A stretch of 64,000 nucleotides of DNA from Rufibacter tibetensis (GTDB lineage Bacteria > Bacteroidota > Bacteroidia > Cytophagales > Hymenobacteraceae): assembly GCF_001310085.1 (NCBI RefSeq), contig NZ_CP012643.1, positions 4,780,001 to 4,844,000 of the forward strand. The letters are read 5' to 3'. Under the pieces are notes generated by a model. It had not been told where the DNA came from. It saw only the letters and a program-made list of their open reading frames with translations, and did not search any database. This document shows, one piece after another, positions 1-64,000 of this stretch. Made by a program: the position numbers and the translations under genes. The stretch's first letter is position 1. Each line of letters opens with the position of its first letter.

Positions 1-160
1 GCAACCCCAGAATGTTAAGGAGCGTAGATTTTCCGCAGCCCGAAGGACCCATGATGGCGACAAACTCTCCTTCAGCTACTTCCAGGTTTACTTTGTTCAA
101 AGCCGTGGTGAGGACTTCTTCGGTACGGTAGATTTTTTCAAGGTTTGTGATCTTTATCAT
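1..160 (-). CDS. ABC transporter ATP-binding protein, N-terminal part (cut by window edge)
   Basis: Only the first 53 codons are inside the window; the gene runs off the left edge. Reading the minus strand from the ATG at 160 gives [16 protein letters not shown], then a Walker A motif GPSGCGKST at about residues 39-47. This pattern, with an A-loop Tyr and the '[20 protein letters not shown]' strand, is typical of the LolD/MacB/FtsE family of ATPases that energise lipoprotein release or efflux of peptides and macrolides. The gene diverges from a sigma-54 activator/kinase pair and has a sigma-54-like promoter 25 bases or so upstream of its expected leader, so the transporter is probably the target of that regulatory pair. 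Which substrate is moved cannot be told from this fragment. Confidence 0.9.
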
Positions 161-195
161 AAGGGTAGCATTTGTCTTTATGGCTTCTTCCCTTT

Positions 196-212
196 TGCAC
201 AACAAATGCCAA
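196..212 (-). promoter_or_regulatory. Candidate sigma-54 (-24/-12) promoter of the ABC transporter gene
   Basis: On the minus strand this reads TTGGCATTTGTTGTGCA. The GG of the -24 element and the GC of the -12 element have exactly the spacing of the sigma-54 consensus YTGGCACGRNNNTTGCW, and TTGGCA and TGCA match. The predicted transcription start lies near 185, giving a leader of about 25 bases to the ATG at 160. The neighbouring divergent gene encodes a sigma-54 activator. The rest of the 398-base gap (161-558) holds no gene I can support; the activator's own promoter and enhancer sites should be in it but I cannot pick them out. Confidence 0.6.
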
Positions 213-558
213 AACTCCTACTGCTTCTTTTTCAGACACTTACCTATAACCACGCTGTACCACCCGTGCAGATTCGCTCCTACGGTGTGCGATTTCGAAC
301 GCAGTACACAGGTGCAAATGGGCAAACTATTCAAAAACAGAGAGTTGTAAGAATGGCATAATTATCGTTTTTTCGTCTGCACAGAAACATTAGCTGAGAT
401 TCCCCAACCAGCAAATTAGCTTTAGGTCAGGAAACCTTCATCTTCTGACTGGTTTAAAGCTTCTTTTTAGAAAAGAGAGCTAAAACAGCCGGCAGCAGAA
501 AGTACCAGAACCTAAGAACACCGCCCATTTCTAAACACTATTCCTAAAAAGTACCCTT

Positions 559-1917
559 ATGCAGTTGAAGAAAGCTACCGTGTTGGTAATAGATGATGAC
601 CCCGATGTGCTGACCGCCGTGCGTTTACTTTTAAGGCCACTGGTAAAGGAGATTGTAGTGGATAAAAAGCCGGAGAACATTCCGTCGTTGCTCCGGCAGC
701 AGGCGTTTGATGTGATTCTGCTGGACATGAACTTTGCCTCTTCTATTCATACCGGCAATGAGGGAATTTACTGGCTGAAAGAAATAAAACGGCTCAAATC
801 TGAGGCAGCCGTGATCATGATTACGGCGTACGGGCACATAGATCTGGCCATACGGTCGTTAAAAGAAGGCGCCTATGACTTTGTGGTAAAGCCCTGGCAT
901 AATGAAAAACTGTTGGCTACGCTGCAGGAAGCAGTAAGTGGCAAAGAAAAAGGAAGCAGTGCTTCCGCCCAAAACACTGCCAACTCTTTGATTGGACCTG
1001 ACCTGCTGGGCGAGTCTGAGGCCATGCAGGACATCTTCTACAAAATAAAGAAAGTAGCCCCCACCGACGCGAACATCCTCATCTTGGGCGAGAACGGTAC
1101 CGGGAAAGAACTCATCGCCAAAGCCATTCACCAGCACTCCCTGCGGGCGAACCAACCTTTTGTGAAGGTAGACGTGGGTGCCTTAACGGAGTCGCTGTTT
1201 GAAAGTGAGCTGTTCGGGCACAAGAAAGGCGCCTTCACCGACGCCCGCGAAGAACGGGCCGGTCGGTTTGAGGCCGCTGACAAAGGCACCATCTTCCTGG
1301 ATGAGATCGGGAACATCTCACTGCAGCAACAGGCCAAACTGCTGAGCGTGCTTCAAAACAGGCAAGTGATACGCGTGGGCTCCAATGAACCCATCAACGT
1401 GGATGTGCGGCTCCTATGCGCTACCAACGTCTCTTTGAACGACCTGGCCAGCGACGCTCGGTTCCGGAAAGACTTGATTTACCGCATCAATACCGTAGAA
1501 ATTGTAGTGCCACCACTGCGGAAGCGTGGTAACGATATCATTCTGCTGGCCAAGCACTACATCAACATCTATTCTGAAAAGTACCTGAAACCCTCGTTGG
1601 AACTCACCCCCAAAGCCATGGAGAAGCTCAAGAGCTATTCTTTTCCAGGTAACGTGCGCGAACTGCAGTACGCCATTGAGCGGGCCGTGATCATGTCTGA
1701 TGATTACGCGCTTGACGCCAGGGACATCATCTTCTCTCCTATTGAGTCTGCCCCTACAGAGAGCATTCAGACCAACGCCACCAATCTGGAGGAACTGGAG
1801 AAAGCCACCATTATCCGGGTGCTGGAGAAACACAATGGTGTCATGACCAAAGCCGCCAAAGAACTGGGCATTACCCGCACCGCGCTGTACCGAAGATTGG
1901 GCAAGTATGAGCTTTAA
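559..1917 (+). CDS. NtrC-family sigma-54-dependent response regulator
   Basis: A 452-residue three-domain activator. Residues 1-125 are a receiver domain with the acidic pair (IDDDP, 11-15), phospho-acceptor Asp56 (ILLDMN) and Lys111 (VKPW). Residues about 145-380 are a sigma-54 AAA+ domain with Walker A GENGTGKE (177-184), Walker B GTIFLDEI (243-250) and the sigma-54-contacting loop as GAFTDA (224-229) rather than the textbook GAFTGA. The C-terminus is a Fis-type helix-turn-helix ([20 protein letters not shown]). It is expected to bind upstream DNA when phosphorylated and open sigma-54 promoters. Its stop overlaps the start of the kinase gene by 11 bases, so the two are translationally coupled partners. 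The likely target is the divergent ABC transporter promoter at 196-212. Confidence 0.95.
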
Positions 1918-3259
1918 GAATTTTGAAGGCAAGCTGCTGTTGCGGGTGTTCCTGCTGCTCTTGTCCTTAAGCGCGCCTTCCATTGTCATCACCAACGGCT
2001 GGGCCGAGTTGCTCGTGTTTCTGGTGCCCCTGCTCCTGTACCAGGTGTACGAACTGTACCACTTTTTGAGAAAGGCACAGGAAGAACTCAACCTGTTCAT
2101 TGAAGCCATTCAGTACCGCGATTTCTCCCGGTACTTCAGTGAGAAATCTACCTCGCCGCAACTGCTGAGTTTGCGCCGGGGCTTTAACCAGATCAACACC
2201 ACCTTCAAAAACATCAACCAGGAAAAGGAAACCCAACACCAGCACCTGCAGCGCATTTTGGAACTGGTAGACACCGGCATCCTGTCCTACGATCTGGACA
2301 GCGGCGAAGTGGTGCTCATGAACGAGGCCATGAAAAAACTGCTGCACCTGCCTTTTCTGAAGACAATACAAGGACTGGTAAAGCGGGACCCCGGCCTGTA
2401 CGCAGTAGTTACTCGTTTACCGCCCGGAATCCCAAAAATAGCCTCTATCCAGACGCCCAGCCTGGAGCGCAGCACGTTCAAATTTATGCTGAGTGCCACC
2501 GTGTTCCAGAACGAAGGCAGACGCTACAAACTGGTCGCGTTCCAGAACGTGAACGATGCCCTGGAAGAAACCGAATCAGAGGCCTGGCAGAAGCTCTTAA
2601 ACGTTATGACGCATGAGATCATGAATTCCATTGCGCCCATCTCCTCCCTTGCCGACACGCTCAAGAACCGCTTGCAGGAAACAGTGGTCAGCGGGGTTTC
2701 TTCCCATGACCTGGAAGACCTGGAGGATGGCATCAGTACCATCAAATACCGGAGCCAGGGCTTGCTAAAGTTCGCGCAGACCTACCGCAACCTGAGCAAA
2801 ATCACGACACTGAGCCTGGAGAAAATCTACGTGCAGGACCTCTTCCTGAACCTCCGGCGCCTCATGCTACCCTCTCTGGCCCAGAAAAACATCCAACTCA
2901 CCCTGCTTCTCACCGAGGAAAACCTCTCCCTTGAAGCCGATCCCAATCTGCTGGACCAGGTGCTGATCAACCTGCTGGTGAACGCCATTGACGCGGTGAA
3001 AGAACAGCCGGAGCCAGAAATCACGTTAGCGGCTTATTCAGCGGCAGATGGGAAAGTGGTGGTCAAGATCTCAGACAATGGCACGGGTATGTCAAAGGAA
3101 GTACAGGAAAAGATCTTCATCCCGTTTTTCAGCAGTAAGAAAAATGGAAGCGGCATTGGCCTGAGCTTATGCAAGCAAATCATCATGCTCCACAAAGGCA
3201 CCATACAGGTACAATCTGAGGAGGGCAAAGGCACGTCGTTTTTCCTGTTCTTTAAGTAA
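1907..3259 (+). CDS. Sensor histidine kinase, partner of the NtrC-type regulator
   Basis: A 450-residue inner-membrane kinase. Two hydrophobic segments at about residues 9-27 and 31-50 form a short hairpin with almost no periplasmic loop, so a signal in the membrane or cytoplasm is more likely than a periplasmic ligand. A HAMP/PAS-like region follows (about 60-220), then the phospho-accepting His in LLNVMTHEIMNSIAPI, and a HATPase domain with N box (NLLVNAIDAV), G1 (DNGTGM) and G2 (GSGIGLSLCK). The dimerisation helix with a 'HEIMNSIAPI' box resembles the NtrB/NtrY type that pairs with sigma-54 activators. It overlaps the regulator gene by 11 bases. A strong hairpin follows directly after its stop codon. 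Confidence 0.93.
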   Translation: MSFKNFEGKLLLRVFLLLLSLSAPSIVITNGWAELLVFLVPLLLYQVYELYHFLRKAQEELNLFIEAIQYRDFSRYFSEKSTSPQLLSLRRGFNQINTTFKNINQEKETQHQHLQRILELVDTGILSYDLDSGEVVLMNEAMKKLLHLPFLKTIQGLVKRDPGLYAVVTRLPPGIPKIASIQTPSLERSTFKFMLSATVFQNEGRRYKLVAFQNVNDALEETESEAWQKLLNVMTHEIMNSIAPISSLADTLKNRLQETVVSGVSSHDLEDLEDGISTIKYRSQGLLKFAQTYRNLSKITTLSLEKIYVQDLFLNLRRLMLPSLAQKNIQLTLLLTEENLSLEADPNLLDQVLINLLVNAIDAVKEQPEPEITLAAYSAADGKVVVKISDNGTGMSKEVQEKIFIPFFSSKKNGSGIGLSLCKQIIMLHKGTIQVQSEEGKGTSFFLFFK

Positions 3260-3306
3260 AAGAGGGATAAAACAGGTTAAAGTAACCCGCTTTATCCCTC
3301 TTTTAC
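3256..3306. terminator. Bidirectional terminator hairpin between kinase and antiporter genes
   Basis: Perfect 16-base arms (3256-3271 and 3291-3306) beginning GTAAAAGAGGGATAAA flank a 19-base loop. The A-rich and T-rich ends give a U run in both directions. The stem begins inside the kinase stop codon and serves the convergent gene ending at 3338 as well. Confidence 0.85.
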
Positions 3307-3337
3307 TTAGGCAATTATTATTGTTAGCCTAAATAAA

Positions 3338-4606
3338 CTATCCTTCCAGTTCCATGGTCTCCAGTGGCTGTTCCCGGTTTAAGCGTTTCACCACTTTGCC
3401 TAAGCTGAGGCCTTGTACTATGATGGAGAAAAGCACGACAATGTAGGTGATGGCCACAATGAAGTTACGTTCCATGTCAGCGGTTAGTGAAAGAGCCAGG
3501 GCAATGGAAATACCGCCTCTCAGCCCTCCCCACGTCATGATGAACAAGGTACGGTCAGGGAACCGATGCTTGAACCGGAACAGCAGCGCGGGCACAAACA
3601 AAGAGATCATGCGGGCAACCAGGATAAGCAAAATGGCTACAATGCCTACGTAGAGATAGGCTCCTTCTATAGGAATGATAATCAGTTCCAGGCCAATGAG
3701 CACGAACAAGATGGCGTTAAGAATTTCATCTATCATCTCCCAGAACTTGTGCACGTAGTCTGTAGTAGTGGCCGACATGGCATACTCAATACCCCTGTTC
3801 CCGATAAACAAACCCGCTACCACCATGGCCAGCGGCGCCGAAAAATGGAACAAAGGTGCCAGGGCACTTCCGCCCATGACCAAAGCAAGGGAGATAAGCA
3901 CCTCTGTTTGATAGTGGTCAATGGAACGCATCAACCGGTAGGTGATGTACCCCAGCACTACGCCCAGCAAGATACCACCGCCCACTTCTTCCAGCACCAA
4001 CAGCGCTACTTCAGAGGGTTCTATCTCTGCCACCCCTTCTCTTGCTATGTTGAAGATGGTCAAAAACACCACCACACCTACGCCGTCATTGAAAAGAGAC
4101 TCCCCCGTGATGTTGGTTTCTACCGCCTCAGACACCCCTGTTTTCTTTAGAATTGAGAGAACGGCAATAGGATCGGTAGGCGAGATGAGTGCGCCAAACA
4201 AAAGGCAGTGAATGAAGGCAACTGGTTGGTACAGGAAAGGCAGCAGGTAATAGAGCATGGCGCCCACCAGAAAAGTAGAAATGAGCGTACCAACTGTAGC
4301 AAAGGCCAGTATAGGTATCCAGGCTTTACGAAGTTTCTTCAGGTCAGTGTGCAGTGCCCCGGCAAACAGCAGGAACACAAGCATGAAGTCCAGCAGGAAG
4401 TCTGAGAAATCTAACTGGGTAAGTGCTTGGGTTAGAAACTGTACCAGCGGTGAAGCCACGCTTCCGGCTAGCAAAATAACCAGCGAGAGCAGCAAGGCAA
4501 GTACCATGAGCCCGATAGTGGCAGGCAACTTCAGGTACCGGATGTTGATGAACGCAAGCACCGCGGAAAGGGCAATGATGAGGGAAAAGAGTTGAAGTGG
4601 TTCCAA
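3338..4606 (-). CDS. Na+/H+ (cation/proton) antiporter, CPA1/NhaP family
   Basis: A 422-residue integral membrane protein with about 12 hydrophobic segments covering the whole length. The family signatures are visible: [13 protein letters not shown] near the N-terminus, [18 protein letters not shown] and [13 protein letters not shown] in the transport core (the Asp-Pro and Asn-Asp residues of CPA1 exchangers), and [17 protein letters not shown] near the C-terminus. It should expel Na+ or another cation in exchange for protons. There is no long cytoplasmic tail. The start is a TTG at 4606: an in-frame TAA lies 15 bases upstream and the next ATG would remove the first membrane helix. Confidence 0.93.
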
Positions 4607-4797
4607 AGGCGAGGTAGTTTAGAGTCAGTATAACTTCTGTTCTAAACGTTTTTTTACGATAAGGGATGAAAAGAATTCCCTTTGCTTCATTACAGTCTTT
4701 CAAGCAGCTTTGAACAAAACAGTTCTGAAAATGCCTCGAACTGAATCCTTTATTCTTGAAACTACTATTTACAGGCGGACAAGAGGTAGAAGTTAAA

Positions 4798-4855
4798 AAA
4801 AACCATGCTTCAAGTTTTCAACTTGGAGCTGTCATGCCGCAAGTTTGCAACTTGC
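4798..4855 (+). repeat. Diverged relic of the dispersed intergenic repeat (module B)
   Basis: The stretch starting AAAACCATGCTTCAAG aligns by eye, at roughly 70 percent, with 13367-13424 and 29146-29200, including the core pair of short inverted repeats (CAAGTTTTCAACTTG and GCAAGTTTGCAACTTGC). It lies in the 405-base gap 4607-5011 between two minus-strand genes. Nothing else in that gap is recognisable except the upstream region of the antiporter gene. Confidence 0.55.
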
Positions 4856-5011
4856 GAAAGCTGTTTGCGGGTAGAAACACAAGTGACAAACCTGAAGTAA
4901 GGGTCCCCCAATCAGGAAACTAGCGGTAGAGATTTGAAGCTTTCTCCCCTTTTCATGAAAACAGCCTAAAAACAAAAAGGCCTACTCCCATAACTCTATT
5001 CACTACCACTA

Positions 5012-6196
5012 TTAACGTCCCCGAACCAACCGCCGCATAGCCAGCAAACCCAAAGCAGGCCCAATGGCTAAAAACAGAAACCAATAGGTGGGTGCCACTG
5101 CCACCTGAATACTCCGCAGCAGTTGGATGCTGACAATGGTAATGGCAAAGCCGATGGAATTGACAATAGTGAGGGCCGTCCCTTTCACCTGTACCGGAGC
5201 TGATTGGGCGACCAGTGTAGAGAACTGCGGTGAGTCCATGACTACGGCCAGGCCCCACACCAGCAACAACCCCAGGAACAGCGGCAAAGGCAATTGAAAC
5301 AGCCACGGTGACAGCAGACAGCACGCCATGGAAATGGCCAAAGCTCCGAACGCGGTTTTGGCACTTCCTATATTTCCGGCCAGGTACCCACCGCCTATGC
5401 ACGCCAGGGTTCCGGCGGCAATAATGCAGAACGACAGGAAAGGGTTGTTTAACGTTACCCCGGGGTTTGCTTCTGCATACAAGGCGATGATCACCGGCAC
5501 AAAGGCCCAGAACGTGTACAACTCCCACATGTGCCCGAAGTACCCGAAGGCGGCGGCTCTGAACTGTTTTTGCTTGAATATCTGAAAAAAGGCCGTAAAA
5601 TCTAGTTGGCTGCTTCGGCTTCTGTGGGGACCGTCTGGTACCAGGAAAAACAAACTCAGCCCTCCTGCTACGGCCAGCCCCGAGGTGGCCCAGATGACGT
5701 ACCGCCACGGCAGTCCTTGGGTGAGGCTCTTGAGCAAGTGCGGAAAGGCGGTGCCCAACACCAGCGCGCCCACCAGAAACCCCAGTGCCTTGCCCAAGCC
5801 TTTCTGGTGGTAATCGGCGGCTATTTTCATGCCTACCGGGTAAATGCCCGCCAGGCAAAAGCCCGTGAGAAACCTACTCAGCAGCAAGGTGGAAAGCCCT
5901 TCGGCCCACAGCAAGCTCCAGTTGAACCCCGCTCCCACCAATGCGCACACCAGAAACACCTTTGACGGCGAGAACCGGTCTGATATGGTGAACACGGCAA
6001 ATACCAAGGTACCCAGAATAAAACCCAACTGTACCGCCGAGGTTAAATGACTTAGCGAACTGGCCTCCAGGTGAAACTGCGGAATCAACTCAGGCAGCAC
6101 CGCATTGCCCGCAAACCACAAAGAGGTGCAGGCAAACTGGGCCAGAACAATGATTGGCAGGATGCGGGTAGGTATAGTTGGAAGAGGTGATTTCAA
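5012..6196 (-). CDS. MFS transporter
   Basis: A 394-residue major facilitator with 12 predicted membrane helices. The loop 2-3 signature (DRFSPSKVFLVCALVG) and an inter-half break at about residues 190-215 are visible. Substrate unknown; the N-terminal FACTSLWFAGNAVLPEL pattern is shared by uncharacterised Bacteroidota and proteobacterial MFS proteins. The best start is TTG at 6196, because a TAG stop lies 18 bases upstream and no in-frame ATG precedes helix 1. Two decaying copies of its 5' end lie upstream at 7674-7884 and 8490-8610, so this is the only intact member of a local family. Its GC content is clearly higher than that of the genes just upstream. Confidence 0.88.
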   Translation of the reverse strand: MKSPLPTIPTRILPIIVLAQFACTSLWFAGNAVLPELIPQFHLEASSLSHLTSAVQLGFILGTLVFAVFTISDRFSPSKVFLVCALVGAGFNWSLLWAEGLSTLLLSRFLTGFCLAGIYPVGMKIAADYHQKGLGKALGFLVGALVLGTAFPHLLKSLTQGLPWRYVIWATSGLAVAGGLSLFFLVPDGPHRSRSSQLDFTAFFQIFKQKQFRAAAFGYFGHMWELYTFWAFVPVIIALYAEANPGVTLNNPFLSFCIIAAGTLACIGGGYLAGNIGSAKTAFGALAISMACCLLSPWLFQLPLPLFLGLLLVWGLAVVMDSPQFSTLVAQSAPVQVKGTALTIVNSIGFAITIVSIQLLRSIQVAVAPTYWFLFLAIGPALGLLAMRRLVRGR

Positions 6197-6257
6197 ATAG
6201 GTGAAATTTACATTCTAAACTCTTAGCTAATTATATTTTGCCAAAGTGTAGCCACAA

Positions 6258-6287
6258 TAGTCCAGATAGAAGTTTCTATCTAGACTA
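6258..6287 (-). terminator. Hairpin downstream of the propeller gene
   Basis: Arms TAGTCCAGATAGAA and TTCTATCTAGACTA pair with one mismatch around a 2-base loop. It follows the minus-strand gene ending at 6351. There is no clear U tract, so termination is possible but not certain. Confidence 0.4.
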
Positions 6288-6350
6288 TAGTTTCCAACTA
6301 AGTTAATTTTATAAACCGTTTATCTGCTCCCCATAGTATCTAATATATTT

Positions 6351-7568
6351 TTATTGTTTTATTATAGATTTAACAATCAATCCAGTTTTTGTAAAAATCT
6401 TCACCACATAAAACCCTACTGCTAAATCATCAATATAAATAGTATTTACATTGCCAAATAGTCTCTGGTCTTTCACTTTGATACCATTTGTATTAAATAT
6501 TTCTACCAATGAAGTTATATTCCCTGCTTGAAGTTCAATATTTAAAGCATCCTTTGCAGGAACAGGGTAAACTTTTAAGCTATTCTTTGTACTTATATAT
6601 TCATCTATAGATGTCAGAGTACCATTTTCATTATAAGCAGCGAGCCCATAGGAAGTACCTACCCACTTTGTTCCCATTCTGTCTATAGCTATTGAACGGA
6701 CATTGTTATCAGGCAAACCTGAATTAGAATTATCGAACGTTCTCCAGTCCGACCCATTAAACATCATTAATCCTCCACTAGACGTTCCAATCCATTTATT
6801 TCCGCTTCTGTCTATTACAATAGAATAAATTGTATTTCCAGCTAAATAAGTAACCCAGTTTAAACCATCATATTTGACTACTCCATAAGAGGACGTTCCA
6901 ATCCATTTATCTTTGTTACTATCTATTGTTAGTGAAAGGATAACGTTACTCCTTAAACCAGAGTTTGAAGTATTGAAAACTGTCCAAGAGGTTCCGTCAA
7001 ATTTAGCTAAGCCGCTTATGGTTCCTACCCAAATAGTATTGTTCTCATCAATAACTAAAGATCTGATAATGTTATTTGGCAAACCTGAATTTGAAGAGTT
7101 GAACACTGTCCATGTTGTTCCGTTGAATTTAGCCAAACCATTTACAGTTCCAATCCACTTATTACCATCTCTGTCTACAACAATGGAGGATACTGTATTG
7201 CTAGGGATACCTGAGTTAGTTGTTTTATATATTGTCCAACTTCTATCATCAAATTTTACCAGCCCACTATCTTGCGTCCCAATCCACTTAGTCACTCCTT
7301 CTTCAAGTGCTAAGGAAACAATAGAATTGTTAGGCATTCCAGAATTAGAGGAATTGTAACCTACCCAATTTGTTCCATCGTATTTTGCTAAGCCATATCG
7401 TGAAGTTGAAATCCATTTATTATCATTCTTGTCAATAACAATAGATAATGTATTGAAAAGTGATACATCTGAATTTACTGTTCTATAAACAGTCCATTGA
7501 TTAGATTGAGCATAAACTAAACTTGTTATGCTTAACATAACTGAAATCATTATAAAAATTCTTTTCAT
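6351..7568 (-). CDS. Secreted beta-propeller protein with type IX secretion C-terminal domain
   Basis: A 405-residue exported protein. An N-terminal signal peptide (MKRIFIMISVMLSITSLVYA, cleavage after about residue 20) is followed by seven imperfect repeats of about 43 residues. Each contains the 'two-component regulator propeller' core (for example IDRDGNKWIGT...GLAKFNGTTWTVFNSSNSGLP). Seven repeats suggest one closed propeller. The last 75 residues (from LKVYPVPAKDALNIEL to the end) are a type A Por-secretion tail, so the protein should cross the outer membrane through the type IX system and be cell-attached or released. Unlike the usual hybrid sensors with this propeller there is no kinase part. 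The gene is AT-rich and lies between an intact MFS gene and an MFS fragment, which suggests insertion. Confidence 0.88.
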   Translation of the reverse strand: MKRIFIMISVMLSITSLVYAQSNQWTVYRTVNSDVSLFNTLSIVIDKNDNKWISTSRYGLAKYDGTNWVGYNSSNSGMPNNSIVSLALEEGVTKWIGTQDSGLVKFDDRSWTIYKTTNSGIPSNTVSSIVVDRDGNKWIGTVNGLAKFNGTTWTVFNSSNSGLPNNIIRSLVIDENNTIWVGTISGLAKFDGTSWTVFNTSNSGLRSNVILSLTIDSNKDKWIGTSSYGVVKYDGLNWVTYLAGNTIYSIVIDRSGNKWIGTSSGGLMMFNGSDWRTFDNSNSGLPDNNVRSIAIDRMGTKWVGTSYGLAAYNENGTLTSIDEYISTKNSLKVYPVPAKDALNIELQAGNITSLVEIFNTNGIKVKDQRLFGNVNTIYIDDLAVGFYVVKIFTKTGLIVKSIIKQ

Positions 7569-7673
7569 TTTCTTTCTTGTAGACTCTTTGATATATTTTA
7601 AACGAAGTAGATAGTGAATTTTATAGAATTGTGCCTTTACTAATTACAAGTATTTGCAAGTACATTTCATAAA

Positions 7674-7884
7674 TAGGGAACACGGCAAACACCAAGGTGC
7701 CCAGAATAAAGTTCAACTGCACCGCCGAGGGCAAATGACTCAGTGAACTGGCCTCCAGGTGAAACTGTGGAATCAATTCAGGCAGCACCGCATTGCCCGC
7801 AAACCACAAAGAGGTGCAGGCAAACTGGGCCAGGACGATGGTGGGAAGAATGTGTTTGGGGGTTGAAGGCAGCGTGGGATGCAA
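7674..7884 (-). pseudogene. 5' fragment of a second MFS transporter gene
   Basis: Encodes about 70 residues nearly identical to the N-terminus of the intact MFS protein at 5012-6196 (shared run FACTSLWFAGNAVLPELIPQ and beyond, including SAVQL and FILGTLVFAVF). Homology then stops abruptly near 7674 in AT-rich DNA, and the frame ends at 7621 after an unrelated tail. It covers helices 1 and 2 only and cannot be a transporter. Silent differences outnumber amino-acid changes, so it was a functional paralogue until recently. The broken end abuts the upstream region of the propeller gene. Confidence 0.85.
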
Positions 7885-7992
7885 TGAGTAACGGATTATA
7901 GGAGCAGATAAATTGAAAGAATGCCAAACAAGGGTTCAGCTGTGTAGAGGCAGGTACAGTATCCGTTCCCTAATTAACTGTTAGTGACCTAT

Positions 7993-8436
7993 TTATTCTT
8001 CTAATACCCTTCTAAGGTAGTTGATCTGACCTAAATGGTAAGACAGGTGCGCCAGTAAGTGTATCAGAAAATAGCGGTTGGTCATGGCATACCCCAGTAC
8101 CTCTTCTTTGTGGGTTTCTTCTAATTCTTCTTCCCTGAGGTGGTGTAACGTATGTAAAACAATCTCTTTAGTTTCGTTTATCTGCTCTATAAGAGTTTGG
8201 GCAGGTACATCTTTTAAGGTAAACTCAGCCTCCCGGTCTCTTACATAGGCATAATTCCCTAAATTCTTTCCGATATACGTTTTCAGATTCCCGACAAGAT
8301 GTAAGAATAAATTACCGGCTGAATTCTTTACCTCTCCTTTTGTTACCCAAAGATTACTCTCCCGTTGAAATGCTTCAATTTCATTCTTCAATCTATCAAG
8401 GTCTCGGGTATACAACTTGATCAACTCAGCTTTCAT
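7993..8436 (-). CDS. DinB-superfamily protein (DUF1572-like)
   Basis: A 147-residue protein with the four-helix pattern of the DinB/YfiT superfamily. Candidate metal-binding histidines are His47 (LFLHLVGNL) and the pair in HLLAHLSYHLGQINYLR near the C-terminus. These proteins bind a divalent metal and some are thiol-dependent transferases, but the reaction here is unknown. The gene stands alone between two MFS fragments; a different DinB-fold gene lies at 20117-20641. Confidence 0.85.
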   Translation of the reverse strand: MKAELIKLYTRDLDRLKNEIEAFQRESNLWVTKGEVKNSAGNLFLHLVGNLKTYIGKNLGNYAYVRDREAEFTLKDVPAQTLIEQINETKEIVLHTLHHLREEELEETHKEEVLGYAMTNRYFLIHLLAHLSYHLGQINYLRRVLEE

Positions 8437-8489
8437 TTTATTGTTTTAGGAGCAAGGCAAATAGAATTAAATGAAACTGTATGTAAGAG

Positions 8490-8610
8490 GTAAAGCGGCA
8501 AAGCGAACTCGCCTCCAAGTAAGATTGCAGAATAAGTTTAGGTAGCACCGCAATGCCTGCAATCCAAAGAGTGATGCAGGAAAACTGATCCAGAACAATG
8601 GTGGGGAGAG
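8490..8610 (-). pseudogene. Highly decayed third copy of the MFS 5' end
   Basis: The DNA between CGAACTCGCCTCCAAG and CAGAACAATGGTGGGGAG aligns throughout with the MFS 5' end (6060-6180) and the fragment at 7674-7884, but with scattered substitutions and frame damage; no open frame survives. It lies in the 330-base gap 8437-8766, the rest of which is AT-rich and featureless. The three copies therefore show graded decay in the same orientation. Confidence 0.75.
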
Positions 8611-8766
8611 TAATATTTTATTCCAATAAGGATAAAGTTAAAAGAATTATTAGACTTAGCTTTATTATGAATAGTAAACTTTATCAATATAGCAGATTAC
8701 CTTTCTATATAAAGACTCAGTAGGAGTATCTTTTTCTACTTTATTAAGTTTAGACAATATAGAAAG

Positions 8767-10023
8767 TTAATATTCTGGATCTTCAGATAAGGTTTCTGAT
8801 AGCAAACTAGAAAATGCTTCAATAATATTTTTAGGATAAGCACTTATATACTCATCTTTTAATTCAAATTTATTTAATAAAGTATTGAAGAATATCGTTC
8901 TTTCGACTTGTCCATGAGAACATTTTTCCTTGTAAGTATCTTTAACAGATGATACTTGAACATTCAAATCGATATCACAATCACAAGATTCAGTAATCCC
9001 TTCTAAAATCTTTCCTTGTTTTTTATACTCAAATTTATTCAGCCTATTAACTAATTTATTCCGAGTTAATTTATTCATATCGGGTTTATCTATACTATTT
9101 AAAAAATCAATAGCCTCCTCTTTTGAAAGATTGGCACTTTGCGCAAAAAAATAAAAGGGCAAATAGGGACTATTCTGAAATACCAACATTTCTAAGACTA
9201 CATCTGGAGCTTCGCAATGTCTGTCAAAGAACTGCTCTAATATATCATGCTCAGTAATAATAGAAGGCACAGTCTTTACTATTTCTACATTTCCTAGCTC
9301 AATTTCCCCTTTAATTATGTATGCGGGTGCCCCTTCAACTTCTGACAAAGTACCCTCTTTGATTAAATTTAATTTATTAAGGATCTTCTCATCCAAAATA
9401 AGCTTAGGCAATTTATCTCCAGTTTGTATCTCTCCAGATGATGTATTTAAAATGGCAGCTGAATCACCAAGTTTAACTAGATTATCGATATTACCTAGTA
9501 ATCCTTGCAATCTCTTAGCTATTTCTTCATTGATAATCTTTCTTAAATCTGCTGCAAGAATTTTAGCTGTTTGTGCAGGATATCTAAAATAGATATCACC
9601 CACCTTGAAAGATGAAGAATCTACCTTCATAATAATAGGTTTCACAGAAGCTTCTTTAACAACTAAGAACCCTATAATTTTTCCAAGGTAAGTCTGAGTA
9701 AAAAAGGTGAATTCAAAGTTACCATCAAGACCATCCCGAATTGTTGTACTTATGTACCTGTTGTCAAGGTTTTCATATACATCTTTTATACCAACCAATT
9801 CTTTACTATCCGGATCAATGCCAAATAAAATAACACCACCCTTGTTATTAGCATATCCTGAAATAGTTTTTAAATAGTCTTTATCTATGGATTCTCCTTT
9901 AGTATGGAGAGACTTTTTAAATTCAATTAAATTACTTTCTTCAAAGCTTGTTTTTAAAAATGCCTGATTTATATCTATACTAGCTCTAAATTCATTAACT
10001 ATATTATTTATAAGATCTTTCAT
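8767..10023 (-). CDS. AlbA_2 (Schlafen-type) domain protein of unknown function
   Basis: A 418-residue protein. The N-terminal 160 residues carry an AlbA_2/divergent-AAA_4 domain: EESNLIEFKKS, then ISGYANNKGGVILFGIDPDS, and a strand region ending in DIYFRYPAQTAKI. Such domains bind nucleic acid and occur in putative transcription regulators and in several phage-defence proteins. The remaining 250 residues match nothing I recognise; they lack the usual HATPase_c_4 and winged-helix parts and contain a CDCD motif (about residue 345). The gene is much more AT-rich than its neighbours. It starts 18 bases after the thyA stop on the same strand and so is probably co-transcribed with thyA. Function not assigned. 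Confidence 0.8.
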   Translation of the reverse strand: MKDLINNIVNEFRASIDINQAFLKTSFEESNLIEFKKSLHTKGESIDKDYLKTISGYANNKGGVILFGIDPDSKELVGIKDVYENLDNRYISTTIRDGLDGNFEFTFFTQTYLGKIIGFLVVKEASVKPIIMKVDSSSFKVGDIYFRYPAQTAKILAADLRKIINEEIAKRLQGLLGNIDNLVKLGDSAAILNTSSGEIQTGDKLPKLILDEKILNKLNLIKEGTLSEVEGAPAYIIKGEIELGNVEIVKTVPSIITEHDILEQFFDRHCEAPDVVLEMLVFQNSPYLPFYFFAQSANLSKEEAIDFLNSIDKPDMNKLTRNKLVNRLNKFEYKKQGKILEGITESCDCDIDLNVQVSSVKDTYKEKCSHGQVERTIFFNTLLNKFELKDEYISAYPKNIIEAFSSLLSETLSEDPEY

Positions 10024-10041
10024 AAAAGTTTCTATTTACAA

Positions 10042-10836
10042 TTAAACTGCCACAGGCGCTTTAATTCCCGGCCATGGCTCATACTCTTCCAGCGTAAAAT
10101 CTTCAAATTCAAACCCGAAAATGTCTTTCACCTCGGGGTTCAGTTTCATCTTAGGCAAAGCTTTTGGCACACGGGAAAGCTGAAGTTCTGTTTGCTCCAG
10201 GTGGTTTGTGTAAAGATGCGTGTCGCCGCCGGTCCAGATGAACTCGCCGGGTTCCAGGTTGCAGACCTGGGCTACCATCATGGTGAGCAGCGCGTAGGAG
10301 GCAATGTTGAAGGGCACGCCCAGGAACACATCCGCACTGCGTTGGTAGAGTTGGCAGCTTAGTTTGCCATCGGCTACATAGAACTGGAAGAACGCATGGC
10401 ACGGGGGTAACTTCATGTTGTTGACCTCGGCCACGTTCCAGGCACTCACAATCAGGCGTCTAGAGTCTGGGTTGCGTTTGATCTGGTCAATGACCTGGGC
10501 AATCTGGTCTATGTGTCCGCCGTCTGGGGTGGGCCAGGAACGCCATTGCGAACCGTACACTGGACCCAGTTCCCCGTTTTCATCGGCCCACTCGTTCCAA
10601 ATGCTCACGCCCCGCTCCTGCAGCCAGCGCACGTTGGTTTCGCCGCGCAGAAACCAAAGCAGTTCGTAGATGATAGACTTGAGGTGTACTTTTTTGGTGG
10701 TCACCAGCGGGAAGCCCTCCTGCAGGTTAAAACGCATCTGGTACCCAAACACACTAATAGTACCGGTACCCGTCCGGTCCTCTTTCTTCACGCCGTTGTC
10801 CAGAATGTGGCGCATCAAATCTAAGTAAGCCTGCAT
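10042..10836 (-). CDS. thyA: Thymidylate synthase
   Basis: A 264-residue enzyme, the same length as E. coli ThyA. It methylates dUMP to dTMP using methylene-tetrahydrofolate. The nucleophile Cys146 lies in [10 protein letters not shown], the phosphate-binding Arg in [11 protein letters not shown], and the N-terminal [11 protein letters not shown] loop and the [12 protein letters not shown] segment are conserved. Cytoplasmic dimer. No folA (dihydrofolate reductase) is adjacent in the window; instead the AlbA_2 gene follows 18 bases downstream. Confidence 0.98.
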
Positions 10837-11149
10837 GATTATAATTAGAAATTAAGATTTAGAAATTAGAAATGGGTAAACCCATTGGAAGCTTGAAGAT
10901 AGGAAAAACCGGTTACTCCCCATGGCACAGATTGAAACCTATGGCACCTTTTTCCTGAAGTTTAGCGTGCTTTCGGCCTAGCATCTAACACAAAGTGCTG
11001 ATTATTTTTAAGTTAGGTTTCAGATAAATGGTTTTAAAAGGCGGGTTTATTCGCTCTTCATACTTTTTATGCCCCCTGTTAAAGTGGAAGGTACAAGCCT
11101 ACGCTTTTGTTGTTTATATTGGCCCCTTATCAAAACTCAAATCAACCTT

Positions 11150-12940
11150 ATGAAGAAACTTTTGCTCATGGCTGCTTTGGCCGGGGTGCTGCTCTCTTGT
11201 GAGAAGAAAGCAGATTCTGGTGCGGCGGCCAACGTTGCGGATAACAAGCAGCTGTCTACCATGTTTGAGAACTACTGGGAACAGAATGCCAGGTTTTTCC
11301 CCCTGGAAGCCACGGCCCAGGGAGACAACCGCTACAACCACCTGCTGCCCAACGATATCACCAAATCGTTTCGCGACAGTCTCCAGACGTACTACCAGCA
11401 GCACCTGGACAAGCTGCACCAGTTTGACCGCGCCAGCCTCAACGCGAACGACCAGATCAGCTATGATATCTTTGAGTACGAGATGGAAACCCGCTTGGAA
11501 GGCCTGAAGCTAAACACCTGGATGATCCCCTTCCAGCAGTTCTGGGGACTGCCCCTCACCATGGGACAGCTGGGTGCCGGTACCGGAAACCAGCCGTTCA
11601 AAACCACCAAAGACTATGAGAACTGGTTAGGCCGCGTGCAAGGCTTCACCGTATGGGCCGACAGCGCCATTGCCAACTTTCGGCAAGGAATGGCGAACGG
11701 CATGGTGTTGCCAAGACCACTGGTGACCAAAATGATTCCGCAGATGCAGAGCATGGTGGTAACAGATCCTACCAAAAGCCTCTTCTACGGCCCCATCCAA
11801 AACTTCCCCGCCGAAGTTCCGGCCGCAGACCGCCAGCGCCTGACGCAGGCGTACCAGCAAGCCATCACCACGCAACTGGTGCCTACTTACCAGAAGCTGG
11901 CTACCTTCCTGCAACAGGAATACCTGCCCAAGGCGCGCACCACCACCGGCATCAATGACGTGACCGGCGGCAGCGACTTGTACAAATACTATGTGAAGTA
12001 CTGGACCACCACGGACAAAACACCGGATGAGATCTATAAAACCGGTCAGCAGGAAGTGAAGCGCCTCAACGGCGAAATGTTGAAGGTGAAAGACCAGGTA
12101 GGTTTCAAAGGCAACATGGAGCAGTTCTTTGCCTTCCTGCGCAATGATCCTAAGTTTACGCCATACAAAACGCCGGAGGAGGTGCTCAATGCGTTCCGAG
12201 CCATCCAAACCAAAATAGAACCGAACCTCCAGAAGATGTTCGGCCGCACCCCTAAGACCCCGTTTGAAATTCGTCAGACCGAAGCGTTCCGGGCCGCCTC
12301 CGCCTCAGCGGAGTACAACCAGGGCTCTCCTGATGGAACGCGTCCGGGCATTTTCTACGTGCCTATCTTAGACGCCACCAAATTCAACACCACTTCGGGC
12401 ATGGAGTCACTGTTCCTGCACGAGGCCATTCCGGGTCACCACTACCAGATCTCTTTGCAACAGGAAAACGAAAAACTGCCTAAGTTCCGCCGGTTCAGCT
12501 GGTACGGAGCTTATGGTGAGGGTTGGGCCCTATACACTGAGTCCCTGGGCAAAGAACTAGGCCTCTACACCGATCCGTACCAGTACATGGGCGCCCTAGG
12601 CGATGAGATGCACCGGGCTATTAGATTAGTGGTAGACGTAGGCATGCACACCAAAGGCATGACGCGAGAAGAGGCCATTGAGTACATGATGGCCAATGAA
12701 GCTATCTCTGAAGAAGGCGCCATTGCCGAGATTGAACGCTACATGGCGATTCCTGGCCAGGCGCTTTCTTATAAAACGGGGCAGTTGAAAATCAAGGAGC
12801 TTAGGGAGAAGTATGAGAAAGACCTGGGAGATCAGTTCAAGTTGGCTTCTTTCCATGATGCTTTCCTGAAAGATGGGTCTATGCCGTTGCGCGTAGCGGA
12901 GAAGAAAATGGATGATTGGGCGAAGCAGCAGAAGAAATAA
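11150..12940 (+). CDS. DUF885 lipoprotein (putative metallopeptidase-like)
   Basis: A 596-residue lipoprotein. The ATG at 11150 gives a lipoprotein signal (MKKLLLMAALAGVLLSCEKK) with the lipobox Cys at residue 17; the longer frame from 11069 would put 27 residues in front and spoil it. The DUF885 signature HEAIPGHHYQ (near residue 425) resembles a zinc-binding HExxH-like helix, and a Glu-containing YGEGWALYTESLG follows about 30 residues later, as in thermolysin-like gluzincins. Proteolytic activity is expected from the motif, not proven. It stands alone, with a terminator right behind it. The 232-base gap before it (10837-11068) contains nothing clear. Confidence 0.88.
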   Translation: MKKLLLMAALAGVLLSCEKKADSGAAANVADNKQLSTMFENYWEQNARFFPLEATAQGDNRYNHLLPNDITKSFRDSLQTYYQQHLDKLHQFDRASLNANDQISYDIFEYEMETRLEGLKLNTWMIPFQQFWGLPLTMGQLGAGTGNQPFKTTKDYENWLGRVQGFTVWADSAIANFRQGMANGMVLPRPLVTKMIPQMQSMVVTDPTKSLFYGPIQNFPAEVPAADRQRLTQAYQQAITTQLVPTYQKLATFLQQEYLPKARTTTGINDVTGGSDLYKYYVKYWTTTDKTPDEIYKTGQQEVKRLNGEMLKVKDQVGFKGNMEQFFAFLRNDPKFTPYKTPEEVLNAFRAIQTKIEPNLQKMFGRTPKTPFEIRQTEAFRAASASAEYNQGSPDGTRPGIFYVPILDATKFNTTSGMESLFLHEAIPGHHYQISLQQENEKLPKFRRFSWYGAYGEGWALYTESLGKELGLYTDPYQYMGALGDEMHRAIRLVVDVGMHTKGMTREEAIEYMMANEAISEEGAIAEIERYMAIPGQALSYKTGQLKIKELREKYEKDLGDQFKLASFHDAFLKDGSMPLRVAEKKMDDWAKQQKK

Positions 12941-12997
12941 CGTCTTTGCTATCGCTTTGAAAATGGTTTTATAACTTCTTTCTGGAGTTGTTTTGAA

Positions 12998-13036
12998 AGA
13001 GAGCCTGTAGTTGATTGCTACAGGCTCTCTTTTTTA
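12998..13036 (+). terminator. Rho-independent terminator of the DUF885 gene
   Basis: Arms AGAGAGCCTGTAG (12998-13010) and its exact complement (13018-13030) flank a 7-base loop and are followed by six T residues. Confidence 0.92.
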
Positions 13037-13074
13037 TGCTTACTTCTTGTGAAAAGACTTTGTGCATGCGGTTT

Positions 13075-13498
13075 GCTTTTCCCTTGGAGTGAATGGCTTT
13101 GACGTGGGTGCATGAGCTTTGTTGTTGCATCTTTTCTGGTAAGCGCTCACGGCCGCGAGGCCCCGCCTTCCGCCCTCGCGCTGTGAGTTCCACTGCCTTC
13201 GGCTAAAGCCTCGGCTGCCGGACTTTGTCCGGCACCGTAGACCTCTAGGCGCTCAGACGAAAGGCTGGAAACAGAAAAGCGTGGTTTGACTTTTAGAAAA
13301 ACAAAGTTGCTGGAAGACATGTTCCAAGTTTTCCAGCAGAAAACATTGTTCTGAAACTCATACAGAAAATATGGTTCAAGTCTTTGACATGGAACTACCA
13401 TGACCTGCAGTTTGCAACTGCATTGAGGCGTAAGCCTCAAACTACTCTAGCTGATACTCCCCCTTTGAAGGGGGCGAAGGGGGATGTTTACACCTGCA
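13075..13498 (+). repeat. Dispersed intergenic repeat, copy 1
   Basis: A 424-base element that recurs at 28876-29275 in the same orientation. Module A (about 13139-13270) contains GTAAGCGCTC, GGCCGCGAGG, CTCGCGCTGTGAGTTCC, CTGCCTTCGGCTAAAGC and ACCTCTAGGCGCTCA in the same order as copy 2, and can fold into a CTCAC/GTGAG plus GCGAGG/CCTCGC stem and a TGCCGGAC/GTCCGGCA hairpin. Module B (about 13370-13498) contains ATGGTTCAAGTC, the hairpins GCAGTTTGCAACTGC and GAGGCGTAAGCCTC, and CCCCCTTTGAAGGGGG followed by CGAAGGGGGATGTTTACACC. A second, partial module B unit lies at 13524-13600. No open frame is shared. It sits in the 778-base gap between the convergent genes ending at 12940 and 13719. Confidence 0.85.
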
Positions 13499-13661
13499 GA
13501 TACACTGTGTTCATTATTCCATCATGGTTCAAATCTGCGACTAGGACCCAAAATGATCTGCAGCTTGGAACTGCAGTGAGGCGCTAGCCTCATAATGATA
13601 CCACTGAAAATGGCCACTACTCAGCATACCATTTCTTAAAACAAGCCTCCCCTTAAAAGCA

Positions 13662-13697
13662 AAAAGCCGCCGCAGGATTGACCCTGTGGCGGCTTTT
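13662..13697 (-). terminator. Terminator of the aldehyde dehydrogenase gene
   Basis: Arms AAAAGCCGCCGCAGG and CCTGTGGCGGCTTTT pair with a single G-T wobble around a 6-base loop, 20 bases beyond the minus-strand stop at 13719. A second small hairpin (CTGTTTTC/GAAAACAG, 13701-13718) touches the stop codon. Confidence 0.85.
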
Positions 13698-13718
13698 GAA
13701 CTGTTTTCTGGAAAACAG

Positions 13719-15371
13719 TTAGAAAATGAACTTCGTGCTTAGGAAGGTCGACTTTTCTTCTGAAATGATCTGGTTCAGGAGCTGCTTGTTGTTCTCGTTG
13801 AACTTGGTGGCAACTAGTGACCGGATGGAGAATGCTCTGAGGGCGTCTACTACGGAGAGGGTTCCTTCGGCGCTGTCTTTACGGCCGGTGAACGGAAACG
13901 CATCTGGTCCGCGCTGGCACTGGCAGTTGATGTTTACGCGGCTCACCTGGTTTACCAACGGGTCAATTAGGGATGCTACTTCAGCCGCATCCTGGCTAAA
14001 GATACTCACCTGCTGGCCGTGGGTGGACTCTATCAGGTATTGGATAGGCTCCTCCAGGTCATCATAGGCCACGACCGGAATGATTGGTCCGAACTGCTCC
14101 TCGCGGTACAGTTTCATCTTCTCGTTAACCGGGTACAAAATGGCAGGGTACACGAACGACTCAAAGGCGGTTCCTCCGCCTGGGTTCACCACCTGAGCTC
14201 CATGAGCCAGGGCATCATCAATGCACTCTTTGAGGTAAGCAGGTTTGTGAGGCTCTGGCAGCGGCGTAAGGGCCACTCCTTTCTCCCATGGCATGCCGAA
14301 CTTCAGTTTAGCTACGGCTTGGGTTAATCCCTCTAAAAACGCATCTACCTTGCTGCGGTGCACGAAGATGATCTTAAGGGCCGTACAACGCTGCCCATTG
14401 AAAGATAGCGATCCAAGTACCGTCTCTTCAACTGATAGTTTTAGGTCAGCGTTCTGCGTGATGATGGCGGCGTTTTTGGCATCCAATCCTAAAATAGCGC
14501 GCAAACGGTTCACCTTCGGGTGCAGTTTCTTCAACTCATCGGCTACTTTGCTGGACCCAATGAGGGTGAGCACGTTCACTTGGCCAGACTTCATTAAAGC
14601 CGGTACAATGGCATGTCCACGGCCGTAGATGGTATTCACCACGCCTTCCGGGAAGGAAGTGCGGAAAGCCTCTAGTAACGGGTAGAACAATAAGGTTCCG
14701 TGTTTGGGTGGTTTGAACAAGATGGTGTTGCCCATGATGAGCGCCGGGATGAGCGTGGTAAACGTCTCGTTCAATGGGTAGTTAAAGGGTCCCATACACA
14801 GTACTACTCCCAGTGGAGAGCGGCGTACCTGCGCGATAATGCCTTGCTCTATTTCAAAGCGGGAAGACTGGCGATCTATGTTTTTCAGGGCATCTATGGT
14901 CGCGTAGATGTACTCCACGGTACGATCAAACTCCTTGACTGAGTCAGCAAAGGACTTCCCTATTTCCCACATAATGAGCTTCACCACCTGGTCTTTCTGC
15001 GCGATCATCTTCTGGGTGAAGTGCTCCACGCAGCGGATGCGTCCGTCTACGCCCATGGTAGGCCAGGCGCCCCGGCCATTGTCGTAAGCAGTCACAGCTG
15101 CGTCCAGTGCTTCTAAGGCTTCCTTCTCGGTGCACACCGGATAAGTGCCTATCAGCTTGCGGGCATAGGTCCCGTCTGGCTGGGCCAGTGCAACCGGCGA
15201 GTACACTTCGTGCGAAGCGCCCGCCCATTCTTTCATGAACCCGTTGGAGAGGTACTCCCGTTGGTGCAGCTCCCCTGCCAGAGCGTACTCAGCTGGTACC
15301 TCTGACGAAGAAACGAAGATTCTGCGTAGAGAATCCTGCGTCACAGGGGCAGTTTTTTCTTGTACTTCCAT
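13719..15371 (-). CDS. NADP-dependent aldehyde dehydrogenase, GapN-like
   Basis: A 550-residue ALDH-superfamily enzyme that oxidises an aldehyde to the acid with NAD(P)+. Catalytic Cys lies in SFNGQRCTALK, the N-terminal oxyanion Asn in CMGPFNYPLNE, and the cofactor-domain segment in LIGSSKVADEL. The general-base loop reads LGLDAKNA instead of the common LELGGKN. The substrate loop 'QCQRGPDAFPFTGRKDSAEGT' region (near 490-510) is typical of the non-phosphorylating glyceraldehyde-3-phosphate dehydrogenase branch (GapN and plant ALDH11), hence the call; other aldehydes are possible. ATG at 15371 is preferred to the TTG at 15407, which adds 12 residues of no family match. It diverges from citrate synthase. 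Confidence 0.88.
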   Translation of the reverse strand: MEVQEKTAPVTQDSLRRIFVSSSEVPAEYALAGELHQREYLSNGFMKEWAGASHEVYSPVALAQPDGTYARKLIGTYPVCTEKEALEALDAAVTAYDNGRGAWPTMGVDGRIRCVEHFTQKMIAQKDQVVKLIMWEIGKSFADSVKEFDRTVEYIYATIDALKNIDRQSSRFEIEQGIIAQVRRSPLGVVLCMGPFNYPLNETFTTLIPALIMGNTILFKPPKHGTLLFYPLLEAFRTSFPEGVVNTIYGRGHAIVPALMKSGQVNVLTLIGSSKVADELKKLHPKVNRLRAILGLDAKNAAIITQNADLKLSVEETVLGSLSFNGQRCTALKIIFVHRSKVDAFLEGLTQAVAKLKFGMPWEKGVALTPLPEPHKPAYLKECIDDALAHGAQVVNPGGGTAFESFVYPAILYPVNEKMKLYREEQFGPIIPVVAYDDLEEPIQYLIESTHGQQVSIFSQDAAEVASLIDPLVNQVSRVNINCQCQRGPDAFPFTGRKDSAEGTLSVVDALRAFSIRSLVATKFNENNKQLLNQIISEEKSTFLSTKFIF

Positions 15372-15870
15372 TTTTCTTTGTTGTATTAGTATGGGTGATA
15401 AGAGCAAGGCAATTCATCAATCTTAGGAATTATTACAATATCTTCAAAACTTTATTGAGAAGTTTGCGAAACTTTTATCATACCTTTCTTTTATTTACAT
15501 ATTTTAATTAAAATCGCTTTTATTTATGATTATGTTAATGAAAATTTCCTAACTGTTGTTTGTTTACCAATTTTAAAATTTGGCGCTTCCGTACTACCTT
15601 GCCGTAAAAAGATGGCATAAAAGAAAGTATTAATAAAAAAACCTGTGTAAAGAATCCTTGTTTCTCCCTGTAAAGAGCAACTTTCTTTCAAGGTTTTTAT
15701 AACCTGTAAAGTTGACGTAACCTGTTAACTACTATATTGCCTTTTCATATTTTCACCTCCTGAAGCAGCAGCTCTGGTTGTGCAATTTTTTGGGCAAAAA
15801 GTGTGCAAACGGGCACCTACAGAAACAAGTAGGTTCTGCATAACACTTTTCATTTTATGCCTCTTTTGGC

Positions 15871-15878
15871 TAACTTCG
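15871..15878 (+). promoter_or_regulatory. Possible -7 element of the citrate synthase promoter
   Basis: TAACTTCG differs by one base from the Bacteroidota -7 consensus TAnnTTTG and would start transcription near 15885, 38 bases before the gltA ATG. No clear TTTG lies 19 bases upstream. The whole divergent gap 15372-15922 (551 bases) is AT-rich and contains no gene. Confidence 0.3.
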
Positions 15879-15922
15879 CCGCAAGGCGCTATAACCTAAC
15901 TAAACAAACTTAAAGAAGTAAT

Positions 15923-17212
15923 ATGTCTGATTTTGCTGAACTAATTCTTGAGGGCAAATCGTACCAGCTCCCCATTGTGACGGGTGCCGAGAACGAGAAG
16001 GCCATTGATATCAATGCTTTACGCGCGCAAACCGGTTATATAACCCTTGACTCGGGCTACAAAAACACAGGTGCTACTGAAAGTGCCATCACGTTTTTGG
16101 ACGGCGAGGAAGGTATTTTGCGGTACAGAGGGTACCCAATAGAGCAGTTGGCAGAAAAGTCTTCCTTTATAGAAGTAGCGTATTTATTGATCTATGGCAA
16201 GCTCCCTTCTCAGGCTGAATTAGACTTCTTCGCAAATGAGATCAAAATCCATACGCTTGTAAACGAAGACATGCGGAAGATTTTAGACGGTTTTCCGTCT
16301 GCGGCGCACCCAATGGGCATTCTTTCTGCCTTAGTGAGCTCTCTTACCGCCTTCTACCCAGAGTCTCTTAAATCAAACCAGACCAAAGAAGAAGTAGACC
16401 TTTCCATCATAAGGTTAATGGCGAAACTTTCTACCATTGCGGCCTGGTCTTACAAGAACTCTATGGGGCATCCGGTGAACTACCCTAAAAACAAGCTGGA
16501 CTACTGCTCTAACTTCCTGCACATGATGTTCGCATACCCTACTGAAGAGTATGAGATCAATCCGGTGGTAGTTGACGCGTTGAACAAGCTGTTGATTCTG
16601 CACGCAGACCATGAGCAGAACTGCTCTACCTCTACCGTGCGTTTGGTAGGATCTGCCCACGCCAGCTTGTATTCTTCTGTTTCAGCTGGTATCAGCGCCC
16701 TTTGGGGACCATTACACGGTGGTGCCAACCAAGCGGTTATTGAGATGCTGGAAGCCATCAAAGCCGATGGAGGTGACTCTAAGAAATACATTGAAAAAGC
16801 GAAAGACAAGAACGATCCTTTCCGTCTGATGGGCTTCGGTCACCGCGTGTACAAAAACTTTGACCCACGCGCTACCATCATCAAGAAAACTGCTGACGAA
16901 GTATTGACCGCCCTTGGCATCAATGACCCGATCCTGAACATCGCGATGGAACTGGAGCAAGCCGCCCTGACTGATCCTTACTTTGTAGAGCGCAAGCTGT
17001 ACCCTAACGTAGATTTCTACTCTGGTATCATTTACCGCGCCATTGGTATCCCAACTGAGATGTTCACGGTGATGTTCGCCTTAGGTCGTCTCCCAGGGTG
17101 GATTGCTCAGTGGAAAGAGATGCGTGAAGCCAAAGAACCAATCGGCCGTCCACGTCAGGTGTACACTGGTGCTACAGAGCGTGACTACACTTCTATCAGT
17201 GAGCGTCAATAA
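15923..17212 (+). CDS. gltA: Citrate synthase
   Basis: A 429-residue type II (hexameric-type) citrate synthase, condensing acetyl-CoA with oxaloacetate at entry to the TCA cycle. Catalytic and binding segments are present: HADHEQNCSTSTVRLVGS, LWGPLHGGANQAVIEML with the active-site His, MGFGHRVYKNFDPRA with the second His, and the catalytic Asp in PNVDFYSGI. The N-terminal LRYRGYPIEQLAE domain is intact. It is monocistronic, bounded by a 550-base upstream region and a 64-base palindromic terminator. Confidence 0.97.
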   Translation: MSDFAELILEGKSYQLPIVTGAENEKAIDINALRAQTGYITLDSGYKNTGATESAITFLDGEEGILRYRGYPIEQLAEKSSFIEVAYLLIYGKLPSQAELDFFANEIKIHTLVNEDMRKILDGFPSAAHPMGILSALVSSLTAFYPESLKSNQTKEEVDLSIIRLMAKLSTIAAWSYKNSMGHPVNYPKNKLDYCSNFLHMMFAYPTEEYEINPVVVDALNKLLILHADHEQNCSTSTVRLVGSAHASLYSSVSAGISALWGPLHGGANQAVIEMLEAIKADGGDSKKYIEKAKDKNDPFRLMGFGHRVYKNFDPRATIIKKTADEVLTALGINDPILNIAMELEQAALTDPYFVERKLYPNVDFYSGIIYRAIGIPTEMFTVMFALGRLPGWIAQWKEMREAKEPIGRPRQVYTGATERDYTSISERQ

Positions 17213-17216
17213 GTAG

Positions 17217-17280
17217 ACAGATCTTATAAAAAGAGAAGGCCAAGCACATGTGCTTGGCCTTCTCTTTTTATAAGATCTGT
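17217..17280. terminator. 64-base perfect palindrome, bidirectional terminator
   Basis: Two exact 32-base arms meet with no loop bases between them (centre CACATGTG at 17245-17252), beginning ACAGATCTTATAAAAAGAG. The AAAAAGAGAAGG/CCTTCTCTTTTT part supplies a U-rich tract in either direction. It starts 5 bases after the gltA stop and also faces the convergent gene ending at 17393. Confidence 0.85.
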
Positions 17281-17392
17281 TGTTATTAGGGTATTTTCTA
17301 AAAAACGCCTTCACAGCCCATTGCCTTCTTTTTTTCTGGTAGATTAAGTAAAGGTGTATCCTTTCCACTTTCCGGGGTGCAAGCATTATTAT

Positions 17393-17869
17393 CTATTCTG
17401 TTGCTGGTTTCTTTGTTAGTATGGGTTCAGCAGAAAGGGCTTTGCCGCGGTTGAAAGATTTCCATCCGCGCCAGGTGCCAGTGGAATCATAGTAGTTCCA
17501 GTCACCATGCCACTTGTACATCAGGAGGCTCTTTTCTTCAAACAGGAACGCCATTCCCTCATGCGACACTTTTCCGTTGGGGTGGTAAAAGGTAGTCCTG
17601 ATGCGCTTGTTCTTAGGATCGTATATCTCTAGCCTTTCCAGCATGCCATTGTCTGAATAGGTTTTCCAGGTGCCGTGTTCACGGCCTTTCCTGTACCGGC
17701 CCTTGTACATGAGTTGAGCGGGTTTGTGATCATAGAAGGAACGCCATTTGCCTTTCCGGTTACCATCTTTGTCTGTTTTGTTCCATTGCCAAGGCCAGTC
17801 AGTTCCTGAAGAAAGTTGAGGGAAGAGCAGCCAACTTCCCACCACAACTAACAAGATTCTACTTTTCAT
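17393..17869 (-). CDS. Secreted YwqK/MORN-like protein, copy A
   Basis: A 158-residue exported protein with a signal peptide (MKSRILLVVVGSWLLFPQLSSG). The mature part carries MORN/YwqK-type repeats: GKWRSFYDHKPAQLMYKGRYRKGREHG, WKTYSDNGMLERLEIYD and TTFYHPNGKVSHEG. The family is annotated as 'YwqK antitoxin' in databases, but that name has little experimental meaning for secreted forms. It shares WPWQWN, KGRYR.G.E.G.WKTY, YHPNGKVSH.G.AFL and W.GDW.Y.D at the same positions with the next gene, so the two are tandem duplicates. Role unknown. Confidence 0.75.
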   Translation of the reverse strand: MKSRILLVVVGSWLLFPQLSSGTDWPWQWNKTDKDGNRKGKWRSFYDHKPAQLMYKGRYRKGREHGTWKTYSDNGMLERLEIYDPKNKRIRTTFYHPNGKVSHEGMAFLFEEKSLLMYKWHGDWNYYDSTGTWRGWKSFNRGKALSAEPILTKKPATE

Positions 17870-17948
17870 TTGCTTTGGTAAAAACAGTTACATAACGACA
17901 AAAGTCAATTGAATAATTTAGAAGGTTCTTCTGGTTTTCCGTTTTCCT

Positions 17949-18440
17949 TTATTGCCGGGGCACAGGATCTTTGGTGGAAGGCTCCCCCTTCACAAATTTC
18001 TTGATGCCAATGGGCTTTCCAGATTCATCAAAGTACTCCCAGTCGCCGTCCCAGTAGAAATGTACGCCGCCGTGTTCGGCATCTTTCAAAAAAGCGGTTC
18101 CTCTGTGCGATACCTTCCCGTTAGGATGATAATAGACCGTTTTAATGCTTTCCTTTCGCCGACGTATCTTCTCAGTGAAGTACAGCTTCCCGTCTGCCGT
18201 GTAGGTTTTCCAGGAGCCTACCTCTTTTCCGTGGCGGTACCTTCCCTTGTAATGCAGCACCTTTGAGTCAGCATCATGGAACGTGCGCCAGCGGCCGGTT
18301 TTAAACTCTTTTTTGTCAAACCGGTTCCATTGCCAAGGCCACGCCTGGGCGGGGGAAGAAACCCCCAAGAACAAGGTTAATACTGGTATCCAAAGCCAGT
18401 TTCTCTTCTTCTTGAAAGAAAGTTTGTATGGTGTTTCCAT
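17949..18440 (-). CDS. Secreted YwqK/MORN-like protein, copy B
   Basis: A 163-residue paralogue of the downstream gene, 79 bases upstream on the same strand, so they probably form a two-gene unit. The ATG at 18440 gives a good signal peptide (basic LSFKKKRNW, then LWIPVLTLFLGVSSPAQA); a GTG at 18467 would only add nine residues. Mature part: WPWQWNRFDKKEFKTGRWR, YKGRYRHGKEVGSWKTY, VYYHPNGKVSHRGTAFL, FYWDGDWEYFDESGKPIG. Function unknown; the two copies have diverged mainly outside the repeat cores. Confidence 0.75.
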   Translation of the reverse strand: METPYKLSFKKKRNWLWIPVLTLFLGVSSPAQAWPWQWNRFDKKEFKTGRWRTFHDADSKVLHYKGRYRHGKEVGSWKTYTADGKLYFTEKIRRRKESIKTVYYHPNGKVSHRGTAFLKDAEHGGVHFYWDGDWEYFDESGKPIGIKKFVKGEPSTKDPVPRQ

Positions 18441-18596
18441 TGAAATAAGCAGCGTTTTATGAAGCACAAGGAAGTGAGCATTTCCCTCTAAATTTTAATA
18501 GGAGAATGTAGTATTAAAAACGAAATATTTACCATCTTAGGTATTGATGATGCGCCTCTTAGTAGAGGAAAATGTTCACTCTATAACCCCTTTCGT

Positions 18597-19973
18597 GTGC
18601 AGACAACAACCAAACCCCGTAAGCGTGCCGCCAAGCCCACGGCCGATGCGCAAAAAGTAAAAAAAGCCTTCGTGCTGGATACTTCTGTGATTCTCTATGA
18701 CCACAGCGCCATAGAGCATTTTGGGGAGCATGATGTAGCCATTCCTATCACCGTTCTGGAAGAGCTGGACAACTTCAAGAAAGGAAATGATATCAAGAAC
18801 TTTGAGGCAAGGGAGTTCATCCGGTACATAGACAATCTTTCGGCAGAGCATATGCTTCAAACCTGGATCCCGCTGGAGGGCTCAAACAAGGGACGCTTCA
18901 AGGTTTTGATGGGGAATGGTTCGCCCATTGACGCCGAGAAGATCTTCAACGAAGACAAAGCCGACCACAAGATCCTGAATGCCACCCTTTCTCTGCAACA
19001 TGAAATGCCCGATCACCGGGTAACATTGGTAACGAAGGACATCAACCTCCGCCTGAAGGCACGGGCTCTGAACTTATCTGCCGAAGATTATGAGACAGGT
19101 AAAATCCAGAACGTGACCAACCTGTACCGGGGCAATGATGTAGTAGAGGACATACCGCAATCCGTTATTGCGAAGCTGTATGAGCAAGGCGAGTGCCCGG
19201 TAGAGGAAGCCCTGCCCAACCCGCCGTCAGACAACCATTACTTCATCCTGAAAAGCACTAAATCCTCTGCACTAGCCTATTATAATCCCCAGGAAAGAAT
19301 ACTGGAACGGGTAGACAAGCCACATGCCGTGGGTGTAAAACCCCGTAATGCCGAGCAGACCTTTGCCTTACACGCTATTCTGCACCCGGACATTAAGCTA
19401 GTTTCTATCCAGGGAGTGGCAGGTACCGGTAAGACCTTACTTGCTTTGGCTGGTGCCCTGGAGCAGCGCGAAACCTACCGGCAGATCTATTTGGCTCGTC
19501 CTATCATCCCGCTTAGCAACCGCGACCTCGGGTTCTTGCCCGGCGACGTGAACTCAAAGATTGGTCCGTACATGGAGCCGCTCTGGGACAACTTGAAATT
19601 CATCCAGAACCAGTTTCCAGAGCACAGCCGCGAAAGCAACCGCATCAAAGAAATGGTGGATGATGATAGGTTGGTGATCACCCCGTTGGCTTACATTAGG
19701 GGACGGAGTTTGTCTAACATCATATTTATTGTAGACGAGGCCCAGAACCTAACGCCCCATGAGATCAAAACCATTATCTCCAGGGCTGGTGAGAACACCA
19801 AAATCATCTTCACCGGTGATATCTACCAGATTGATACGCCCTACCTTGACACCCAAAGTAATGGCTTATCCTACCTCATAGACAAAGTCAAAAATCACCC
19901 TCTTTACGCGCACGTGACCCTTCAACGCGGCGAACGTTCAGAGCTGGCCAACCTGGCTAATGAATTGCTATAG
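18597..19973 (+). CDS. PIN-domain PhoH-family ATPase
   Basis: A 458-residue protein. Residues about 20-160 are a PIN nuclease domain (KKAFVLDTSVILYD with the first acidic residue, EELDNFKKG and LVTKDINLRLKA). Residues about 225-458 are a PhoH ATPase: Walker A in QGVAGTGKTLLAL, the LARPIIPLSNRDLGFLPGD loop, Walker B IIFIVDEAQNLTPHE, and IIFTGD. PIN-PhoH fusions of this kind (PhoH2) couple RNA unwinding with RNA cleavage where studied in mycobacteria. The start is GTG at 18597; no in-frame ATG occurs before the PIN domain. The gene diverges from the YwqK-like pair. Confidence 0.92.
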   Translation: MQTTTKPRKRAAKPTADAQKVKKAFVLDTSVILYDHSAIEHFGEHDVAIPITVLEELDNFKKGNDIKNFEAREFIRYIDNLSAEHMLQTWIPLEGSNKGRFKVLMGNGSPIDAEKIFNEDKADHKILNATLSLQHEMPDHRVTLVTKDINLRLKARALNLSAEDYETGKIQNVTNLYRGNDVVEDIPQSVIAKLYEQGECPVEEALPNPPSDNHYFILKSTKSSALAYYNPQERILERVDKPHAVGVKPRNAEQTFALHAILHPDIKLVSIQGVAGTGKTLLALAGALEQRETYRQIYLARPIIPLSNRDLGFLPGDVNSKIGPYMEPLWDNLKFIQNQFPEHSRESNRIKEMVDDDRLVITPLAYIRGRSLSNIIFIVDEAQNLTPHEIKTIISRAGENTKIIFTGDIYQIDTPYLDTQSNGLSYLIDKVKNHPLYAHVTLQRGERSELANLANELL

Positions 19974-20015
19974 AAGTGATTGTTAGGTGCTGATTGTTGA
20001 TGATTATCGGAGTTA

Positions 20016-20075
20016 AAACCAGAATCCCTTTTGGGGCCGTTTTCTAGAAAAAGGCCCCAAAAGGGATTCTGGTTT
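20016..20075. terminator. 60-base near-perfect palindromic terminator
   Basis: Exact 23-base arms (20016-20038 and 20053-20075, beginning AAACCAGAATCCC) flank a 14-base centre that is itself almost self-complementary (TTTTCTAGAAAA). It lies between the convergent genes ending at 19973 and 20117. Confidence 0.85.
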
Positions 20076-20116
20076 ATTAAACAATAAAAGAAAAGCAATC
20101 AGCAACTAACAAGTAA

Positions 20117-20641
20117 TTAAAGCTTAGCCAAGTACCGCTCTTTCAAAATGTTTAAGTGATGGCGCTCGTGTCCGGCAATGATAAACGCCAGGGCAGCTAC
20201 CGATACAGGGCTGCCGTTGGCGTTACCAACTCTCGTAAAGGCAGCAGGTGCCATGGAGTCAAACAAAGCTATGGTAGATTCCCGAACCACCTGGTGTTCT
20301 TCCAGCAGTCCGCCTACCGTTCGTTCCTGAAAGAAGGCATTCGCGACATAGTCATTCTCATCAAAGCCGGGCAGGGTGTTCTGCTCTCCGCGGGCTATGC
20401 ACAAGGCTCGGTATGCCATGATGCGCTCTGTATCATTCATGTGCCCCAAAAGTTCTTTGATGGACCACTTACCCGGTGCATAGGCAAAGTCTGCTTCTCC
20501 ATCACTTACCCTTCCAAAAAGCTGGATTACCTCATACCGCTGTTTTTGCAGAAACTCCAACACATCTGTCCCCTCTGGGACACTCTGGACATACGGTTGA
20601 TAATAGGCATTGTATTCCGTGGGTTGCGGCTTTGGGATCAT
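20117..20641 (-). CDS. DinB-family protein (DinB_2)
   Basis: A 174-residue four-helix DinB_2 protein. The three metal-ligand histidines of the family are visible in LLGHMNDTERIMAYRAL and GHERHHLNILKERY, and the APGKWSIKELLGH segment is a typical DinB_2 signature. Members bind a metal; some are bacillithiol- or mycothiol-dependent transferases, so a thiol-transferase role is possible but unproven. The ATG at 20641 is preferred to the 12-residue longer frame (20677). Confidence 0.87.
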   Translation of the reverse strand: MIPKPQPTEYNAYYQPYVQSVPEGTDVLEFLQKQRYEVIQLFGRVSDGEADFAYAPGKWSIKELLGHMNDTERIMAYRALCIARGEQNTLPGFDENDYVANAFFQERTVGGLLEEHQVVRESTIALFDSMAPAAFTRVGNANGSPVSVAALAFIIAGHERHHLNILKERYLAKL

Positions 20642-20855
20642 ACAAAATGGATTTAGAAGAAGAACCGAAGTACGCAAGGCTGGGGCTAAATACCAAATGT
20701 ACGTAACGGAGATACACCCAAGAAAGCCTGAAAAAGCTATCAGAACTGAGCAGCGGTGAAAAGAATGGTCTCGCCCTACTCCTGCTTGTAGGGTTTGTAA
20801 AACCTGTGTTCCTTATTCAAGATTTAAGACGTGTTGTTACCTGTTTACTGAAGTA

Positions 20856-21068
20856 TTACTGAGGTTGTGAACCGGAATAAGGTTCATATAATGCAGTCAG
20901 AGCCTCCTTGTCACCGACTGCATCAGTTTGGAAAATCCTTAGGCGGTGATGATCTCCAGTAGAATTAAGTTGGCCTTCAACAAAGGGCAAATTCCTCACT
21001 TGGGCTTGGGTGTCTGTCGACATCAAAAAGAAATTCCAAAACAGAAAAAGGGTAAGATACTTTTTCAT
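20856..21068 (-). CDS. Small exported protein of unknown function
   Basis: A 70-residue frame with a good signal peptide (MKKYLTLFLFWNFFLMSTDTQAQ, cut near residue 22), leaving a mature peptide of under 50 residues with no recognised domain (RNLPFVEGQLNSTGDHHRLRIF). It may be a small secreted protein or the remnant of a longer one. No paired gene is nearby. Only the signal peptide and proper ATG support it. Confidence 0.45.
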   Translation of the reverse strand: MKKYLTLFLFWNFFLMSTDTQAQVRNLPFVEGQLNSTGDHHRLRIFQTDAVGDKEALTALYEPYSGSQPQ

Positions 21069-21344
21069 TTGAGTCTGGCATTTAGGTGAACTTACCTTCG
21101 TAAACTAACACTTTAAGTGGAACATGCTGTATTTCAGCATACACCCTCCCGCGTAACACCCCTGTCCTTCAAAGATAAAACCTTCTCAGGTTAAATAGTA
21201 AAATAAATATATACTTTTTTATTTATTGTGTACTATGTCCTGCTTTCTTTTTTTTTGGAAAAGCTCTAAAAACAACGGGTATATATCCAGACCATGGGTG
21301 CTCGCGTATACGCTGCTAACACAAAGACTTAATTACATAAACAT

Positions 21345-21782
21345 ATGAGTTCACTTGCAGAGAAAGGGTTGAAAATCTCTAAAAATGCTTTTTTCAACTT
21401 CATTATATCAAGGGCTTCTGGTATCATGAAAAAGCCCGTTAAAGTAGGCTTGCTCCTGACCACTGCCTATGAAAAGTTGAAAGACGCCAACAGCAATGAA
21501 AGCGGTTTTGACCAACTAAAAGACATCATGTACCGCCTCATCCGTTTAGTGAAAGCATATTACAACGGAACTTATCGCGAGGTAAACACCAAATCTATGC
21601 TACTGGGTGTAGCGGTGTTATTGTACATTGTTACCCCGTTGGACCTGGTACCAGATTTTATTCCCATCATTGGCTTTGCTGATGACATTAGCTTAATGGC
21701 TTGGTTTATCTCGGCATTCCAGGAAGAACTCCAAAAGTTCCAAGTATGGGAAGAAGGCTCAGTAGCGGTAGGCCACTCCTAG
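21345..21782 (+). CDS. DUF1232 (YkvA-type) membrane protein
   Basis: A 145-residue protein with the DUF1232 core VTPLDLVPDFIPIIGFADD at about residues 94-112, lying between two hydrophobic segments (LLGVAVLLYI and ISLMAWFISAF). The Asp-rich motif is strictly conserved in the family, which is otherwise uncharacterised. It is monocistronic, with an AT-rich upstream region of 276 bases and a strong terminator behind. Confidence 0.88.
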   Translation: MSSLAEKGLKISKNAFFNFIISRASGIMKKPVKVGLLLTTAYEKLKDANSNESGFDQLKDIMYRLIRLVKAYYNGTYREVNTKSMLLGVAVLLYIVTPLDLVPDFIPIIGFADDISLMAWFISAFQEELQKFQVWEEGSVAVGHS

Positions 21783-21833
21783 GTACTCATAAATAAAAAG
21801 GTATCTGGAAGCAAGTTCCTTGGCTAAGTGTTT

Positions 21834-21885
21834 GATGCTCCGTTTGATGGCTGTTTTTACAAAAACAGCCATCAAACGGAGCATC
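21834..21885. terminator. Long hairpin terminator after the DUF1232 gene
   Basis: Exact 25-base arms (21834-21858 and 21861-21885, beginning GATGCTCCGTTTGATGG) around a 2-base loop, in the 311-base gap 21783-22093 between convergent genes. The rest of the gap is featureless. Confidence 0.8.
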
Positions 21886-22093
21886 ACTGTTTTACAGGTG
21901 AAATGTTGTGCCTTAAGTGTTTTCTATTAACATGAATCCTTTTTCGCATTTTGCCAAGAATAGCCCCAGGTTTCAGCCAAGCAACTCCCGGGTTTTTATC
22001 ACTGCCCATGCATTGGGTATAGTCCTGCGAAAACTAGAACATGTACCATGTTGATGGATAGATAGCTACGGAGCCTACATGTGTAGACATAAA

Positions 22094-22984
22094 CTACCCT
22101 TTTGTATTAGGCTTCTTTCCGCGCACCATGTCTTCAATGGTATCCCACATCTCATGCGGAACCTGATCCAGGTAATTGAATTCACCGCCGCCGTAAAGCC
22201 ATTCGCCTCCATCAATGGTGACTACTTCCCCGTTCACGTAGGCAGAATAGTCTGAGATAAGGTACGCTGCTAAATTGGCCAGCTCCTGGTGCTCGCCGTA
22301 CCGTTTCACCGGAATGCGGTTTAAAGGGTCTAATTTCTTCGCCAGTGCCTCAGGGAAAAGCCGGCTCCAGGCACCTTCGGTAGGGAAAGGACCCGGCGCA
22401 ATGGCGTTGGACCGTATGCCGTATTTGGCCCACTCTGCCGCCAAAGACCTTGTCATTGCCAATACTCCAGCCTTAGCCGTTGCCGAGGGTACCACATACC
22501 CGGAGCCGGTCCAGGCATAGGTAGTTACTATGTTCAGGATAGTGCCTGGCTGCTGCAAGTCAATCCAATGTTTGCCTAAGGTAAGGGTGCAATTATAGCT
22601 GCCCTTCAATACGATATCCACGATTACATCAAACGCCTTAGGAGACAATCGCTCTGTGGGGCTGATGAAATTACCCGCCGCATTATTCAACAAGCCGTGT
22701 ACAGCCCCAAACCTATTCAAAGTGGCTTTTAGCATGGCTTCTACTTCCAGTGGCTTTCGTACATCGCAGGCTACAGGTAACACCTGGCCACCTGTTTTCT
22801 CGGCCATCTCTAGGGCTGCTTTCTCCAGAACATCCATTTTGCGACTCGTGATCACCAGGTTGGCCCCTAATTGCAGGAAATAGATTCCCATGGATTTGCC
22901 TAATCCCGTTCCACCTCCGGTGATAATGATGGTTTTTCCGTTCAGTGCACCGTCGCGCAACATGGGTTCTGTATATGCAGCCAT
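22094..22984 (-). CDS. SDR oxidoreductase, 2,4-dienoyl-CoA reductase-like
   Basis: A 296-residue short-chain dehydrogenase. The N-terminal Rossmann signature is TGGGTGLGKSMG, followed by NNAAGNF and the catalytic-helix Lys in SATAKAGVLAMTRSLAAEW. The usual catalytic Tyr of YxxxK is replaced by Ser (SATAK), as in the peroxisomal/bacterial 2,4-dienoyl-CoA reductase branch, and the C-terminal NGEVVTIDGGEWL also fits that branch. It likely uses NADPH to reduce an unsaturated acyl-CoA during fatty-acid oxidation. Start ATG at 22984. Confidence 0.87.
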   Translation of the reverse strand: MAAYTEPMLRDGALNGKTIIITGGGTGLGKSMGIYFLQLGANLVITSRKMDVLEKAALEMAEKTGGQVLPVACDVRKPLEVEAMLKATLNRFGAVHGLLNNAAGNFISPTERLSPKAFDVIVDIVLKGSYNCTLTLGKHWIDLQQPGTILNIVTTYAWTGSGYVVPSATAKAGVLAMTRSLAAEWAKYGIRSNAIAPGPFPTEGAWSRLFPEALAKKLDPLNRIPVKRYGEHQELANLAAYLISDYSAYVNGEVVTIDGGEWLYGGGEFNYLDQVPHEMWDTIEDMVRGKKPNTKG

Positions 22985-23187
22985 TGTTTTAAAGATTTTT
23001 GTAAGAGATTGAAGATAAATTGCTTCTGTTTCTACTTGAAAAGCAATATATTTAGAAATAAATCAAAGATTTAATATAAAATTTTAAAACGACCTCTAAA
23101 TACTCAATTATGAGTATTTCTGAAATCCTTTGGATTGGGTAATCTACGCGCAGAATGCTTTAGGGTCAAATTGCCATCTGTGATAGT

Positions 23188-25155
23188 ATGAAAAAATTAT
23201 ACTTTCTTTTATTCTGGCTTGGTCTGACGGCATTTCCTCTTCTGGGCCGTACCCCTGTAGTGCTCATGCAGGAACTTAAGCGTGCTTCTTCTCCCCAAAA
23301 GAAAGTAGAGCTCTTCAACCTTATCAGTGAATACTATCGGGAGGTAGACCCAAAACAGGCAGTGTTATACGGGCAAAAAGCGGCTGATCTTGCTACCCAG
23401 TTAAAGGACCAGAAACAACTAAGTGCTGCCTACAATAACATTAGCATTGGGCACTACTGGCTTAACAACCTCATAAAAGCTTCTGAGTTTACTTACAAAG
23501 CCCTCAAAATACGGGAACAGTTGCGCGATTCTATAGGAGTGGCGTCTAGCTACAATGCGTTAGGCAACATTCACCGGGAGCAGGAAAATTATCAGACTTC
23601 TATTGCCTTTTTTGATAAAGCCCTGAAAATTGGCGAACGGATCAACCGCAAAAAGACCATTAGCACCTCACTTAATAATCTGGGGGCTACTTATGAGTTA
23701 ATGGGTCACCCTGAAAAGGCCCTGAAGTATTACCTACAGGTGAAAGAGCTTAATGACGAGGGCGACCAGTACGACGAGGCCTTGAATGACCTGAACCTGG
23801 GTAACATTTATTTTCTACTGGGCCAAAATGACAAAGCCTTGACGCACCTGAACCATTCTCTTTCCATAAGTGAAGAAATCAGAAACGAGATAAACAAAAT
23901 TTACATTTACCGTTCTCTGGCTCAGATTCATTTACAGGGAAAAGAATACGCTAAAGCAATAGCAGAAGCAAAGAAAAGCCTGCATATTTCGCAGCAGGTA
24001 CCATCTCCTGAAGGAGTAAAGGAAGCCTCTCTCCTTTTAAACAAAATCTACCTCGCACAGAGTGACTACCAGCAGGCACACAGCTACCTCATGCTGCACA
24101 ATGTCTACAAAGACAGCCTTTTGAGCCGGCAGCAAAGCGAGGCTCAGGCCGAGATGCACGCCAAATATGAGTTGGAAAAGAAAGAAGCGGAAAACAACCA
24201 GCTCCGAATAGAACAGGAACTCCAAAAAGAAAAGCTGGTTCAAAAAGAGCTAATTCAATATGCCACTGGTATTCTGTTATTAATGGCTTTGGCGTTGGCC
24301 TTTGTTTCTTATAAAGGAAGGAGACGGGCAAAAATGGCTAATGAACAACTTTCCCAATTCAACCAGGTGATACTAGAGAAAAACCAGAACATTCATCTGC
24401 AGAAAGAAGAATTGGAAAAGATAAACCACCAGAAAGACCTGCTTTTCTCTATCATAGCCCATGACTTGCGCAGCCCTTTGATTTCGCTACAATCTTTACT
24501 CCAGTTAATTGCAATGGGGAAATTGCCGCAGGAGAAACTGGACCGCTTTGTAAAAGAACTGGATACCCAGCACCAGAATACCCTAGGGTTGCTGGACAAC
24601 CTGCTGGTATGGGCTAAAATACAGATGAAGGGGGTGAGCTTAGAGCCGGAGCCGCTCCAATTGCGGGATCTGGTAGACCAGAATATTCAATTATTACTGC
24701 CACAGGCACAGAAGAAAGGTATAACCCTGGAGAACAATATTCCCGAACAGTTGTATGCCTTAGTAGATGCAGAAACGCTAAAGTTGGTCTTCCGGAACCT
24801 GATGACAAACTCCATCAAGTTCTGCCATGAGGGTGCGGTAGTAGAAGTTATGGCAGACCAATTAAGCGAAGAACAGTTGGTAGTCACTGTGAAAGACTGT
24901 GGGATAGGAATTAGTCCGGCAAACCAGTTAAAGCTATTCGGGGCCAATAACTTCAAAGAAAGAGGTACTGCTAATGAGAAAGGCAATGGTCTAGGACTCA
25001 TGCTTTGTAAAGAATTTATTGAACGGAATGGTGGGGAGATTTGGGTAGACAGTGAAATTGGAGTAGGTAGCCAATTCCACTTTACCGTGCCAGCGTACCA
25101 GGTAGAGAAACCTGAGGAGGCCTATTCTGACTTAACCGCAGAATCAATGGTGTAG
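23188..25155 (+). CDS. TPR-containing sensor histidine kinase
   Basis: A 655-residue sensor. A signal peptide (MKKLYFLLFWLGLTAFPLLG) leads into six or more tetratricopeptide repeats (residues about 60-330, for example SSYNALGNIHREQENYQTSI), then a coiled coil (residues 325-355), one membrane helix (ATGILLLMALALAFVSYKG, about 357-375), the phospho-His in LFSIIAHDLRSPL, and a HATPase domain (FRNLMTNSIKF, DCGIGI, GNGLGLMLC). This is the usual Bacteroidota architecture with periplasmic TPRs and a cytoplasmic kinase. No response regulator is adjacent. The 3' end overlaps the convergent flavoprotein gene by 12 bases. Confidence 0.93.
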   Translation: MKKLYFLLFWLGLTAFPLLGRTPVVLMQELKRASSPQKKVELFNLISEYYREVDPKQAVLYGQKAADLATQLKDQKQLSAAYNNISIGHYWLNNLIKASEFTYKALKIREQLRDSIGVASSYNALGNIHREQENYQTSIAFFDKALKIGERINRKKTISTSLNNLGATYELMGHPEKALKYYLQVKELNDEGDQYDEALNDLNLGNIYFLLGQNDKALTHLNHSLSISEEIRNEINKIYIYRSLAQIHLQGKEYAKAIAEAKKSLHISQQVPSPEGVKEASLLLNKIYLAQSDYQQAHSYLMLHNVYKDSLLSRQQSEAQAEMHAKYELEKKEAENNQLRIEQELQKEKLVQKELIQYATGILLLMALALAFVSYKGRRRAKMANEQLSQFNQVILEKNQNIHLQKEELEKINHQKDLLFSIIAHDLRSPLISLQSLLQLIAMGKLPQEKLDRFVKELDTQHQNTLGLLDNLLVWAKIQMKGVSLEPEPLQLRDLVDQNIQLLLPQAQKKGITLENNIPEQLYALVDAETLKLVFRNLMTNSIKFCHEGAVVEVMADQLSEEQLVVTVKDCGIGISPANQLKLFGANNFKERGTANEKGNGLGLMLCKEFIERNGGEIWVDSEIGVGSQFHFTVPAYQVEKPEEAYSDLTAESMV

Positions 25156-26640
25156 TCTTTCAAGGCCTTCCTTGAAGTGATCTCGCAACAATTTGTTTGC
25201 GGCAATGATGCCACTCAGGCAAACCCCGGGAATCCCCTGCCCGGGATATACAGTATCTCCGCAGAGGTAAGCTTTCCTGCCGTCTAACCGGGCATCTTTC
25301 ATTTGCCAAGGTTTGATTCGCTGGTACTGCGGGTACCCACCTACCTGACCCCACTCCCGGCCAGTCCACTCAATCCAGGCACCTGGGGTAGCAGCTTGTA
25401 CAAACTTTACTTGTGCTTCCTTAAAGAATCCCTGGCCAGCCAGAAATTTAACGGCCCATTGCTCCAGTACTTTCTTCTGCTCTATCCAGTTCTTCTTTGG
25501 ATGGAGTACATGGGTACTCACCGAAGCCACGCACATTCCATCTGGCGCTCTCAGTTCATCTTCCGGATGACTCAAGCTTACAAAGACGCTTTCACTCTGA
25601 ATGTAAGGAACTCCGCCAGGCACATGTAACTGGTGGTGCAACACCGTGGGTGTGGAAGTAGAACGTTCAAACACAATACCCCACGTGACAGCTCCATTCA
25701 CCTGATCAGCAGGAAGCAAATACTTCTGCAGGCTTTGTTTTGTTTTCAGGTCGTTGAACAAGGAAGAGACGTTGTTTAGGGGCAAACCAAATATGATGTA
25801 TTCCGCCTGCACAAGCCCTTTGTCGGTGTCAATCTGATAACCTCCTTCAGAGACAGGGGTAATTTGCTTTACCAACCTGCGGTACATCATTTGGGACCCT
25901 TGCTCCTCCAGGTAAGAAGCAACGCTTTTCCCTAACTGCCGAAGTCCCCCAGGCACATAGTAGTTTCCATACAAAGTGTAGCACAGAGCTGTGGCTCCAA
26001 ACAAAACATTCACTTCGGGATGTACATTCTGCGCGGTGATCAGCAACTGCTGGTCAACAAAAGAGACAAAGCGCTCATTTTGCAGCAAACCATGAGTAGT
26101 CATAAAGTCTTTCATGTTCTGAAAGGCCAATGGTACCAAACTAAGTTGCTCCACCTTCACCGACTTTGCCGCCTGCCAAAGGTCAGAAATAGAACCGAAT
26201 GGAAAACTTACCTGCTGTAAGGAGGTGCGCCATACTTTCTGGCTGATTTCAAAACAAGCCTCCCAAAATTGCCGCTGTCCTTGCTTCCCGAACACCCGCT
26301 CTGCCTCTTGTATCCAGTCCTCCAGTTTAGGGTAACGGGTGATCAAAGTGCCGTCTGTTAACCGCACCTGCATGGGGGTCTCCAGTTTGAGAAGGGGAAG
26401 CTGCATTCCTGTTTTTTCCAGTAAGTAACGGACCGGCATGTCTTCATCCAACCCCACCAATGTGGTCGCACCCGTTTCAAACCAGTACCCTTTCCGCTTG
26501 TAGGAAGAGGCACACCCTCCCGGATAGTTGTTTTGCTCCAGAACCGCCACCTGCATGCCAGTTTTAGCCAGTAAAGCTGCCGCAGTCAAGCCTCCAAATC
26601 CAGATCCGATGACGGCTACCTGTACCCGTTGTGTTTCCAT
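25144..26640 (-). CDS. FAD-dependent carotenoid desaturase/isomerase-like oxidoreductase
   Basis: A 498-residue flavoprotein. The N-terminal dinucleotide-binding motif is VAVIGSGFGGLTAAALLAKTG, followed by VLEQNNYPGGCASSYKRKGYWFETGATTLVG as in CrtI/CrtD/CrtISO enzymes, and a C-terminal FAD motif (AYLCGDTVYPGQGIPGVCLSG). Members desaturate or isomerise carotenoids; pigmented Cytophagales carry several. No other carotenoid gene is in the window, so the substrate is open. It ends inside the kinase gene's 3' end. Confidence 0.8.
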   Translation of the reverse strand: METQRVQVAVIGSGFGGLTAAALLAKTGMQVAVLEQNNYPGGCASSYKRKGYWFETGATTLVGLDEDMPVRYLLEKTGMQLPLLKLETPMQVRLTDGTLITRYPKLEDWIQEAERVFGKQGQRQFWEACFEISQKVWRTSLQQVSFPFGSISDLWQAAKSVKVEQLSLVPLAFQNMKDFMTTHGLLQNERFVSFVDQQLLITAQNVHPEVNVLFGATALCYTLYGNYYVPGGLRQLGKSVASYLEEQGSQMMYRRLVKQITPVSEGGYQIDTDKGLVQAEYIIFGLPLNNVSSLFNDLKTKQSLQKYLLPADQVNGAVTWGIVFERSTSTPTVLHHQLHVPGGVPYIQSESVFVSLSHPEDELRAPDGMCVASVSTHVLHPKKNWIEQKKVLEQWAVKFLAGQGFFKEAQVKFVQAATPGAWIEWTGREWGQVGGYPQYQRIKPWQMKDARLDGRKAYLCGDTVYPGQGIPGVCLSGIIAANKLLRDHFKEGLERLHH

Positions 26641-26706
26641 GTAGTGCTTGAACCAAATTGAAGGGGTTTTGTTGCGGTGCCAGATAATTCAGGCGTTCTT
26701 TGCGAA

Positions 26707-27534
26707 ATGAGGAACAAAACGATCAGTGTATTAGGATGCGGGTTGCTAGGGCTGCCCTTGGCTCAGGAACTTGTCCAGGCAGACTTTCAGGTGAAAGGCT
26801 CTACCACCACTCCAGAGAAAGTGCCTCTTCTCCAAGCTAAAGGCATAGAACCGTTTCTACTCTCTTTTCCGGAAAAAACCTCTAATACAACGTTAGCTGA
26901 ATTTCTAAACGCTGATGTACTCATCTTTAACCTTCCTCCCTCCAGATCAGCCTCTTCTACAATCTCTTATGAGCAGATACTTCAAACAGTACTGGAAGCT
27001 AGTCCAGCTACTTTGCAATACCTTCTTTTTGTTTCTTCTACTTCCGTGTACCCTGACCTTAACCGGGAAGTTAAAGAGGAAGATGCCCATGCAGTAGCAG
27101 AAAGCCCCATCCTTCTGTTACGGTGCGAGCACCTGGTACAGCATAAACCTGGGTTATCTGCTACTGTCGTTCGTTTTGGAGGGCTGATGGGAGACAACCG
27201 CCACCCCGGGCGCTTCTTGGCAGGCAAAACCAATGTTCCGCAACCCAAAGGACCGGTAAACATGATTCACTTATCAGATTGCATAGGTTTGCTGAAAGAG
27301 ATCATTCTGCAGGAAAAATGGGGGTTCACTTTCAACGCATGCGCCCCGGAACATCCTACCAGAAAGGAATTCTACACCACCGCTGCCCAACAAATGATAT
27401 TAACTCCACCTGCTTTTGCTCCACAAGGGGAAGCTAAATTTAAGATCATCAACAGTGACTTAATTCAGCAGGAACTGAAGTACACCTTCTTTTACCCAGA
27501 CCCATTGGAGTGCCTCACCTCCTCTGGCTTTTAG
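26707..27534 (+). CDS. NAD(P)-binding epimerase/dehydrogenase-like protein (YeeZ-type)
   Basis: A 275-residue Rossmann-fold protein starting ISVLGCGLLGLPLAQEL. The segment LFVSSTSVYPDLN and the following acidic stretch resemble the extended SDR family, and the overall pattern is that of YeeZ-like NAD-dependent epimerase homologues. The SDR Tyr-x3-Lys pair is not evident, so catalysis is uncertain. The ATG at 26707 is chosen over a GTG at 26677. It diverges from the carotenoid-type gene and is followed by the BaiN-like gene. Confidence 0.75.
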   Translation: MRNKTISVLGCGLLGLPLAQELVQADFQVKGSTTTPEKVPLLQAKGIEPFLLSFPEKTSNTTLAEFLNADVLIFNLPPSRSASSTISYEQILQTVLEASPATLQYLLFVSSTSVYPDLNREVKEEDAHAVAESPILLLRCEHLVQHKPGLSATVVRFGGLMGDNRHPGRFLAGKTNVPQPKGPVNMIHLSDCIGLLKEIILQEKWGFTFNACAPEHPTRKEFYTTAAQQMILTPPAFAPQGEAKFKIINSDLIQQELKYTFFYPDPLECLTSSGF

Positions 27535-27567
27535 ATCTGCTTACCTGATTAGCACTTGTTTTTTGCG

Positions 27568-27575
27568 TATTTTTG
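27568..27575 (+). promoter_or_regulatory. Possible -7 promoter element
   Basis: TATTTTTG fits the Bacteroidota -7 consensus TAnnTTTG exactly, giving a predicted start about 16 bases before the ATG at 27596. No good -33 TTTG is seen at the right distance. Confidence 0.3.
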
Positions 27576-27595
27576 TAGAATTAAGCTTAATACAG

Positions 27596-28837
27596 ATGCA
27601 AGAGACAGTAGTTGTAATTGGAGGAGGCGCGGCCGGATTTTTTGGCGCCATTACGTGTGCTGAAGCAAACCCTCACCTGAAAGTACTACTACTGGAAAAG
27701 ACCTCTAAGTTGCTGTCTAAGGTAAGAGTATCTGGTGGAGGTCGCTGCAATGTGACGCATGCTTGCTTTCAACCGCTGGCTTTCTCGCACCACTATCCGC
27801 GTGGGCAGAAAGCCCTCAAGAAACTGCTCCCGCTCTTTGGGGCGAATGATACGGTGGCTTGGTTTGAGAAGCGTGGGGTTAAGCTAAAAACGGAGGCGGA
27901 CGGGCGTATGTTTCCTCTCTCCAACTCCTCAGAAACCATTGTAGAATGCTTGCTTCAGGCAGCCCGCAACGCAGGCGTAGAAATCAAAACAAGTCTTGGT
28001 GTCAATGCCATTGAAGTCCAGAAGGAAGCCCCTACTCCAGAACGATTCAAGCTGGTATTGAGCAATGGCGAAACTATCTATGCTAATAAAGTTCTGGTTT
28101 CTACGGGGGGCAATGCGAAACCAGAAAATTACGAGTGGCTTCAAACCTTAGGGCACTCCATTGATGTACCGGTTCCCTCTTTGTTCACGTTGAATGTGCC
28201 TGGCTCACCTTTCAAAGATTTACAGGGCATTTCGGTACCTAAGGCCAAAGTTAAATTGACGGGCCAAAAGCTGGAAACAGAAGGCCCTTTGCTGATTACC
28301 CACTGGGGTTTAAGTGGTCCGGCGGTACTGCGGTTCTCCGCTTGGGGTGCTAAACTGATGTTCGGGTTAGGATATAACGGCACAGCCTTGGTGAACTGGG
28401 TACCTGATGTAACAGAAGACCACGTTCGGCAACAACTTCTTCAGCAACGCCAATCTTCTCCCCGTAAGACTGTGTTTACCAATCCTCTGTTTCAACTTCC
28501 AACCCGACTTTGGCAGCGTTTGTGTGAATTAGCCGAAGTGCCGGAGTCTGTCAAATGGGCTGAATTACCAGGTAAGGCCCAAAACAAATTAATTGAGCTG
28601 TTGATCAGAACCCCGTTTGAAGTAAAAGGAAAAACTACCTTCAAAGAGGAATTTGTCACCTGTGGCGGTATCAAACTAGAGGAGCTTTACCTGGAGCGGA
28701 TGGAAAGCCGGATTGTACCAGGCTTGTTCTTTGCTGGGGAAGTAGTAGATATAGATGGGATTACGGGAGGATTTAACTTTCAGGCTGCTTGGACGGGGGG
28801 GTATTTAGCGGGGAAAGCTATGGCTCAAATAACTTAA
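27596..28837 (+). CDS. BaiN/HI0933-family FAD-dependent oxidoreductase
   Basis: A 413-residue flavoprotein. FAD-binding motif VVVIGGGAAGFFGAITCAEA, then the family signature KVRVSGGGRCNVTH (residues about 45-58), a central LITHWGLSGPAVLRFS, and the C-terminal FAD motif GLFFAGEVVDIDGITGGFNFQAAW. Members are called aminoacetone oxidase family or BaiN; the physiological reaction of most is unknown. The ATG at 27596 removes a TTG-initiated extension that would overlap a promoter-like box. The repeat copy 2 follows. Confidence 0.92.
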   Translation: MQETVVVIGGGAAGFFGAITCAEANPHLKVLLLEKTSKLLSKVRVSGGGRCNVTHACFQPLAFSHHYPRGQKALKKLLPLFGANDTVAWFEKRGVKLKTEADGRMFPLSNSSETIVECLLQAARNAGVEIKTSLGVNAIEVQKEAPTPERFKLVLSNGETIYANKVLVSTGGNAKPENYEWLQTLGHSIDVPVPSLFTLNVPGSPFKDLQGISVPKAKVKLTGQKLETEGPLLITHWGLSGPAVLRFSAWGAKLMFGLGYNGTALVNWVPDVTEDHVRQQLLQQRQSSPRKTVFTNPLFQLPTRLWQRLCELAEVPESVKWAELPGKAQNKLIELLIRTPFEVKGKTTFKEEFVTCGGIKLEELYLERMESRIVPGLFFAGEVVDIDGITGGFNFQAAWTGGYLAGKAMAQIT

Positions 28838-28875
28838 TAAGTTTATTCGTCTTGTGGGCTGATTATATATAATCA

Positions 28876-29275
28876 GCTTTTCCCTTGAAGTAGATGGTTG
28901 TTGAGTTGGCACATTAGCTCTGTTGTTTCATATCGGCGGTAAGCGCTCTCGGCCGCGAGGCACCGCCTTCCCCTCTCGCGCTGTGAGTTCCGCTGCCTTC
29001 GGCTAAAGCATATGCAGACGGGCGCTGCCCGCCACCGCAAACCTCTAGGCGCTCAAGCGAAAGGCTGTAAAAGGGGGATTCGTGGGCTTTGTTCCTGAAA
29101 TACATGGTCGCTGGAATAACATGGTACAAGTTTACATGCAAGAGAACATGGTTCAAGTCTGTGACTTGGACCTACAATGACCTGCAGTTTGAAACTGCAA
29201 TGAGGCGAAAGCCTCAAACTACTCTAGTTGATACTCCCCCTTTGAAGGGGGCGAAGGGGGATGTTTACACCTGCA
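28876..29275 (+). repeat. Dispersed intergenic repeat, copy 2
   Basis: A 400-base counterpart of 13075-13498, again between convergent genes (ends at 28837 and 29680) and in the same orientation. Module A lies at about 28939-29070 and module B at 29146-29275. Shared blocks in order: GCTTTTCCCTTG, GTAAGCGCTC, GGCCGCGAGG, CTCGCGCTGTGAGTTCC, CTGCCTTCGGCTAAAGC, ACCTCTAGGCGCTCA, GCGAAAGGCTG, ATGGTTCAAGTCTGTGAC, CCTGCAGTTTG, GCCTCAAACTACTCTAG and the CCCCCTTTGAAGGGGG block. Module A's inner hairpin has a different sequence (CGGGC/GCCCG) but the same place and fold. The rest of the 842-base gap (29276-29550) contains no gene. Confidence 0.85.
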
Positions 29276-29551
29276 CGTCCACGCCTAGCTGTTACACATC
29301 TACCGTAATACAGCCTGCTACAAAGACCTCGTAGTGAAAGCAGGTTACGAGCGTCCATGCCAAAGCCGCTTAAAGACTGTTTTCTGCAAATTTGTTAAGA
29401 CACGGTTCGCAGTCTCTATAGCTTTTATTTCCATATTAGAAATGTGAATAGAAAATGTCTACACGCGAGCAGATTCAAACGCTCAAGTTTATCTCCTTTT
29501 TACAACCTTCTTTCTAAAAAACAACTCCTAAACGGTTGAGGTAGGCACAAA

Positions 29552-29585
29552 AAAAATCGCGGTCTCTTTTGGACCGCGATTTTTT
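29552..29585. terminator. Terminator downstream of the DEAD-box helicase gene
   Basis: Arms AAAAATCGCGGTC and GACCGCGATTTTT pair exactly around an 8-base loop with A/T tracts on both sides, about 95 bases beyond the minus-strand stop. Confidence 0.88.
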
Positions 29586-29679
29586 AAAACAGATACTAAA
29601 CCCTTTATTAACTTTTAAGCTCTGTCCCTGATGTATACGGGGTGCTTTTGGCTAAGGTTGTTGTATTTGAAAAAAATTT

Positions 29680-31599
29680 TTAGAAATCTCTTCTTTTTCT
29701 TTCTCTGAAGCCGCCACCGCCGCTGGTACCACGGTCACGATCTCCGCCACCGAAGCTTCTTCCACCACGGTCGCCACCACCAAAGGCTCTGCCTCCACGG
29801 TCACCACCACGGTCTCTGTCGCCGCCGTAAGAACGGCCTCCTCTGTCACCGCCACGGTCACGGTCTCCACCGTAACCACCACGGCTAGGACCTCTGTCTC
29901 CACCACGGTCTCTGTCGCCACCGCCACGGTTGTTGTTGAACGGTCCATCGTAGAATTTCTTTCTAGGACGATCTTCCAGTTCCTGCAACTCACGACCACC
30001 TTCAGCAGGGTCCATGTTTTTCTTCTCAGCTTTCTGGAACTTCACGGTCATGCCGTTAATTTCTGTTACAGCCAAGCGCTCTAAAATCTCAGAGGTATAG
30101 TCAGTAGGCACTTCAATGAAGCTGAACCGGTCATACAGGTCAATGTCTCCTACTTTGCCACCAGGGATGCTGGTGTGGGTGGTAAGAATATCAACCAGAT
30201 CTTTCGGATGCAGACGGTCTTTCTTGCCTAAGGTCACGAACAAACGGTCAAAACCTGGCTTAGGACCACCTTTGGCTTCACCAGCCTCGGCACTTTTCTC
30301 CTTGGCTTTGGTGTCTTTCATCACCAATTTCAACAAAGCGGCTGCAATGTCAATGGTTGTGAAATCCTGGTCTACCAAACGCTCAATTTTAAGCACGTGC
30401 TTGGCCAGGCCACCTTTTTGGATGACTTCTTTCACCTGATCCAATACCAACGTGGTACGAACTTCGGCTACGTCTTCATAAGTAGGTACGTTCTGACGGA
30501 TGATTTTTGCTTTTGTGAAGCGCTCAATATCCCGCAATTTGTACAAGTCACGTCCAGCCACGAAAGAGAATGCTTTACCAGATTTACCAGCACGGCCAGT
30601 ACGGCCAATACGGTGTACGTAGCTTTCATCGTCCTGCGGAAGGTCATAATTGATCACCGCTTCTACGTTGTCTACGTCAATACCGCGGGCAGCAACGTCA
30701 GTCGCTACTAAGATCTCCAGGGTACCGGCTTTGAACTTGTTCATCACGTTGGTACGCTGGTTCTGGTTAAGGTCACCGTGCAAACCATCAGCAAAATAGC
30801 CGCGGGCCTGTAGGTTGCTCACCAGTTCGTCTACCATGCGTTTGGTATTACAGAAGATGATCACCACTTTGAAATTGTACATGTCAATCAGGCGAGTGGT
30901 TACTTCCATCTTGCCGCCGCTGCGTACTTCAAAGTAGATCTGCTCAATGTTGTTCACGGTCAGCTGCTGCTGGGTTACCTTCACAATCTCAGGATTGGTC
31001 TGGTACTTACGCGTCAGCTCCATGATGGGCTTGCTCATAGTAGCCGAGAAGAATACCGTCTGGCGGTCTTCAGGCATTTTAGTTAGAACAAACTCAATGT
31101 CTTCTCTGAAACCCATGTCCAACATTTCGTCGGCCTCATCTAAAATGATGGTTTTAGTGGTTTCCAGACGAAGAGTTCCTCTTTCAATGTGGTCCATTAC
31201 GCGGCCGGGTGTTCCGATCACGATCTGTACCCCTTGCTTTAGGGCGCGTAATTGGCGCTCATAAGGCTGACCACCATAGATAGGCACTACGCTGATGCCT
31301 TTTTTGTATTTAACTAGTTTCTGAATCTCTTCTGATACCTGAATGGCCAACTCACGCGTTGGGCAAAGGATCAACGCCTGCACCTCGCGGTTGTTAGGGT
31401 CAATACCTTCTATTGTAGGGATCGCAAAAGCGGCAGTTTTGCCGGTACCGGTTTGGGCTTGTCCGATTACGTCGCGGCCTTCCAATAAGACAGGAATGGC
31501 GGCAGTTTGGATAGGGGAAGCCTCTTCGTAGCCTAAGTCCACGATAGCACGCTGGATTTCTTCCGACAACGGAAGCTCCTGGAATTTAATTCTTTCCAT
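29680..31599 (-). CDS. DEAD-box RNA helicase with DbpA-type domain and RGG-rich tail
   Basis: A 639-residue ATP-dependent RNA helicase. Q motif near residue 30, Walker A AQTGTGKT (48-55), DEAD (154-157), SAT, and HRIGRTGRAG in the second RecA-like domain. Around residues 455-550 a DbpA-like RNA-binding fold is seen (FDRLFVTLGKKDRLHPKDLV, DRFSFIEVP). The last 85 residues are a low-complexity Gly-Arg-Asp tail (GGDRDRGG and variants) ending in a basic FRERKRRDF. It resembles cold-induced DeaD/CsdA helicases of ribosome assembly and RNA decay. The ATG at 31599 aligns with the family start; a longer frame from 31656 lacks support. A leader of about 150 bases is predicted. Confidence 0.95.
   Translation of the reverse strand: MERIKFQELPLSEEIQRAIVDLGYEEASPIQTAAIPVLLEGRDVIGQAQTGTGKTAAFAIPTIEGIDPNNREVQALILCPTRELAIQVSEEIQKLVKYKKGISVVPIYGGQPYERQLRALKQGVQIVIGTPGRVMDHIERGTLRLETTKTIILDEADEMLDMGFREDIEFVLTKMPEDRQTVFFSATMSKPIMELTRKYQTNPEIVKVTQQQLTVNNIEQIYFEVRSGGKMEVTTRLIDMYNFKVVIIFCNTKRMVDELVSNLQARGYFADGLHGDLNQNQRTNVMNKFKAGTLEILVATDVAARGIDVDNVEAVINYDLPQDDESYVHRIGRTGRAGKSGKAFSFVAGRDLYKLRDIERFTKAKIIRQNVPTYEDVAEVRTTLVLDQVKEVIQKGGLAKHVLKIERLVDQDFTTIDIAAALLKLVMKDTKAKEKSAEAGEAKGGPKPGFDRLFVTLGKKDRLHPKDLVDILTTHTSIPGGKVGDIDLYDRFSFIEVPTDYTSEILERLAVTEINGMTVKFQKAEKKNMDPAEGGRELQELEDRPRKKFYDGPFNNNRGGGDRDRGGDRGPSRGGYGGDRDRGGDRGGRSYGGDRDRGGDRGGRAFGGGDRGGRSFGGGDRDRGTSGGGGFRERKRRDF
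29708..29945 (-). repeat. Low-complexity coding repeat (RGG/GDRDRGG tail)
   Basis: Short GC-rich units such as CCACCACGGTC and CTCTGTCGCC recur many times within the 3' end of the helicase gene. They encode the Gly-Asp-Arg tail. Slippage at such units could vary the tail length between strains. Confidence 0.8.
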
Positions 31600-31757
31600 T
31601 AATTTTTGATAGTGTGATATATAAAGACAATACACCTGCCCTAGGGTATTCGTCATTTATCAAGATTTCGTTGCGGGAATCCGCACAGAGGTTTGCTTGA
31701 GAAGTGCCTTTTTGCCAAAAAATGAGACCAAACGGAGTCTCGGCGTGTATTGTGGTG

Positions 31758-31765
31758 CAAAGGTA
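31758..31765 (-). promoter_or_regulatory. -7 promoter element of the DEAD-box helicase gene
   Basis: TACCTTTG on the minus strand matches TAnnTTTG exactly; transcription would begin near 31750 and leave a leader of about 150 bases before the ATG at 31599. The leader contains a GAGAC/GTCTC hairpin (31722-31739). No clear -33 element is visible. Confidence 0.4.
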
Positions 31766-31799
31766 GGTAAAAAAATAGTAGGTTCCTAATATAGAAAAG

Positions 31800-32468
31800 A
31801 AACCACCCCTTATACAAGCATTATTTAAAGAAATAACCTATTGGCTAAAGAAACCGAAAAAGATAATGCCTGATTTCAGCTCATTTTCCAGATAGACGAC
31901 GGAGCTTCATACGCCTCCAGCGCTAAGTTAAGTTGGTCTCACTGATTATTACTGAAATAGGAAGGTAGCTCTCAAACGTTCTTCTGTCATTTTCCAACCC
32001 TAATCTTATGTACGGCTGATTGGTAAGGTTAAAAACTTTGCTTAAGGAGTATTTGATTTGATGTAACAGTTTGTCCTTTTTAAACTGTCGGTACTGAGTA
32101 CTAGTCATTACATAATTGTTTCCATCACCTACAGGGTAATCAACAGCTCAAACCTATGGGTTTACTATTCGCTTTAGCTCCCACACTCCTATTATAGAGG
32201 CTGCCATTAGGTTTTCTTCCTCTTACTGGCAGCTTCCTAAGGAACCTTGAAAAATCAATCAATAGGCATATAGAAAAGAGTTTTTCCATAGAAATTGGTT
32301 TGCTGATAAATTGTATATATTTCTATTATCATCTCAGTTTAGGTATGTTTGCTTCCTTTAGGGTTGCTTTTCATCAAGTTCACTCTCCATTAGGTTTGTA
32401 TGGGTTTTGTTCTCAAAACCTGAATTATGAATCAACCTTCTCCCCTTTTTTAGCTATTTTCGTGAATA
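31800..32468. other. AT-rich intergenic region without a supportable gene
   Basis: Two short frames occur here (61 codons on the minus strand at 31923-32108; 64 codons on the plus strand at 32300-32494), but neither shows a domain, signal peptide or homology I can recognise. The region separates the helicase promoter from the addA-like gene and could hold a small RNA. Confidence 0.4.
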
Positions 32469-32518
32469 CAGGCCGAAGACTTGATATACCTTAATATTCT
32501 TTCGGCCTGAGCCTTTTT
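32469..32518 (+). terminator. Terminator-like hairpin just before the addA-like gene
   Basis: Arms CAGGCCGAAG (32469-32478) and TTCGGCCTG (32501-32509) are followed by AGCCTTTTTT. It ends about 20 bases before the GTG start at 32538, so it either ends an upstream small transcript or attenuates the addA-like gene. Confidence 0.5.
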
Positions 32519-32537
32519 TCATATTCAAATTACTCCG

Positions 32538-35500
32538 GTGCCTGCTTCCTTCAAAATATATTCTTCTTCTGCCGGTTCCGGCAAGACCTACCATTTGACC
32601 AAAGAATACCTCAAGCTTGCTTTGCAGAGCGAAGACGTTTCTTATTTCAAGAACATACTAGCCATTACTTTCACCAATGATGCGGCGCAGGAAATGAAAA
32701 ACAGAATCTTAGGCGCCATGCGCGGTTTTAATGACCAGCAACTATCTGAGAAGGAAAAAGCAAAGAGCGACTATTTACTGTTTAACATATTACACGAAAT
32801 ACAGACAGAGTACAACCAGCCGCACCTGACGGAAGCACAATTACGTGGAAGGGCAGCGCAGGTGTTTGACCATCTGCTCTTCCATTATTCTGAGTTCGCG
32901 GTGAGTACCATTGACTCGTTCGTAAACCGGGTAGTAAGCGCCTTTACGACTGAACTAAAACTGCCCCACAACTTTGAGGTAGACATGGATGCGCAAACCC
33001 TGCTGAGCACCGCCGTAAGCTTGCTGTTAAACAAGGTAAACACCCAGGCCGAGAACCGGCTGCTTGCTGAAACGCTGCAGCAGTACGCTCTGGAGAAAGC
33101 CGAGGAAGGCAAAAGCTGGAACAACCTGCCCGAAGAATTGGCCGACTTCGCCCGGCACCTTCTGAACGAGCAGACCTATGAACACCTGCTTGATATAGGC
33201 ACCCTTACCCTGCAAGATTTCAAGAAGATACGCCAGGACTTGTATACCCAAAAGCAAACGGTAGAAGGCAAGATACAAGCTCTGGCAAAAGAAGCCTCTG
33301 ACCTGATTGACAACTACGGCATCCTGCCTGAGGAGATGTCCTACGGCAAGAATGGTATCTATTCTTATTTCAGGAAATGGAACGCGGCCTTTGATATTAC
33401 TATCTCCAACAGCAACGCCACCAAAACGGTCAATGATGATAAATGGCCCAGCGGAAAAGCCAGCACCAGCGCGAAGGTAAGCCTCGATCAGATCAAAGGG
33501 AGACTGGCCGAGATTTACCGGAGCATTGAGGAATTGAAGGAGCGTGAGACGCAAAACCATATCCTGATTACAGCCATGTTGCCGCACTTGTACAAGTTGA
33601 GCGTGCTTAGTGAATTGGAGCGGTGCATACAGGAAATAAAGCTGGACAAAAACCTGGTACATATCTCTGAGTTCAACAAGCGAATCACGGAGATTGTGTT
33701 GCAGGAGCCTATTCCTTTTATTTATGAAAGGTTGGGTGAGCGGTACCAGCATATTTTGATTGATGAGTTTCAGGATACCTCTGTACTGCAGTGGAACAAC
33801 CTTTTGCCTTTGGTGGAGAACGCCCTGGCCGGCGACAACTTTAACATGGTGGTGGGCGATGCCAAACAAGCCATTTACGGCTGGCGTGGCGGTGAAATGG
33901 AGCAGATCCTGCACCTGCACAGAAACCAGACGCACCACCTGTACCATAACTCCCGCTTTGAGGAAAACGTGGCTCCGCGTTATGACACGCTACGCTGGAC
34001 GCTAACACCTGAGAACCTGCAGACCAACTTCCGGAGCGCACCAGAAATTATCACCTTCAACAATGAGTTGTTTGAGTACATCAGCAAAGCCAATCCGCAG
34101 TTTCCTTTGCTGCAGGCTATTTATGATGACAATTTCAAGCAGCATTCCCCGGAGGGAAAACACGACGGCATAGCACACCTGCAGGTTGTCTTTACGCATG
34201 ATGAGGAAAGCCCTAAGAAATATGACTTAGATGCCTGCTGCCGCACAGAGGAAATCTACGAGGGCTACACAGAGGTAGACCTTCTCTCCTACCAGGAAAG
34301 CACGCTGCAACTGGTATTGCAGATGGTGCAACAGGCCTTAGCCGATGGGTACGCCCCTCGTGACATCGCCATTCTGAGCCGTACCAACCGCAATAGCAAA
34401 CTGGTCGCCAACTTTTTAAAGCAGAAGAAATTTGACATCATTTCCCAGGATTCGCTTTCGCTGCAGTTCGCTGAAGTCATCAACCTGATCATTTCTTTCT
34501 TCCGGATACTTAACCAGCCGTCCAATAGTTTGGCTCGGTCACAAGCCTTGTACCTGGTCTACAAAGTGGTGCACCAGGAGCTGCCAGACAGTGCCACCAC
34601 GGGCAGGATTGCAGCGTTAGCCACTGATCCCAGCATTGATCCCTTCTTCCGGTTTTTACAGGAGCAGGGCTTTGATCTAGCGTACCGCGATGCCGGAAAC
34701 CTGTCCATCTATGAGCTCACTGAGAAGCTGATCAGGGTGTTTGATTTGCTGGACAAAAACAATGAGTGCGAGTACCTTTTCCGTTTTCTGGATCTGGTGC
34801 TGGAGTACACGCTCAAGTACAGCAACAACCTCAATAACTTCCTTCAGTATTGGGACTTGCACAAGGAGAACTTAAGCATTAATACACCTAAAGACCGGGA
34901 TGCTATCACCATCACCAGCATCCATAAATCAAAGGGGCTAGACTATCCGGTAGTAATAGTTCCCTTCTGTGATTGGAGCCTAGAGCCGCAAACGTCTACG
35001 CTGCTCTGGGGCACTTTGCCTTCTTCTGTAGCAGGTGACAGCAAATTGCGCACGGCTGTGGTGACGTTAAATAAAAAACTGGAGCAGACTGCCCTGCACG
35101 AGCAGTACGCGCAAAAACTGGAGAAAACGTTTATTGAAAACCTGAACATGCTGTACGTGGCCTTCACCCGCCCCGTAGACCGCCTATACCTCATAGGCAA
35201 AGCGCAAGATTTCAAAAAAGCTAATTACCAAAAAAACGTGAGTTTCTGGCTGCACCAATACCTGGTAAGCATAGACCTTTGGCAGGAAGGTAAGCATTGT
35301 TATCAATTAGCCAAAGGTGCGCAACAGGCGGTGAGTCATAAACCTGTCACAGATGACGTTTATGTGCTGGACAAATTCACTTCCGCTGATTGGGCACAGA
35401 ATTTGAAGCTCAAGCAGCACGCCAACAATGTCTTTGATTTTGAGACCCAGCAGGAACATCGGCGCTGGAACCGAAAATTACATTACGCACTCGCCCGAAT

Positions 35501-35903
35501 CACTTATGCGGAGGAAGCACCTAAAGCGCTGCGGCAGTTGGTGCACCAAGGCATTATTTCTCAACGTGAGTTGACTACTCTTAACCAGATGGTGCAGCAC
35601 GTGGTTCAACACCCGCAGATGAAACACTATTTCAGCAAAAACATGACCGTGGAGAACGAGCGGGAAGTGTTAGACGTGCGTACCAATCGCTATAAACCAG
35701 ACCGTATTGTGTTTGGGGAAAACGGATACGTAACGCTGATAGACTACAAACTACCTCCCTCTAAGCCAGAGTACGCGGAGAACCTAAACTCCTATGCGGC
35801 TTTGTTCCGTGAATTAGTGTTCACGAAGATCACCTGTTTGGTTTACTATTTTGAAGAAGAACGGGTGGAGGAATGGGAGTATGTGGGAAAAATAGCTGGG
35901 TGA
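32538..35903 (+). CDS. addA: UvrD/RecB-type helicase-nuclease, AddA-like
   Basis: A 1121-residue superfamily 1 helicase with a C-terminal nuclease. Motif I SAGSGKT (residues 11-17), AITFTNDAAQEMKNRI (Ia), HILIDEFQDTS (II), VVGDAKQAIYGWRGG (III), ITSIHKSKGLDYPVV (V) and MLYVAFTRPVDRLYLIG (VI) are all visible. The nuclease part is a PD-(D/E)xK fold (YKPDRIV...VTLIDYK) near the end. AddA works with AddB to resect double-strand breaks for RecA-mediated repair and to degrade linear foreign DNA. The start is GTG; no ATG precedes motif I. Its likely partner is at 39686-42601, separated by mqo and two phosphatase genes. Confidence 0.85.
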   Translation: MPASFKIYSSSAGSGKTYHLTKEYLKLALQSEDVSYFKNILAITFTNDAAQEMKNRILGAMRGFNDQQLSEKEKAKSDYLLFNILHEIQTEYNQPHLTEAQLRGRAAQVFDHLLFHYSEFAVSTIDSFVNRVVSAFTTELKLPHNFEVDMDAQTLLSTAVSLLLNKVNTQAENRLLAETLQQYALEKAEEGKSWNNLPEELADFARHLLNEQTYEHLLDIGTLTLQDFKKIRQDLYTQKQTVEGKIQALAKEASDLIDNYGILPEEMSYGKNGIYSYFRKWNAAFDITISNSNATKTVNDDKWPSGKASTSAKVSLDQIKGRLAEIYRSIEELKERETQNHILITAMLPHLYKLSVLSELERCIQEIKLDKNLVHISEFNKRITEIVLQEPIPFIYERLGERYQHILIDEFQDTSVLQWNNLLPLVENALAGDNFNMVVGDAKQAIYGWRGGEMEQILHLHRNQTHHLYHNSRFEENVAPRYDTLRWTLTPENLQTNFRSAPEIITFNNELFEYISKANPQFPLLQAIYDDNFKQHSPEGKHDGIAHLQVVFTHDEESPKKYDLDACCRTEEIYEGYTEVDLLSYQESTLQLVLQMVQQALADGYAPRDIAILSRTNRNSKLVANFLKQKKFDIISQDSLSLQFAEVINLIISFFRILNQPSNSLARSQALYLVYKVVHQELPDSATTGRIAALATDPSIDPFFRFLQEQGFDLAYRDAGNLSIYELTEKLIRVFDLLDKNNECEYLFRFLDLVLEYTLKYSNNLNNFLQYWDLHKENLSINTPKDRDAITITSIHKSKGLDYPVVIVPFCDWSLEPQTSTLLWGTLPSSVAGDSKLRTAVVTLNKKLEQTALHEQYAQKLEKTFIENLNMLYVAFTRPVDRLYLIGKAQDFKKANYQKNVSFWLHQYLVSIDLWQEGKHCYQLAKGAQQAVSHKPVTDDVYVLDKFTSADWAQNLKLKQHANNVFDFETQQEHRRWNRKLHYALARITYAEEAPKALRQLVHQGIISQRELTTLNQMVQHVVQHPQMKHYFSKNMTVENEREVLDVRTNRYKPDRIVFGENGYVTLIDYKLPPSKPEYAENLNSYAALFRELVFTKITCLVYYFEEERVEEWEYVGKIAG

Positions 35904-36013
35904 ACCACTTTAGAACAAGCAAGAAAATGGTAGCCCCTATGGATTGTTCAAAAAATGCCATTAGTGTTTATAGCTAGCTCAACAAAGCTCTTTTAAAGCA
36001 ATTACTTAAAGAA

Positions 36014-36068
36014 GAAAGAACCTTTTTACAAGTTATTTTTCAAAATAAGCTTGTAAAAAGGTTCTTTC
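36014..36068 (+). terminator. Long hairpin terminator of the addA-like gene
   Basis: About 26 paired bases (GAAAGAACCTTTTTACAAG and complement) with one bulged C. It sits 110 bases downstream of the stop, in the 514-base gap 35904-36417. The rest of the gap contains only the upstream region of mqo. Confidence 0.8.
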
Positions 36069-36417
36069 ATTTGAATCTAAGTGAAAGCACAATGTATTAG
36101 TTGCTCACTTATCGCTTAATTAAATAATGAGGGTTATCTGCTTTCAAGAAAGGGTCAAAGTATCTTTCCACTAAAACCCACCCCTGGCCTCTACCACCTT
36201 TGGGCTTTTACTTATAACAATCCTTCTCTTTCTACTAGAAAACCATAGAAGGCAAGAACCGGCACATAAATTACTGGATTACAACAGATAAAGTATTCCT
36301 AACCTTGTTCATTGCCTCAACTCAGGCACTAGCTTTTTTCATTTCCTGTCTTCCTGATTTGGGTAAAACACTTTCTGTTGGTTTCTTCGTACTCTAGGAA
36401 GTACATAATAGGAAATC

Positions 36418-37926
36418 ATGGACAAAATAGTAACCGAACCAGATGTAGTGTTGATTGGCGCCGGCATCATGAGCGCCACCTTGGGCGTAATGCTGAAGCA
36501 ACTGCAACCGGATCTGACCATTGAAATATACGAGCGCCTTGACGAGGTAGCTTCTGAGAGTTCTGATGCCTGGAACAACGCCGGTACCGGTCACTCAGCC
36601 TTTTGTGAATTGAATTACACCCCTGAAAAAGCAGACGGCTCTATAGATATTTCCAAAGCAGATGTAATTGCCGAATGGTTTGAGCAGTCGCGCCAGTTTT
36701 GGGCCTTTTTAGTAGAAAAGGGCATATTAACTGATCCTAAAATGTTTATCCGCAGCGTGCCACACATGAGCTTTGTGTGGGGAAAAAAAAATGTGGAGTT
36801 TCTGCGGAAGCGGTACGATGCCATGACCACTTCCCCCCTGTTCCAGGGCATGCAGTATTCAGAGGACTTTGATCAACTGGATGAGTGGATGCCGCTGATC
36901 ATGAAAGGCAGAAACAGAGATGAGAAAGTAGCTGCCACTCGCATGGAAGTAGGAACCGACGTAAACTTTGGTTGTCTAACTCGTCAGCTCTTCAAGCATT
37001 TGAAAGAAATGGGTGGCGTACAACTGTACCGTAACCATGAGGTGCGCTCATTCAGACACAAAGAGGACGGCATCTGGCGCGTGCGCATCAAAGATTTAAC
37101 AACCGGCCAGAAACGAAGGGCAAGAGCCAAATTTGTGTTTATAGGCGCTGGTGGCGGCTCCTTGCCTCTTCTGTTAGCCTCTGGTATTCCTGAAGGAAAA
37201 GGCTTTGGTGGGTTCCCGGTAAGTGGCCAGTGGCTGAAATGCACCAATCCAGAGGTCATTGCCCAACACCAGGCAAAGGTCTACGGGAAAGCTGCCGTTG
37301 GTTCACCGCCCATGTCAGTTCCGCACTTAGATACCCGCGTGATTAATGGAGAAAAGGCGCTTTTATTTGGCCCTTACGCTGGTTTTACCACCAAATTCCT
37401 GAAAAAAGGCTCTTTCTTTGATCTGCCTTTTTCCATCAAGATGAACAACCTTCGCCCCATGTTGGCGGCAGGATATACCAATATTCCACTTACTAAATAC
37501 CTGATTAACCAGGTTCGGCAGTCGCCGGAAGACAGGTTAGCGGCTTTGAGAGAATATGTGCCAACAGCACAAGGCAAAGACTGGGAACTGGAGGTGGCCG
37601 GACAACGGGTACAGGTGATCAAGAAAGATCCTAAACGCGGAGGCGTGCTGGAATTCGGGACTGAAGTGGTGAGTGCCGCCGATGGTTCTCTAGCGGCTTT
37701 GTTAGGTGCCTCGCCAGGTGCATCCACCGCCGTTTCAATCATGGTGGACCTCATTCACAGGTGTTTCCCGCAAAAAGCGTCTACTCCAGAGTGGCAGGAA
37801 AAAATCAAAGAGATTATTCCTACCTACGGGCAGAAAATAGCCGAAGATCCGCAGCTCTGTGAAGAAACCAGATCCTTTACCGGAAGGGTGCTTCAGTTAC
37901 AGGAGCCGCATCCGGTACAACGCTAA
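36418..37926 (+). CDS. mqo: Malate:quinone oxidoreductase
   Basis: A 502-residue peripheral membrane flavoprotein that oxidises malate to oxaloacetate and passes electrons to the quinone pool, replacing or supplementing malate dehydrogenase in the TCA cycle. FAD motif [19 protein letters not shown] at the N-terminus, then the family signature [33 protein letters not shown] in the middle, and the C-terminal [19 protein letters not shown]. Length and motifs are those of Mqo. Start ATG at 36418. Confidence 0.97.
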
Positions 37927-37931
37927 AAGCA

Positions 37932-37962
37932 AAAAGCCTCAGAGTTCATCTGAGGCTTTTTT
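37932..37962 (+). terminator. Terminator of mqo
   Basis: Arms AAAAGCCTCAGA and TCTGAGGCTTTT pair exactly around a 5-base loop and are followed by TT. It begins 6 bases after the mqo stop and faces the convergent phosphatase gene. Confidence 0.92.
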
Positions 37963-37987
37963 GTTGTCCTATAAGAGAGTAGTAAAC

Positions 37988-38656
37988 TTACACATCTTCT
38001 CTATTGGGAACAGTGAGTAACTCTAGGGTATCCAGGTTCAAGGCGGTAAGATACCCCATCCGGCTTTTGAAGACACACCCTCCGTCAATGTTGATGACCT
38101 TTGATACAGGTTTATTGAGGGAAAATTTTATCTGGTTTAACGTGATGGGAGTATGCCCGTGCACAATCCTCCGGTTTCCTAACTTGAACCTATCTACTTC
38201 AAATTCTCTCGCCCACAGCAGCGTATGCCTGTCTTTAGTGGGGTCTGGTATGGCAAAGTTGAAGCCTGCGTGCACCAGCAAGTAGTCGTCCAGTTCAATG
38301 TACAGTTCCAGATCTTCCATGAACTCCCAATAGATGGATTTTATATCTTTAATAGACTCAGCCCTGAAGCTCTTCAACGCTTCTTTGCCTCCGTTGAACA
38401 TCCAGGACGTTAGATACAAATCATTGTCGCGCGCTTTCATAAGCATGTCTTCATGGTTACCACACAGCGCGTACACCCGGTATGTTTGCTTCAACTTCAT
38501 GATGTAGTCCAGCACCCCTTTGGAATCTGGGCCACGGTCAATGTAGTCTCCCAACAGGTACAGCCTGTCTATGTACTTTAACTTAATCACCTCTTCTACC
38601 ATGTACCTGAATGTTTTCAGGCAGCCATGAATATCAGAAATAGCATATCTACTCAT
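37988..38656 (-). CDS. PPP-family metallophosphoesterase, copy A
   Basis: A 222-residue phosphatase with all motifs of the PPP/ApaH-PrpE group: SDIHGC (residues 7-12), GDYIDRGPDSKGV (about 36-48), CGNHEDML (about 65), VHAGF, and HGHTP. These residues bind two metals and the phosphate. Substrates of bacterial members include phospho-Ser/Thr/Tyr proteins and dinucleoside tetraphosphates; I cannot choose. It lies 178 bases downstream of a close paralogue on the same strand. Confidence 0.93.
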   Translation of the reverse strand: MSRYAISDIHGCLKTFRYMVEEVIKLKYIDRLYLLGDYIDRGPDSKGVLDYIMKLKQTYRVYALCGNHEDMLMKARDNDLYLTSWMFNGGKEALKSFRAESIKDIKSIYWEFMEDLELYIELDDYLLVHAGFNFAIPDPTKDRHTLLWAREFEVDRFKLGNRRIVHGHTPITLNQIKFSLNKPVSKVINIDGGCVFKSRMGYLTALNLDTLELLTVPNREDV

Positions 38657-38834
38657 GTTCTTAATTTATTGTATATCAAATAATAGCAAGTTGTCATTTT
38701 AATTTTTTCGTGAAGGATATATAGAAGCCAACTGAGAATCTGTTTTCATGCAGATTTCAGAAAATCAACGTGAAACCAGATTCTTTTTTACATGCTGACT
38801 ACTATGGCTTCTTAGAATTCATCTTTCTTTTATC

Positions 38835-39506
38835 TCAGTACTCTTCCCTGTTCCTGAGAGCATGCAGTTCCAGGGTGTCCATGTTCAACGCTACGAGGTA
38901 CCCTAGTCTGCTGGAAAAAACGCATCCACCGTCTATGTTGATGACATCAGAAACAGGGTCAATCAGCGAATCGGCAATTTCGGTAAGGTAGGTGGGCGTA
39001 TGCCCGTGAATGATCTTTCGGTTGCCCAGTATCTTTTTGTCTACCTCAAAATCACGGGTCCAGAGCATAGTGTCCCGGTCAGAGAAAGGGTTCTTAGCCG
39101 AAAAGTCAAACCCGGCATGTACCAGTAGGTAATCTTCCAGTTCTACATAGAGCTGTAACTCTTCTATGAACCGCCAGTAAGGCATGGGAATACCAAACAA
39201 GGTTTCTACTCCAAAGCTTTTCAACGTTTCTTTCCCGCCGTTGAAGAACCAATTGTCTGTGTAGCCCGAGCTTTCCAAGGCATGCAGCATCATGTCTTCA
39301 TGGTTTCCCCAAAGGGTAATTACCTGGTAGCCATTGCGGCGGAGTTCCATTATAAAATCAATCACCCCTTTAGAGTCGGGGCCACGGTCTATGTAGTCTC
39401 CTAATAGGTACAGGGTGTCTGAGGTCTGTAAATTTATTTCCTCCTCAACCATGTACCTGAAGGTTTTGTTACAACCGTGGATATCTGAAATGGCGTATCG
39501 GCTCAT
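38835..39506 (-). CDS. PPP-family metallophosphoesterase, copy B
   Basis: A 223-residue paralogue of the downstream gene, sharing MSRYAISDIHGC, KTFRYMVEE, LYLLGDYIDRGPDSKGV, WGNHEDM, LLVHAGFDF and IIHGHTP. All metal and phosphate ligands are kept in both copies, so both should be active; differences concentrate in the middle cap region that would set substrate choice. Upstream it diverges from the addB-like gene. Confidence 0.93.
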   Translation of the reverse strand: MSRYAISDIHGCNKTFRYMVEEEINLQTSDTLYLLGDYIDRGPDSKGVIDFIMELRRNGYQVITLWGNHEDMMLHALESSGYTDNWFFNGGKETLKSFGVETLFGIPMPYWRFIEELQLYVELEDYLLVHAGFDFSAKNPFSDRDTMLWTRDFEVDKKILGNRKIIHGHTPTYLTEIADSLIDPVSDVINIDGGCVFSSRLGYLVALNMDTLELHALRNREEY

Positions 39507-39685
39507 CGTTTGTGCAGTTAAGTAAACCCTATCCTACGGTTTCTGCACATTTACATCCAGCTGTTTTAGATCTAAATGTGTCTTTACTTCTAGTCAAGGC
39601 TTCTTTTAGTCCGTTTCCTAAAAAAACCACCTCAAAACGTTGTATCTTGTACCTCTATTCGTGCTACCCATTTCCCTCCTGCTTC

Positions 39686-42601
39686 ATGCTATCTTTCCTG
39701 CGGCAAACCGCTGAACATATCTACCAAACCTACACCGACCAATTGAGTGAACTGTGCATCGTGCTTCCTACCCGTAGGGCCACATTGTACTTTAAAAACG
39801 CTTTGGCTGAGGCCGCTCCCACCGGAATCTGGTCGCCCCAGATTTACTCCATGGAGGAATTTGTTTGCAACATGGCCAACGTGGAAGTATTGGAGCCGCT
39901 GCACCTGCAATTGGATCTGTATGATTTGATGTTGCAGTTCGATCCAAAACTGGACTTTGATCAGTTTGTAGGGTGGTCGGCTACGCTGCTGGAAGATTTC
40001 TCCCGCATGGACATGGAGTTGGTGAACCCGAAGGAAGTATTTGAGTACGTGAGCGAGGCCAAGGCAATGGAACGATGGGACCCCTCAAAACCGGGCAGCA
40101 GCGCGCCTACTCCCAACGTAAAGCAGTACTTTCAGCTTTGGAACAACCTGGACCGCACGTACCATGCCCTGCAGGAAAAGCTAAAGAAAGAAAAACAAGC
40201 TTATACGGGTATGGCCTTCCGGATGGTAGCCAGCCGCATCAAAGACATCGCGCAAAGCGAAAAAGGTTGTTTCCGGTACATTTTTGTAGGATTGAACGCG
40301 ATGTCCAGGGCAGAACAGAAAATCATCCAGACCTTATTAGAAGCCGGCAAAGCCGAAATATTCTTTGACTCAGATGACTACTACATGTCGCCAGACTCTG
40401 ATAAACGGGCCGGACATTTTCTGAAGCGCTACAAAGCCAAATGGCCCCTGCCCGAGTGGAACTGGCAACAGAACCTGCTTCTACAAGACACCAAAGAGAT
40501 CAACGCCATTGGAGTGGCCAACGCCAGCATGCAGGGCAAAATAGCCGGACAGCTTCTCCGTGAGATTCGGGAAAAGGACCCCAAAGCGGAGATCGCCATC
40601 GTGTTGCCTGATGAAACCCTGCTCCTGCCCGTACTGCACTCCATCTCAGACGAGGTAACAGATTACAACGTAACCATGGGGCTTTCCTTCAAAGGCACAC
40701 CTTTGTTTAACCTGGTAGATCTGCTGTTTGAGGTGCATTTAACTGGTGTGGTGCAGCCCACCGATACTGGGTACAAGATCAATCGCTACCACCACTTGGC
40801 CGTCACGAAACTGTTGCAACACCCTTTTCTACGGCGCTATGAACAGTACCTCAACAGCATCGCGGAGCGGGAGACAGACTTAGACTTGTTTCAGCACGTG
40901 CTGGACGAGATGGTGCAGCGCAACAGTGTCTTGCTTACCGCCGAGGAGATAATCAAGCTGGGCCGGGAGCACCCCATGTTCATCACCCTCTTCCGGACCT
41001 GGAACGACTGCACGGACCTGATAGACTCCTTGTACCAACTGGTAGATGCGTTGGGTCGTATTTACAGGGTAGAATCTGAAAACCCCATTGAAACGGAGTA
41101 CCTCTACATTTTGTACACCATTGTCAAACGTCTTGACACACTCTTTGACTGCCGTGAGCACCGGATCTCGGTACGCAGTTTTAAGAAGTTTCTGTACGAA
41201 CAGATCGGGAACACAAAGCTTCCGTTCAGCGGGGAACCCATCTCACCTACCCAGGTCATGGGGATGCTGGAAACACGCGCCCTGGACTTTGAGAACCTCA
41301 TTATCCTGAGTGTAAACGAGAACGTGCTGCCGCAGCCTAAGAAGCAGAACTCGCTGTTTCCCTATGACGTGCTTCGCACGTTCGGGTTGCCTACGTATGC
41401 TGAACAAGAGAGTATTACCTCCTACTACTTCTATCGCTTGTTGCAGCGGGCTAAGCGGGTGAACCTGTTGTATGTCTTGCCTTCTGACACCTACGGATCA
41501 GGGGAGAAAAGCCGGTTTATTTTGCAACTGCAGCATGACCTGGCTTTGCGCAACCCAAACATCAGGTTCCGGGAACTGACGGCTGTGGTAGAGCAACTGA
41601 ACACGAAGGAGTACGAACCAGACATCATCATTCAGAAAGACGGCGAGGTGATGGACAAACTGAAGGAGCAGCTGCGGCGTGGGTTATATCCTTCTCACCT
41701 GAACCAGTTTGTAAACTGTTCCTTGCAGTATTATTTCAGCCGAATAGCCAAGCTGGAGGAAGTAGACGAAATAGATGAGTTAGTGGGTGCAGATACCTTC
41801 GGGACGATTGTGCACCAGGTGCTGGAAGATTATTTCAGACCTTTCGCAGAAGAAGCCCGCCCCATTGAGAAAGCCGATGTGGACGTGATGCTGGCGAACT
41901 TGCCAAAGAAGGTACAACTGGAATTCAGGCGAGGCACGTTGGGCAATTTGCCGGAGCAAGGCATGAACCTTATTCTCTACAAAGTAGCGGTGCAATTGCT
42001 CACCCGCTACCTGGCAGGCCTACGTGATTCAGAGGAACTTCCCCTTTACATTCTGCAACTGGAAGAAACACTCCTCACCGAAATGGAGGTAAAACTACCC
42101 TCAGGCGAGAAAGTTCCGGTACGCATCGCGGGTAAAGCTGACCGTATAGACCTTAGTGGGCATACTTTACGGGTAATTGACTATAAGACGGGCAAAGTAG
42201 AAGCCAAAAACCTTAAAGTCAACCCGGAGGAGTTGGAAACCTCTCTCCTTAATGACCGCCACCTGGACAAAGTGCGACAACTATGGTTATACCGGTATAT
42301 TCTGGCTAAAGAGATTCAGAAAGGTAGTTTATTGGAAAGCAAAGTCCTGAACCTGCCTAAGGCCAGCTATGATTTTGAGGCGGGTATTATCTCCTTCCGG
42401 AACTTAGGGGCGGGAGTGCTCACTTCTGAACTACCTTTTATGGATGCCCTTGGCGCCCCTGCTGACTTCATGGAGACTTCTGAACGACTTTTGAAAGATC
42501 TGGTGATTAGGATGCTGAACCCTGAGGAGCCCATCCGTAAAACCAATGATTTGGAAACCTGTCAGTACTGCGCCTATAAGAGCATTTGCGCTAGAGGCTA
42601 A
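39686..42601 (+). CDS. addB: AddB-like PD-(D/E)xK nuclease with predicted Fe-S cluster
   Basis: A 971-residue protein. The first 500 residues resemble an inactive UvrD/Rep helicase body. The C-terminal third is a PD-(D/E)xK nuclease (IAGKADRIDLSGHTLRVIDYKTGK). The four-cysteine Fe-S arrangement of AddB is present: one Cys before the nuclease core (NQFVNCSLQYYF) and CQYCAYKSIC at the extreme C-terminus. ATG at 39686 is preferred over a frame extending 58 codons upstream, which lacks family similarity. It should form the repair nuclease with the AddA-like protein. Its stop abuts the next gene's stop. Confidence 0.85.
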   Translation: MLSFLRQTAEHIYQTYTDQLSELCIVLPTRRATLYFKNALAEAAPTGIWSPQIYSMEEFVCNMANVEVLEPLHLQLDLYDLMLQFDPKLDFDQFVGWSATLLEDFSRMDMELVNPKEVFEYVSEAKAMERWDPSKPGSSAPTPNVKQYFQLWNNLDRTYHALQEKLKKEKQAYTGMAFRMVASRIKDIAQSEKGCFRYIFVGLNAMSRAEQKIIQTLLEAGKAEIFFDSDDYYMSPDSDKRAGHFLKRYKAKWPLPEWNWQQNLLLQDTKEINAIGVANASMQGKIAGQLLREIREKDPKAEIAIVLPDETLLLPVLHSISDEVTDYNVTMGLSFKGTPLFNLVDLLFEVHLTGVVQPTDTGYKINRYHHLAVTKLLQHPFLRRYEQYLNSIAERETDLDLFQHVLDEMVQRNSVLLTAEEIIKLGREHPMFITLFRTWNDCTDLIDSLYQLVDALGRIYRVESENPIETEYLYILYTIVKRLDTLFDCREHRISVRSFKKFLYEQIGNTKLPFSGEPISPTQVMGMLETRALDFENLIILSVNENVLPQPKKQNSLFPYDVLRTFGLPTYAEQESITSYYFYRLLQRAKRVNLLYVLPSDTYGSGEKSRFILQLQHDLALRNPNIRFRELTAVVEQLNTKEYEPDIIIQKDGEVMDKLKEQLRRGLYPSHLNQFVNCSLQYYFSRIAKLEEVDEIDELVGADTFGTIVHQVLEDYFRPFAEEARPIEKADVDVMLANLPKKVQLEFRRGTLGNLPEQGMNLILYKVAVQLLTRYLAGLRDSEELPLYILQLEETLLTEMEVKLPSGEKVPVRIAGKADRIDLSGHTLRVIDYKTGKVEAKNLKVNPEELETSLLNDRHLDKVRQLWLYRYILAKEIQKGSLLESKVLNLPKASYDFEAGIISFRNLGAGVLTSELPFMDALGAPADFMETSERLLKDLVIRMLNPEEPIRKTNDLETCQYCAYKSICARG

Positions 42602-43255
42602 CTATTTGGCAAAGGTACTGGCATGGAGAGCCTCAATCCGTTTGGCTAGGATTTTTCTCAGCTTCCTGTTTTCCAAAGCCAAAGAAACGCCAATGCTCAT
42701 CCAGAGAATGCCCATAGGTGAAAAATGCAGTTCAAATAAAACATACATTGGGATTTTTACTTTCAGCCATGGAAGAATAATCCCCAGCGGGGCTGTACAA
42801 ATACCAAAAGCCATAAGTGCAACCCTCATCCAGGCAGGCAGCACCTTTGATTGGATAGAGGTGATGCTCAGAAGAATGGCGCTGGCAAACATGGTAAGGC
42901 AAGCAACTGGCATGGCATACAAAACCATTTGGCTTGTTACAGTGAAAGCAAGAAAGCCAGTCATAGAGGCCAGAAATGCTACCACTCCAAAAAATAGAGC
43001 GGCATACTTCAGGGGCTTCATTTTGGGTGAATAGGCAATTATGAGTAAGATCAGGGTAAGGTCAATGGTGGCGAATGCTGCGGAAAAGATAGCCCCATCA
43101 ATTCTTCTTAAAGGGCTCTCCATGGCATTCCACAGAATCTTTCCTGTTTGCTGCCCGAAGAGCAGGTGTAAAACATAATGAGAAAAAAGGAAGAACCCAC
43201 CTGAAAAAGCAACCAGCGGAAGTATTCTTGTAATATTTGACTGTGGCACGTGCAT
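42602..43255 (-). CDS. Multi-pass membrane protein of unknown function
   Basis: A 217-residue protein with about six or seven hydrophobic segments (for example LPLVAFSGGFFLFSHYVLHL, ATIDLTLILLIIAY, ALFFGVVAFLASMTGFLAF, ILWMSIGVSLAL) and short basic loops. I recognise no family. It ends on the base after the addB-like stop codon and starts upstream of the DUF4920 gene on the same strand, 35 bases away. Confidence 0.7.
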   Translation of the reverse strand: MHVPQSNITRILPLVAFSGGFFLFSHYVLHLLFGQQTGKILWNAMESPLRRIDGAIFSAAFATIDLTLILLIIAYSPKMKPLKYAALFFGVVAFLASMTGFLAFTVTSQMVLYAMPVACLTMFASAILLSITSIQSKVLPAWMRVALMAFGICTAPLGIILPWLKVKIPMYVLFELHFSPMGILWMSIGVSLALENRKLRKILAKRIEALHASTFAK

Positions 43256-43290
43256 AAGACTTTGATTTAGATTTATCTACCAAATTTCTA

Positions 43291-43764
43291 TCACTTCACT
43301 ACCAACACTCCATCGGCGGTAATTTCAACTTCCAGTTTTGGTTTGGTGATTTTTAAAATCTCTGTGTTACTCTTCCCGGCATCCTGTGCAAAGTGCAGAA
43401 GTTGCTCTACCGAAGTTTCTTTCCTCACAGCAGTCCCTTCCACCACCACTGTTCTGCCCACAATGTCCTGCGGCATGAAGAGAGCGTAGTCTTTGAAGAA
43501 GACCACTATTGGCTCCCCCGTTTCTTGCTTTAAATTCATAAAACACCCTTTCTTGCGGCAAACCTCTGTCACCTTTCCTTCTATCTTGCCCCTGAACTCT
43601 TTTTGATGCGTTAGCTTTAAGGTAAGCTCCGATCTATTTATGGTGTTAGTGGTTTTTATTTTCTTGCCATAGGTTGTACCTATTTTAGCAGGAGTTATAG
43701 TTTTTTGAGGGTAACCTGTGATGGAGAAAAAGAGAAGAAAAGAAAATGCCAGGAGAAGTTTCAT
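43291..43764 (-). CDS. DUF4920 exported protein
   Basis: A 157-residue protein with a signal peptide (MKLLLAFSFLLFFSITGYPQ). The DUF4920 core is clear: GKIEGKVTEVCRKKGCFMNL with a CxxxxC pair, then VFFKDYALFMPQDIVGRTV and VEGTA, which resembles an OB-fold. The two Cys may bind metal. Genes of this family are common in Bacteroidota and not characterised. It is likely co-transcribed with the membrane-protein gene that follows. Confidence 0.87.
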   Translation of the reverse strand: MKLLLAFSFLLFFSITGYPQKTITPAKIGTTYGKKIKTTNTINRSELTLKLTHQKEFRGKIEGKVTEVCRKKGCFMNLKQETGEPIVVFFKDYALFMPQDIVGRTVVVEGTAVRKETSVEQLLHFAQDAGKSNTEILKITKPKLEVEITADGVLVVK

Positions 43765-44123
43765 GTATATGAACTAAGTAGCGCTAAAAAGAAAGGGGCT
43801 TTAGGTCTGACCAAGATTAGTAAATAGACCCTCTCTCAATCCTTTTAAGGTCTACTTAGCTATAGACAGTATTAGCCTCAAAAAACCCTATTTAATGTAA
43901 ATAAATAGTTTGCGGCAAGCTTCTGGAAAACACCTGATAAAAACCAGCTTTGAACTCCATTAGGAAAAGGCATTTTGCTTCAGAGTTCTGGCAAACAGCT
44001 ATAAACCTTCTGTCATATCATTGCCTATACTCACTTCAGTAAATCCTTAGAATTAATAAAAGCAGTAAAGAAACTTTTGATGGTTTTTAGCTTGATTTTG
44101 AGAAAAGCCACCATAAACAAAAG

Positions 44124-44159
44124 CCACAGGTATAAGCGCTTATATGCTTATATCTGTGG
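44124..44159 (-). terminator. Hairpin downstream of the DUF2062 gene
   Basis: Arms CCACAGGTATAAGC and GCTTATATCTGTGG pair with one mismatch; on the minus strand the stem is followed by CTTTTGTTT. It lies in the 629-base gap 43765-44393, which otherwise holds nothing recognisable. Confidence 0.5.
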
Positions 44160-44393
44160 TCTTAGTATTATAATCATCCGCCTCTTTAATTAAGATGTTT
44201 ATCTAGGTGCACCTGGAAAGTACATTACAATGTGTATCACTTGAGTGCTTACCTCACAATTAATTCCTTCTAAAGCCAGGAGTTTTATAGAGCCGTTTAT
44301 AGAAAATCTCCACAAATTATATTACTAGCACCAATCAAGAAATAACTAATGTTGCTGCGTAGCCTTCTTGCCACAAGAAAAGGGAAGAAAATG

Positions 44394-44894
44394 CTATGCA
44401 ACCTGTTGCACCGGAAGTACCCGGCTTAACACCTGTTTACTTGAAAAGTATAAGGCAAAACCGAAGGGAATAAAGCATAATAGCCAAGCCATGATGCCTA
44501 CCATATTCGCGAGCCACAGCTGCTGTAAAGCATTGAGCCAGTCGGCCCGAAACATACTAGTAAGTTTATCCAGCGAAAAAGGAATGGGTGCTATTGGAAT
44601 GATACTTTGCCCCAGTTCTACAAAGGGTACATACAGCGCCAATTGCACAGGCTGCATTAAGTAGCCAATCAAAATAGTGAAGGCTACATTCAGCCTTAAC
44701 CGAAGCGCCCAAAAGGTACACAGAATGGTAGTGAGCCCTATGAAAGGAATAATTCCAAAGCCGGCACCTAAAGTAATGGTCAAAGCCATCTGGTGCGGAG
44801 TGATTCCTTGCTTCACAAGTTCCAGCACCGGTTCCCATAATTTCCGGCGGATGAAATGCTTTAAGTCTTTATTTTTATGTAAAAGTACTTTCAT
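44394..44894 (-). CDS. DUF2062 membrane protein
   Basis: A 166-residue protein with a basic N-terminus (RRKLWEPVLELVKQGITPHQMA) and the DUF2062 core: GAGFGIIPFIGLTTILCTFWALRLRLNV, GYLMQPVQLALYVPFVELG, and a last membrane helix (WLLCFIPFGFALYF). Such proteins are sometimes fused to glycosyltransferases and are thought to act in envelope biology, but no function is established. Monocistronic. Confidence 0.87.
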   Translation of the reverse strand: MKVLLHKNKDLKHFIRRKLWEPVLELVKQGITPHQMALTITLGAGFGIIPFIGLTTILCTFWALRLRLNVAFTILIGYLMQPVQLALYVPFVELGQSIIPIAPIPFSLDKLTSMFRADWLNALQQLWLANMVGIMAWLLCFIPFGFALYFSSKQVLSRVLPVQQVA

Positions 44895-45278
44895 GAATAG
44901 TTAAACAACAAACAGGCTGTATGTTCTGCTTGTTGAAGGTAACGACAATATAGTCACATACATCCCCCATTCGGGTAACAAATTCACTATACTTAAGGTA
45001 ACTAACCTTCCTTGTTTCGTCTAAACACAACAAGTAATACAGAAAGTTTAAGGATGAACAAATCGAACAAAGATTAATGCTAAAAAAAATCCAAACACCT
45101 TTTGCAATTGGCTTATTTTAATATAACTACCATAATTGTGAGCTTTTAATAGAACCATACCTAAGTTAACATAAAAATAAATTAATTATACTATAGTAAT
45201 TTATTAATAATAATTAAGCATTTTTAATTACTCAATATTTTGGGTAATGTCCTACTACCTTCCCAACCAACACTTATA
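44895..45278. other. AT-rich intergenic region between divergent genes
   Basis: No frame, tRNA or repeat is visible. The AT content rises sharply from about 45040 to 45235 (long runs such as TTTATTAATAATAATTAAGC), as expected for the promoters of the two divergent flanking genes. Confidence 0.5.
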
Positions 45279-45437
45279 ATGAAAAATTATTTGAAAGAAG
45301 CTTCCGAATCCTTGGCAGCTTTGGTCTTTGGTTACTCAGAAGAGGAAAAACCATCCTCCGTCGCTCAGAAATTGGCCTTACTACTAATCTCATTCTTTAC
45401 TCTAGGTTTTCTCTTGATAGTGATGAACAAATTGTAA
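45279..45437 (+). CDS. Small single-pass membrane protein
   Basis: A 52-residue frame from the ATG at 45279 (MKNYLKEASESLAALVFG) with a charged middle (YSEEEKPSSVAQK) and one C-terminal membrane helix (LALLLISFFTLGFLLIVMN). It has no known domain. Clear support comes from the start codon, the orderly soluble/helix layout and a dedicated terminator 50 bases downstream. Confidence 0.6.
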   Translation: MKNYLKEASESLAALVFGYSEEEKPSSVAQKLALLLISFFTLGFLLIVMNKL

Positions 45438-45488
45438 TGATTATTAACTATAAATACAATTTGTACATTTTTAATTTTAATTGATAGA

Positions 45489-45570
45489 GCCTTCTTCAAA
45501 ACAAAAGGCTCCTTGCCTAAGGAGCCTTTTGTTTTGAAGAAGGCTTCTTAGGCAAGGAGCCTTTTGTTTT
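45489..45570. terminator. Bidirectional terminator with two alternative stems
   Basis: Exact 24-base arms (45489-45512 and 45521-45544) form one hairpin. In addition 45498-45521 is the exact complement of 45547-45570, so the same left strand can pair with either of two right arms. It serves the small plus-strand gene ending at 45437 and the minus-strand gene whose stop codon (45569-45571) overlaps the last arm. Confidence 0.85.
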
Positions 45571-46060
45571 ACTCTTTATGGTTGTTCCAGAACGCCTTAT
45601 AGTACTTAGCACTTATATCCTGAATTCCATCCTCGTTGAATTCTATCTTAAAGTCTCCTACCAACCTTTTGGTGTGATCATTGATGGAGATAGTATCGTC
45701 AAACCTGATTCCCTTTCCAATGTGTGACGTGGTTAGTGTGACAGGTTCATTGGTTTCTGACTCCACATTGGTAATGTAGATTTCAATTTCAGGGTGTTTA
45801 GCGTGGCTTAGATCCTGCATCCGTTCTAAAATTGATTTCAACTCATCTCTGGTGATATCTTTGCGTGATACTCTGTCTAATTTAAAGTCGAATGAAGAAG
45901 CTCTACCCTCAGCTTGTTCTTCTTTTACCTGCGTATTACCTGTCTCTTCCTGATCAATGATGTCTATCAGGTGCGTGAGTTTTTCCTGTTGCCCGTTTAG
46001 ATTAGCTTTCAAGTCAGCTATCTCAGCTTTGATGGTATTTTTAGTTTCTGGTTTCATCAT
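45569..46060 (-). CDS. Hypothetical coiled-coil/beta-rich protein
   Basis: A 163-residue soluble protein. Residues about 5-40 are a predicted coiled coil (NTIKAEIADLKANLNGQQEKL), followed by an acidic linker (EETGNTQVKEEQAEGRA) and a 100-residue C-terminal domain with alternating strands (EIEIYITNVES, VTLTTSHIG, DFKIEFNEDG). I do not recognise the family. Two Met codons begin the frame; either may be used. No neighbours suggest a role. Confidence 0.65.
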   Translation of the reverse strand: MMKPETKNTIKAEIADLKANLNGQQEKLTHLIDIIDQEETGNTQVKEEQAEGRASSFDFKLDRVSRKDITRDELKSILERMQDLSHAKHPEIEIYITNVESETNEPVTLTTSHIGKGIRFDDTISINDHTKRLVGDFKIEFNEDGIQDISAKYYKAFWNNHKE

Positions 46061-46592
46061 CTTGTTGTTTGCTGTTATGAAAGGTATGTAGACTACTTGT
46101 TTTTACCTATTGATAAGAAAGCAATTTATTTAAGCTAAGAACCTGGTAATTAGTTTTTTATTTTCCACAGAGCGTATTTATACGGGGATAAAAAATAAAG
46201 TACTATTATGCATCCGTAAATTTTTCAGAAAAAGGTAAGAAGCTATGTAAAAGACCTTTACAGGAAAAATTAATTGTATTTGACCTTCTGAAAGATATAA
46301 TACTAGTTAGCCATAAAGATGGAAGTTGATGTATTATCTAAAAAGAGAATAACTTAATTTGCCACACTTAAACCTAAAAGGATTAGCAAAATTATTAATC
46401 ACCTAGATTTGATGTTTATACCTCATATACTATAAACAGTTAGTTTAGGTAAATTAAGCAAATGTTCTTTTCTGATGTGCATGTAAACTACAGTTCAACT
46501 CTACTAATTCTATTACTATTTGCGAATAGTTTTAGGCTTGGGCACTTTTAGTTTATCTTTAGGTGTTGATTTTCCTGATTCACAATACAGCT
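46061..46592. other. AT-rich divergent intergenic region
   Basis: A 532-base region between the hypothetical gene and rmuC. I see no gene, repeat or stable hairpin. A TTTATCTTTAGG stretch at about 46552-46563 resembles a -7 element (one mismatch to TAnnTTTG) for rmuC, without a matching -33. Confidence 0.35.
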
Positions 46593-47963
46593 ATGGATGT
46601 AACCCTTTCTTTACTCGCCTTTCTCATAGGAGCAATCCTCTCCTATTTCTTGGTGCAGGCCAAACTTTCAGCCTTGCGCACCACATTGCAAAACCAGGAG
46701 GCTGAGCGGGTATTTGCCTTGAAGCAGCAGGAAGTAGCGCAAGTCGAGGTACTAAAATTGCAGGAGCAATTCCGTAAGGAGAACAGCAAAGTGATGGAAT
46801 TACACGCAGAGGTTACCCGGGCCGAAAACGATATTTACCACCTCAAGCAAAAACTCTCTGATGAAAGGGCCGAATTATCTCAGCTTCGGGATACTTTCAT
46901 GCAGCAATTCACCCAGGTCTCAAATCAAGTGCTGGTGACCAATGCCGAGCATTTTAGAAAAACCTCAGCCGAAAACCTGGAACAGGTGCTTTCTCCTTTG
47001 AAGGAACGGATAAAGGAATTTGAAAGCAAGGTGGAACAGACCTATGAAAAATCCCTGAAAGACACCACCTCATTAAAAGAACAGATTACCTATATGGCCA
47101 GCCTGAACCAACGGATGAGCCAGGATGCGCTAAACCTTACCAGGGCGCTAAAAGGCGAGAAAAAAGCCCAGGGAAATTGGGGTGAGTATTTGCTGGAAAA
47201 TCTTTTGGAGAAATCAGGGTTGGAGCGGAACGTACATTACCGCCGTGAGCAGGTGATGCAGCATGATGATGCCAAGGTGTTCCGTCCTGACGTTATCATT
47301 GACTTACCAGACAACAAGCACCTCATCATAGACTCTAAAGTAAGTTTAGTGGCGTATGATGCTTATTGCAACTGCGAAGATGAGTTACAACAGCAGTTGC
47401 ACTTGAAAAGCCACGTGCAATCCATCCGGACACACTTTGCTGATCTGAGCCGCAAAAACTACCAACACCTCCACGGAATACACTCCCCGGATTTTGTGTT
47501 GATGTATATACCCATAGAACCAGCATTTAACCTGGCCATTCAGCACGACCGCGACCTGTTTTTGGAAGCGCTTGACCGCAACATTGTTTTTGTTACTACC
47601 TCTACCCTATTAGCCACCCTAAGAACAGTAGCCAGTGTTTGGAAGCAGGAAAGCCAAAAAAGAAATGTTTTACGGATAGCGGAAGAAAGTGGAAAGTTAT
47701 ATGATAAGTTTTCCAATTTCCTGGAAGACCTCAAAGACATAGGGGTGAATCTGGACAGGAGTCAGCAGAAGTACCATGCTGCCATGAACAAATTATCTGA
47801 TGGTAACGGTAATCTGCTCAAAAAAGTAGAGTTGCTCAAGAAACTTGGAGCCCGAACCAGTAAAACCATGGAGACGCAATGGCTGCACAATGCCCCTACA
47901 GTGACAGGAGATTTACTTGCAGTCAATCCATTACTGGAGGAAGAAAATGTAGAAGAGATGTAA
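46593..47963 (+). CDS. rmuC: DNA recombination protein RmuC
   Basis: A 456-residue protein. An N-terminal membrane anchor (LSLLAFLIGAILSYFLV) is followed by a long coiled coil (residues about 25-185) and the RmuC nuclease-like domain: GNWGEYLLENLLEKSGLERNVHY, RPDVIIDLPDNKHLIIDSKVSLVAY with the D..(D)SK residues of a PD-(D/E)xK fold, and VLMYIPIEPAFNLAI. RmuC limits DNA inversion between repeats in E. coli. The ATG at 46593 is preferred over a GTG 10 codons upstream because it places the anchor at the N-terminus. Confidence 0.95.
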   Translation: MDVTLSLLAFLIGAILSYFLVQAKLSALRTTLQNQEAERVFALKQQEVAQVEVLKLQEQFRKENSKVMELHAEVTRAENDIYHLKQKLSDERAELSQLRDTFMQQFTQVSNQVLVTNAEHFRKTSAENLEQVLSPLKERIKEFESKVEQTYEKSLKDTTSLKEQITYMASLNQRMSQDALNLTRALKGEKKAQGNWGEYLLENLLEKSGLERNVHYRREQVMQHDDAKVFRPDVIIDLPDNKHLIIDSKVSLVAYDAYCNCEDELQQQLHLKSHVQSIRTHFADLSRKNYQHLHGIHSPDFVLMYIPIEPAFNLAIQHDRDLFLEALDRNIVFVTTSTLLATLRTVASVWKQESQKRNVLRIAEESGKLYDKFSNFLEDLKDIGVNLDRSQQKYHAAMNKLSDGNGNLLKKVELLKKLGARTSKTMETQWLHNAPTVTGDLLAVNPLLEEENVEEM

Positions 47964-48012
47964 TCTGCTTTCTAATAAGTACAAACCATACCCCTATTAT
48001 AAAACATATATT

Positions 48013-48046
48013 AAAAGAGGCGGCTATTGGAATAGCTGCCTCTTTT
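48013..48046. terminator. Terminator of rmuC
   Basis: Arms AAAAGAGGCGGCTATT and AATAGCTGCCTCTTTT pair with one wobble around a 2-base loop; A and T runs on both sides suit the convergent gene at 48196 too. Confidence 0.88.
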
Positions 48047-48195
48047 GATTTTTATTCCACCTTCATTTGGAGTTTTTTACTGTGTTATTTACACTACTTA
48101 TAAATCAATAAATAACAAACCTTAAACACTAAAAGACCTAGCTAATAAGTATTATCACTGATAAATAAATTTAACAATTAACTAAATTATAAACT

Positions 48196-49455
48196 TTATT
48201 TTGTATATTTTAATTCAGACAGTAGTTCTTTTGTTTTCTCCCAATCCTCAAGGGCTTTTTTGTCATTTGATTTAGGGGCGCTTGCTTTGGTGTAGAATTT
48301 TAAAATGTTATGTTTTTGTTCTTGGCTACAGGTAGAGAAATCGCCTTTGCTGAGATATTTTAGCCATTCCGCATACGTCTCATCAGTTTTACCATAATTC
48401 CCGTGCTTTGTACGGTCCCCCGTATCTAAGTCTGTATTTGTAAGCGAAGTTACCGTAGAAGGTAAATCAGACAGACCAATGGCAAACTTTTCAGAAGTAA
48501 CATTAAAGCTTTCCATGAAAAGCTTTTCTGCTTCAGGAGTAGGTGGCTTGAAGGTAAAGGTACGGTTAGGCCCCACCTTAGGTAGCACCCGTAGAAGCCA
48601 ACTCAGAAATTTCTCAAATAGGTTTGGTTGTTGGTACTCTCTCCCCCATTGCTGGTGATATTTTGTTTTATTAATCCTATACAGATACTGCCGCCGTGTA
48701 AGACTTGGCTTTGCATTCTTGATTTCGGAAGCTTTGAGGTTCCAGGCAGCCTTCGTTAAACTTGGTATCAAAGTACTTACTGATCTTCTGAACGAACCAA
48801 TTGTAAGTTTTAAACTCACAAACAAACTGCTTAACTCCAGCCCATACGTTCTCTTGAAAGCACGCTCCAGCAACTCCTGGCTGACTTCAAAGCCAATAAA
48901 GTCATGATATGCTTCAGGGGCATAATTACCTCTGGCCACCTGCAGAACATCAAACCCAAATTCCATTTTGATGTGGGCGATGGGATTTTCTTCATAGGTG
49001 ACACTTTCACCGAACTTCGCCTTTAACTCTGGGTATACCAAGGGCACCGACCGGTTTGTCCCTATAGGATGCCCATAATTGTCTGCATAATAATGAGCTA
49101 AAGCCCCAACGGCAAACGCATATTCATTTAAGGTTTGTGCCTCTTCCAGCAGGGCAATTGTAAAATCACCACTTCTAACGTAATGGGTAAGATCAGTGAA
49201 AAAGGTATTCCCGAAAGGATAGTACCCCATATCCTGTATGATAGCACCACCATAGGCGTGCGCATGGGCTTTGATCAGTTCTTCTTTAGTTGCTTTAGGG
49301 AATCGTTTCTTCAGGAGGGGAACAATGGAGGGTTGCCAGGCTACATCAATAATAGCTTGATGGGTAAGTACACCATATCCATTGCTTTCCTGTGGTGTTC
49401 CAAACAGGAACAAGCTTACAATAATGATGGGAAATGAGAGTAGTTTTTTAGCCAT
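48196..49455 (-). CDS. Exported zinc-dependent phospholipase C-like protein
   Basis: A 419-residue protein with a signal peptide (MAKKLLSFPIIIVSLFLFG). The zinc-dependent phospholipase C/S1-P1-like pattern is seen: YGVLTHQAIIDVAW just after the signal, AHAHAYGGAIIQDMGYYPFG, LTHYVRSGD, and LAHYYADNYGHPIGTN, supplying the His/Asp zinc ligands. The C-terminal 200 residues have no recognised domain. It may cleave phospholipid or another phosphodiester in the periplasm. ATG 49455 is preferred over the GTG at 49473. The gene is relatively AT-rich. Confidence 0.82.
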   Translation of the reverse strand: MAKKLLSFPIIIVSLFLFGTPQESNGYGVLTHQAIIDVAWQPSIVPLLKKRFPKATKEELIKAHAHAYGGAIIQDMGYYPFGNTFFTDLTHYVRSGDFTIALLEEAQTLNEYAFAVGALAHYYADNYGHPIGTNRSVPLVYPELKAKFGESVTYEENPIAHIKMEFGFDVLQVARGNYAPEAYHDFIGFEVSQELLERAFKRTYGLELSSLFVSLKLTIGSFRRSVSTLIPSLTKAAWNLKASEIKNAKPSLTRRQYLYRINKTKYHQQWGREYQQPNLFEKFLSWLLRVLPKVGPNRTFTFKPPTPEAEKLFMESFNVTSEKFAIGLSDLPSTVTSLTNTDLDTGDRTKHGNYGKTDETYAEWLKYLSKGDFSTCSQEQKHNILKFYTKASAPKSNDKKALEDWEKTKELLSELKYTK

Positions 49456-49690
49456 TCTATAATAGGTTTTCACCTAACTTCTTTGCCAAAGATATGGTAA
49501 ACCTACTATTTATATTACGGCAAATACGGTTTAATGATTTTGAGGCTTAAGTTTATCCACTTACCCTATAAACAACTTCATCAAAATTACTACTACTAAT
49601 ATGGTGCTCTATTTAGAGCCTCATTTATGAAAAAAGAGCTAAAAGGAGAATCGTATCTAATTTTTTGCTCAATAACAAGAACATTATATA

Positions 49691-49731
49691 ACAGAAAAGC
49701 GGGCTCTTGAAAAAAGAACCCGCTTTTCTGT
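49691..49731 (-). terminator. Terminator of the pirin gene
   Basis: Arms ACAGAAAAGCGGGCTCTT and AAGAACCCGCTTTTCTGT pair with one mismatch, 17 bases beyond the minus-strand stop. The gap 49456-49747 holds nothing else. Confidence 0.82.
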
Positions 49732-49747
49732 TTTGAATTTATTACAA

Positions 49748-50464
49748 TTAATAATTGGCTTCTACGCCAGGTAAGTCGATTAATATAAAGGAACTGTCTG
49801 CGGTAGCCTGAATCCGCAATGCGTCAATATCTGCTGACCGTACCTGATCATTTTTCTGCACCTGAATTCCGTTCACAAATAACTCACCCGAGGTAACATA
49901 GATTAGTCCTTTTCTAATTGGGAAGGTCTTGAAATCTATTTCTTTCCCTTCATTTAAATTAGCATGGTAAATAGTAGAGTTGGAGTTGATGTACACCACA
50001 TCTTCCAATACTTTCTGACCGGTTACTAACGGTATCAATTGATTCTTTTCACCAGTAAAGTCAATTGCTTTCTGTTCATAGGAAGGTGTCAGGCCTTTTT
50101 TATTGGGGAAAAACCAAAGTTGGTAAAGGTGTAGATCTGTGTCCCCGTGGTTGTGTTCAGCATGACGTACTCCCGTACCAGTGGACATCCGCTGTACTTC
50201 TCCTGCATGAATAACCGTATTATTCCCTAAGCTATCGGTATGGGTGACCTCTCCTTCCAGCACAATGGTGACAATCTCCATCTCTGAGTGAGGGTGTTCA
50301 GGAAAACCATTTTTGGCTTTTATATAATCATCGTTGAAAACCCGCAGCGGCCCCCACTGCACGTTCTCCATGTCATAGTAGTCTGAGAAGGAAAAAAGGA
50401 AATAGGAGTCAAGCCAGCCATGCGAGGCGTGGTGTCTTTCAGTGGCGGGAATCACTTTTATCAT
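49748..50464 (-). CDS. Pirin-family protein
   Basis: A 238-residue bicupin. Residues 1-130 hold the metal-binding cupin: FPEHPHSEMEIVTIVLEGEV with two His and a Glu, and MSTGTGVRHAEHNH with further His. The conserved N-terminal WGPLRVFNDDYI is present. Pirins vary from quercetinase to redox-sensing regulators; no substrate can be inferred. Monocistronic, with a terminator on each side. Confidence 0.93.
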   Translation of the reverse strand: MIKVIPATERHHASHGWLDSYFLFSFSDYYDMENVQWGPLRVFNDDYIKAKNGFPEHPHSEMEIVTIVLEGEVTHTDSLGNNTVIHAGEVQRMSTGTGVRHAEHNHGDTDLHLYQLWFFPNKKGLTPSYEQKAIDFTGEKNQLIPLVTGQKVLEDVVYINSNSTIYHANLNEGKEIDFKTFPIRKGLIYVTSGELFVNGIQVQKNDQVRSADIDALRIQATADSSFILIDLPGVEANY

Positions 50465-50543
50465 GAGATAAGCAGTTTGGGTTTAGAGTAAATACGTACC
50501 CACGCCTTTGAAGTTTATTATGTGATTACTATATAAAGAAACA

Positions 50544-50587
50544 GGCCGTTTAGAAGCTGCTTTATGAAAAACAGTTTCTAAACGGCC
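50544..50587 (-). terminator. Terminator of the S24 regulator gene
   Basis: Arms GGCCGTTTAGAAGCTG and CAGTTTCTAAACGGCC pair with one wobble, 22 bases past the stop at 50610. Confidence 0.85.
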
Positions 50588-50609
50588 CTTACATTGAAAG
50601 GTAAACGTC

Positions 50610-51371
50610 TTATTTGGCGGTTTTCAGTTTCTTAACCTCTTGTTGTAAGTCAAGCACCAGAGAAGTAAGTTTATCCAATGAAATCTCAGCCATTGGGAAA
50701 GTAGTACTTATGTAGGCTTTTGCCTCCCATAACTCAACGATGTCATCCAAAGCCACGTCATAAGGTTCATAGTTGGGATTGTCTGAGTGTAATCGCAACG
50801 AAGTCTGCTTATGCTGGTGGTAGATACGTTTAAAAACAATGCCTTCCTGCAGACTAACCACAATACAAGGTGTACCGTCTTTTATTTCCTGCCACTGCTC
50901 AACGTAACGTCCTACAATCACAGTACCGGATGGTATAGGCAACATGGAGTCTCCCTTAATTTCAAAAGCACGGTACGTACCCGGGCTTTGAATCATAGGA
51001 AGCCGAAACTTAGGAAGCTCTTCCATAAATTCCGGATCTGAGTATCCATTTAGGTAGCCGGCACTGGCTTTATAAGGTACTAATTCAATGTTCTCACGGT
51101 TCTGAGCATCTACAGTAATGGACAATACCTTCACGTTAGACTGCCGCTTAGAATTCCCGTTTTTTGAAGTATTGGGTAAATCAGGGTTGATCAACTCATC
51201 TACTGACAACTGAAACACCTGTGCCATTTTCATAAGGGTAGCCAGTTTAGGTTCTGCCCGCCCTTCTTCATAGGCACCAATCAAGGAACGCTTAATTTCT
51301 AACTTTTCGGCAAGCTGTACCTGGGTTAGATTAAGTTGTTTTCTAAGATATTTAAGATTAGTGCTAAGCAT
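50610..51371 (-). CDS. XRE-type repressor with S24 (LexA/CI-like) peptidase domain
   Basis: A 253-residue regulator. Residues 1-65 are a Cro/CI helix-turn-helix (NLTQVQLAEKLEIKRSLIGAYEEGRAEP). Residues about 120-215 are an S24 domain: the nucleophile Ser in IKGDSMLPIPSGTVIVG and a candidate Lys in GIVFKRIYH. The Ala-Gly cleavage pair of LexA may correspond to SAGY (residue about 102). A C-terminal coiled coil (DKLTSLVLDLQQEVKKLK) may aid oligomerisation. Such proteins repress SOS or prophage genes, but no phage genes are nearby. It is divergent from a protease lipoprotein gene with operator-like repeats between. Confidence 0.9.
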   Translation of the reverse strand: MLSTNLKYLRKQLNLTQVQLAEKLEIKRSLIGAYEEGRAEPKLATLMKMAQVFQLSVDELINPDLPNTSKNGNSKRQSNVKVLSITVDAQNRENIELVPYKASAGYLNGYSDPEFMEELPKFRLPMIQSPGTYRAFEIKGDSMLPIPSGTVIVGRYVEQWQEIKDGTPCIVVSLQEGIVFKRIYHQHKQTSLRLHSDNPNYEPYDVALDDIVELWEAKAYISTTFPMAEISLDKLTSLVLDLQQEVKKLKTAK

Positions 51372-51389
51372 ATGATTCTCTGTTGTTTG

Positions 51390-51444
51390 TTTGGCAAAGT
51401 AAAAGTACTAATTCTTTAGCAAACAACTAACATTTTTGGCAAAG
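51390..51444. promoter_or_regulatory. Operator-like cluster upstream of the S24 regulator gene
   Basis: Two identical 10-base copies of TTTGGCAAAG (51390-51399 and 51435-51444) flank a near copy TTTAGCAAAC (51415-51424). Each centre is a 9-base palindrome TTTG-n-CAAA (one mismatch in the middle copy), spaced by 20-25 bases. The sites overlap TAACTTTG/TACTTTG boxes on the minus strand that could serve as -7 elements of the regulator gene, so autorepression is plausible. Confidence 0.5.
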
Positions 51445-51599
51445 TTATAAGATTAGAAATTAATTTTATTTCATTTTTATTGTGTTTTTGAAACTCAAGA
51501 TTCTTACCAACAAGTAAATAAGTAGAATTTTGAAGATAAACATCTATTTATAACTATATATAACTTATTTATTATCAGTTCATTATTTAATCCAAACTC

Positions 51600-51630
51600 T
51601 TTGCCTTAGTAGGATTATTTATTACATTTG
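51600..51630 (+). promoter_or_regulatory. Bacteroidota-type promoter of the subtilase gene
   Basis: TTTG (51600-51603), a 19-base spacer and TACATTTG (51623-51630) match the TTTG-N19-TAnnTTTG consensus exactly. Transcription should begin near 51637, about 76 bases before the ATG. Confidence 0.75.
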
Positions 51631-51712
51631 AATATCAACCGCCATTTTTGAGTTTCTCAGCGGGTATAAATCTTCTTTTATTTATGGGTATTTTCTACTA
51701 ACAAACAAGTGT

Positions 51713-52924
51713 ATGAATAGAACTACGTTTAAAAAAGCTGTCTCCTTTTTTGCTTTGGCTTCGGTGTTTTCCATGTCAGGTTGCCAGCAGGATGAATTAG
51801 TGGAAGAATCAGCTATTCTTCCTGCAGAACCAACTGCCTCTTCAAAAACCATTGAAGGGAAGTTCATTGTTGTTTTAAAAGACAATAACCTTTTATCCGG
51901 CAAATCGCTTCGCGAAAAGGTTTTAGGGAAAAATGGATTAGAGAGTAGTCGTGCCCGCGAAGTATTTCAGGGAGCATTCAACGGTTTTTCCGGTTCTTTC
52001 AGCAAAGATGAGATAGCCCGTCTCAGAGCAGACCAAAATGTAGCTTTTATTGAACCAGACCAAGCAGTGATGCTTGGAAAAGGTTCTCCTAAAACATCCA
52101 CTTTCAATACCTCTTCTCCAATTGCAAGTACCTCTACTACCACAACTACTACTTCCAGCACTTCTACCCAGGTAATTCCTTGGGGTGTTTCTCGGGTTGG
52201 GTATGGTGATGGTACAGGTAAGACAGTTTGGGTTATTGATTCTGGTGTACAGTCAAGCCACCCAGATTTAAACGTGGATAAAACCCGTAGCAAATCCTTT
52301 ATCTATGGAGATGCTTCTTATGAAGATGGATATGGTCATGGAACTGGCGTTGCCGGTATCATTGGAGCAAAAAACAACAACATTGGCGTTGTAGGAGTTG
52401 CTGCCAATGCTTCAATTGTAGCCCTTCGTGTATTTGACAATACTGGTTACGGCACCCTTACACGTATCTACTCTGCCTTGAATCACGTGTATAAGTACGG
52501 GAATCCAGGGGACGTAGTAAACATGAGCTTACGCGTTTCTGCTTCTACCATGTTAGATGACCTGGTAAAGAAAACAGCCGCTCGCGGTATTTTCATTGCC
52601 GTTGCCTCTGGTAACAGCTACATTGATTGCAAGGACGACTCTCCTGCTCGTGTGATCGCGCCAAACGTATTTGTTGTGTCCAACATGGACTCTTACGGAA
52701 GATTCAGTCCTTCTTCTAACTTTGGAGCTTCTGTAAAATTCTCTGCTCCAGGCACTAATATCCAAACTACCTGGAAAGGTGGCGGGTACACTACTGGTAA
52801 CGGTACTTCATACGCTGCTCCGCACGTAGCTGGTATTCTTGCACTAACCGGAGGAAGAGTTAATTCCCAAGGGTATGTTTCTAATGACCCAGATGGATTG
52901 ACAGATCCTATTGCATTAAAATAA
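51713..52924 (+). CDS. Subtilisin-like (S8) serine protease lipoprotein
   Basis: A 403-residue protease. A lipoprotein signal peptide has the lipobox MSGC (Cys24). Residues about 48-122 are an I9 inhibitor pro-domain (GKFIVVLKD to ADQNVAFIEPDQAVML), followed by a Ser/Thr-rich linker (residues 129-153, with seven Thr in a row or nearly so). The S8 catalytic triad is complete: Asp176 (VWVIDSGV), His209 (GHGTGVAGI) and Ser366 (GTSYAAPHVAG), with oxyanion Asn301 (ASGNS). It is expected to be anchored in the outer or inner membrane and to mature by self-cleavage of the pro-domain. It diverges from the S24 regulator gene. Confidence 0.95.
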   Translation: MNRTTFKKAVSFFALASVFSMSGCQQDELVEESAILPAEPTASSKTIEGKFIVVLKDNNLLSGKSLREKVLGKNGLESSRAREVFQGAFNGFSGSFSKDEIARLRADQNVAFIEPDQAVMLGKGSPKTSTFNTSSPIASTSTTTTTTSSTSTQVIPWGVSRVGYGDGTGKTVWVIDSGVQSSHPDLNVDKTRSKSFIYGDASYEDGYGHGTGVAGIIGAKNNNIGVVGVAANASIVALRVFDNTGYGTLTRIYSALNHVYKYGNPGDVVNMSLRVSASTMLDDLVKKTAARGIFIAVASGNSYIDCKDDSPARVIAPNVFVVSNMDSYGRFSPSSNFGASVKFSAPGTNIQTTWKGGGYTTGNGTSYAAPHVAGILALTGGRVNSQGYVSNDPDGLTDPIALK

Positions 52925-52931
52925 ATAAAAT

Positions 52932-52986
52932 GCCCTAAAACAAAGAAGGCCGGTTACTTAGTAACCGGCCTTCTTTGTTTTAGGGC
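52932..52986. terminator. 55-base palindromic terminator
   Basis: Exact 27-base arms (beginning GCCCTAAAACAAAGAAGG) meet around a single central base. It begins a few bases after the protease stop and faces the convergent recQ (end 53077). Confidence 0.88.
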
Positions 52987-53076
52987 AAACTCCTGAAAGC
53001 TTGCTTTTTACTACTTATTTGAAATTAGAAGCAAAACTACCTTCCTTTCACCTTGTTGATAGAACAAGGATAAACT

Positions 53077-55209
53077 TTATCCATTCTCCTTGTTGAACCG
53101 ACCAATTCCAAGTCTGATTTTCATGTAATCTATTTCTCCTTCCAGATATTCAAAAATTGGCTTCATAGCCGCAGTCTGCTTGGTCTTAAGGATTGCCTCT
53201 CGCACCCTACTGTACTCCCAGTCAGACAAGTATGGTTTCAAATCAATGTCGTAGCCTTGCTGGTACAAAGTAGCTAAATGGGAGTAGATAGTGGTCAATT
53301 GCACTTGCCGCTGCTCAGAGATCTCTTCTGGAGTTTTGCCCTGCCGAAGCAGTTCATAGGTGACCAGATGCGTAGTCCCTTTGATTTTAGCTTGTTGCTG
53401 TTCTGCTTGTTGGGCCAGAAAACTCAAAATGGAATTGATGAAGATTTCACCATACTGTTCGTACTTGGCCTGAGCCACCCCGGAAATAGACAGGAAAGCA
53501 GGTTTGTTTGTGGGTCGCTGCTCCACAATCTCCTGCAAAGTATTATCTGTAAAAACCACGTACGGCGGAATGTTCCTTTCACTGGCCAGTTGCTTTCTGA
53601 GTTGCCTTAAATGCTCAAATAAGGCTGTCTCCACCCCACTTCTTGATTTCTTCTGCCGCTTTTCTTTCTCTTCTTTGGGAAGCGGCGCCTGGAATTTAAC
53701 CAGTTCCACTTTTTTACCTTTGAAAAGAACTTCTTGACTGGCATTGGTTAACTTCAAGGCACCATGCTCATCATACGCTACCTCCAGTATACCCTGGTTG
53801 ATAAGCTGATGAATGTACCGCTGCCAATCCTGTGAGGGTACTTCCCTGCCGGCTCCAAAGGTTTTCAACTGGTCATAGCCTCTGGTCAACGTAAGCTGGT
53901 TGCGGGAGCCACGAAGAATATCAACTACTTGCGCAGAAGCTATCGTTTCTTTCGTTCGGGCTACCGCCGATAAAATTTTCTGCGCCAGTTCAGTTCCGTT
54001 GAATGACGTAGGCGGATTGTCACAGATGTCACAGTTCCCGCAATCACGGGAATATTCCTCCCCAAAGTAGTGCATCAGGGTTTTACGGCGGCAACTGGTG
54101 CTTTCAGCAAATTGCTGCATTCTATCCAGCTTCGCTAAGGACAAGGCTTGTTCTTTGCTGTTTTCACCTTGGGTCACAATGTCTCGCAGGGTCATGACAT
54201 CAGCTAAGCTGTAAAACAGCAGCGCCTCGGCAGGTGCTCCGTCACGTCCTCCCCTCCCAATTTCCTGGTAATAGCTTTCCAGGTTTTTTGGGAGGTTGTA
54301 ATGAACAACCCAGCGCACGTTTGACTTGTCAATCCCCATCCCAAAAGCAATGGTGGCGCACATGATCTGGATGTTATCCTGCAGGAATTTTTCCTGCACC
54401 TGCTCCCGGTCTCTAGCCGATAAGCCTGCATGGTAATAATCTGCGTTGTAACCTTTCTCCTTCAGTTTGGCAGCCAGTGACTCACAGGCTTTCCGGCTGA
54501 GGCAGTAAATGATACCGGGCTGAAAGGGACGCTCCTCCAGAAAGTCCAGTATAGCTTCCATGCGTTTCTGCCCCGGCTGCACCTGAAGGTGAATGTTAGG
54601 ACGGTCAAACGAGGAAATAAATACTTTAGGGTCCTGAAGGTAAAGCTGGGTAAGAATGTCCCGTTGTGTAAGACGATCAGCAGTGGCGGTCAGGGCTATG
54701 ATAGGCACCTCCGGAAACTGGAGTTTCAGGTTCTTCAGCTGCAAATACTCCGGCCGAAAATCATGTCCCCAGGCAGAGATACAGTGCGCCTCATCAATGG
54801 CGAAGAGATTTATTTGAAGGCGCTTCAAAAAGGAAAAAAAGCCTGCTGAAAGAAGTTTCTCTGGAGAAACATACAGCATTTTCAAGCGACCGTCAAAGCA
54901 TTGCTGCTCAATTAACTGCTGTTCTTTAGTAGACTGAGAGCTGTTCAGGTACCCAGCATTTACACCGTTACCCAACAAGGCTTCCACCTGGTCTTTCATC
55001 AGGGCAATCAAAGGGGAGACTATAACACTGAGGCCGGGCATCACCAAGCCTGGCACCTGGTAACACACAGATTTACCGCCCCCGGTTGGCATCAACACTA
55101 CCGTGTCTCGCTTTTCCAGTACGTTTGATATGATATCTTCCTGACCCGGTCTGAACTGATCGTAACCAAAATACTGCTTCAGAACTTCCCGTGCTTCCCT
55201 TACTCCCAT
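53077..55209 (-). CDS. recQ: RecQ-family ATP-dependent DNA helicase
   Basis: A 710-residue 3'-5' helicase of recombination and fork repair. Motif I PTGGGKSVCYQVP (about 41-53), DEAH with HDFRPEYL, GIIYCLSRKACESL, ATIAFGMGIDKSNVRWVVHY, and QEIGRGGRDG. The RQC zinc ligands are Cys residues in CRRKTLMHYFGE and CGNCDICDN. A winged helix, an HRDC domain (about 520-600) and a C-terminal helix-turn-helix (GKTPEEISEQRQVQLTTIYSHL) follow. Length is somewhat above E. coli RecQ (about 610) because of the last domain. Confidence 0.97.
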   Translation of the reverse strand: MGVREAREVLKQYFGYDQFRPGQEDIISNVLEKRDTVVLMPTGGGKSVCYQVPGLVMPGLSVIVSPLIALMKDQVEALLGNGVNAGYLNSSQSTKEQQLIEQQCFDGRLKMLYVSPEKLLSAGFFSFLKRLQINLFAIDEAHCISAWGHDFRPEYLQLKNLKLQFPEVPIIALTATADRLTQRDILTQLYLQDPKVFISSFDRPNIHLQVQPGQKRMEAILDFLEERPFQPGIIYCLSRKACESLAAKLKEKGYNADYYHAGLSARDREQVQEKFLQDNIQIMCATIAFGMGIDKSNVRWVVHYNLPKNLESYYQEIGRGGRDGAPAEALLFYSLADVMTLRDIVTQGENSKEQALSLAKLDRMQQFAESTSCRRKTLMHYFGEEYSRDCGNCDICDNPPTSFNGTELAQKILSAVARTKETIASAQVVDILRGSRNQLTLTRGYDQLKTFGAGREVPSQDWQRYIHQLINQGILEVAYDEHGALKLTNASQEVLFKGKKVELVKFQAPLPKEEKEKRQKKSRSGVETALFEHLRQLRKQLASERNIPPYVVFTDNTLQEIVEQRPTNKPAFLSISGVAQAKYEQYGEIFINSILSFLAQQAEQQQAKIKGTTHLVTYELLRQGKTPEEISEQRQVQLTTIYSHLATLYQQGYDIDLKPYLSDWEYSRVREAILKTKQTAAMKPIFEYLEGEIDYMKIRLGIGRFNKENG

Positions 55210-55278
55210 TTGTAACTACTTTTCACAAAAATACAGCAAAAACAGCTTTATCCTTTTGCCTCTACACCAATAAAAATA

Positions 55279-55308
55279 GAAAAAGCCCAGAATTGCTTCC
55301 GGGCTTTC
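55279..55308 (-). terminator. Terminator of the holin-4-like gene
   Basis: Arms GAAAAAGCCCAGAA and TTCCGGGCTTTC pair with one mismatch and one bulge, 29 bases past the stop at 55337. Confidence 0.7.
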
Positions 55309-55336
55309 TAATTAATTTAGCAAAAACAGTTGTAAA

Positions 55337-55669
55337 CTACAGAATGAAATCAATGATTGAAGTTACTATGGAAAGCACCAAGCCAAATAAAATGGCAGTT
55401 ATAATTCCATTGATATCGAATCCATCCAGAAGATAATCAGCTAAGTATATGATGATGGCGTTGATGATCAGCAAAAACAAACCCAACGTCATGATGGTGA
55501 TGGGAATGGTGAGAAACACCAAAATTGGCCTCACTACAGCATTTAACAGTGCCAGAACCAGTGCTAATAAAATAGCGCTGGATATCCCGTCAATAGAAAC
55601 GCCTGGAAAAAACTGGGCCAGTACCAGCGCCACAATGCCCGTAATGATAATCTTGAGGATGAATCCCAT
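55337..55669 (-). CDS. Phage-holin-4 superfamily (YvlD-type) membrane protein
   Basis: A 110-residue protein with four hydrophobic segments, including ALVLALLNAVVRPILVFLTIPI, the family hallmark (Asn-x-x-Val-x-Pro). Despite the family name most members are chromosomal envelope proteins of unknown role, and no phage genes are near. Its start lies 17 bases downstream of the agmatinase stop on the same strand, so it may be the last gene of the polyamine operon. Confidence 0.88.
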   Translation of the reverse strand: MGFILKIIITGIVALVLAQFFPGVSIDGISSAILLALVLALLNAVVRPILVFLTIPITIMTLGLFLLIINAIIIYLADYLLDGFDINGIITAILFGLVLSIVTSIIDFIL

Positions 55670-55685
55670 AGTGTTTGCTTATAGG

Positions 55686-56777
55686 TTATAAAGAAGCTTC
55701 TAATCTTTTTTGAGATACGGCCATCCAGTTGCAGAGTTTGTACAAGAGGCGTGCGCCCACGTTCCCGTTCCATTCAGTGTCTCCGGGTGCCACTTCACAC
55801 AAGTCAAACCCAATGATCTCGCGACCAGATCTTACCAAAGCCTTGATGAGATACACCGCCTCTTCAAACTCAAACCCCCCAGGAACCGGAGTGCCTGTTC
55901 CCGGGCAAAGCTTAGGATCCAACCCATCTATGTCAAAGCTGATGTATACTTTCTGAGGCAATTGCGCAATGATCTTCTTACACTGCTTCCGCCAGGAATT
56001 GCCTTCATACATTTTGGTTTTGATCTTTGAATCATAAAAGGTGGTAATTCTTCCATTGGATTGATCTACCAACTCAGCCTCAGCCTGACACAAATCCCGG
56101 ATGCCTACCTGAATCAGCTTTTTTACCTGCGGAATTTTCAGGGCATTAAACATGATGGAGGCGTGGGAATAGGTAAATCCTTCATAAGCATCACGCAAGT
56201 CAGCGTGCGCGTCTATTTGAAGAATGCCGTACTCTTCGTGCTTTTCGGCCAAAGCATGCATAAAACCCAGTGGTGTACTGTGGTCGCCGCCTAATACACC
56301 TACCAGTTTGTTTTGATTCAGTAAAGCTAAGGTCTCCTTTTTAGACCACTGCAAAAGCGCTTCGCCTATGCGGTTTACTTCTTCAATGGTAGCGTCATGT
56401 ACTGATGAATCGCCTTTGCTTCCGGTTTCCAGCCACTCAATATAGGCTTCGGTTTTCTCCCTCAAACGCTGGCTTTCCTGTGCCCAATCTTCTGGTACAA
56501 CCGGCATGTGAATACCCAGGTGCCAGGCATTAGGTAACTCCGGGTCAAAAAGGTCTAGCTGTGGTGAGGCGTCGCGAACGGCGGCAGGACCTTCAGCAGT
56601 ACCTGCGTTATAAGAAACCGTCACTTCCCACGGAATGGGAAAAATTACTACCTCAGACTCTTCCTGGGTAAAAGGAAGACCAAACAAACCGCTTCCTACT
56701 TCTCCTACGCCATTCTGGTCAAAGGAAGAAATCTTGGAGTGCTTTGACTCGCACATGGTGGGCATCTTAATACTCAT
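55686..56777 (-). CDS. Agmatinase-family ureohydrolase
   Basis: A 363-residue binuclear manganese enzyme. All metal-ligand motifs are present: GVLGGDHSTPLG (His), LQIDAHADLRDAY (Asp-x-His-x-Asp) and YISFDIDGLDPKLCPGTGTPVPGG (Asp-x-Asp and substrate loop). Family members hydrolyse agmatine to putrescine plus urea. The gene begins 4 bases after the spermidine-synthase fusion gene stops, so the two are translationally linked. With an arginine decarboxylase elsewhere this would give arginine to spermidine. Formiminoglutamase or arginase activity cannot be excluded from sequence. Confidence 0.92.
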   Translation of the reverse strand: MSIKMPTMCESKHSKISSFDQNGVGEVGSGLFGLPFTQEESEVVIFPIPWEVTVSYNAGTAEGPAAVRDASPQLDLFDPELPNAWHLGIHMPVVPEDWAQESQRLREKTEAYIEWLETGSKGDSSVHDATIEEVNRIGEALLQWSKKETLALLNQNKLVGVLGGDHSTPLGFMHALAEKHEEYGILQIDAHADLRDAYEGFTYSHASIMFNALKIPQVKKLIQVGIRDLCQAEAELVDQSNGRITTFYDSKIKTKMYEGNSWRKQCKKIIAQLPQKVYISFDIDGLDPKLCPGTGTPVPGGFEFEEAVYLIKALVRSGREIIGFDLCEVAPGDTEWNGNVGARLLYKLCNWMAVSQKRLEASL

Positions 56778-56781
56778 ACTT

Positions 56782-58065
56782 CTATGCTTTAGAGGAAAGT
56801 AACTCTTTTACAAAATTTGGCAAGGCGAAGGCCGCTACATGGATGTCTTCATTGTAGTACCGAAGACCTTGTGCTTGGGAGAAGGCAGCCGCAGTTTCCA
56901 GGTTGAATTTCTTGGGGTGCACGCTTCCTTTAGAGCTGAAAGAAAAGCTCCAGGTACCGGTTGGGTATGTTGGAATGGCAGCCAGATAGCAGTGCACATT
57001 GTTCTGCCCAAAAATTCCTTTGTAGGTGTCAAAGATCTCCACGAAGACATTGGTGTTAAATCTAGGCGATTCGCTCTGCGTGATCATCACCCCTTCAGCG
57101 GTAAGACAGCGGTGCACCTGAGTGTAGAACTCAACAGTAAACAATCCTTCTCCCGGGCCAACCGGATCCGCAGAATCTACAATGATTAGGTCAAAGGCGC
57201 TATCGGCACATTCCTGTATGTATTTTATCCCGTCTTCCACCAAAAGCTTCAGCTTTGGGTTGCCGAAAGCACTGGCTGTTTCAGGTAAATGCGCTTTGCA
57301 AGCTTCAATCACCAGTTCGTCTATTTCTACTAGCACCACTTCTTCAATGCAGTCATGGCGTAGCAGTTCCCGAACGGTTCCGCCGTCTCCTCCCCCAATC
57401 ACCAAGGCGCGTTTTACGTTTCCGTGGCTGAAGACTGGTACGTGCGTGATCATCTCGTGGTACACATACTCATCTTTCTGGGTACACATCACCATGCCAT
57501 CTAATGTGAGCATGTTGCCATAGGCCAAGGTCTCAAACACCTCCACCTTTTGGTAAGGCGACTGCTTTTTGTAAAGCTGAGTACCAGTATGTTTTAAAGA
57601 AAGGGCAATGTTCTCGTCCCGCTCGGTAAACCACACATCACGGGTAATTTTGGGAATAGGGGCAATCTGCTGTCCGGAATCACGAGCTTCAACGGTGAAG
57701 TCAGTGCGGTTCAGGAGTCTTTGCTGACCGCGTAAGCACTCCATAGAAGAACCATGGCTGGCTTTGAACGCTTCAATTAAGTAGTTGTAGGAAACCCATG
57801 GGTCAACGGAGTCACCACAGGTAAACAAGTCAACGGCGGCATACCCGTACTCAGGCCAGGTATGAATGGCTAAATGGCTCTCTTGGATAACCACTACGCC
57901 AGAAACGCCATAAGGAGAAAAGTGGTGAAAGGTACTGTTGATGACGGTGGCACCAGCAGTCTCAGCAGCGGCCACCATACTGTTTTCAATGTGCACCACA
58001 TCATTCATCAACTCCGGTGAGCAGTTGTAAAACTCTACCAGTATATGTCTTCCTAAAGCGTCCAT
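56782..58065 (-). CDS. speDE: Fused S-adenosylmethionine decarboxylase-spermidine synthase
   Basis: A 427-residue two-enzyme protein. Residues 1-125 are class 1B SpeD: cleavage pair Glu62-Ser63 (the pyruvoyl Ser), His68 (AIHTWP) and Cys83 (FTCGD) at the same numbers as in Thermotoga maritima. Residues about 145-427 are spermidine synthase: [51 protein letters not shown] and [15 protein letters not shown]. Fusing the two puts decarboxylated-SAM supply next to its consumer. SpeD self-cleavage at residue 62-63 would release the small beta chain, leaving the pyruvoyl alpha chain attached to SpeE. First gene of the polyamine unit. Confidence 0.95.
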
Positions 58066-58200
58066 AAGCGTTTTCTAAGTCAGTAATATGTTCAGACGCG
58101 CAAAACAACAAAAAAGATACTGGATTGGAAAGGATGAGAGAAGTATCGTTTTGATACCCTTTTCTGTAAAAGGAGCATTAAACATCCTTTTGTAGCTGTC

Positions 58201-58243
58201 CTACAAGCGAAAGAGCCGCGCTGGGCGGCTCTTTCGCTTGTAG
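58201..58243 (-). terminator. Terminator of the chemosensory operon
   Basis: Exact 19-base arms beginning CTACAAGCGAAAGAGCCGC around a 5-base loop, 19 bases past the cheC stop. Confidence 0.9.
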
Positions 58244-58261
58244 AAAAAATGGTCCTTCCCC

Positions 58262-58885
58262 TTATTTAGTCAGGAAGTTGTAGGACCGGATGATCTCTAA
58301 TATTTTGATAAAGGTGTTGGTGTCAAAGAATAGAAGCAAGGGCAACTCAACCATTTTAGAGTTATTGGTGAATTGGGTGATTACTGTGAACACCAGTGGC
58401 TGAAACAAAGGATGGTCTGTAAAGATACCTTTCAAAGATTCTGCAATGTCATGCTTGGGAGCTACCGGCGGAGAGCCGTAAATACTAGCCTTCAAAATAT
58501 TAGCTAATTGCGTTACAAGAGCTCCGGTGATGATGTTGCTCACCTCCAACAGAAGTGATTCCTGCATCTCGGTGAGCGGTTCATTTCCTTTCACGGTCAT
58601 GCCCAAACATACTTTGGATAGTTGCTCCACATGCAGCTCAGAAAACAGCATTAAAGTGGAACCATTCAGCTCCCCTTTAATATCTGACTGAATGATGGTG
58701 TGCGAGTTTTCGTAGGCTCTTACAATCTTTAGAAGCTCTTCCGCTTCCATCAACTGCAGATCAGGTACTTTTAACAGCACACGGTCTTTGGCAATCACTG
58801 CAAACGAGTCAGCTGCCCGGGCAAGTCCAATGTTCAGGATTTCTTTGATGATATCCCGCTCTAGTTCATTTACTTGAAGCTCCAT
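58262..58885 (-). CDS. cheC: CheC-like CheY-phosphate phosphatase
   Basis: A 207-residue CheC/CheX-fold protein. Both active-site motifs of the D/S-x3-E-x2-N type are present: Asp11-Glu15-Asn18 and Ser110-Glu114-Asn117. It is expected to dephosphorylate the CheY of the operon. Neither CheD (its usual regulator) nor a FliY is in the window. It is the last gene of the operon, 36 bases after cheA. Confidence 0.9.
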   Translation of the reverse strand: MELQVNELERDIIKEILNIGLARAADSFAVIAKDRVLLKVPDLQLMEAEELLKIVRAYENSHTIIQSDIKGELNGSTLMLFSELHVEQLSKVCLGMTVKGNEPLTEMQESLLLEVSNIITGALVTQLANILKASIYGSPPVAPKHDIAESLKGIFTDHPLFQPLVFTVITQFTNNSKMVELPLLLFFDTNTFIKILEIIRSYNFLTK

Positions 58886-58921
58886 GAATCAGGCATTAAA
58901 TTTTTTATTTCCCATCAGCGC

Positions 58922-60553
58922 TTATCTTCTGGCTATAAAGTAGCGAGTTATAGCGGCCACATCCAGTACCAGACACACCTTGCCCGATCCTAAGAGGGTA
59001 ACCCCCGCGTAAATCTCAATAGTATTGACCGGTTTACTTAGGGCCTTGATCACAATGTCCTGCTGCCGAAGCAGCTTGTCCACGATCAGCCCAAGTTTCC
59101 GGTTATTGTAGGTCACAATAATGATGTTCTGTACATCATGTTCTAAGTTGCTCTTCTTAACGCTGTAGTCGTTTAGGTCAGTATTGAACATTTCTTTTAG
59201 TGAGACAATGGTTATGGTCTCTCCGTTGATGTCAGCTACTAACAGATCTCCTACCTCGTGTAATTCGCTGGTTGGCAAAGCCACCACAGAATCTGTGTGC
59301 ATTAACGGTATGGCGTAGAAGTTTTCCTCTACCTGGCACAACAATGCACCTTTTACCGCAATAGATGTAGGTAGGAAAAGCGTGAACGTTGTTCCTTCGC
59401 CTTTCTTAGAATCTACTTTAATACGACCCCCAATAGAATCGATGGCATTTTTCACCACATCCAATCCTACCCCACGGCCAGATACTTCGGTCACTTCCTT
59501 GGCAAGGGAGAACCCTGGCTCAAACAAGTAAGACAAAACCTCAGTGTTACGGAGGTCCTGCGCAGCATCAGCCGTTAAAAAGCCCCGCTGTACAATGGCT
59601 CGCCTTACTTCCTCTTCATCAATTCCTTTCCCGTCATCAATCAGCTTCAAAATAACCGTATCACGGTCATTCTGGGCTGAAAGCGTTATGTTTCCCTGAG
59701 GCGTTTTCTTTGCCTTTTTCCGAACGTCGGCCTTTTCTATCCCGTGCGAAATAGCGTTCCGCATCAGGTGTAGCAGGGAATCGGTTATAATCTGAAGAAT
59801 GTTCCGGTCAATCTGGATGTCCTGACCAATAATATCCAAGTTGATTTCCTTTTTCTCTGCTACCGCAACGTCCCGCACAATGCGCGGGAATTTATTGAAC
59901 AAAGAACCCACGTTCACCAACCGGGCATCCATCACGCTGTACTGCAACTCCTCCGTGATGCGGTATAGGTGGGCACTCACGTTTTTCAGGTCGTCGTGAT
60001 CCAGTTCTTTACTGATGGACAAGATCCGATCACGGTCTATGATCAGCTCTCCTACCAAATTCAGTAAATGGTCAAGTTTCTTGATCTGGATGTAAATCAG
60101 ATCAGAAAGCGACAGGTTTTTGGTGGTATAGTATTTCTGAACCTTTGTTAATTCAGCATTATTATCAGCTGAGGAGTTGATGACAATGTCCAGGTTTCGG
60201 AGAAGCTCCTGACTTGGCTCCACTTCTTTGGTTCCGTCAATGCCGGTGATCATCTCCCCTAGCATGTCAATCCCGTCAAACAGAACCGTCACTACTTCAT
60301 CACTGAAACTAAGTTCTTTGCTCCGGATTAAACCAAATGCAGTTTCTAATTTATGCGAAACATCAGCAATAGCCTCATACCCTATTGCTTTGGCATTGGC
60401 TTTGAGGTTATGCAGCAACCTGAAAACCTCAGCCAACAACTGTTCATTCTCAGGGTCTTTCTCCAGATCACTGATGTGCCGGTTAAGCGCATCATAATAC
60501 TCGAGAGCCTCGGCTATAAATATCTCTTTATACTCCTGATCTCTCGACTTCAT
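58922..60553 (-). CDS. cheA: Chemotaxis-type histidine kinase CheA, lacking P2
   Basis: A 543-residue kinase, shorter than typical CheA (about 650). P1 Hpt domain with His48 (LLHNLKANA), then directly P3 (LSLSDLIYIQIKKLDHLLNLVGELI), P4 ATPase (LMRNAISHGIE, DDGKGID, SGRGVGLDVVK) and a P5 CheW-like domain (about 405-540). No P2 CheY/CheB-docking domain separates P1 and P3; only a linker of about 40 residues. The P1 motif has Asn instead of Ser after His, and Ala at the usual Gly. It overlaps cheB by 4 bases. Confidence 0.95.
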   Translation of the reverse strand: MKSRDQEYKEIFIAEALEYYDALNRHISDLEKDPENEQLLAEVFRLLHNLKANAKAIGYEAIADVSHKLETAFGLIRSKELSFSDEVVTVLFDGIDMLGEMITGIDGTKEVEPSQELLRNLDIVINSSADNNAELTKVQKYYTTKNLSLSDLIYIQIKKLDHLLNLVGELIIDRDRILSISKELDHDDLKNVSAHLYRITEELQYSVMDARLVNVGSLFNKFPRIVRDVAVAEKKEINLDIIGQDIQIDRNILQIITDSLLHLMRNAISHGIEKADVRKKAKKTPQGNITLSAQNDRDTVILKLIDDGKGIDEEEVRRAIVQRGFLTADAAQDLRNTEVLSYLFEPGFSLAKEVTEVSGRGVGLDVVKNAIDSIGGRIKVDSKKGEGTTFTLFLPTSIAVKGALLCQVEENFYAIPLMHTDSVVALPTSELHEVGDLLVADINGETITIVSLKEMFNTDLNDYSVKKSNLEHDVQNIIIVTYNNRKLGLIVDKLLRQQDIVIKALSKPVNTIEIYAGVTLLGSGKVCLVLDVAAITRYFIARR

Positions 60554-61680
60554 CCTACTAACTTCTCTTTGAGCATAGAGCCCATATGTCGGTCTGAAAC
60601 AAACCGGTTAATGATGGAATTTATTTGACCTAATGCGAACACGCCATTCACTGCCCCACTTTCTATAGCTGCTTTAGCCATCCCGAATATGGTAGAGGTT
60701 TCTTCATCCTGCGCGATCACTACACCGCCTCGTTTTCTTATCTCATGCGCCCCGGAAGTTCCGTCCTGCCCCATTCCGGTCAAAATGATTCCAAGCACCT
60801 GACCGTGAAAACATTTGGCCGCAGAGTCCATTAAAGCATCAACCGATGGGGAATCCATGGCATAAGAAGGTTCTAGTTCAACCGTAAGGTCATGCGGCCG
60901 CAAAGACTTTCTTTTCACCCGCATGTCTTGCCCACCCGGGGCTATTATTATTGTACCCGGTGTTAGCACCATGTTCTGGTAACCTTCTTCCACTCGCCAA
61001 GGAGTGAATTTCTGCAATCGTTTCGCTAAACGTTTAGTAAACTTCTCAGGCATGTGCACAGCCACCAGTACCACCGTTGGTTGAAGGACGGGTAGATCTC
61101 TCACCAGGTACTCCAAAGCGGCAGAGCCTCCGGTAGAGCCCCCAATGACCACGACAGAAAGAGGAGCAGCCGATTCCGGATTCTTCACCAAAGCTGGCTT
61201 TTTATAGAAAACCTCCTTACCGGCACCCCGGTTAATGGAAATACGGGTAGATGGGTTCTCTGAAGAATAATGTACCACTACCTCTCTGAGTTTAGATAAT
61301 AACCCAGATTTAGTTTCTTCTTTAAGGGTGTTTTCGGTAAAACGACCCGGAAGCGGTCTTTGCCCCTTCAGGCCGAAAGTAGCGGAAGAGAAAAAAGAAT
61401 CTGTGGCCTTGTTCTGGGCCACCATTAATACCAAAGAGGATTTCTCTCCATACACTGACCTGAACGTAGGCAGATTCCCACTTAAGGTTAACCCGTATTG
61501 AGTTACAATCAAATCAGGTTTGGAAGACATTGCTTTGTAAAGCAATTCTTCTCTGGACTGGGCAGTATCTACCACCTCAAGTTGGGGCTCGGCTTCAATT
61601 AAGCCAGAAAGCACCATTCTGGAGCGCGCGGAAGTATTCCCAATTAAAACCCTGAATTTTGTTTGCTGCGTCTGCTGCAC
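60550..61680 (-). CDS. cheB: CheB-like protein methylesterase with degenerate receiver domain
   Basis: A 376-residue protein. The N-terminal receiver fold is recognisable but the phosphorylation pocket is gone: the acidic pair is Asn15-Thr16 (VLIGNTS) and the phospho-acceptor Asp is Gln61 (PDLIVTQYG). The C-terminal methylesterase is intact: Ser182 (IGGSTGG), His209 (VAVHMP) and Asp306 (TGMGQDG). It would demethylate or deamidate receptor Glu/Gln, but not under phospho-control by CheA. The start is GTG at 61680, the only good option. The operon has no cheR in the window. Confidence 0.9.
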   Translation of the reverse strand: MQQTQQTKFRVLIGNTSARSRMVLSGLIEAEPQLEVVDTAQSREELLYKAMSSKPDLIVTQYGLTLSGNLPTFRSVYGEKSSLVLMVAQNKATDSFFSSATFGLKGQRPLPGRFTENTLKEETKSGLLSKLREVVVHYSSENPSTRISINRGAGKEVFYKKPALVKNPESAAPLSVVVIGGSTGGSAALEYLVRDLPVLQPTVVLVAVHMPEKFTKRLAKRLQKFTPWRVEEGYQNMVLTPGTIIIAPGGQDMRVKRKSLRPHDLTVELEPSYAMDSPSVDALMDSAAKCFHGQVLGIILTGMGQDGTSGAHEIRKRGGVVIAQDEETSTIFGMAKAAIESGAVNGVFALGQINSIINRFVSDRHMGSMLKEKLVG

Positions 61681-61718
61681 GGAAAGGCGGAGTAGCGGAA
61701 ATATTAAGTCAGTTTCTT

Positions 61719-62099
61719 TTAGTCTTCTTTGAAAGCGTTATTTAAGGCTTCCAATACCTTGTCTTCAGAGAAAGGCTTTATAATGTAATGTAAAGCTCCG
61801 TATTCAGCAGCCTCATTCATAATCACTTCCTGCCCAACGGCACTTACTATCACTACTTTAATATCTGGATTATCCTGTTTGATGCCTTTCAGAACATCTA
61901 AACCGGTATTATCAGGTAAAATCACGTCCAATGTTACCAGATCCGGAATTTTGTCTTTCGCCATCTGCAAAGCCGTTTTTCCGTCCGGGGCTTCCCCTAC
62001 TACATCATAACCGGCATCTAACAGCATGTTTTTCAACATAGTGCGCATGTAGAAAGAATCATCTACAATTAGTATTCTTTTTTTATCGGTGATTTCCAT
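61719..62099 (-). CDS. cheY: CheY-like single-domain response regulator
   Basis: A 126-residue receiver with all key residues: Asp13-Asp14 (IVDDS), phospho-acceptor Asp58 (VTLDVIL), Ser86 and Lys108 (IIKPF). There is no output domain. It should receive phosphate from CheA and be reset by the CheC of the same operon. The ATG at 62099 is chosen over a TTG five codons earlier. Confidence 0.95.
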   Translation of the reverse strand: MEITDKKRILIVDDSFYMRTMLKNMLLDAGYDVVGEAPDGKTALQMAKDKIPDLVTLDVILPDNTGLDVLKGIKQDNPDIKVVIVSAVGQEVIMNEAAEYGALHYIIKPFSEDKVLEALNNAFKED

Positions 62100-62123
62100 A
62101 AGTAATAAGGTCAAATATGAGCA

Positions 62124-62624
62124 CTATGATTTCAATTGCATTACTTCATCTGAGGTAAGAATCTTGAAGATATCCAGCACAATGATGAGCCGGTCTTCGT
62201 GTTTTCCTATGCCTTCAATAAAGTTTTCATTGATGTTGATATCCTGAATAAAAGTAGGAGCCTTGTCAATGCTGGAGACTGGCAACGTCAAAGATTGGGG
62301 CACCTCATGCACAATGAACCCCATGGTATATTCCTTCGCCTCCATTACCAGGGTATACGTATGCGGGGTAAACATGCCGGAAGGGCGCTCAATTCTGAAG
62401 CGCTCTTCCAGATCCATGATGGCTATAATGTCTCCTCTAATGTTGGATACTCCTTTGATAAAAGAAGGTGTTTTGGGCATGCGGGTAATTTCAGGGGTAA
62501 TAGTTACCTCCTTTACTTGGTCAATGCGAACCCCGTACTCTTCATTGCCTAATTTAAAGACAATGAGGTGTACCCGCTCTACTACCGAAACATCCTTTTT
62601 ATCTCGTATATTCTGAGATTCCAT
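62124..62624 (-). CDS. cheW: CheW-type coupling protein
   Basis: A 166-residue CheW: VHLIVFKLGNEEYGVRIDQVKEVT, KTPSFIKGVSNIRGDIIAIMDLEERF and MGFIVHEVPQSLTLP. It links the receptor to CheA. The ATG shares one base with the receptor stop (TAATG), so the two are translated together. The gene ends 24 bases before the cheY start. Confidence 0.95.
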   Translation of the reverse strand: MESQNIRDKKDVSVVERVHLIVFKLGNEEYGVRIDQVKEVTITPEITRMPKTPSFIKGVSNIRGDIIAIMDLEERFRIERPSGMFTPHTYTLVMEAKEYTMGFIVHEVPQSLTLPVSSIDKAPTFIQDININENFIEGIGKHEDRLIIVLDIFKILTSDEVMQLKS

Positions 62625-64000
62625 TATTCCTGGCCTCTGTTTTTAATCGTTTTCTTAACGGTTGGTTTCGTGCCGAAGTCGTTGTCATCTAAGTCGTCTC
62701 CCGGGAAAGAACGTCTTCTTGGCGCTGGCACAGCCGTTAGTTTACGAGCGTTGCGGTTAGGGTAAACCAAGTTTCCGTTTACCAATTTGAAGGCAGAAAT
62801 ACTCATCTGCAGATCATCTGCAATGTCATTCAGACGCTGGCTGGAAGAGGTCAGTTCCTGCATGGAAGTAGACAATTGCTTGGCTGTACCCGCTACTTGT
62901 TGTGTACCAGAAGCAGTTTGTTCCGCAATGGCTACCACTTCTTCCACGTATTTAACTACGTCTCCAATAGACGTCTTCTGTACTTCAGTAGACACCAGAA
63001 TGTCTTGGGCACTACGTAGCGTTTCACCACTGGAGGTCGCAATGTTTTTAAAGGCGCCGGATGCTTCAAACGTAGCATTCTTTCCTTTCAATACCCGGCC
63101 CTCCATGGTTGCAATTGCTGCGGCAGCGGAAGAAGTATCTTTCTTCACGTCATCTACCAGCGTGCTGATTTCGCTTGCAGATTTACGGGATCCTTCCGCC
63201 AGCTTCCGTATTTCTTCGGCTACTACTGCAAAACCACGTCCTGCCTCACCAGCTCTAGCCGCCTCAATAGCTGCATTCAAAGCCAGCAAGTTGGTTTGAG
63301 CGGCAATGTCAGTAATTACTCCAAGGGATTTAGAGATCTCCTGGCTACGGGTACTCAATACTTCAATGGTTTTGGCAGTCAAGGCGGCAGAAGAAGAAAT
63401 TTCTTCCATGTTGCGCACCACTTCGGCCACAGTTTTCAGACCCAATTGAGAGGTTTCCTCTCCCATCACCGCAGAACGGTTCACCACATCAGCTTTGTTC
63501 GCAGTTTCTTTTGTGGCCTTCATGATTTCTTCAATCAACTTGAAGGCCTGGTCTGTTTTCAGAGCTTGGTTTTGCGCACCCTCTGCCATTTGTTGCATGG
63601 CCAAGGCTACATCTACTGTTACCCTGTTCATCTCCAATCCTTTAGCAGCCATCTCTTCAGAAGACGAACCTACGATGAGCGAAGAATCATTGATTTCACC
63701 CAACAGGGCATTCAGGTTATCTACCGCCAAGTTCAAGGCATTTGACATAGCCAGAATATCACCCGCAGTATGGATTTCAACCTTTTGGGTCAAATCACCC
63801 TCAGAAATAGAACGCACTACGCGAGATACTTCTAGTACTGGCGTTACAATAGACTCTAACAAATCATTTAACGTATCTACCAGTTCTTTCCAGCTTCCGC
63901 TCACACCGTGTACAGTGGCACGCTCTGTCAGTTTCCCTTCCACCCCTGCTACTCTGGCTACCCGGCTCACCTCACCCGCTAAACGATTCAGGTCTTCCAC
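62624..64000 (-). CDS. HAMP-containing methyl-accepting chemotaxis protein (5' end outside window)
   Basis: 458 C-terminal residues are visible; the gene continues past 64000. The start holds HAMP-type segments ([31 protein letters not shown]) with no membrane helix in view, as in poly-HAMP cytoplasmic receptors. The signalling tip is complete: [26 protein letters not shown]. Long coiled coils surround it. The C-terminus is a basic, disordered tail ([21 protein letters not shown]). Its stop overlaps the cheW start by one base. Confidence 0.92.

Follow-up and report, generated by a model that had tools for sequence, protein, structure and literature searches.

Module A, the structured part of a repeat that lies between genes of Rufibacter tibetensis, may represent a new, mobile-like family of intergenic elements that are short (~230 bp), non-autonomous, and centred on the fold of a single strand, a reading given a probability of roughly 0.45. 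In the window, which is the whole stretch of 64,000 nucleotides that was analysed, the original prediction had described a dispersed repeat of about 400 bases with two copies and a relic. Both copies are real (77% identity over 429 columns, E = 9e-93, in an alignment of copy 1, 13075-13498, with copy 2, 28876-29275, within the window), but they are not one unit: the 400-base block is a composite of the structured module A and of short repeats, B and C, that are separable from it.

Module A comprises a folded core of ~120 nt and a tail of ~85 nt. In copy 1 it occupies positions 13062..13284, the minus strand being the likely functional one, so that it begins earlier than the start at 13075 assigned to it originally; its left end at 13062, GTGCATGC, is common to many copies of the home genome, not all, and its right limit was set by eye. 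In copy 2 it extends over 28876..29095 (minus strand), as defined by the alignment of the two copies, the right limit again being set by eye. The covariance model R1, which was built on the plus strand and matches in plus orientation, locates the cores at 13118..13270 (114.4 bits, E = 1.6e-30) and 28919..29070 (86.4 bits, E = 9e-23), both read as minus-strand features. Module B, a short palindromic (REP-like) repeat, lies on the plus strand at 13371..13439 in copy 1, according to the alignment and a match to its consensus, and at 29147..29213 adjoining copy 2, where it matches the consensus; module C, also a short palindromic repeat, is found on the plus strand at 13453..13498 in copy 1 and at 29230..29275 adjoining copy 2, and the two sequences are 100% identical. 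Of two extra partial B units originally proposed, one is sound (13523..13592, plus strand, 78% identical to the first B over 69 bases, with a 26-base match to the B consensus), but the B-like relic at 4798..4855 (plus strand) is weak, with only 13 exact bases (4841-4853; E = 0.046). Module B is present in 28 of 37 home sources and module C in 11 of 37, and in a relative module C occurs without module A (locus L242, where the C sequence is present and the core was not found). At two loci of R. glacialis (L386 and L370), the tail left of the core includes tandem partial units of ~55-60 nt that start with GTGCATGC or similar.

Several other repeats were observed in the window: long, perfect or near-perfect inverted repeats that are probably bidirectional terminators (17217-17280, 20016-20075, 52931-52987, 21833-21886, and 45488-45570), an internal duplication covering neighbouring ORFs (38022-38656 versus 38869-39506, 66% alike), and a 175-base repeat (5990-6164 and 7678-7852) with a more diverged third copy (8463-8608).

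Both window copies are situated between convergent genes, as originally described: copy 1 between genes for a DUF885 protein (plus strand) and an aldehyde dehydrogenase (minus strand), copy 2 between genes for an HI0933-like flavoprotein (plus strand) and a DeaD-type RNA helicase (minus strand). The further claim that neither encodes a protein also appears to hold, the only ORFs that overlap them being TTG-start ORFs of 97, 80, and 81 amino acids. A protein-coding origin of the family was rejected because each of six reading frames, set from one or the other core end, is open in just 8 to 96 of 155 cores; the length of the core, 107-157 nt with all three remainders on division by 3, likewise argues against coding. 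Among 36 of the 46 home copies, placed with a crude ORF caller, 17 are between convergent and 3 between divergent genes; by this caller, an ORF of at least 110 amino acids overlaps 26 of the 155 cores (3 of the 36 home copies), and 27 of the 155 are without one neighbour.

What is conserved in the core is its fold, with base changes on one side of a stem matched by changes on the other. The predicted shape combines a long closing helix, which carries an exchangeable arm at its tip, with a small adjacent hairpin (GGCC-loop-GGCC). For 17 named pairs in 32 diverse cores, 94.5% of cells are standard pairs, and pairing falls to 29-55% when the partner strand is slid; cells changed on both sides number 64 versus 22.0 in shuffles (none of 500 shuffles reaches 64), of which the two innermost pairs give 28, yet these pairs are unpaired in 17/64. 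The number of pairs with a change on both sides (7 versus 5.8 in shuffles, 39/500) and the number of further pair types (14 versus 13.9 in shuffles, 321/500) are the two of five covariation measures that were unremarkable, the structure having been derived from the same alignment. At seven stem positions in all 155 unique cores, 1042 of 1085 cells are Watson-Crick pairs. Mean identity within class I of the home genome is 0.87 for the core, with bins up to 0.98 in the stems and of 0.59 in the loop of the arm, 0.49-0.72 for the tail, and 0.28 beyond (the binned figures hold for four groups, with ruber and two others left out). Stems that are so alike in copies with varying loops and tails suggest constraint on the fold, acting either on resident copies or on those lineages that spread. 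A known RNA family was rejected as the source of this fold: Rfam gave 0 matches in the window at the gathering cut-off, and in eight home loci plus window positions 12950-13700 no match on the element reached its cut-off.

The functional strand is likely the minus strand of the window, according to pairing tallies and modelled folds. One helix position varies among the 155 cores as C.A (102), C-G (23), T-A (16), or G-C (12), and pairs in 153 of 155 cores on the minus strand, where C.A becomes U.G, versus 51 of 155 on the plus strand; the other seven stem positions have 16 cells of A.C type and 7 of G.T type. With 16 pairs in 32 sequences, 500 of 512 cells are paired on the minus strand and 467 of 512 on the plus strand, pairs 55-197 and 65-187 having entered this tally for their look of minus-strand wobbles and the invariant pair 67-185 having been left out of it. 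Without 55-197 and 65-187 the tally is 442/448 (minus) versus 436/448 (plus), and when every pair is counted, the invariant T.G pair 67-185 included, it is level (501/544 versus 498/544). The covarying closing helix is seen on the minus strand in the predicted folds of both window copies, at -71.1 kcal/mol (z = -3.65) for copy 1 and -59.4 kcal/mol (z = -0.90) for copy 2; the corresponding plus-strand values are -61.9 kcal/mol (z = -3.61) and -44.9 kcal/mol (z = 0.79). Across the family, the minus strand folds better than the plus strand in 146 of 155 cores, by a mean of 8.2 kcal/mol, the composition-shuffled control being also minus-leaning, by 3.4 kcal/mol. Thus, the minus strand is likely but not proven, as varying columns and energies favour it and the invariant pair 67-185 favours the plus strand. 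The same data bear on an unlikely alternative, a DNA-level repeat that forms cruciforms and affects supercoiling, the structure of the nucleoid, or termination, a role proposed for REP/BIME sequences: the copies are dispersed intergenic palindromes, many near gene ends and many with REP-like modules beside them, and the strand tally is level once all pairs are counted, but the better fold of the minus strand exceeds that of the shuffled control (-8.2 versus -3.4 kcal/mol), one varying column pairs on the minus strand only, and the branched closed fold goes beyond a simple palindrome.

The family is genome-wide. BLAST found 64 matching pieces in the home genome, and the covariance model, run in plus orientation and based on 32 of the 155 unique cores after filtering at ~80% identity, found 46 core matches when 150 candidates out of 839 were scored. 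All 46 lie on contig C1; 43 have at least 78.7 bits and 3 are weak, with at most 48.4 bits. The model also matched 48 cores in R. glacialis, and in Rufibacter sp. XAAS-G3-1 the count reached the scoring cap, giving at least 150. The search of the genome and its relatives suggested with the original prediction thus uncovered many copies, and neither of the outcomes named as speaking against it, a lack of further copies or copies that are parts of protein genes, appeared. Altogether 158 of 173 candidate core hits passed, the 15 dropped including chance matches and copies cut by the end of a locus. In one genome (G031), many matches lie ~240-800 nt from contig starts (C18, C53, C19, C5, C15, C52, C35, C43, C24, C6, and C21), as would be expected if assemblies broke at near-identical repeats; close inverted pairs of cores occur in other genomes of genus g4.

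All 15 relatives in the genus match by DNA search, and at a cut-off of E = 1e-4 the covariance model, run on 204 genomes from the bacterial family, matches 68 and leaves 136 without a match; the matches fall in four of six genera, including 16 of 16 genomes of the home genus. Six genomes of genus g3 have 1 to 3 matches each under strict filters, and genome G007 has at least 15 elements. An exact-pattern scan names Rufibacter, Pontibacter, and Sabulibacter as carriers among the matches listed, which comprise at least 120 loci; 14 of the loci listed fall outside these three genera and were left out as chance-like. In the order as a whole, 31 of 390 genomes match, 27 of them in the same family. 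The other four each give a single weak match (E = 9e-8 to 6.8e-6), which might be a relative or an ancestor of the repeat that exists in one copy. Three of these four belong to genus g16 of family f11 (G046, G366, and G479), and the fourth is G054. Carriage by plasmids or phages was rejected, 234 bases of copy 1 being without a match in plasmid and phage collections, and three viral contigs with a 19-base pattern were dismissed on finding, by eye, that the partner strand is lacking.

Comparison of relatives indicates that many element sites are old and that their occupants were often replaced. At the copy 2 site, 10 of 16 genomes of the genus, the home genome included, have an element in the same orientation and one has a reversed element; the flank fetched from the other five gave none. 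The copy 1 site is filled in 5 of 16, and one more genome has an element across the gene. Of 42 home elements, 21 share some flank with R. glacialis and 15 share both flanks and orientation (the comparison used 35 of the 48 R. glacialis elements found). At the 16 shared sites, one of them matched on the left flank only, the class of the inner arm differs in eight, agrees in seven, and is ambiguous in one; the tail at the shared site is anywhere from the 3rd to the 32nd most similar among 35, and where the class agrees the core of the other species is still 0.77-0.87 alike versus 0.86-0.93 for the best home paralog. In 128 of 144 cores, versus 15.0 expected, the nearest neighbour belongs to the same species. 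Old sites with often replaced content are suggested because flanks and orientation are shared while arm class, tail, and core similarity differ.

Other sites are occupied in just one relative. Across the region that is syntenic with the window, where elements were called by a pattern allowing three mismatches, the copy 2 site is filled in the home genome, R. glacialis, and XAAS-G3-1, and the copy 1 site in the home genome and R. glacialis; XAAS-G3-1 alone has elements in the gaps corresponding to window positions 21784-22112, 52924-53081, and 58132-58262, and R. glacialis alone in that at 37965-37988. When filled and empty sites were inspected by eye for target-site duplications, several repeats were seen to sit together there, which blurs the exact junctions, and in the R. 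glacialis loci that were read, the repeats right of the core vary with the arm class. Elements that occupy sites empty elsewhere make the family mobile-like, and such sites may reflect gain rather than loss, by movement of copies within each genome. A comparison of insertions in G023 and G027, both of genus g4, was set aside, the shared block being mostly 72-89% alike and uninformative.

The main rival, possible if rather unlikely, is a multi-copy functional RNA family, consisting of RNA genes or 3'-end elements that are selected at old sites and kept uniform by gene conversion. It would account for the constrained fold with matched changes, for stems that are alike in copies whose loop and tail vary, for sites and orientation shared between genomes, and for the few decayed copies (3/46). 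In the same vein, two observations weigh against a mobile element: the 43 strong and 3 weak hits among the 46 of the home genome, with their alike stems, also fit selection on resident copies, and plain descent would suffice at the seven same-class shared sites. However, a copy number that differs threefold or more among relatives, with 1 to 3 matches in some g3 genomes under strict filters, is at odds with an RNA family, as are sites filled in one genome only, and variation of the right-hand repeats with arm class in R. glacialis is not expected from short gene conversion tracts. Of the original proposal of a genome-wide, non-autonomous mobile or regulatory family, the genome-wide, intergenic, hairpin-rich, and mobile-like character has stood, and the family may be mobile, regulatory, or both.

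If module A is mobile, its movement would require an enzyme from elsewhere, for which the candidates are weak. No autonomous copy was found, and the copies that were read contain no gene. The genes next to the copies form clusters of at most five members, so that no gene family recurs there, and a recurrent neighbour gene was rejected as the partner on this ground. The original expectation of a transposase with matching ends was not borne out: no partner transposase was found, and inspection of the ends of 36 home copies by eye revealed no terminal inverted repeats. A retroelement dependent on an RVT_1 reverse transcriptase (PF00078) is not supported: no such gene was matched in the home genome or in six others of the genus (9 of 16 have one), and G007, which bears elements, has no RVT_1 match. 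A REPIN-type family moved by a RAYT (Y1) enzyme is very unlikely. A Y1 match is present in 15 of 16 genomes of the genus and REP-like modules accompany many copies, as that explanation would have it, but the core was found at none of 16 Y1 loci searched, out of 45 Y1 matches in the genus, on which ground RAYT was rejected as the partner; the single Y1 transposase gene (RAYT-like) of the home genome is flanked by repeats that differ from the element, and G007 has elements and no Y1 match. The home Y1 locus, L086 (C1:185526-188753), has inverted repeats of its own (GCTGGCGCGAGC...), and in L058 and L063 a GCTGGCGCGAGC-like repeat lies on the right-hand side of the elements.

As a mobile-like family, module A might operate as follows. 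The selected part would be the ~120-nt fold of one strand, probably the minus strand, acting as single-stranded DNA or, if transcribed, as RNA; the element would need this fold of its own and a host partner enzyme supplied in trans. Copies would increase in number in a genome and come to lie mostly downstream of genes, in many cases in convergent gaps, being tolerated at gene 3' ends. A filled site would tend to remain so over speciation, its occupant being replaced by the current version of the species, either by a new insertion at or beside the old copy or by recombination between copies. A more specific version, to which little weight is given, is a bacterial SINE-like element, a gene-less RNA of ~200 nt that would make copies of itself by way of a single-strand intermediate and a borrowed enzyme and would rewrite older copies at fixed addresses; if so, the whole element set of a genome would be converted to the current version. 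Module A adds a multi-copy structured element, absent from Rfam, to a bacterial family, and it offers a clear case of sites that are common to species and occupants that are different, in which the persistence and uniformity of short gene-less bacterial elements can be tested, along with the unit of selection, be it folded RNA or single-stranded DNA.

Among known systems, ERIC and BOX are multi-copy repeats, as is module A, a comparison made by description and not by sequence. Group II introns and the RNAs of IscB and TnpB exemplify mobile units with a conserved RNA fold, from which module A differs in having no Rfam match at the cut-off, no gene inside its copies, and no recurrent neighbour; from classical MITEs it differs in having no terminal inverted repeats (by eye, in 36 home copies). 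No paper on this element was found among those that the literature searches listed, as judged by titles. The bcr repeats of the Bacillus cereus group are described as multi-copy intergenic families, some likened to MITEs, and bcr10 and bcr18 as having a conserved secondary structure and being found in transcripts (PMC3446304, PMC2267715); ERIC is mentioned there among the families predicted to share secondary structure (PMC2267715). Module A resembles the bcr repeats in being a multi-copy intergenic repeat with conserved structure, and is set apart by its different hosts, again by description and not by sequence comparison; differing occupants at shared sites are seen for the module A family. 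REPINs are inverted REP doublets beside RAYT genes, and share with module A a non-autonomous, intergenic, hairpin-forming character, compensatory changes, and a population conserved within the genome (PMC3116915, PMC6006769). Module A differs in its larger, branched core and in the lack of a core at 16 Y1 loci; two inverted REP palindromes are not its build, the core being a hairpin plus a closed branched helix, with module B separable. Module A is filed under no named family, as a new family of dispersed structured intergenic repeats whose nearest kinds are the bcr repeats and REPINs.
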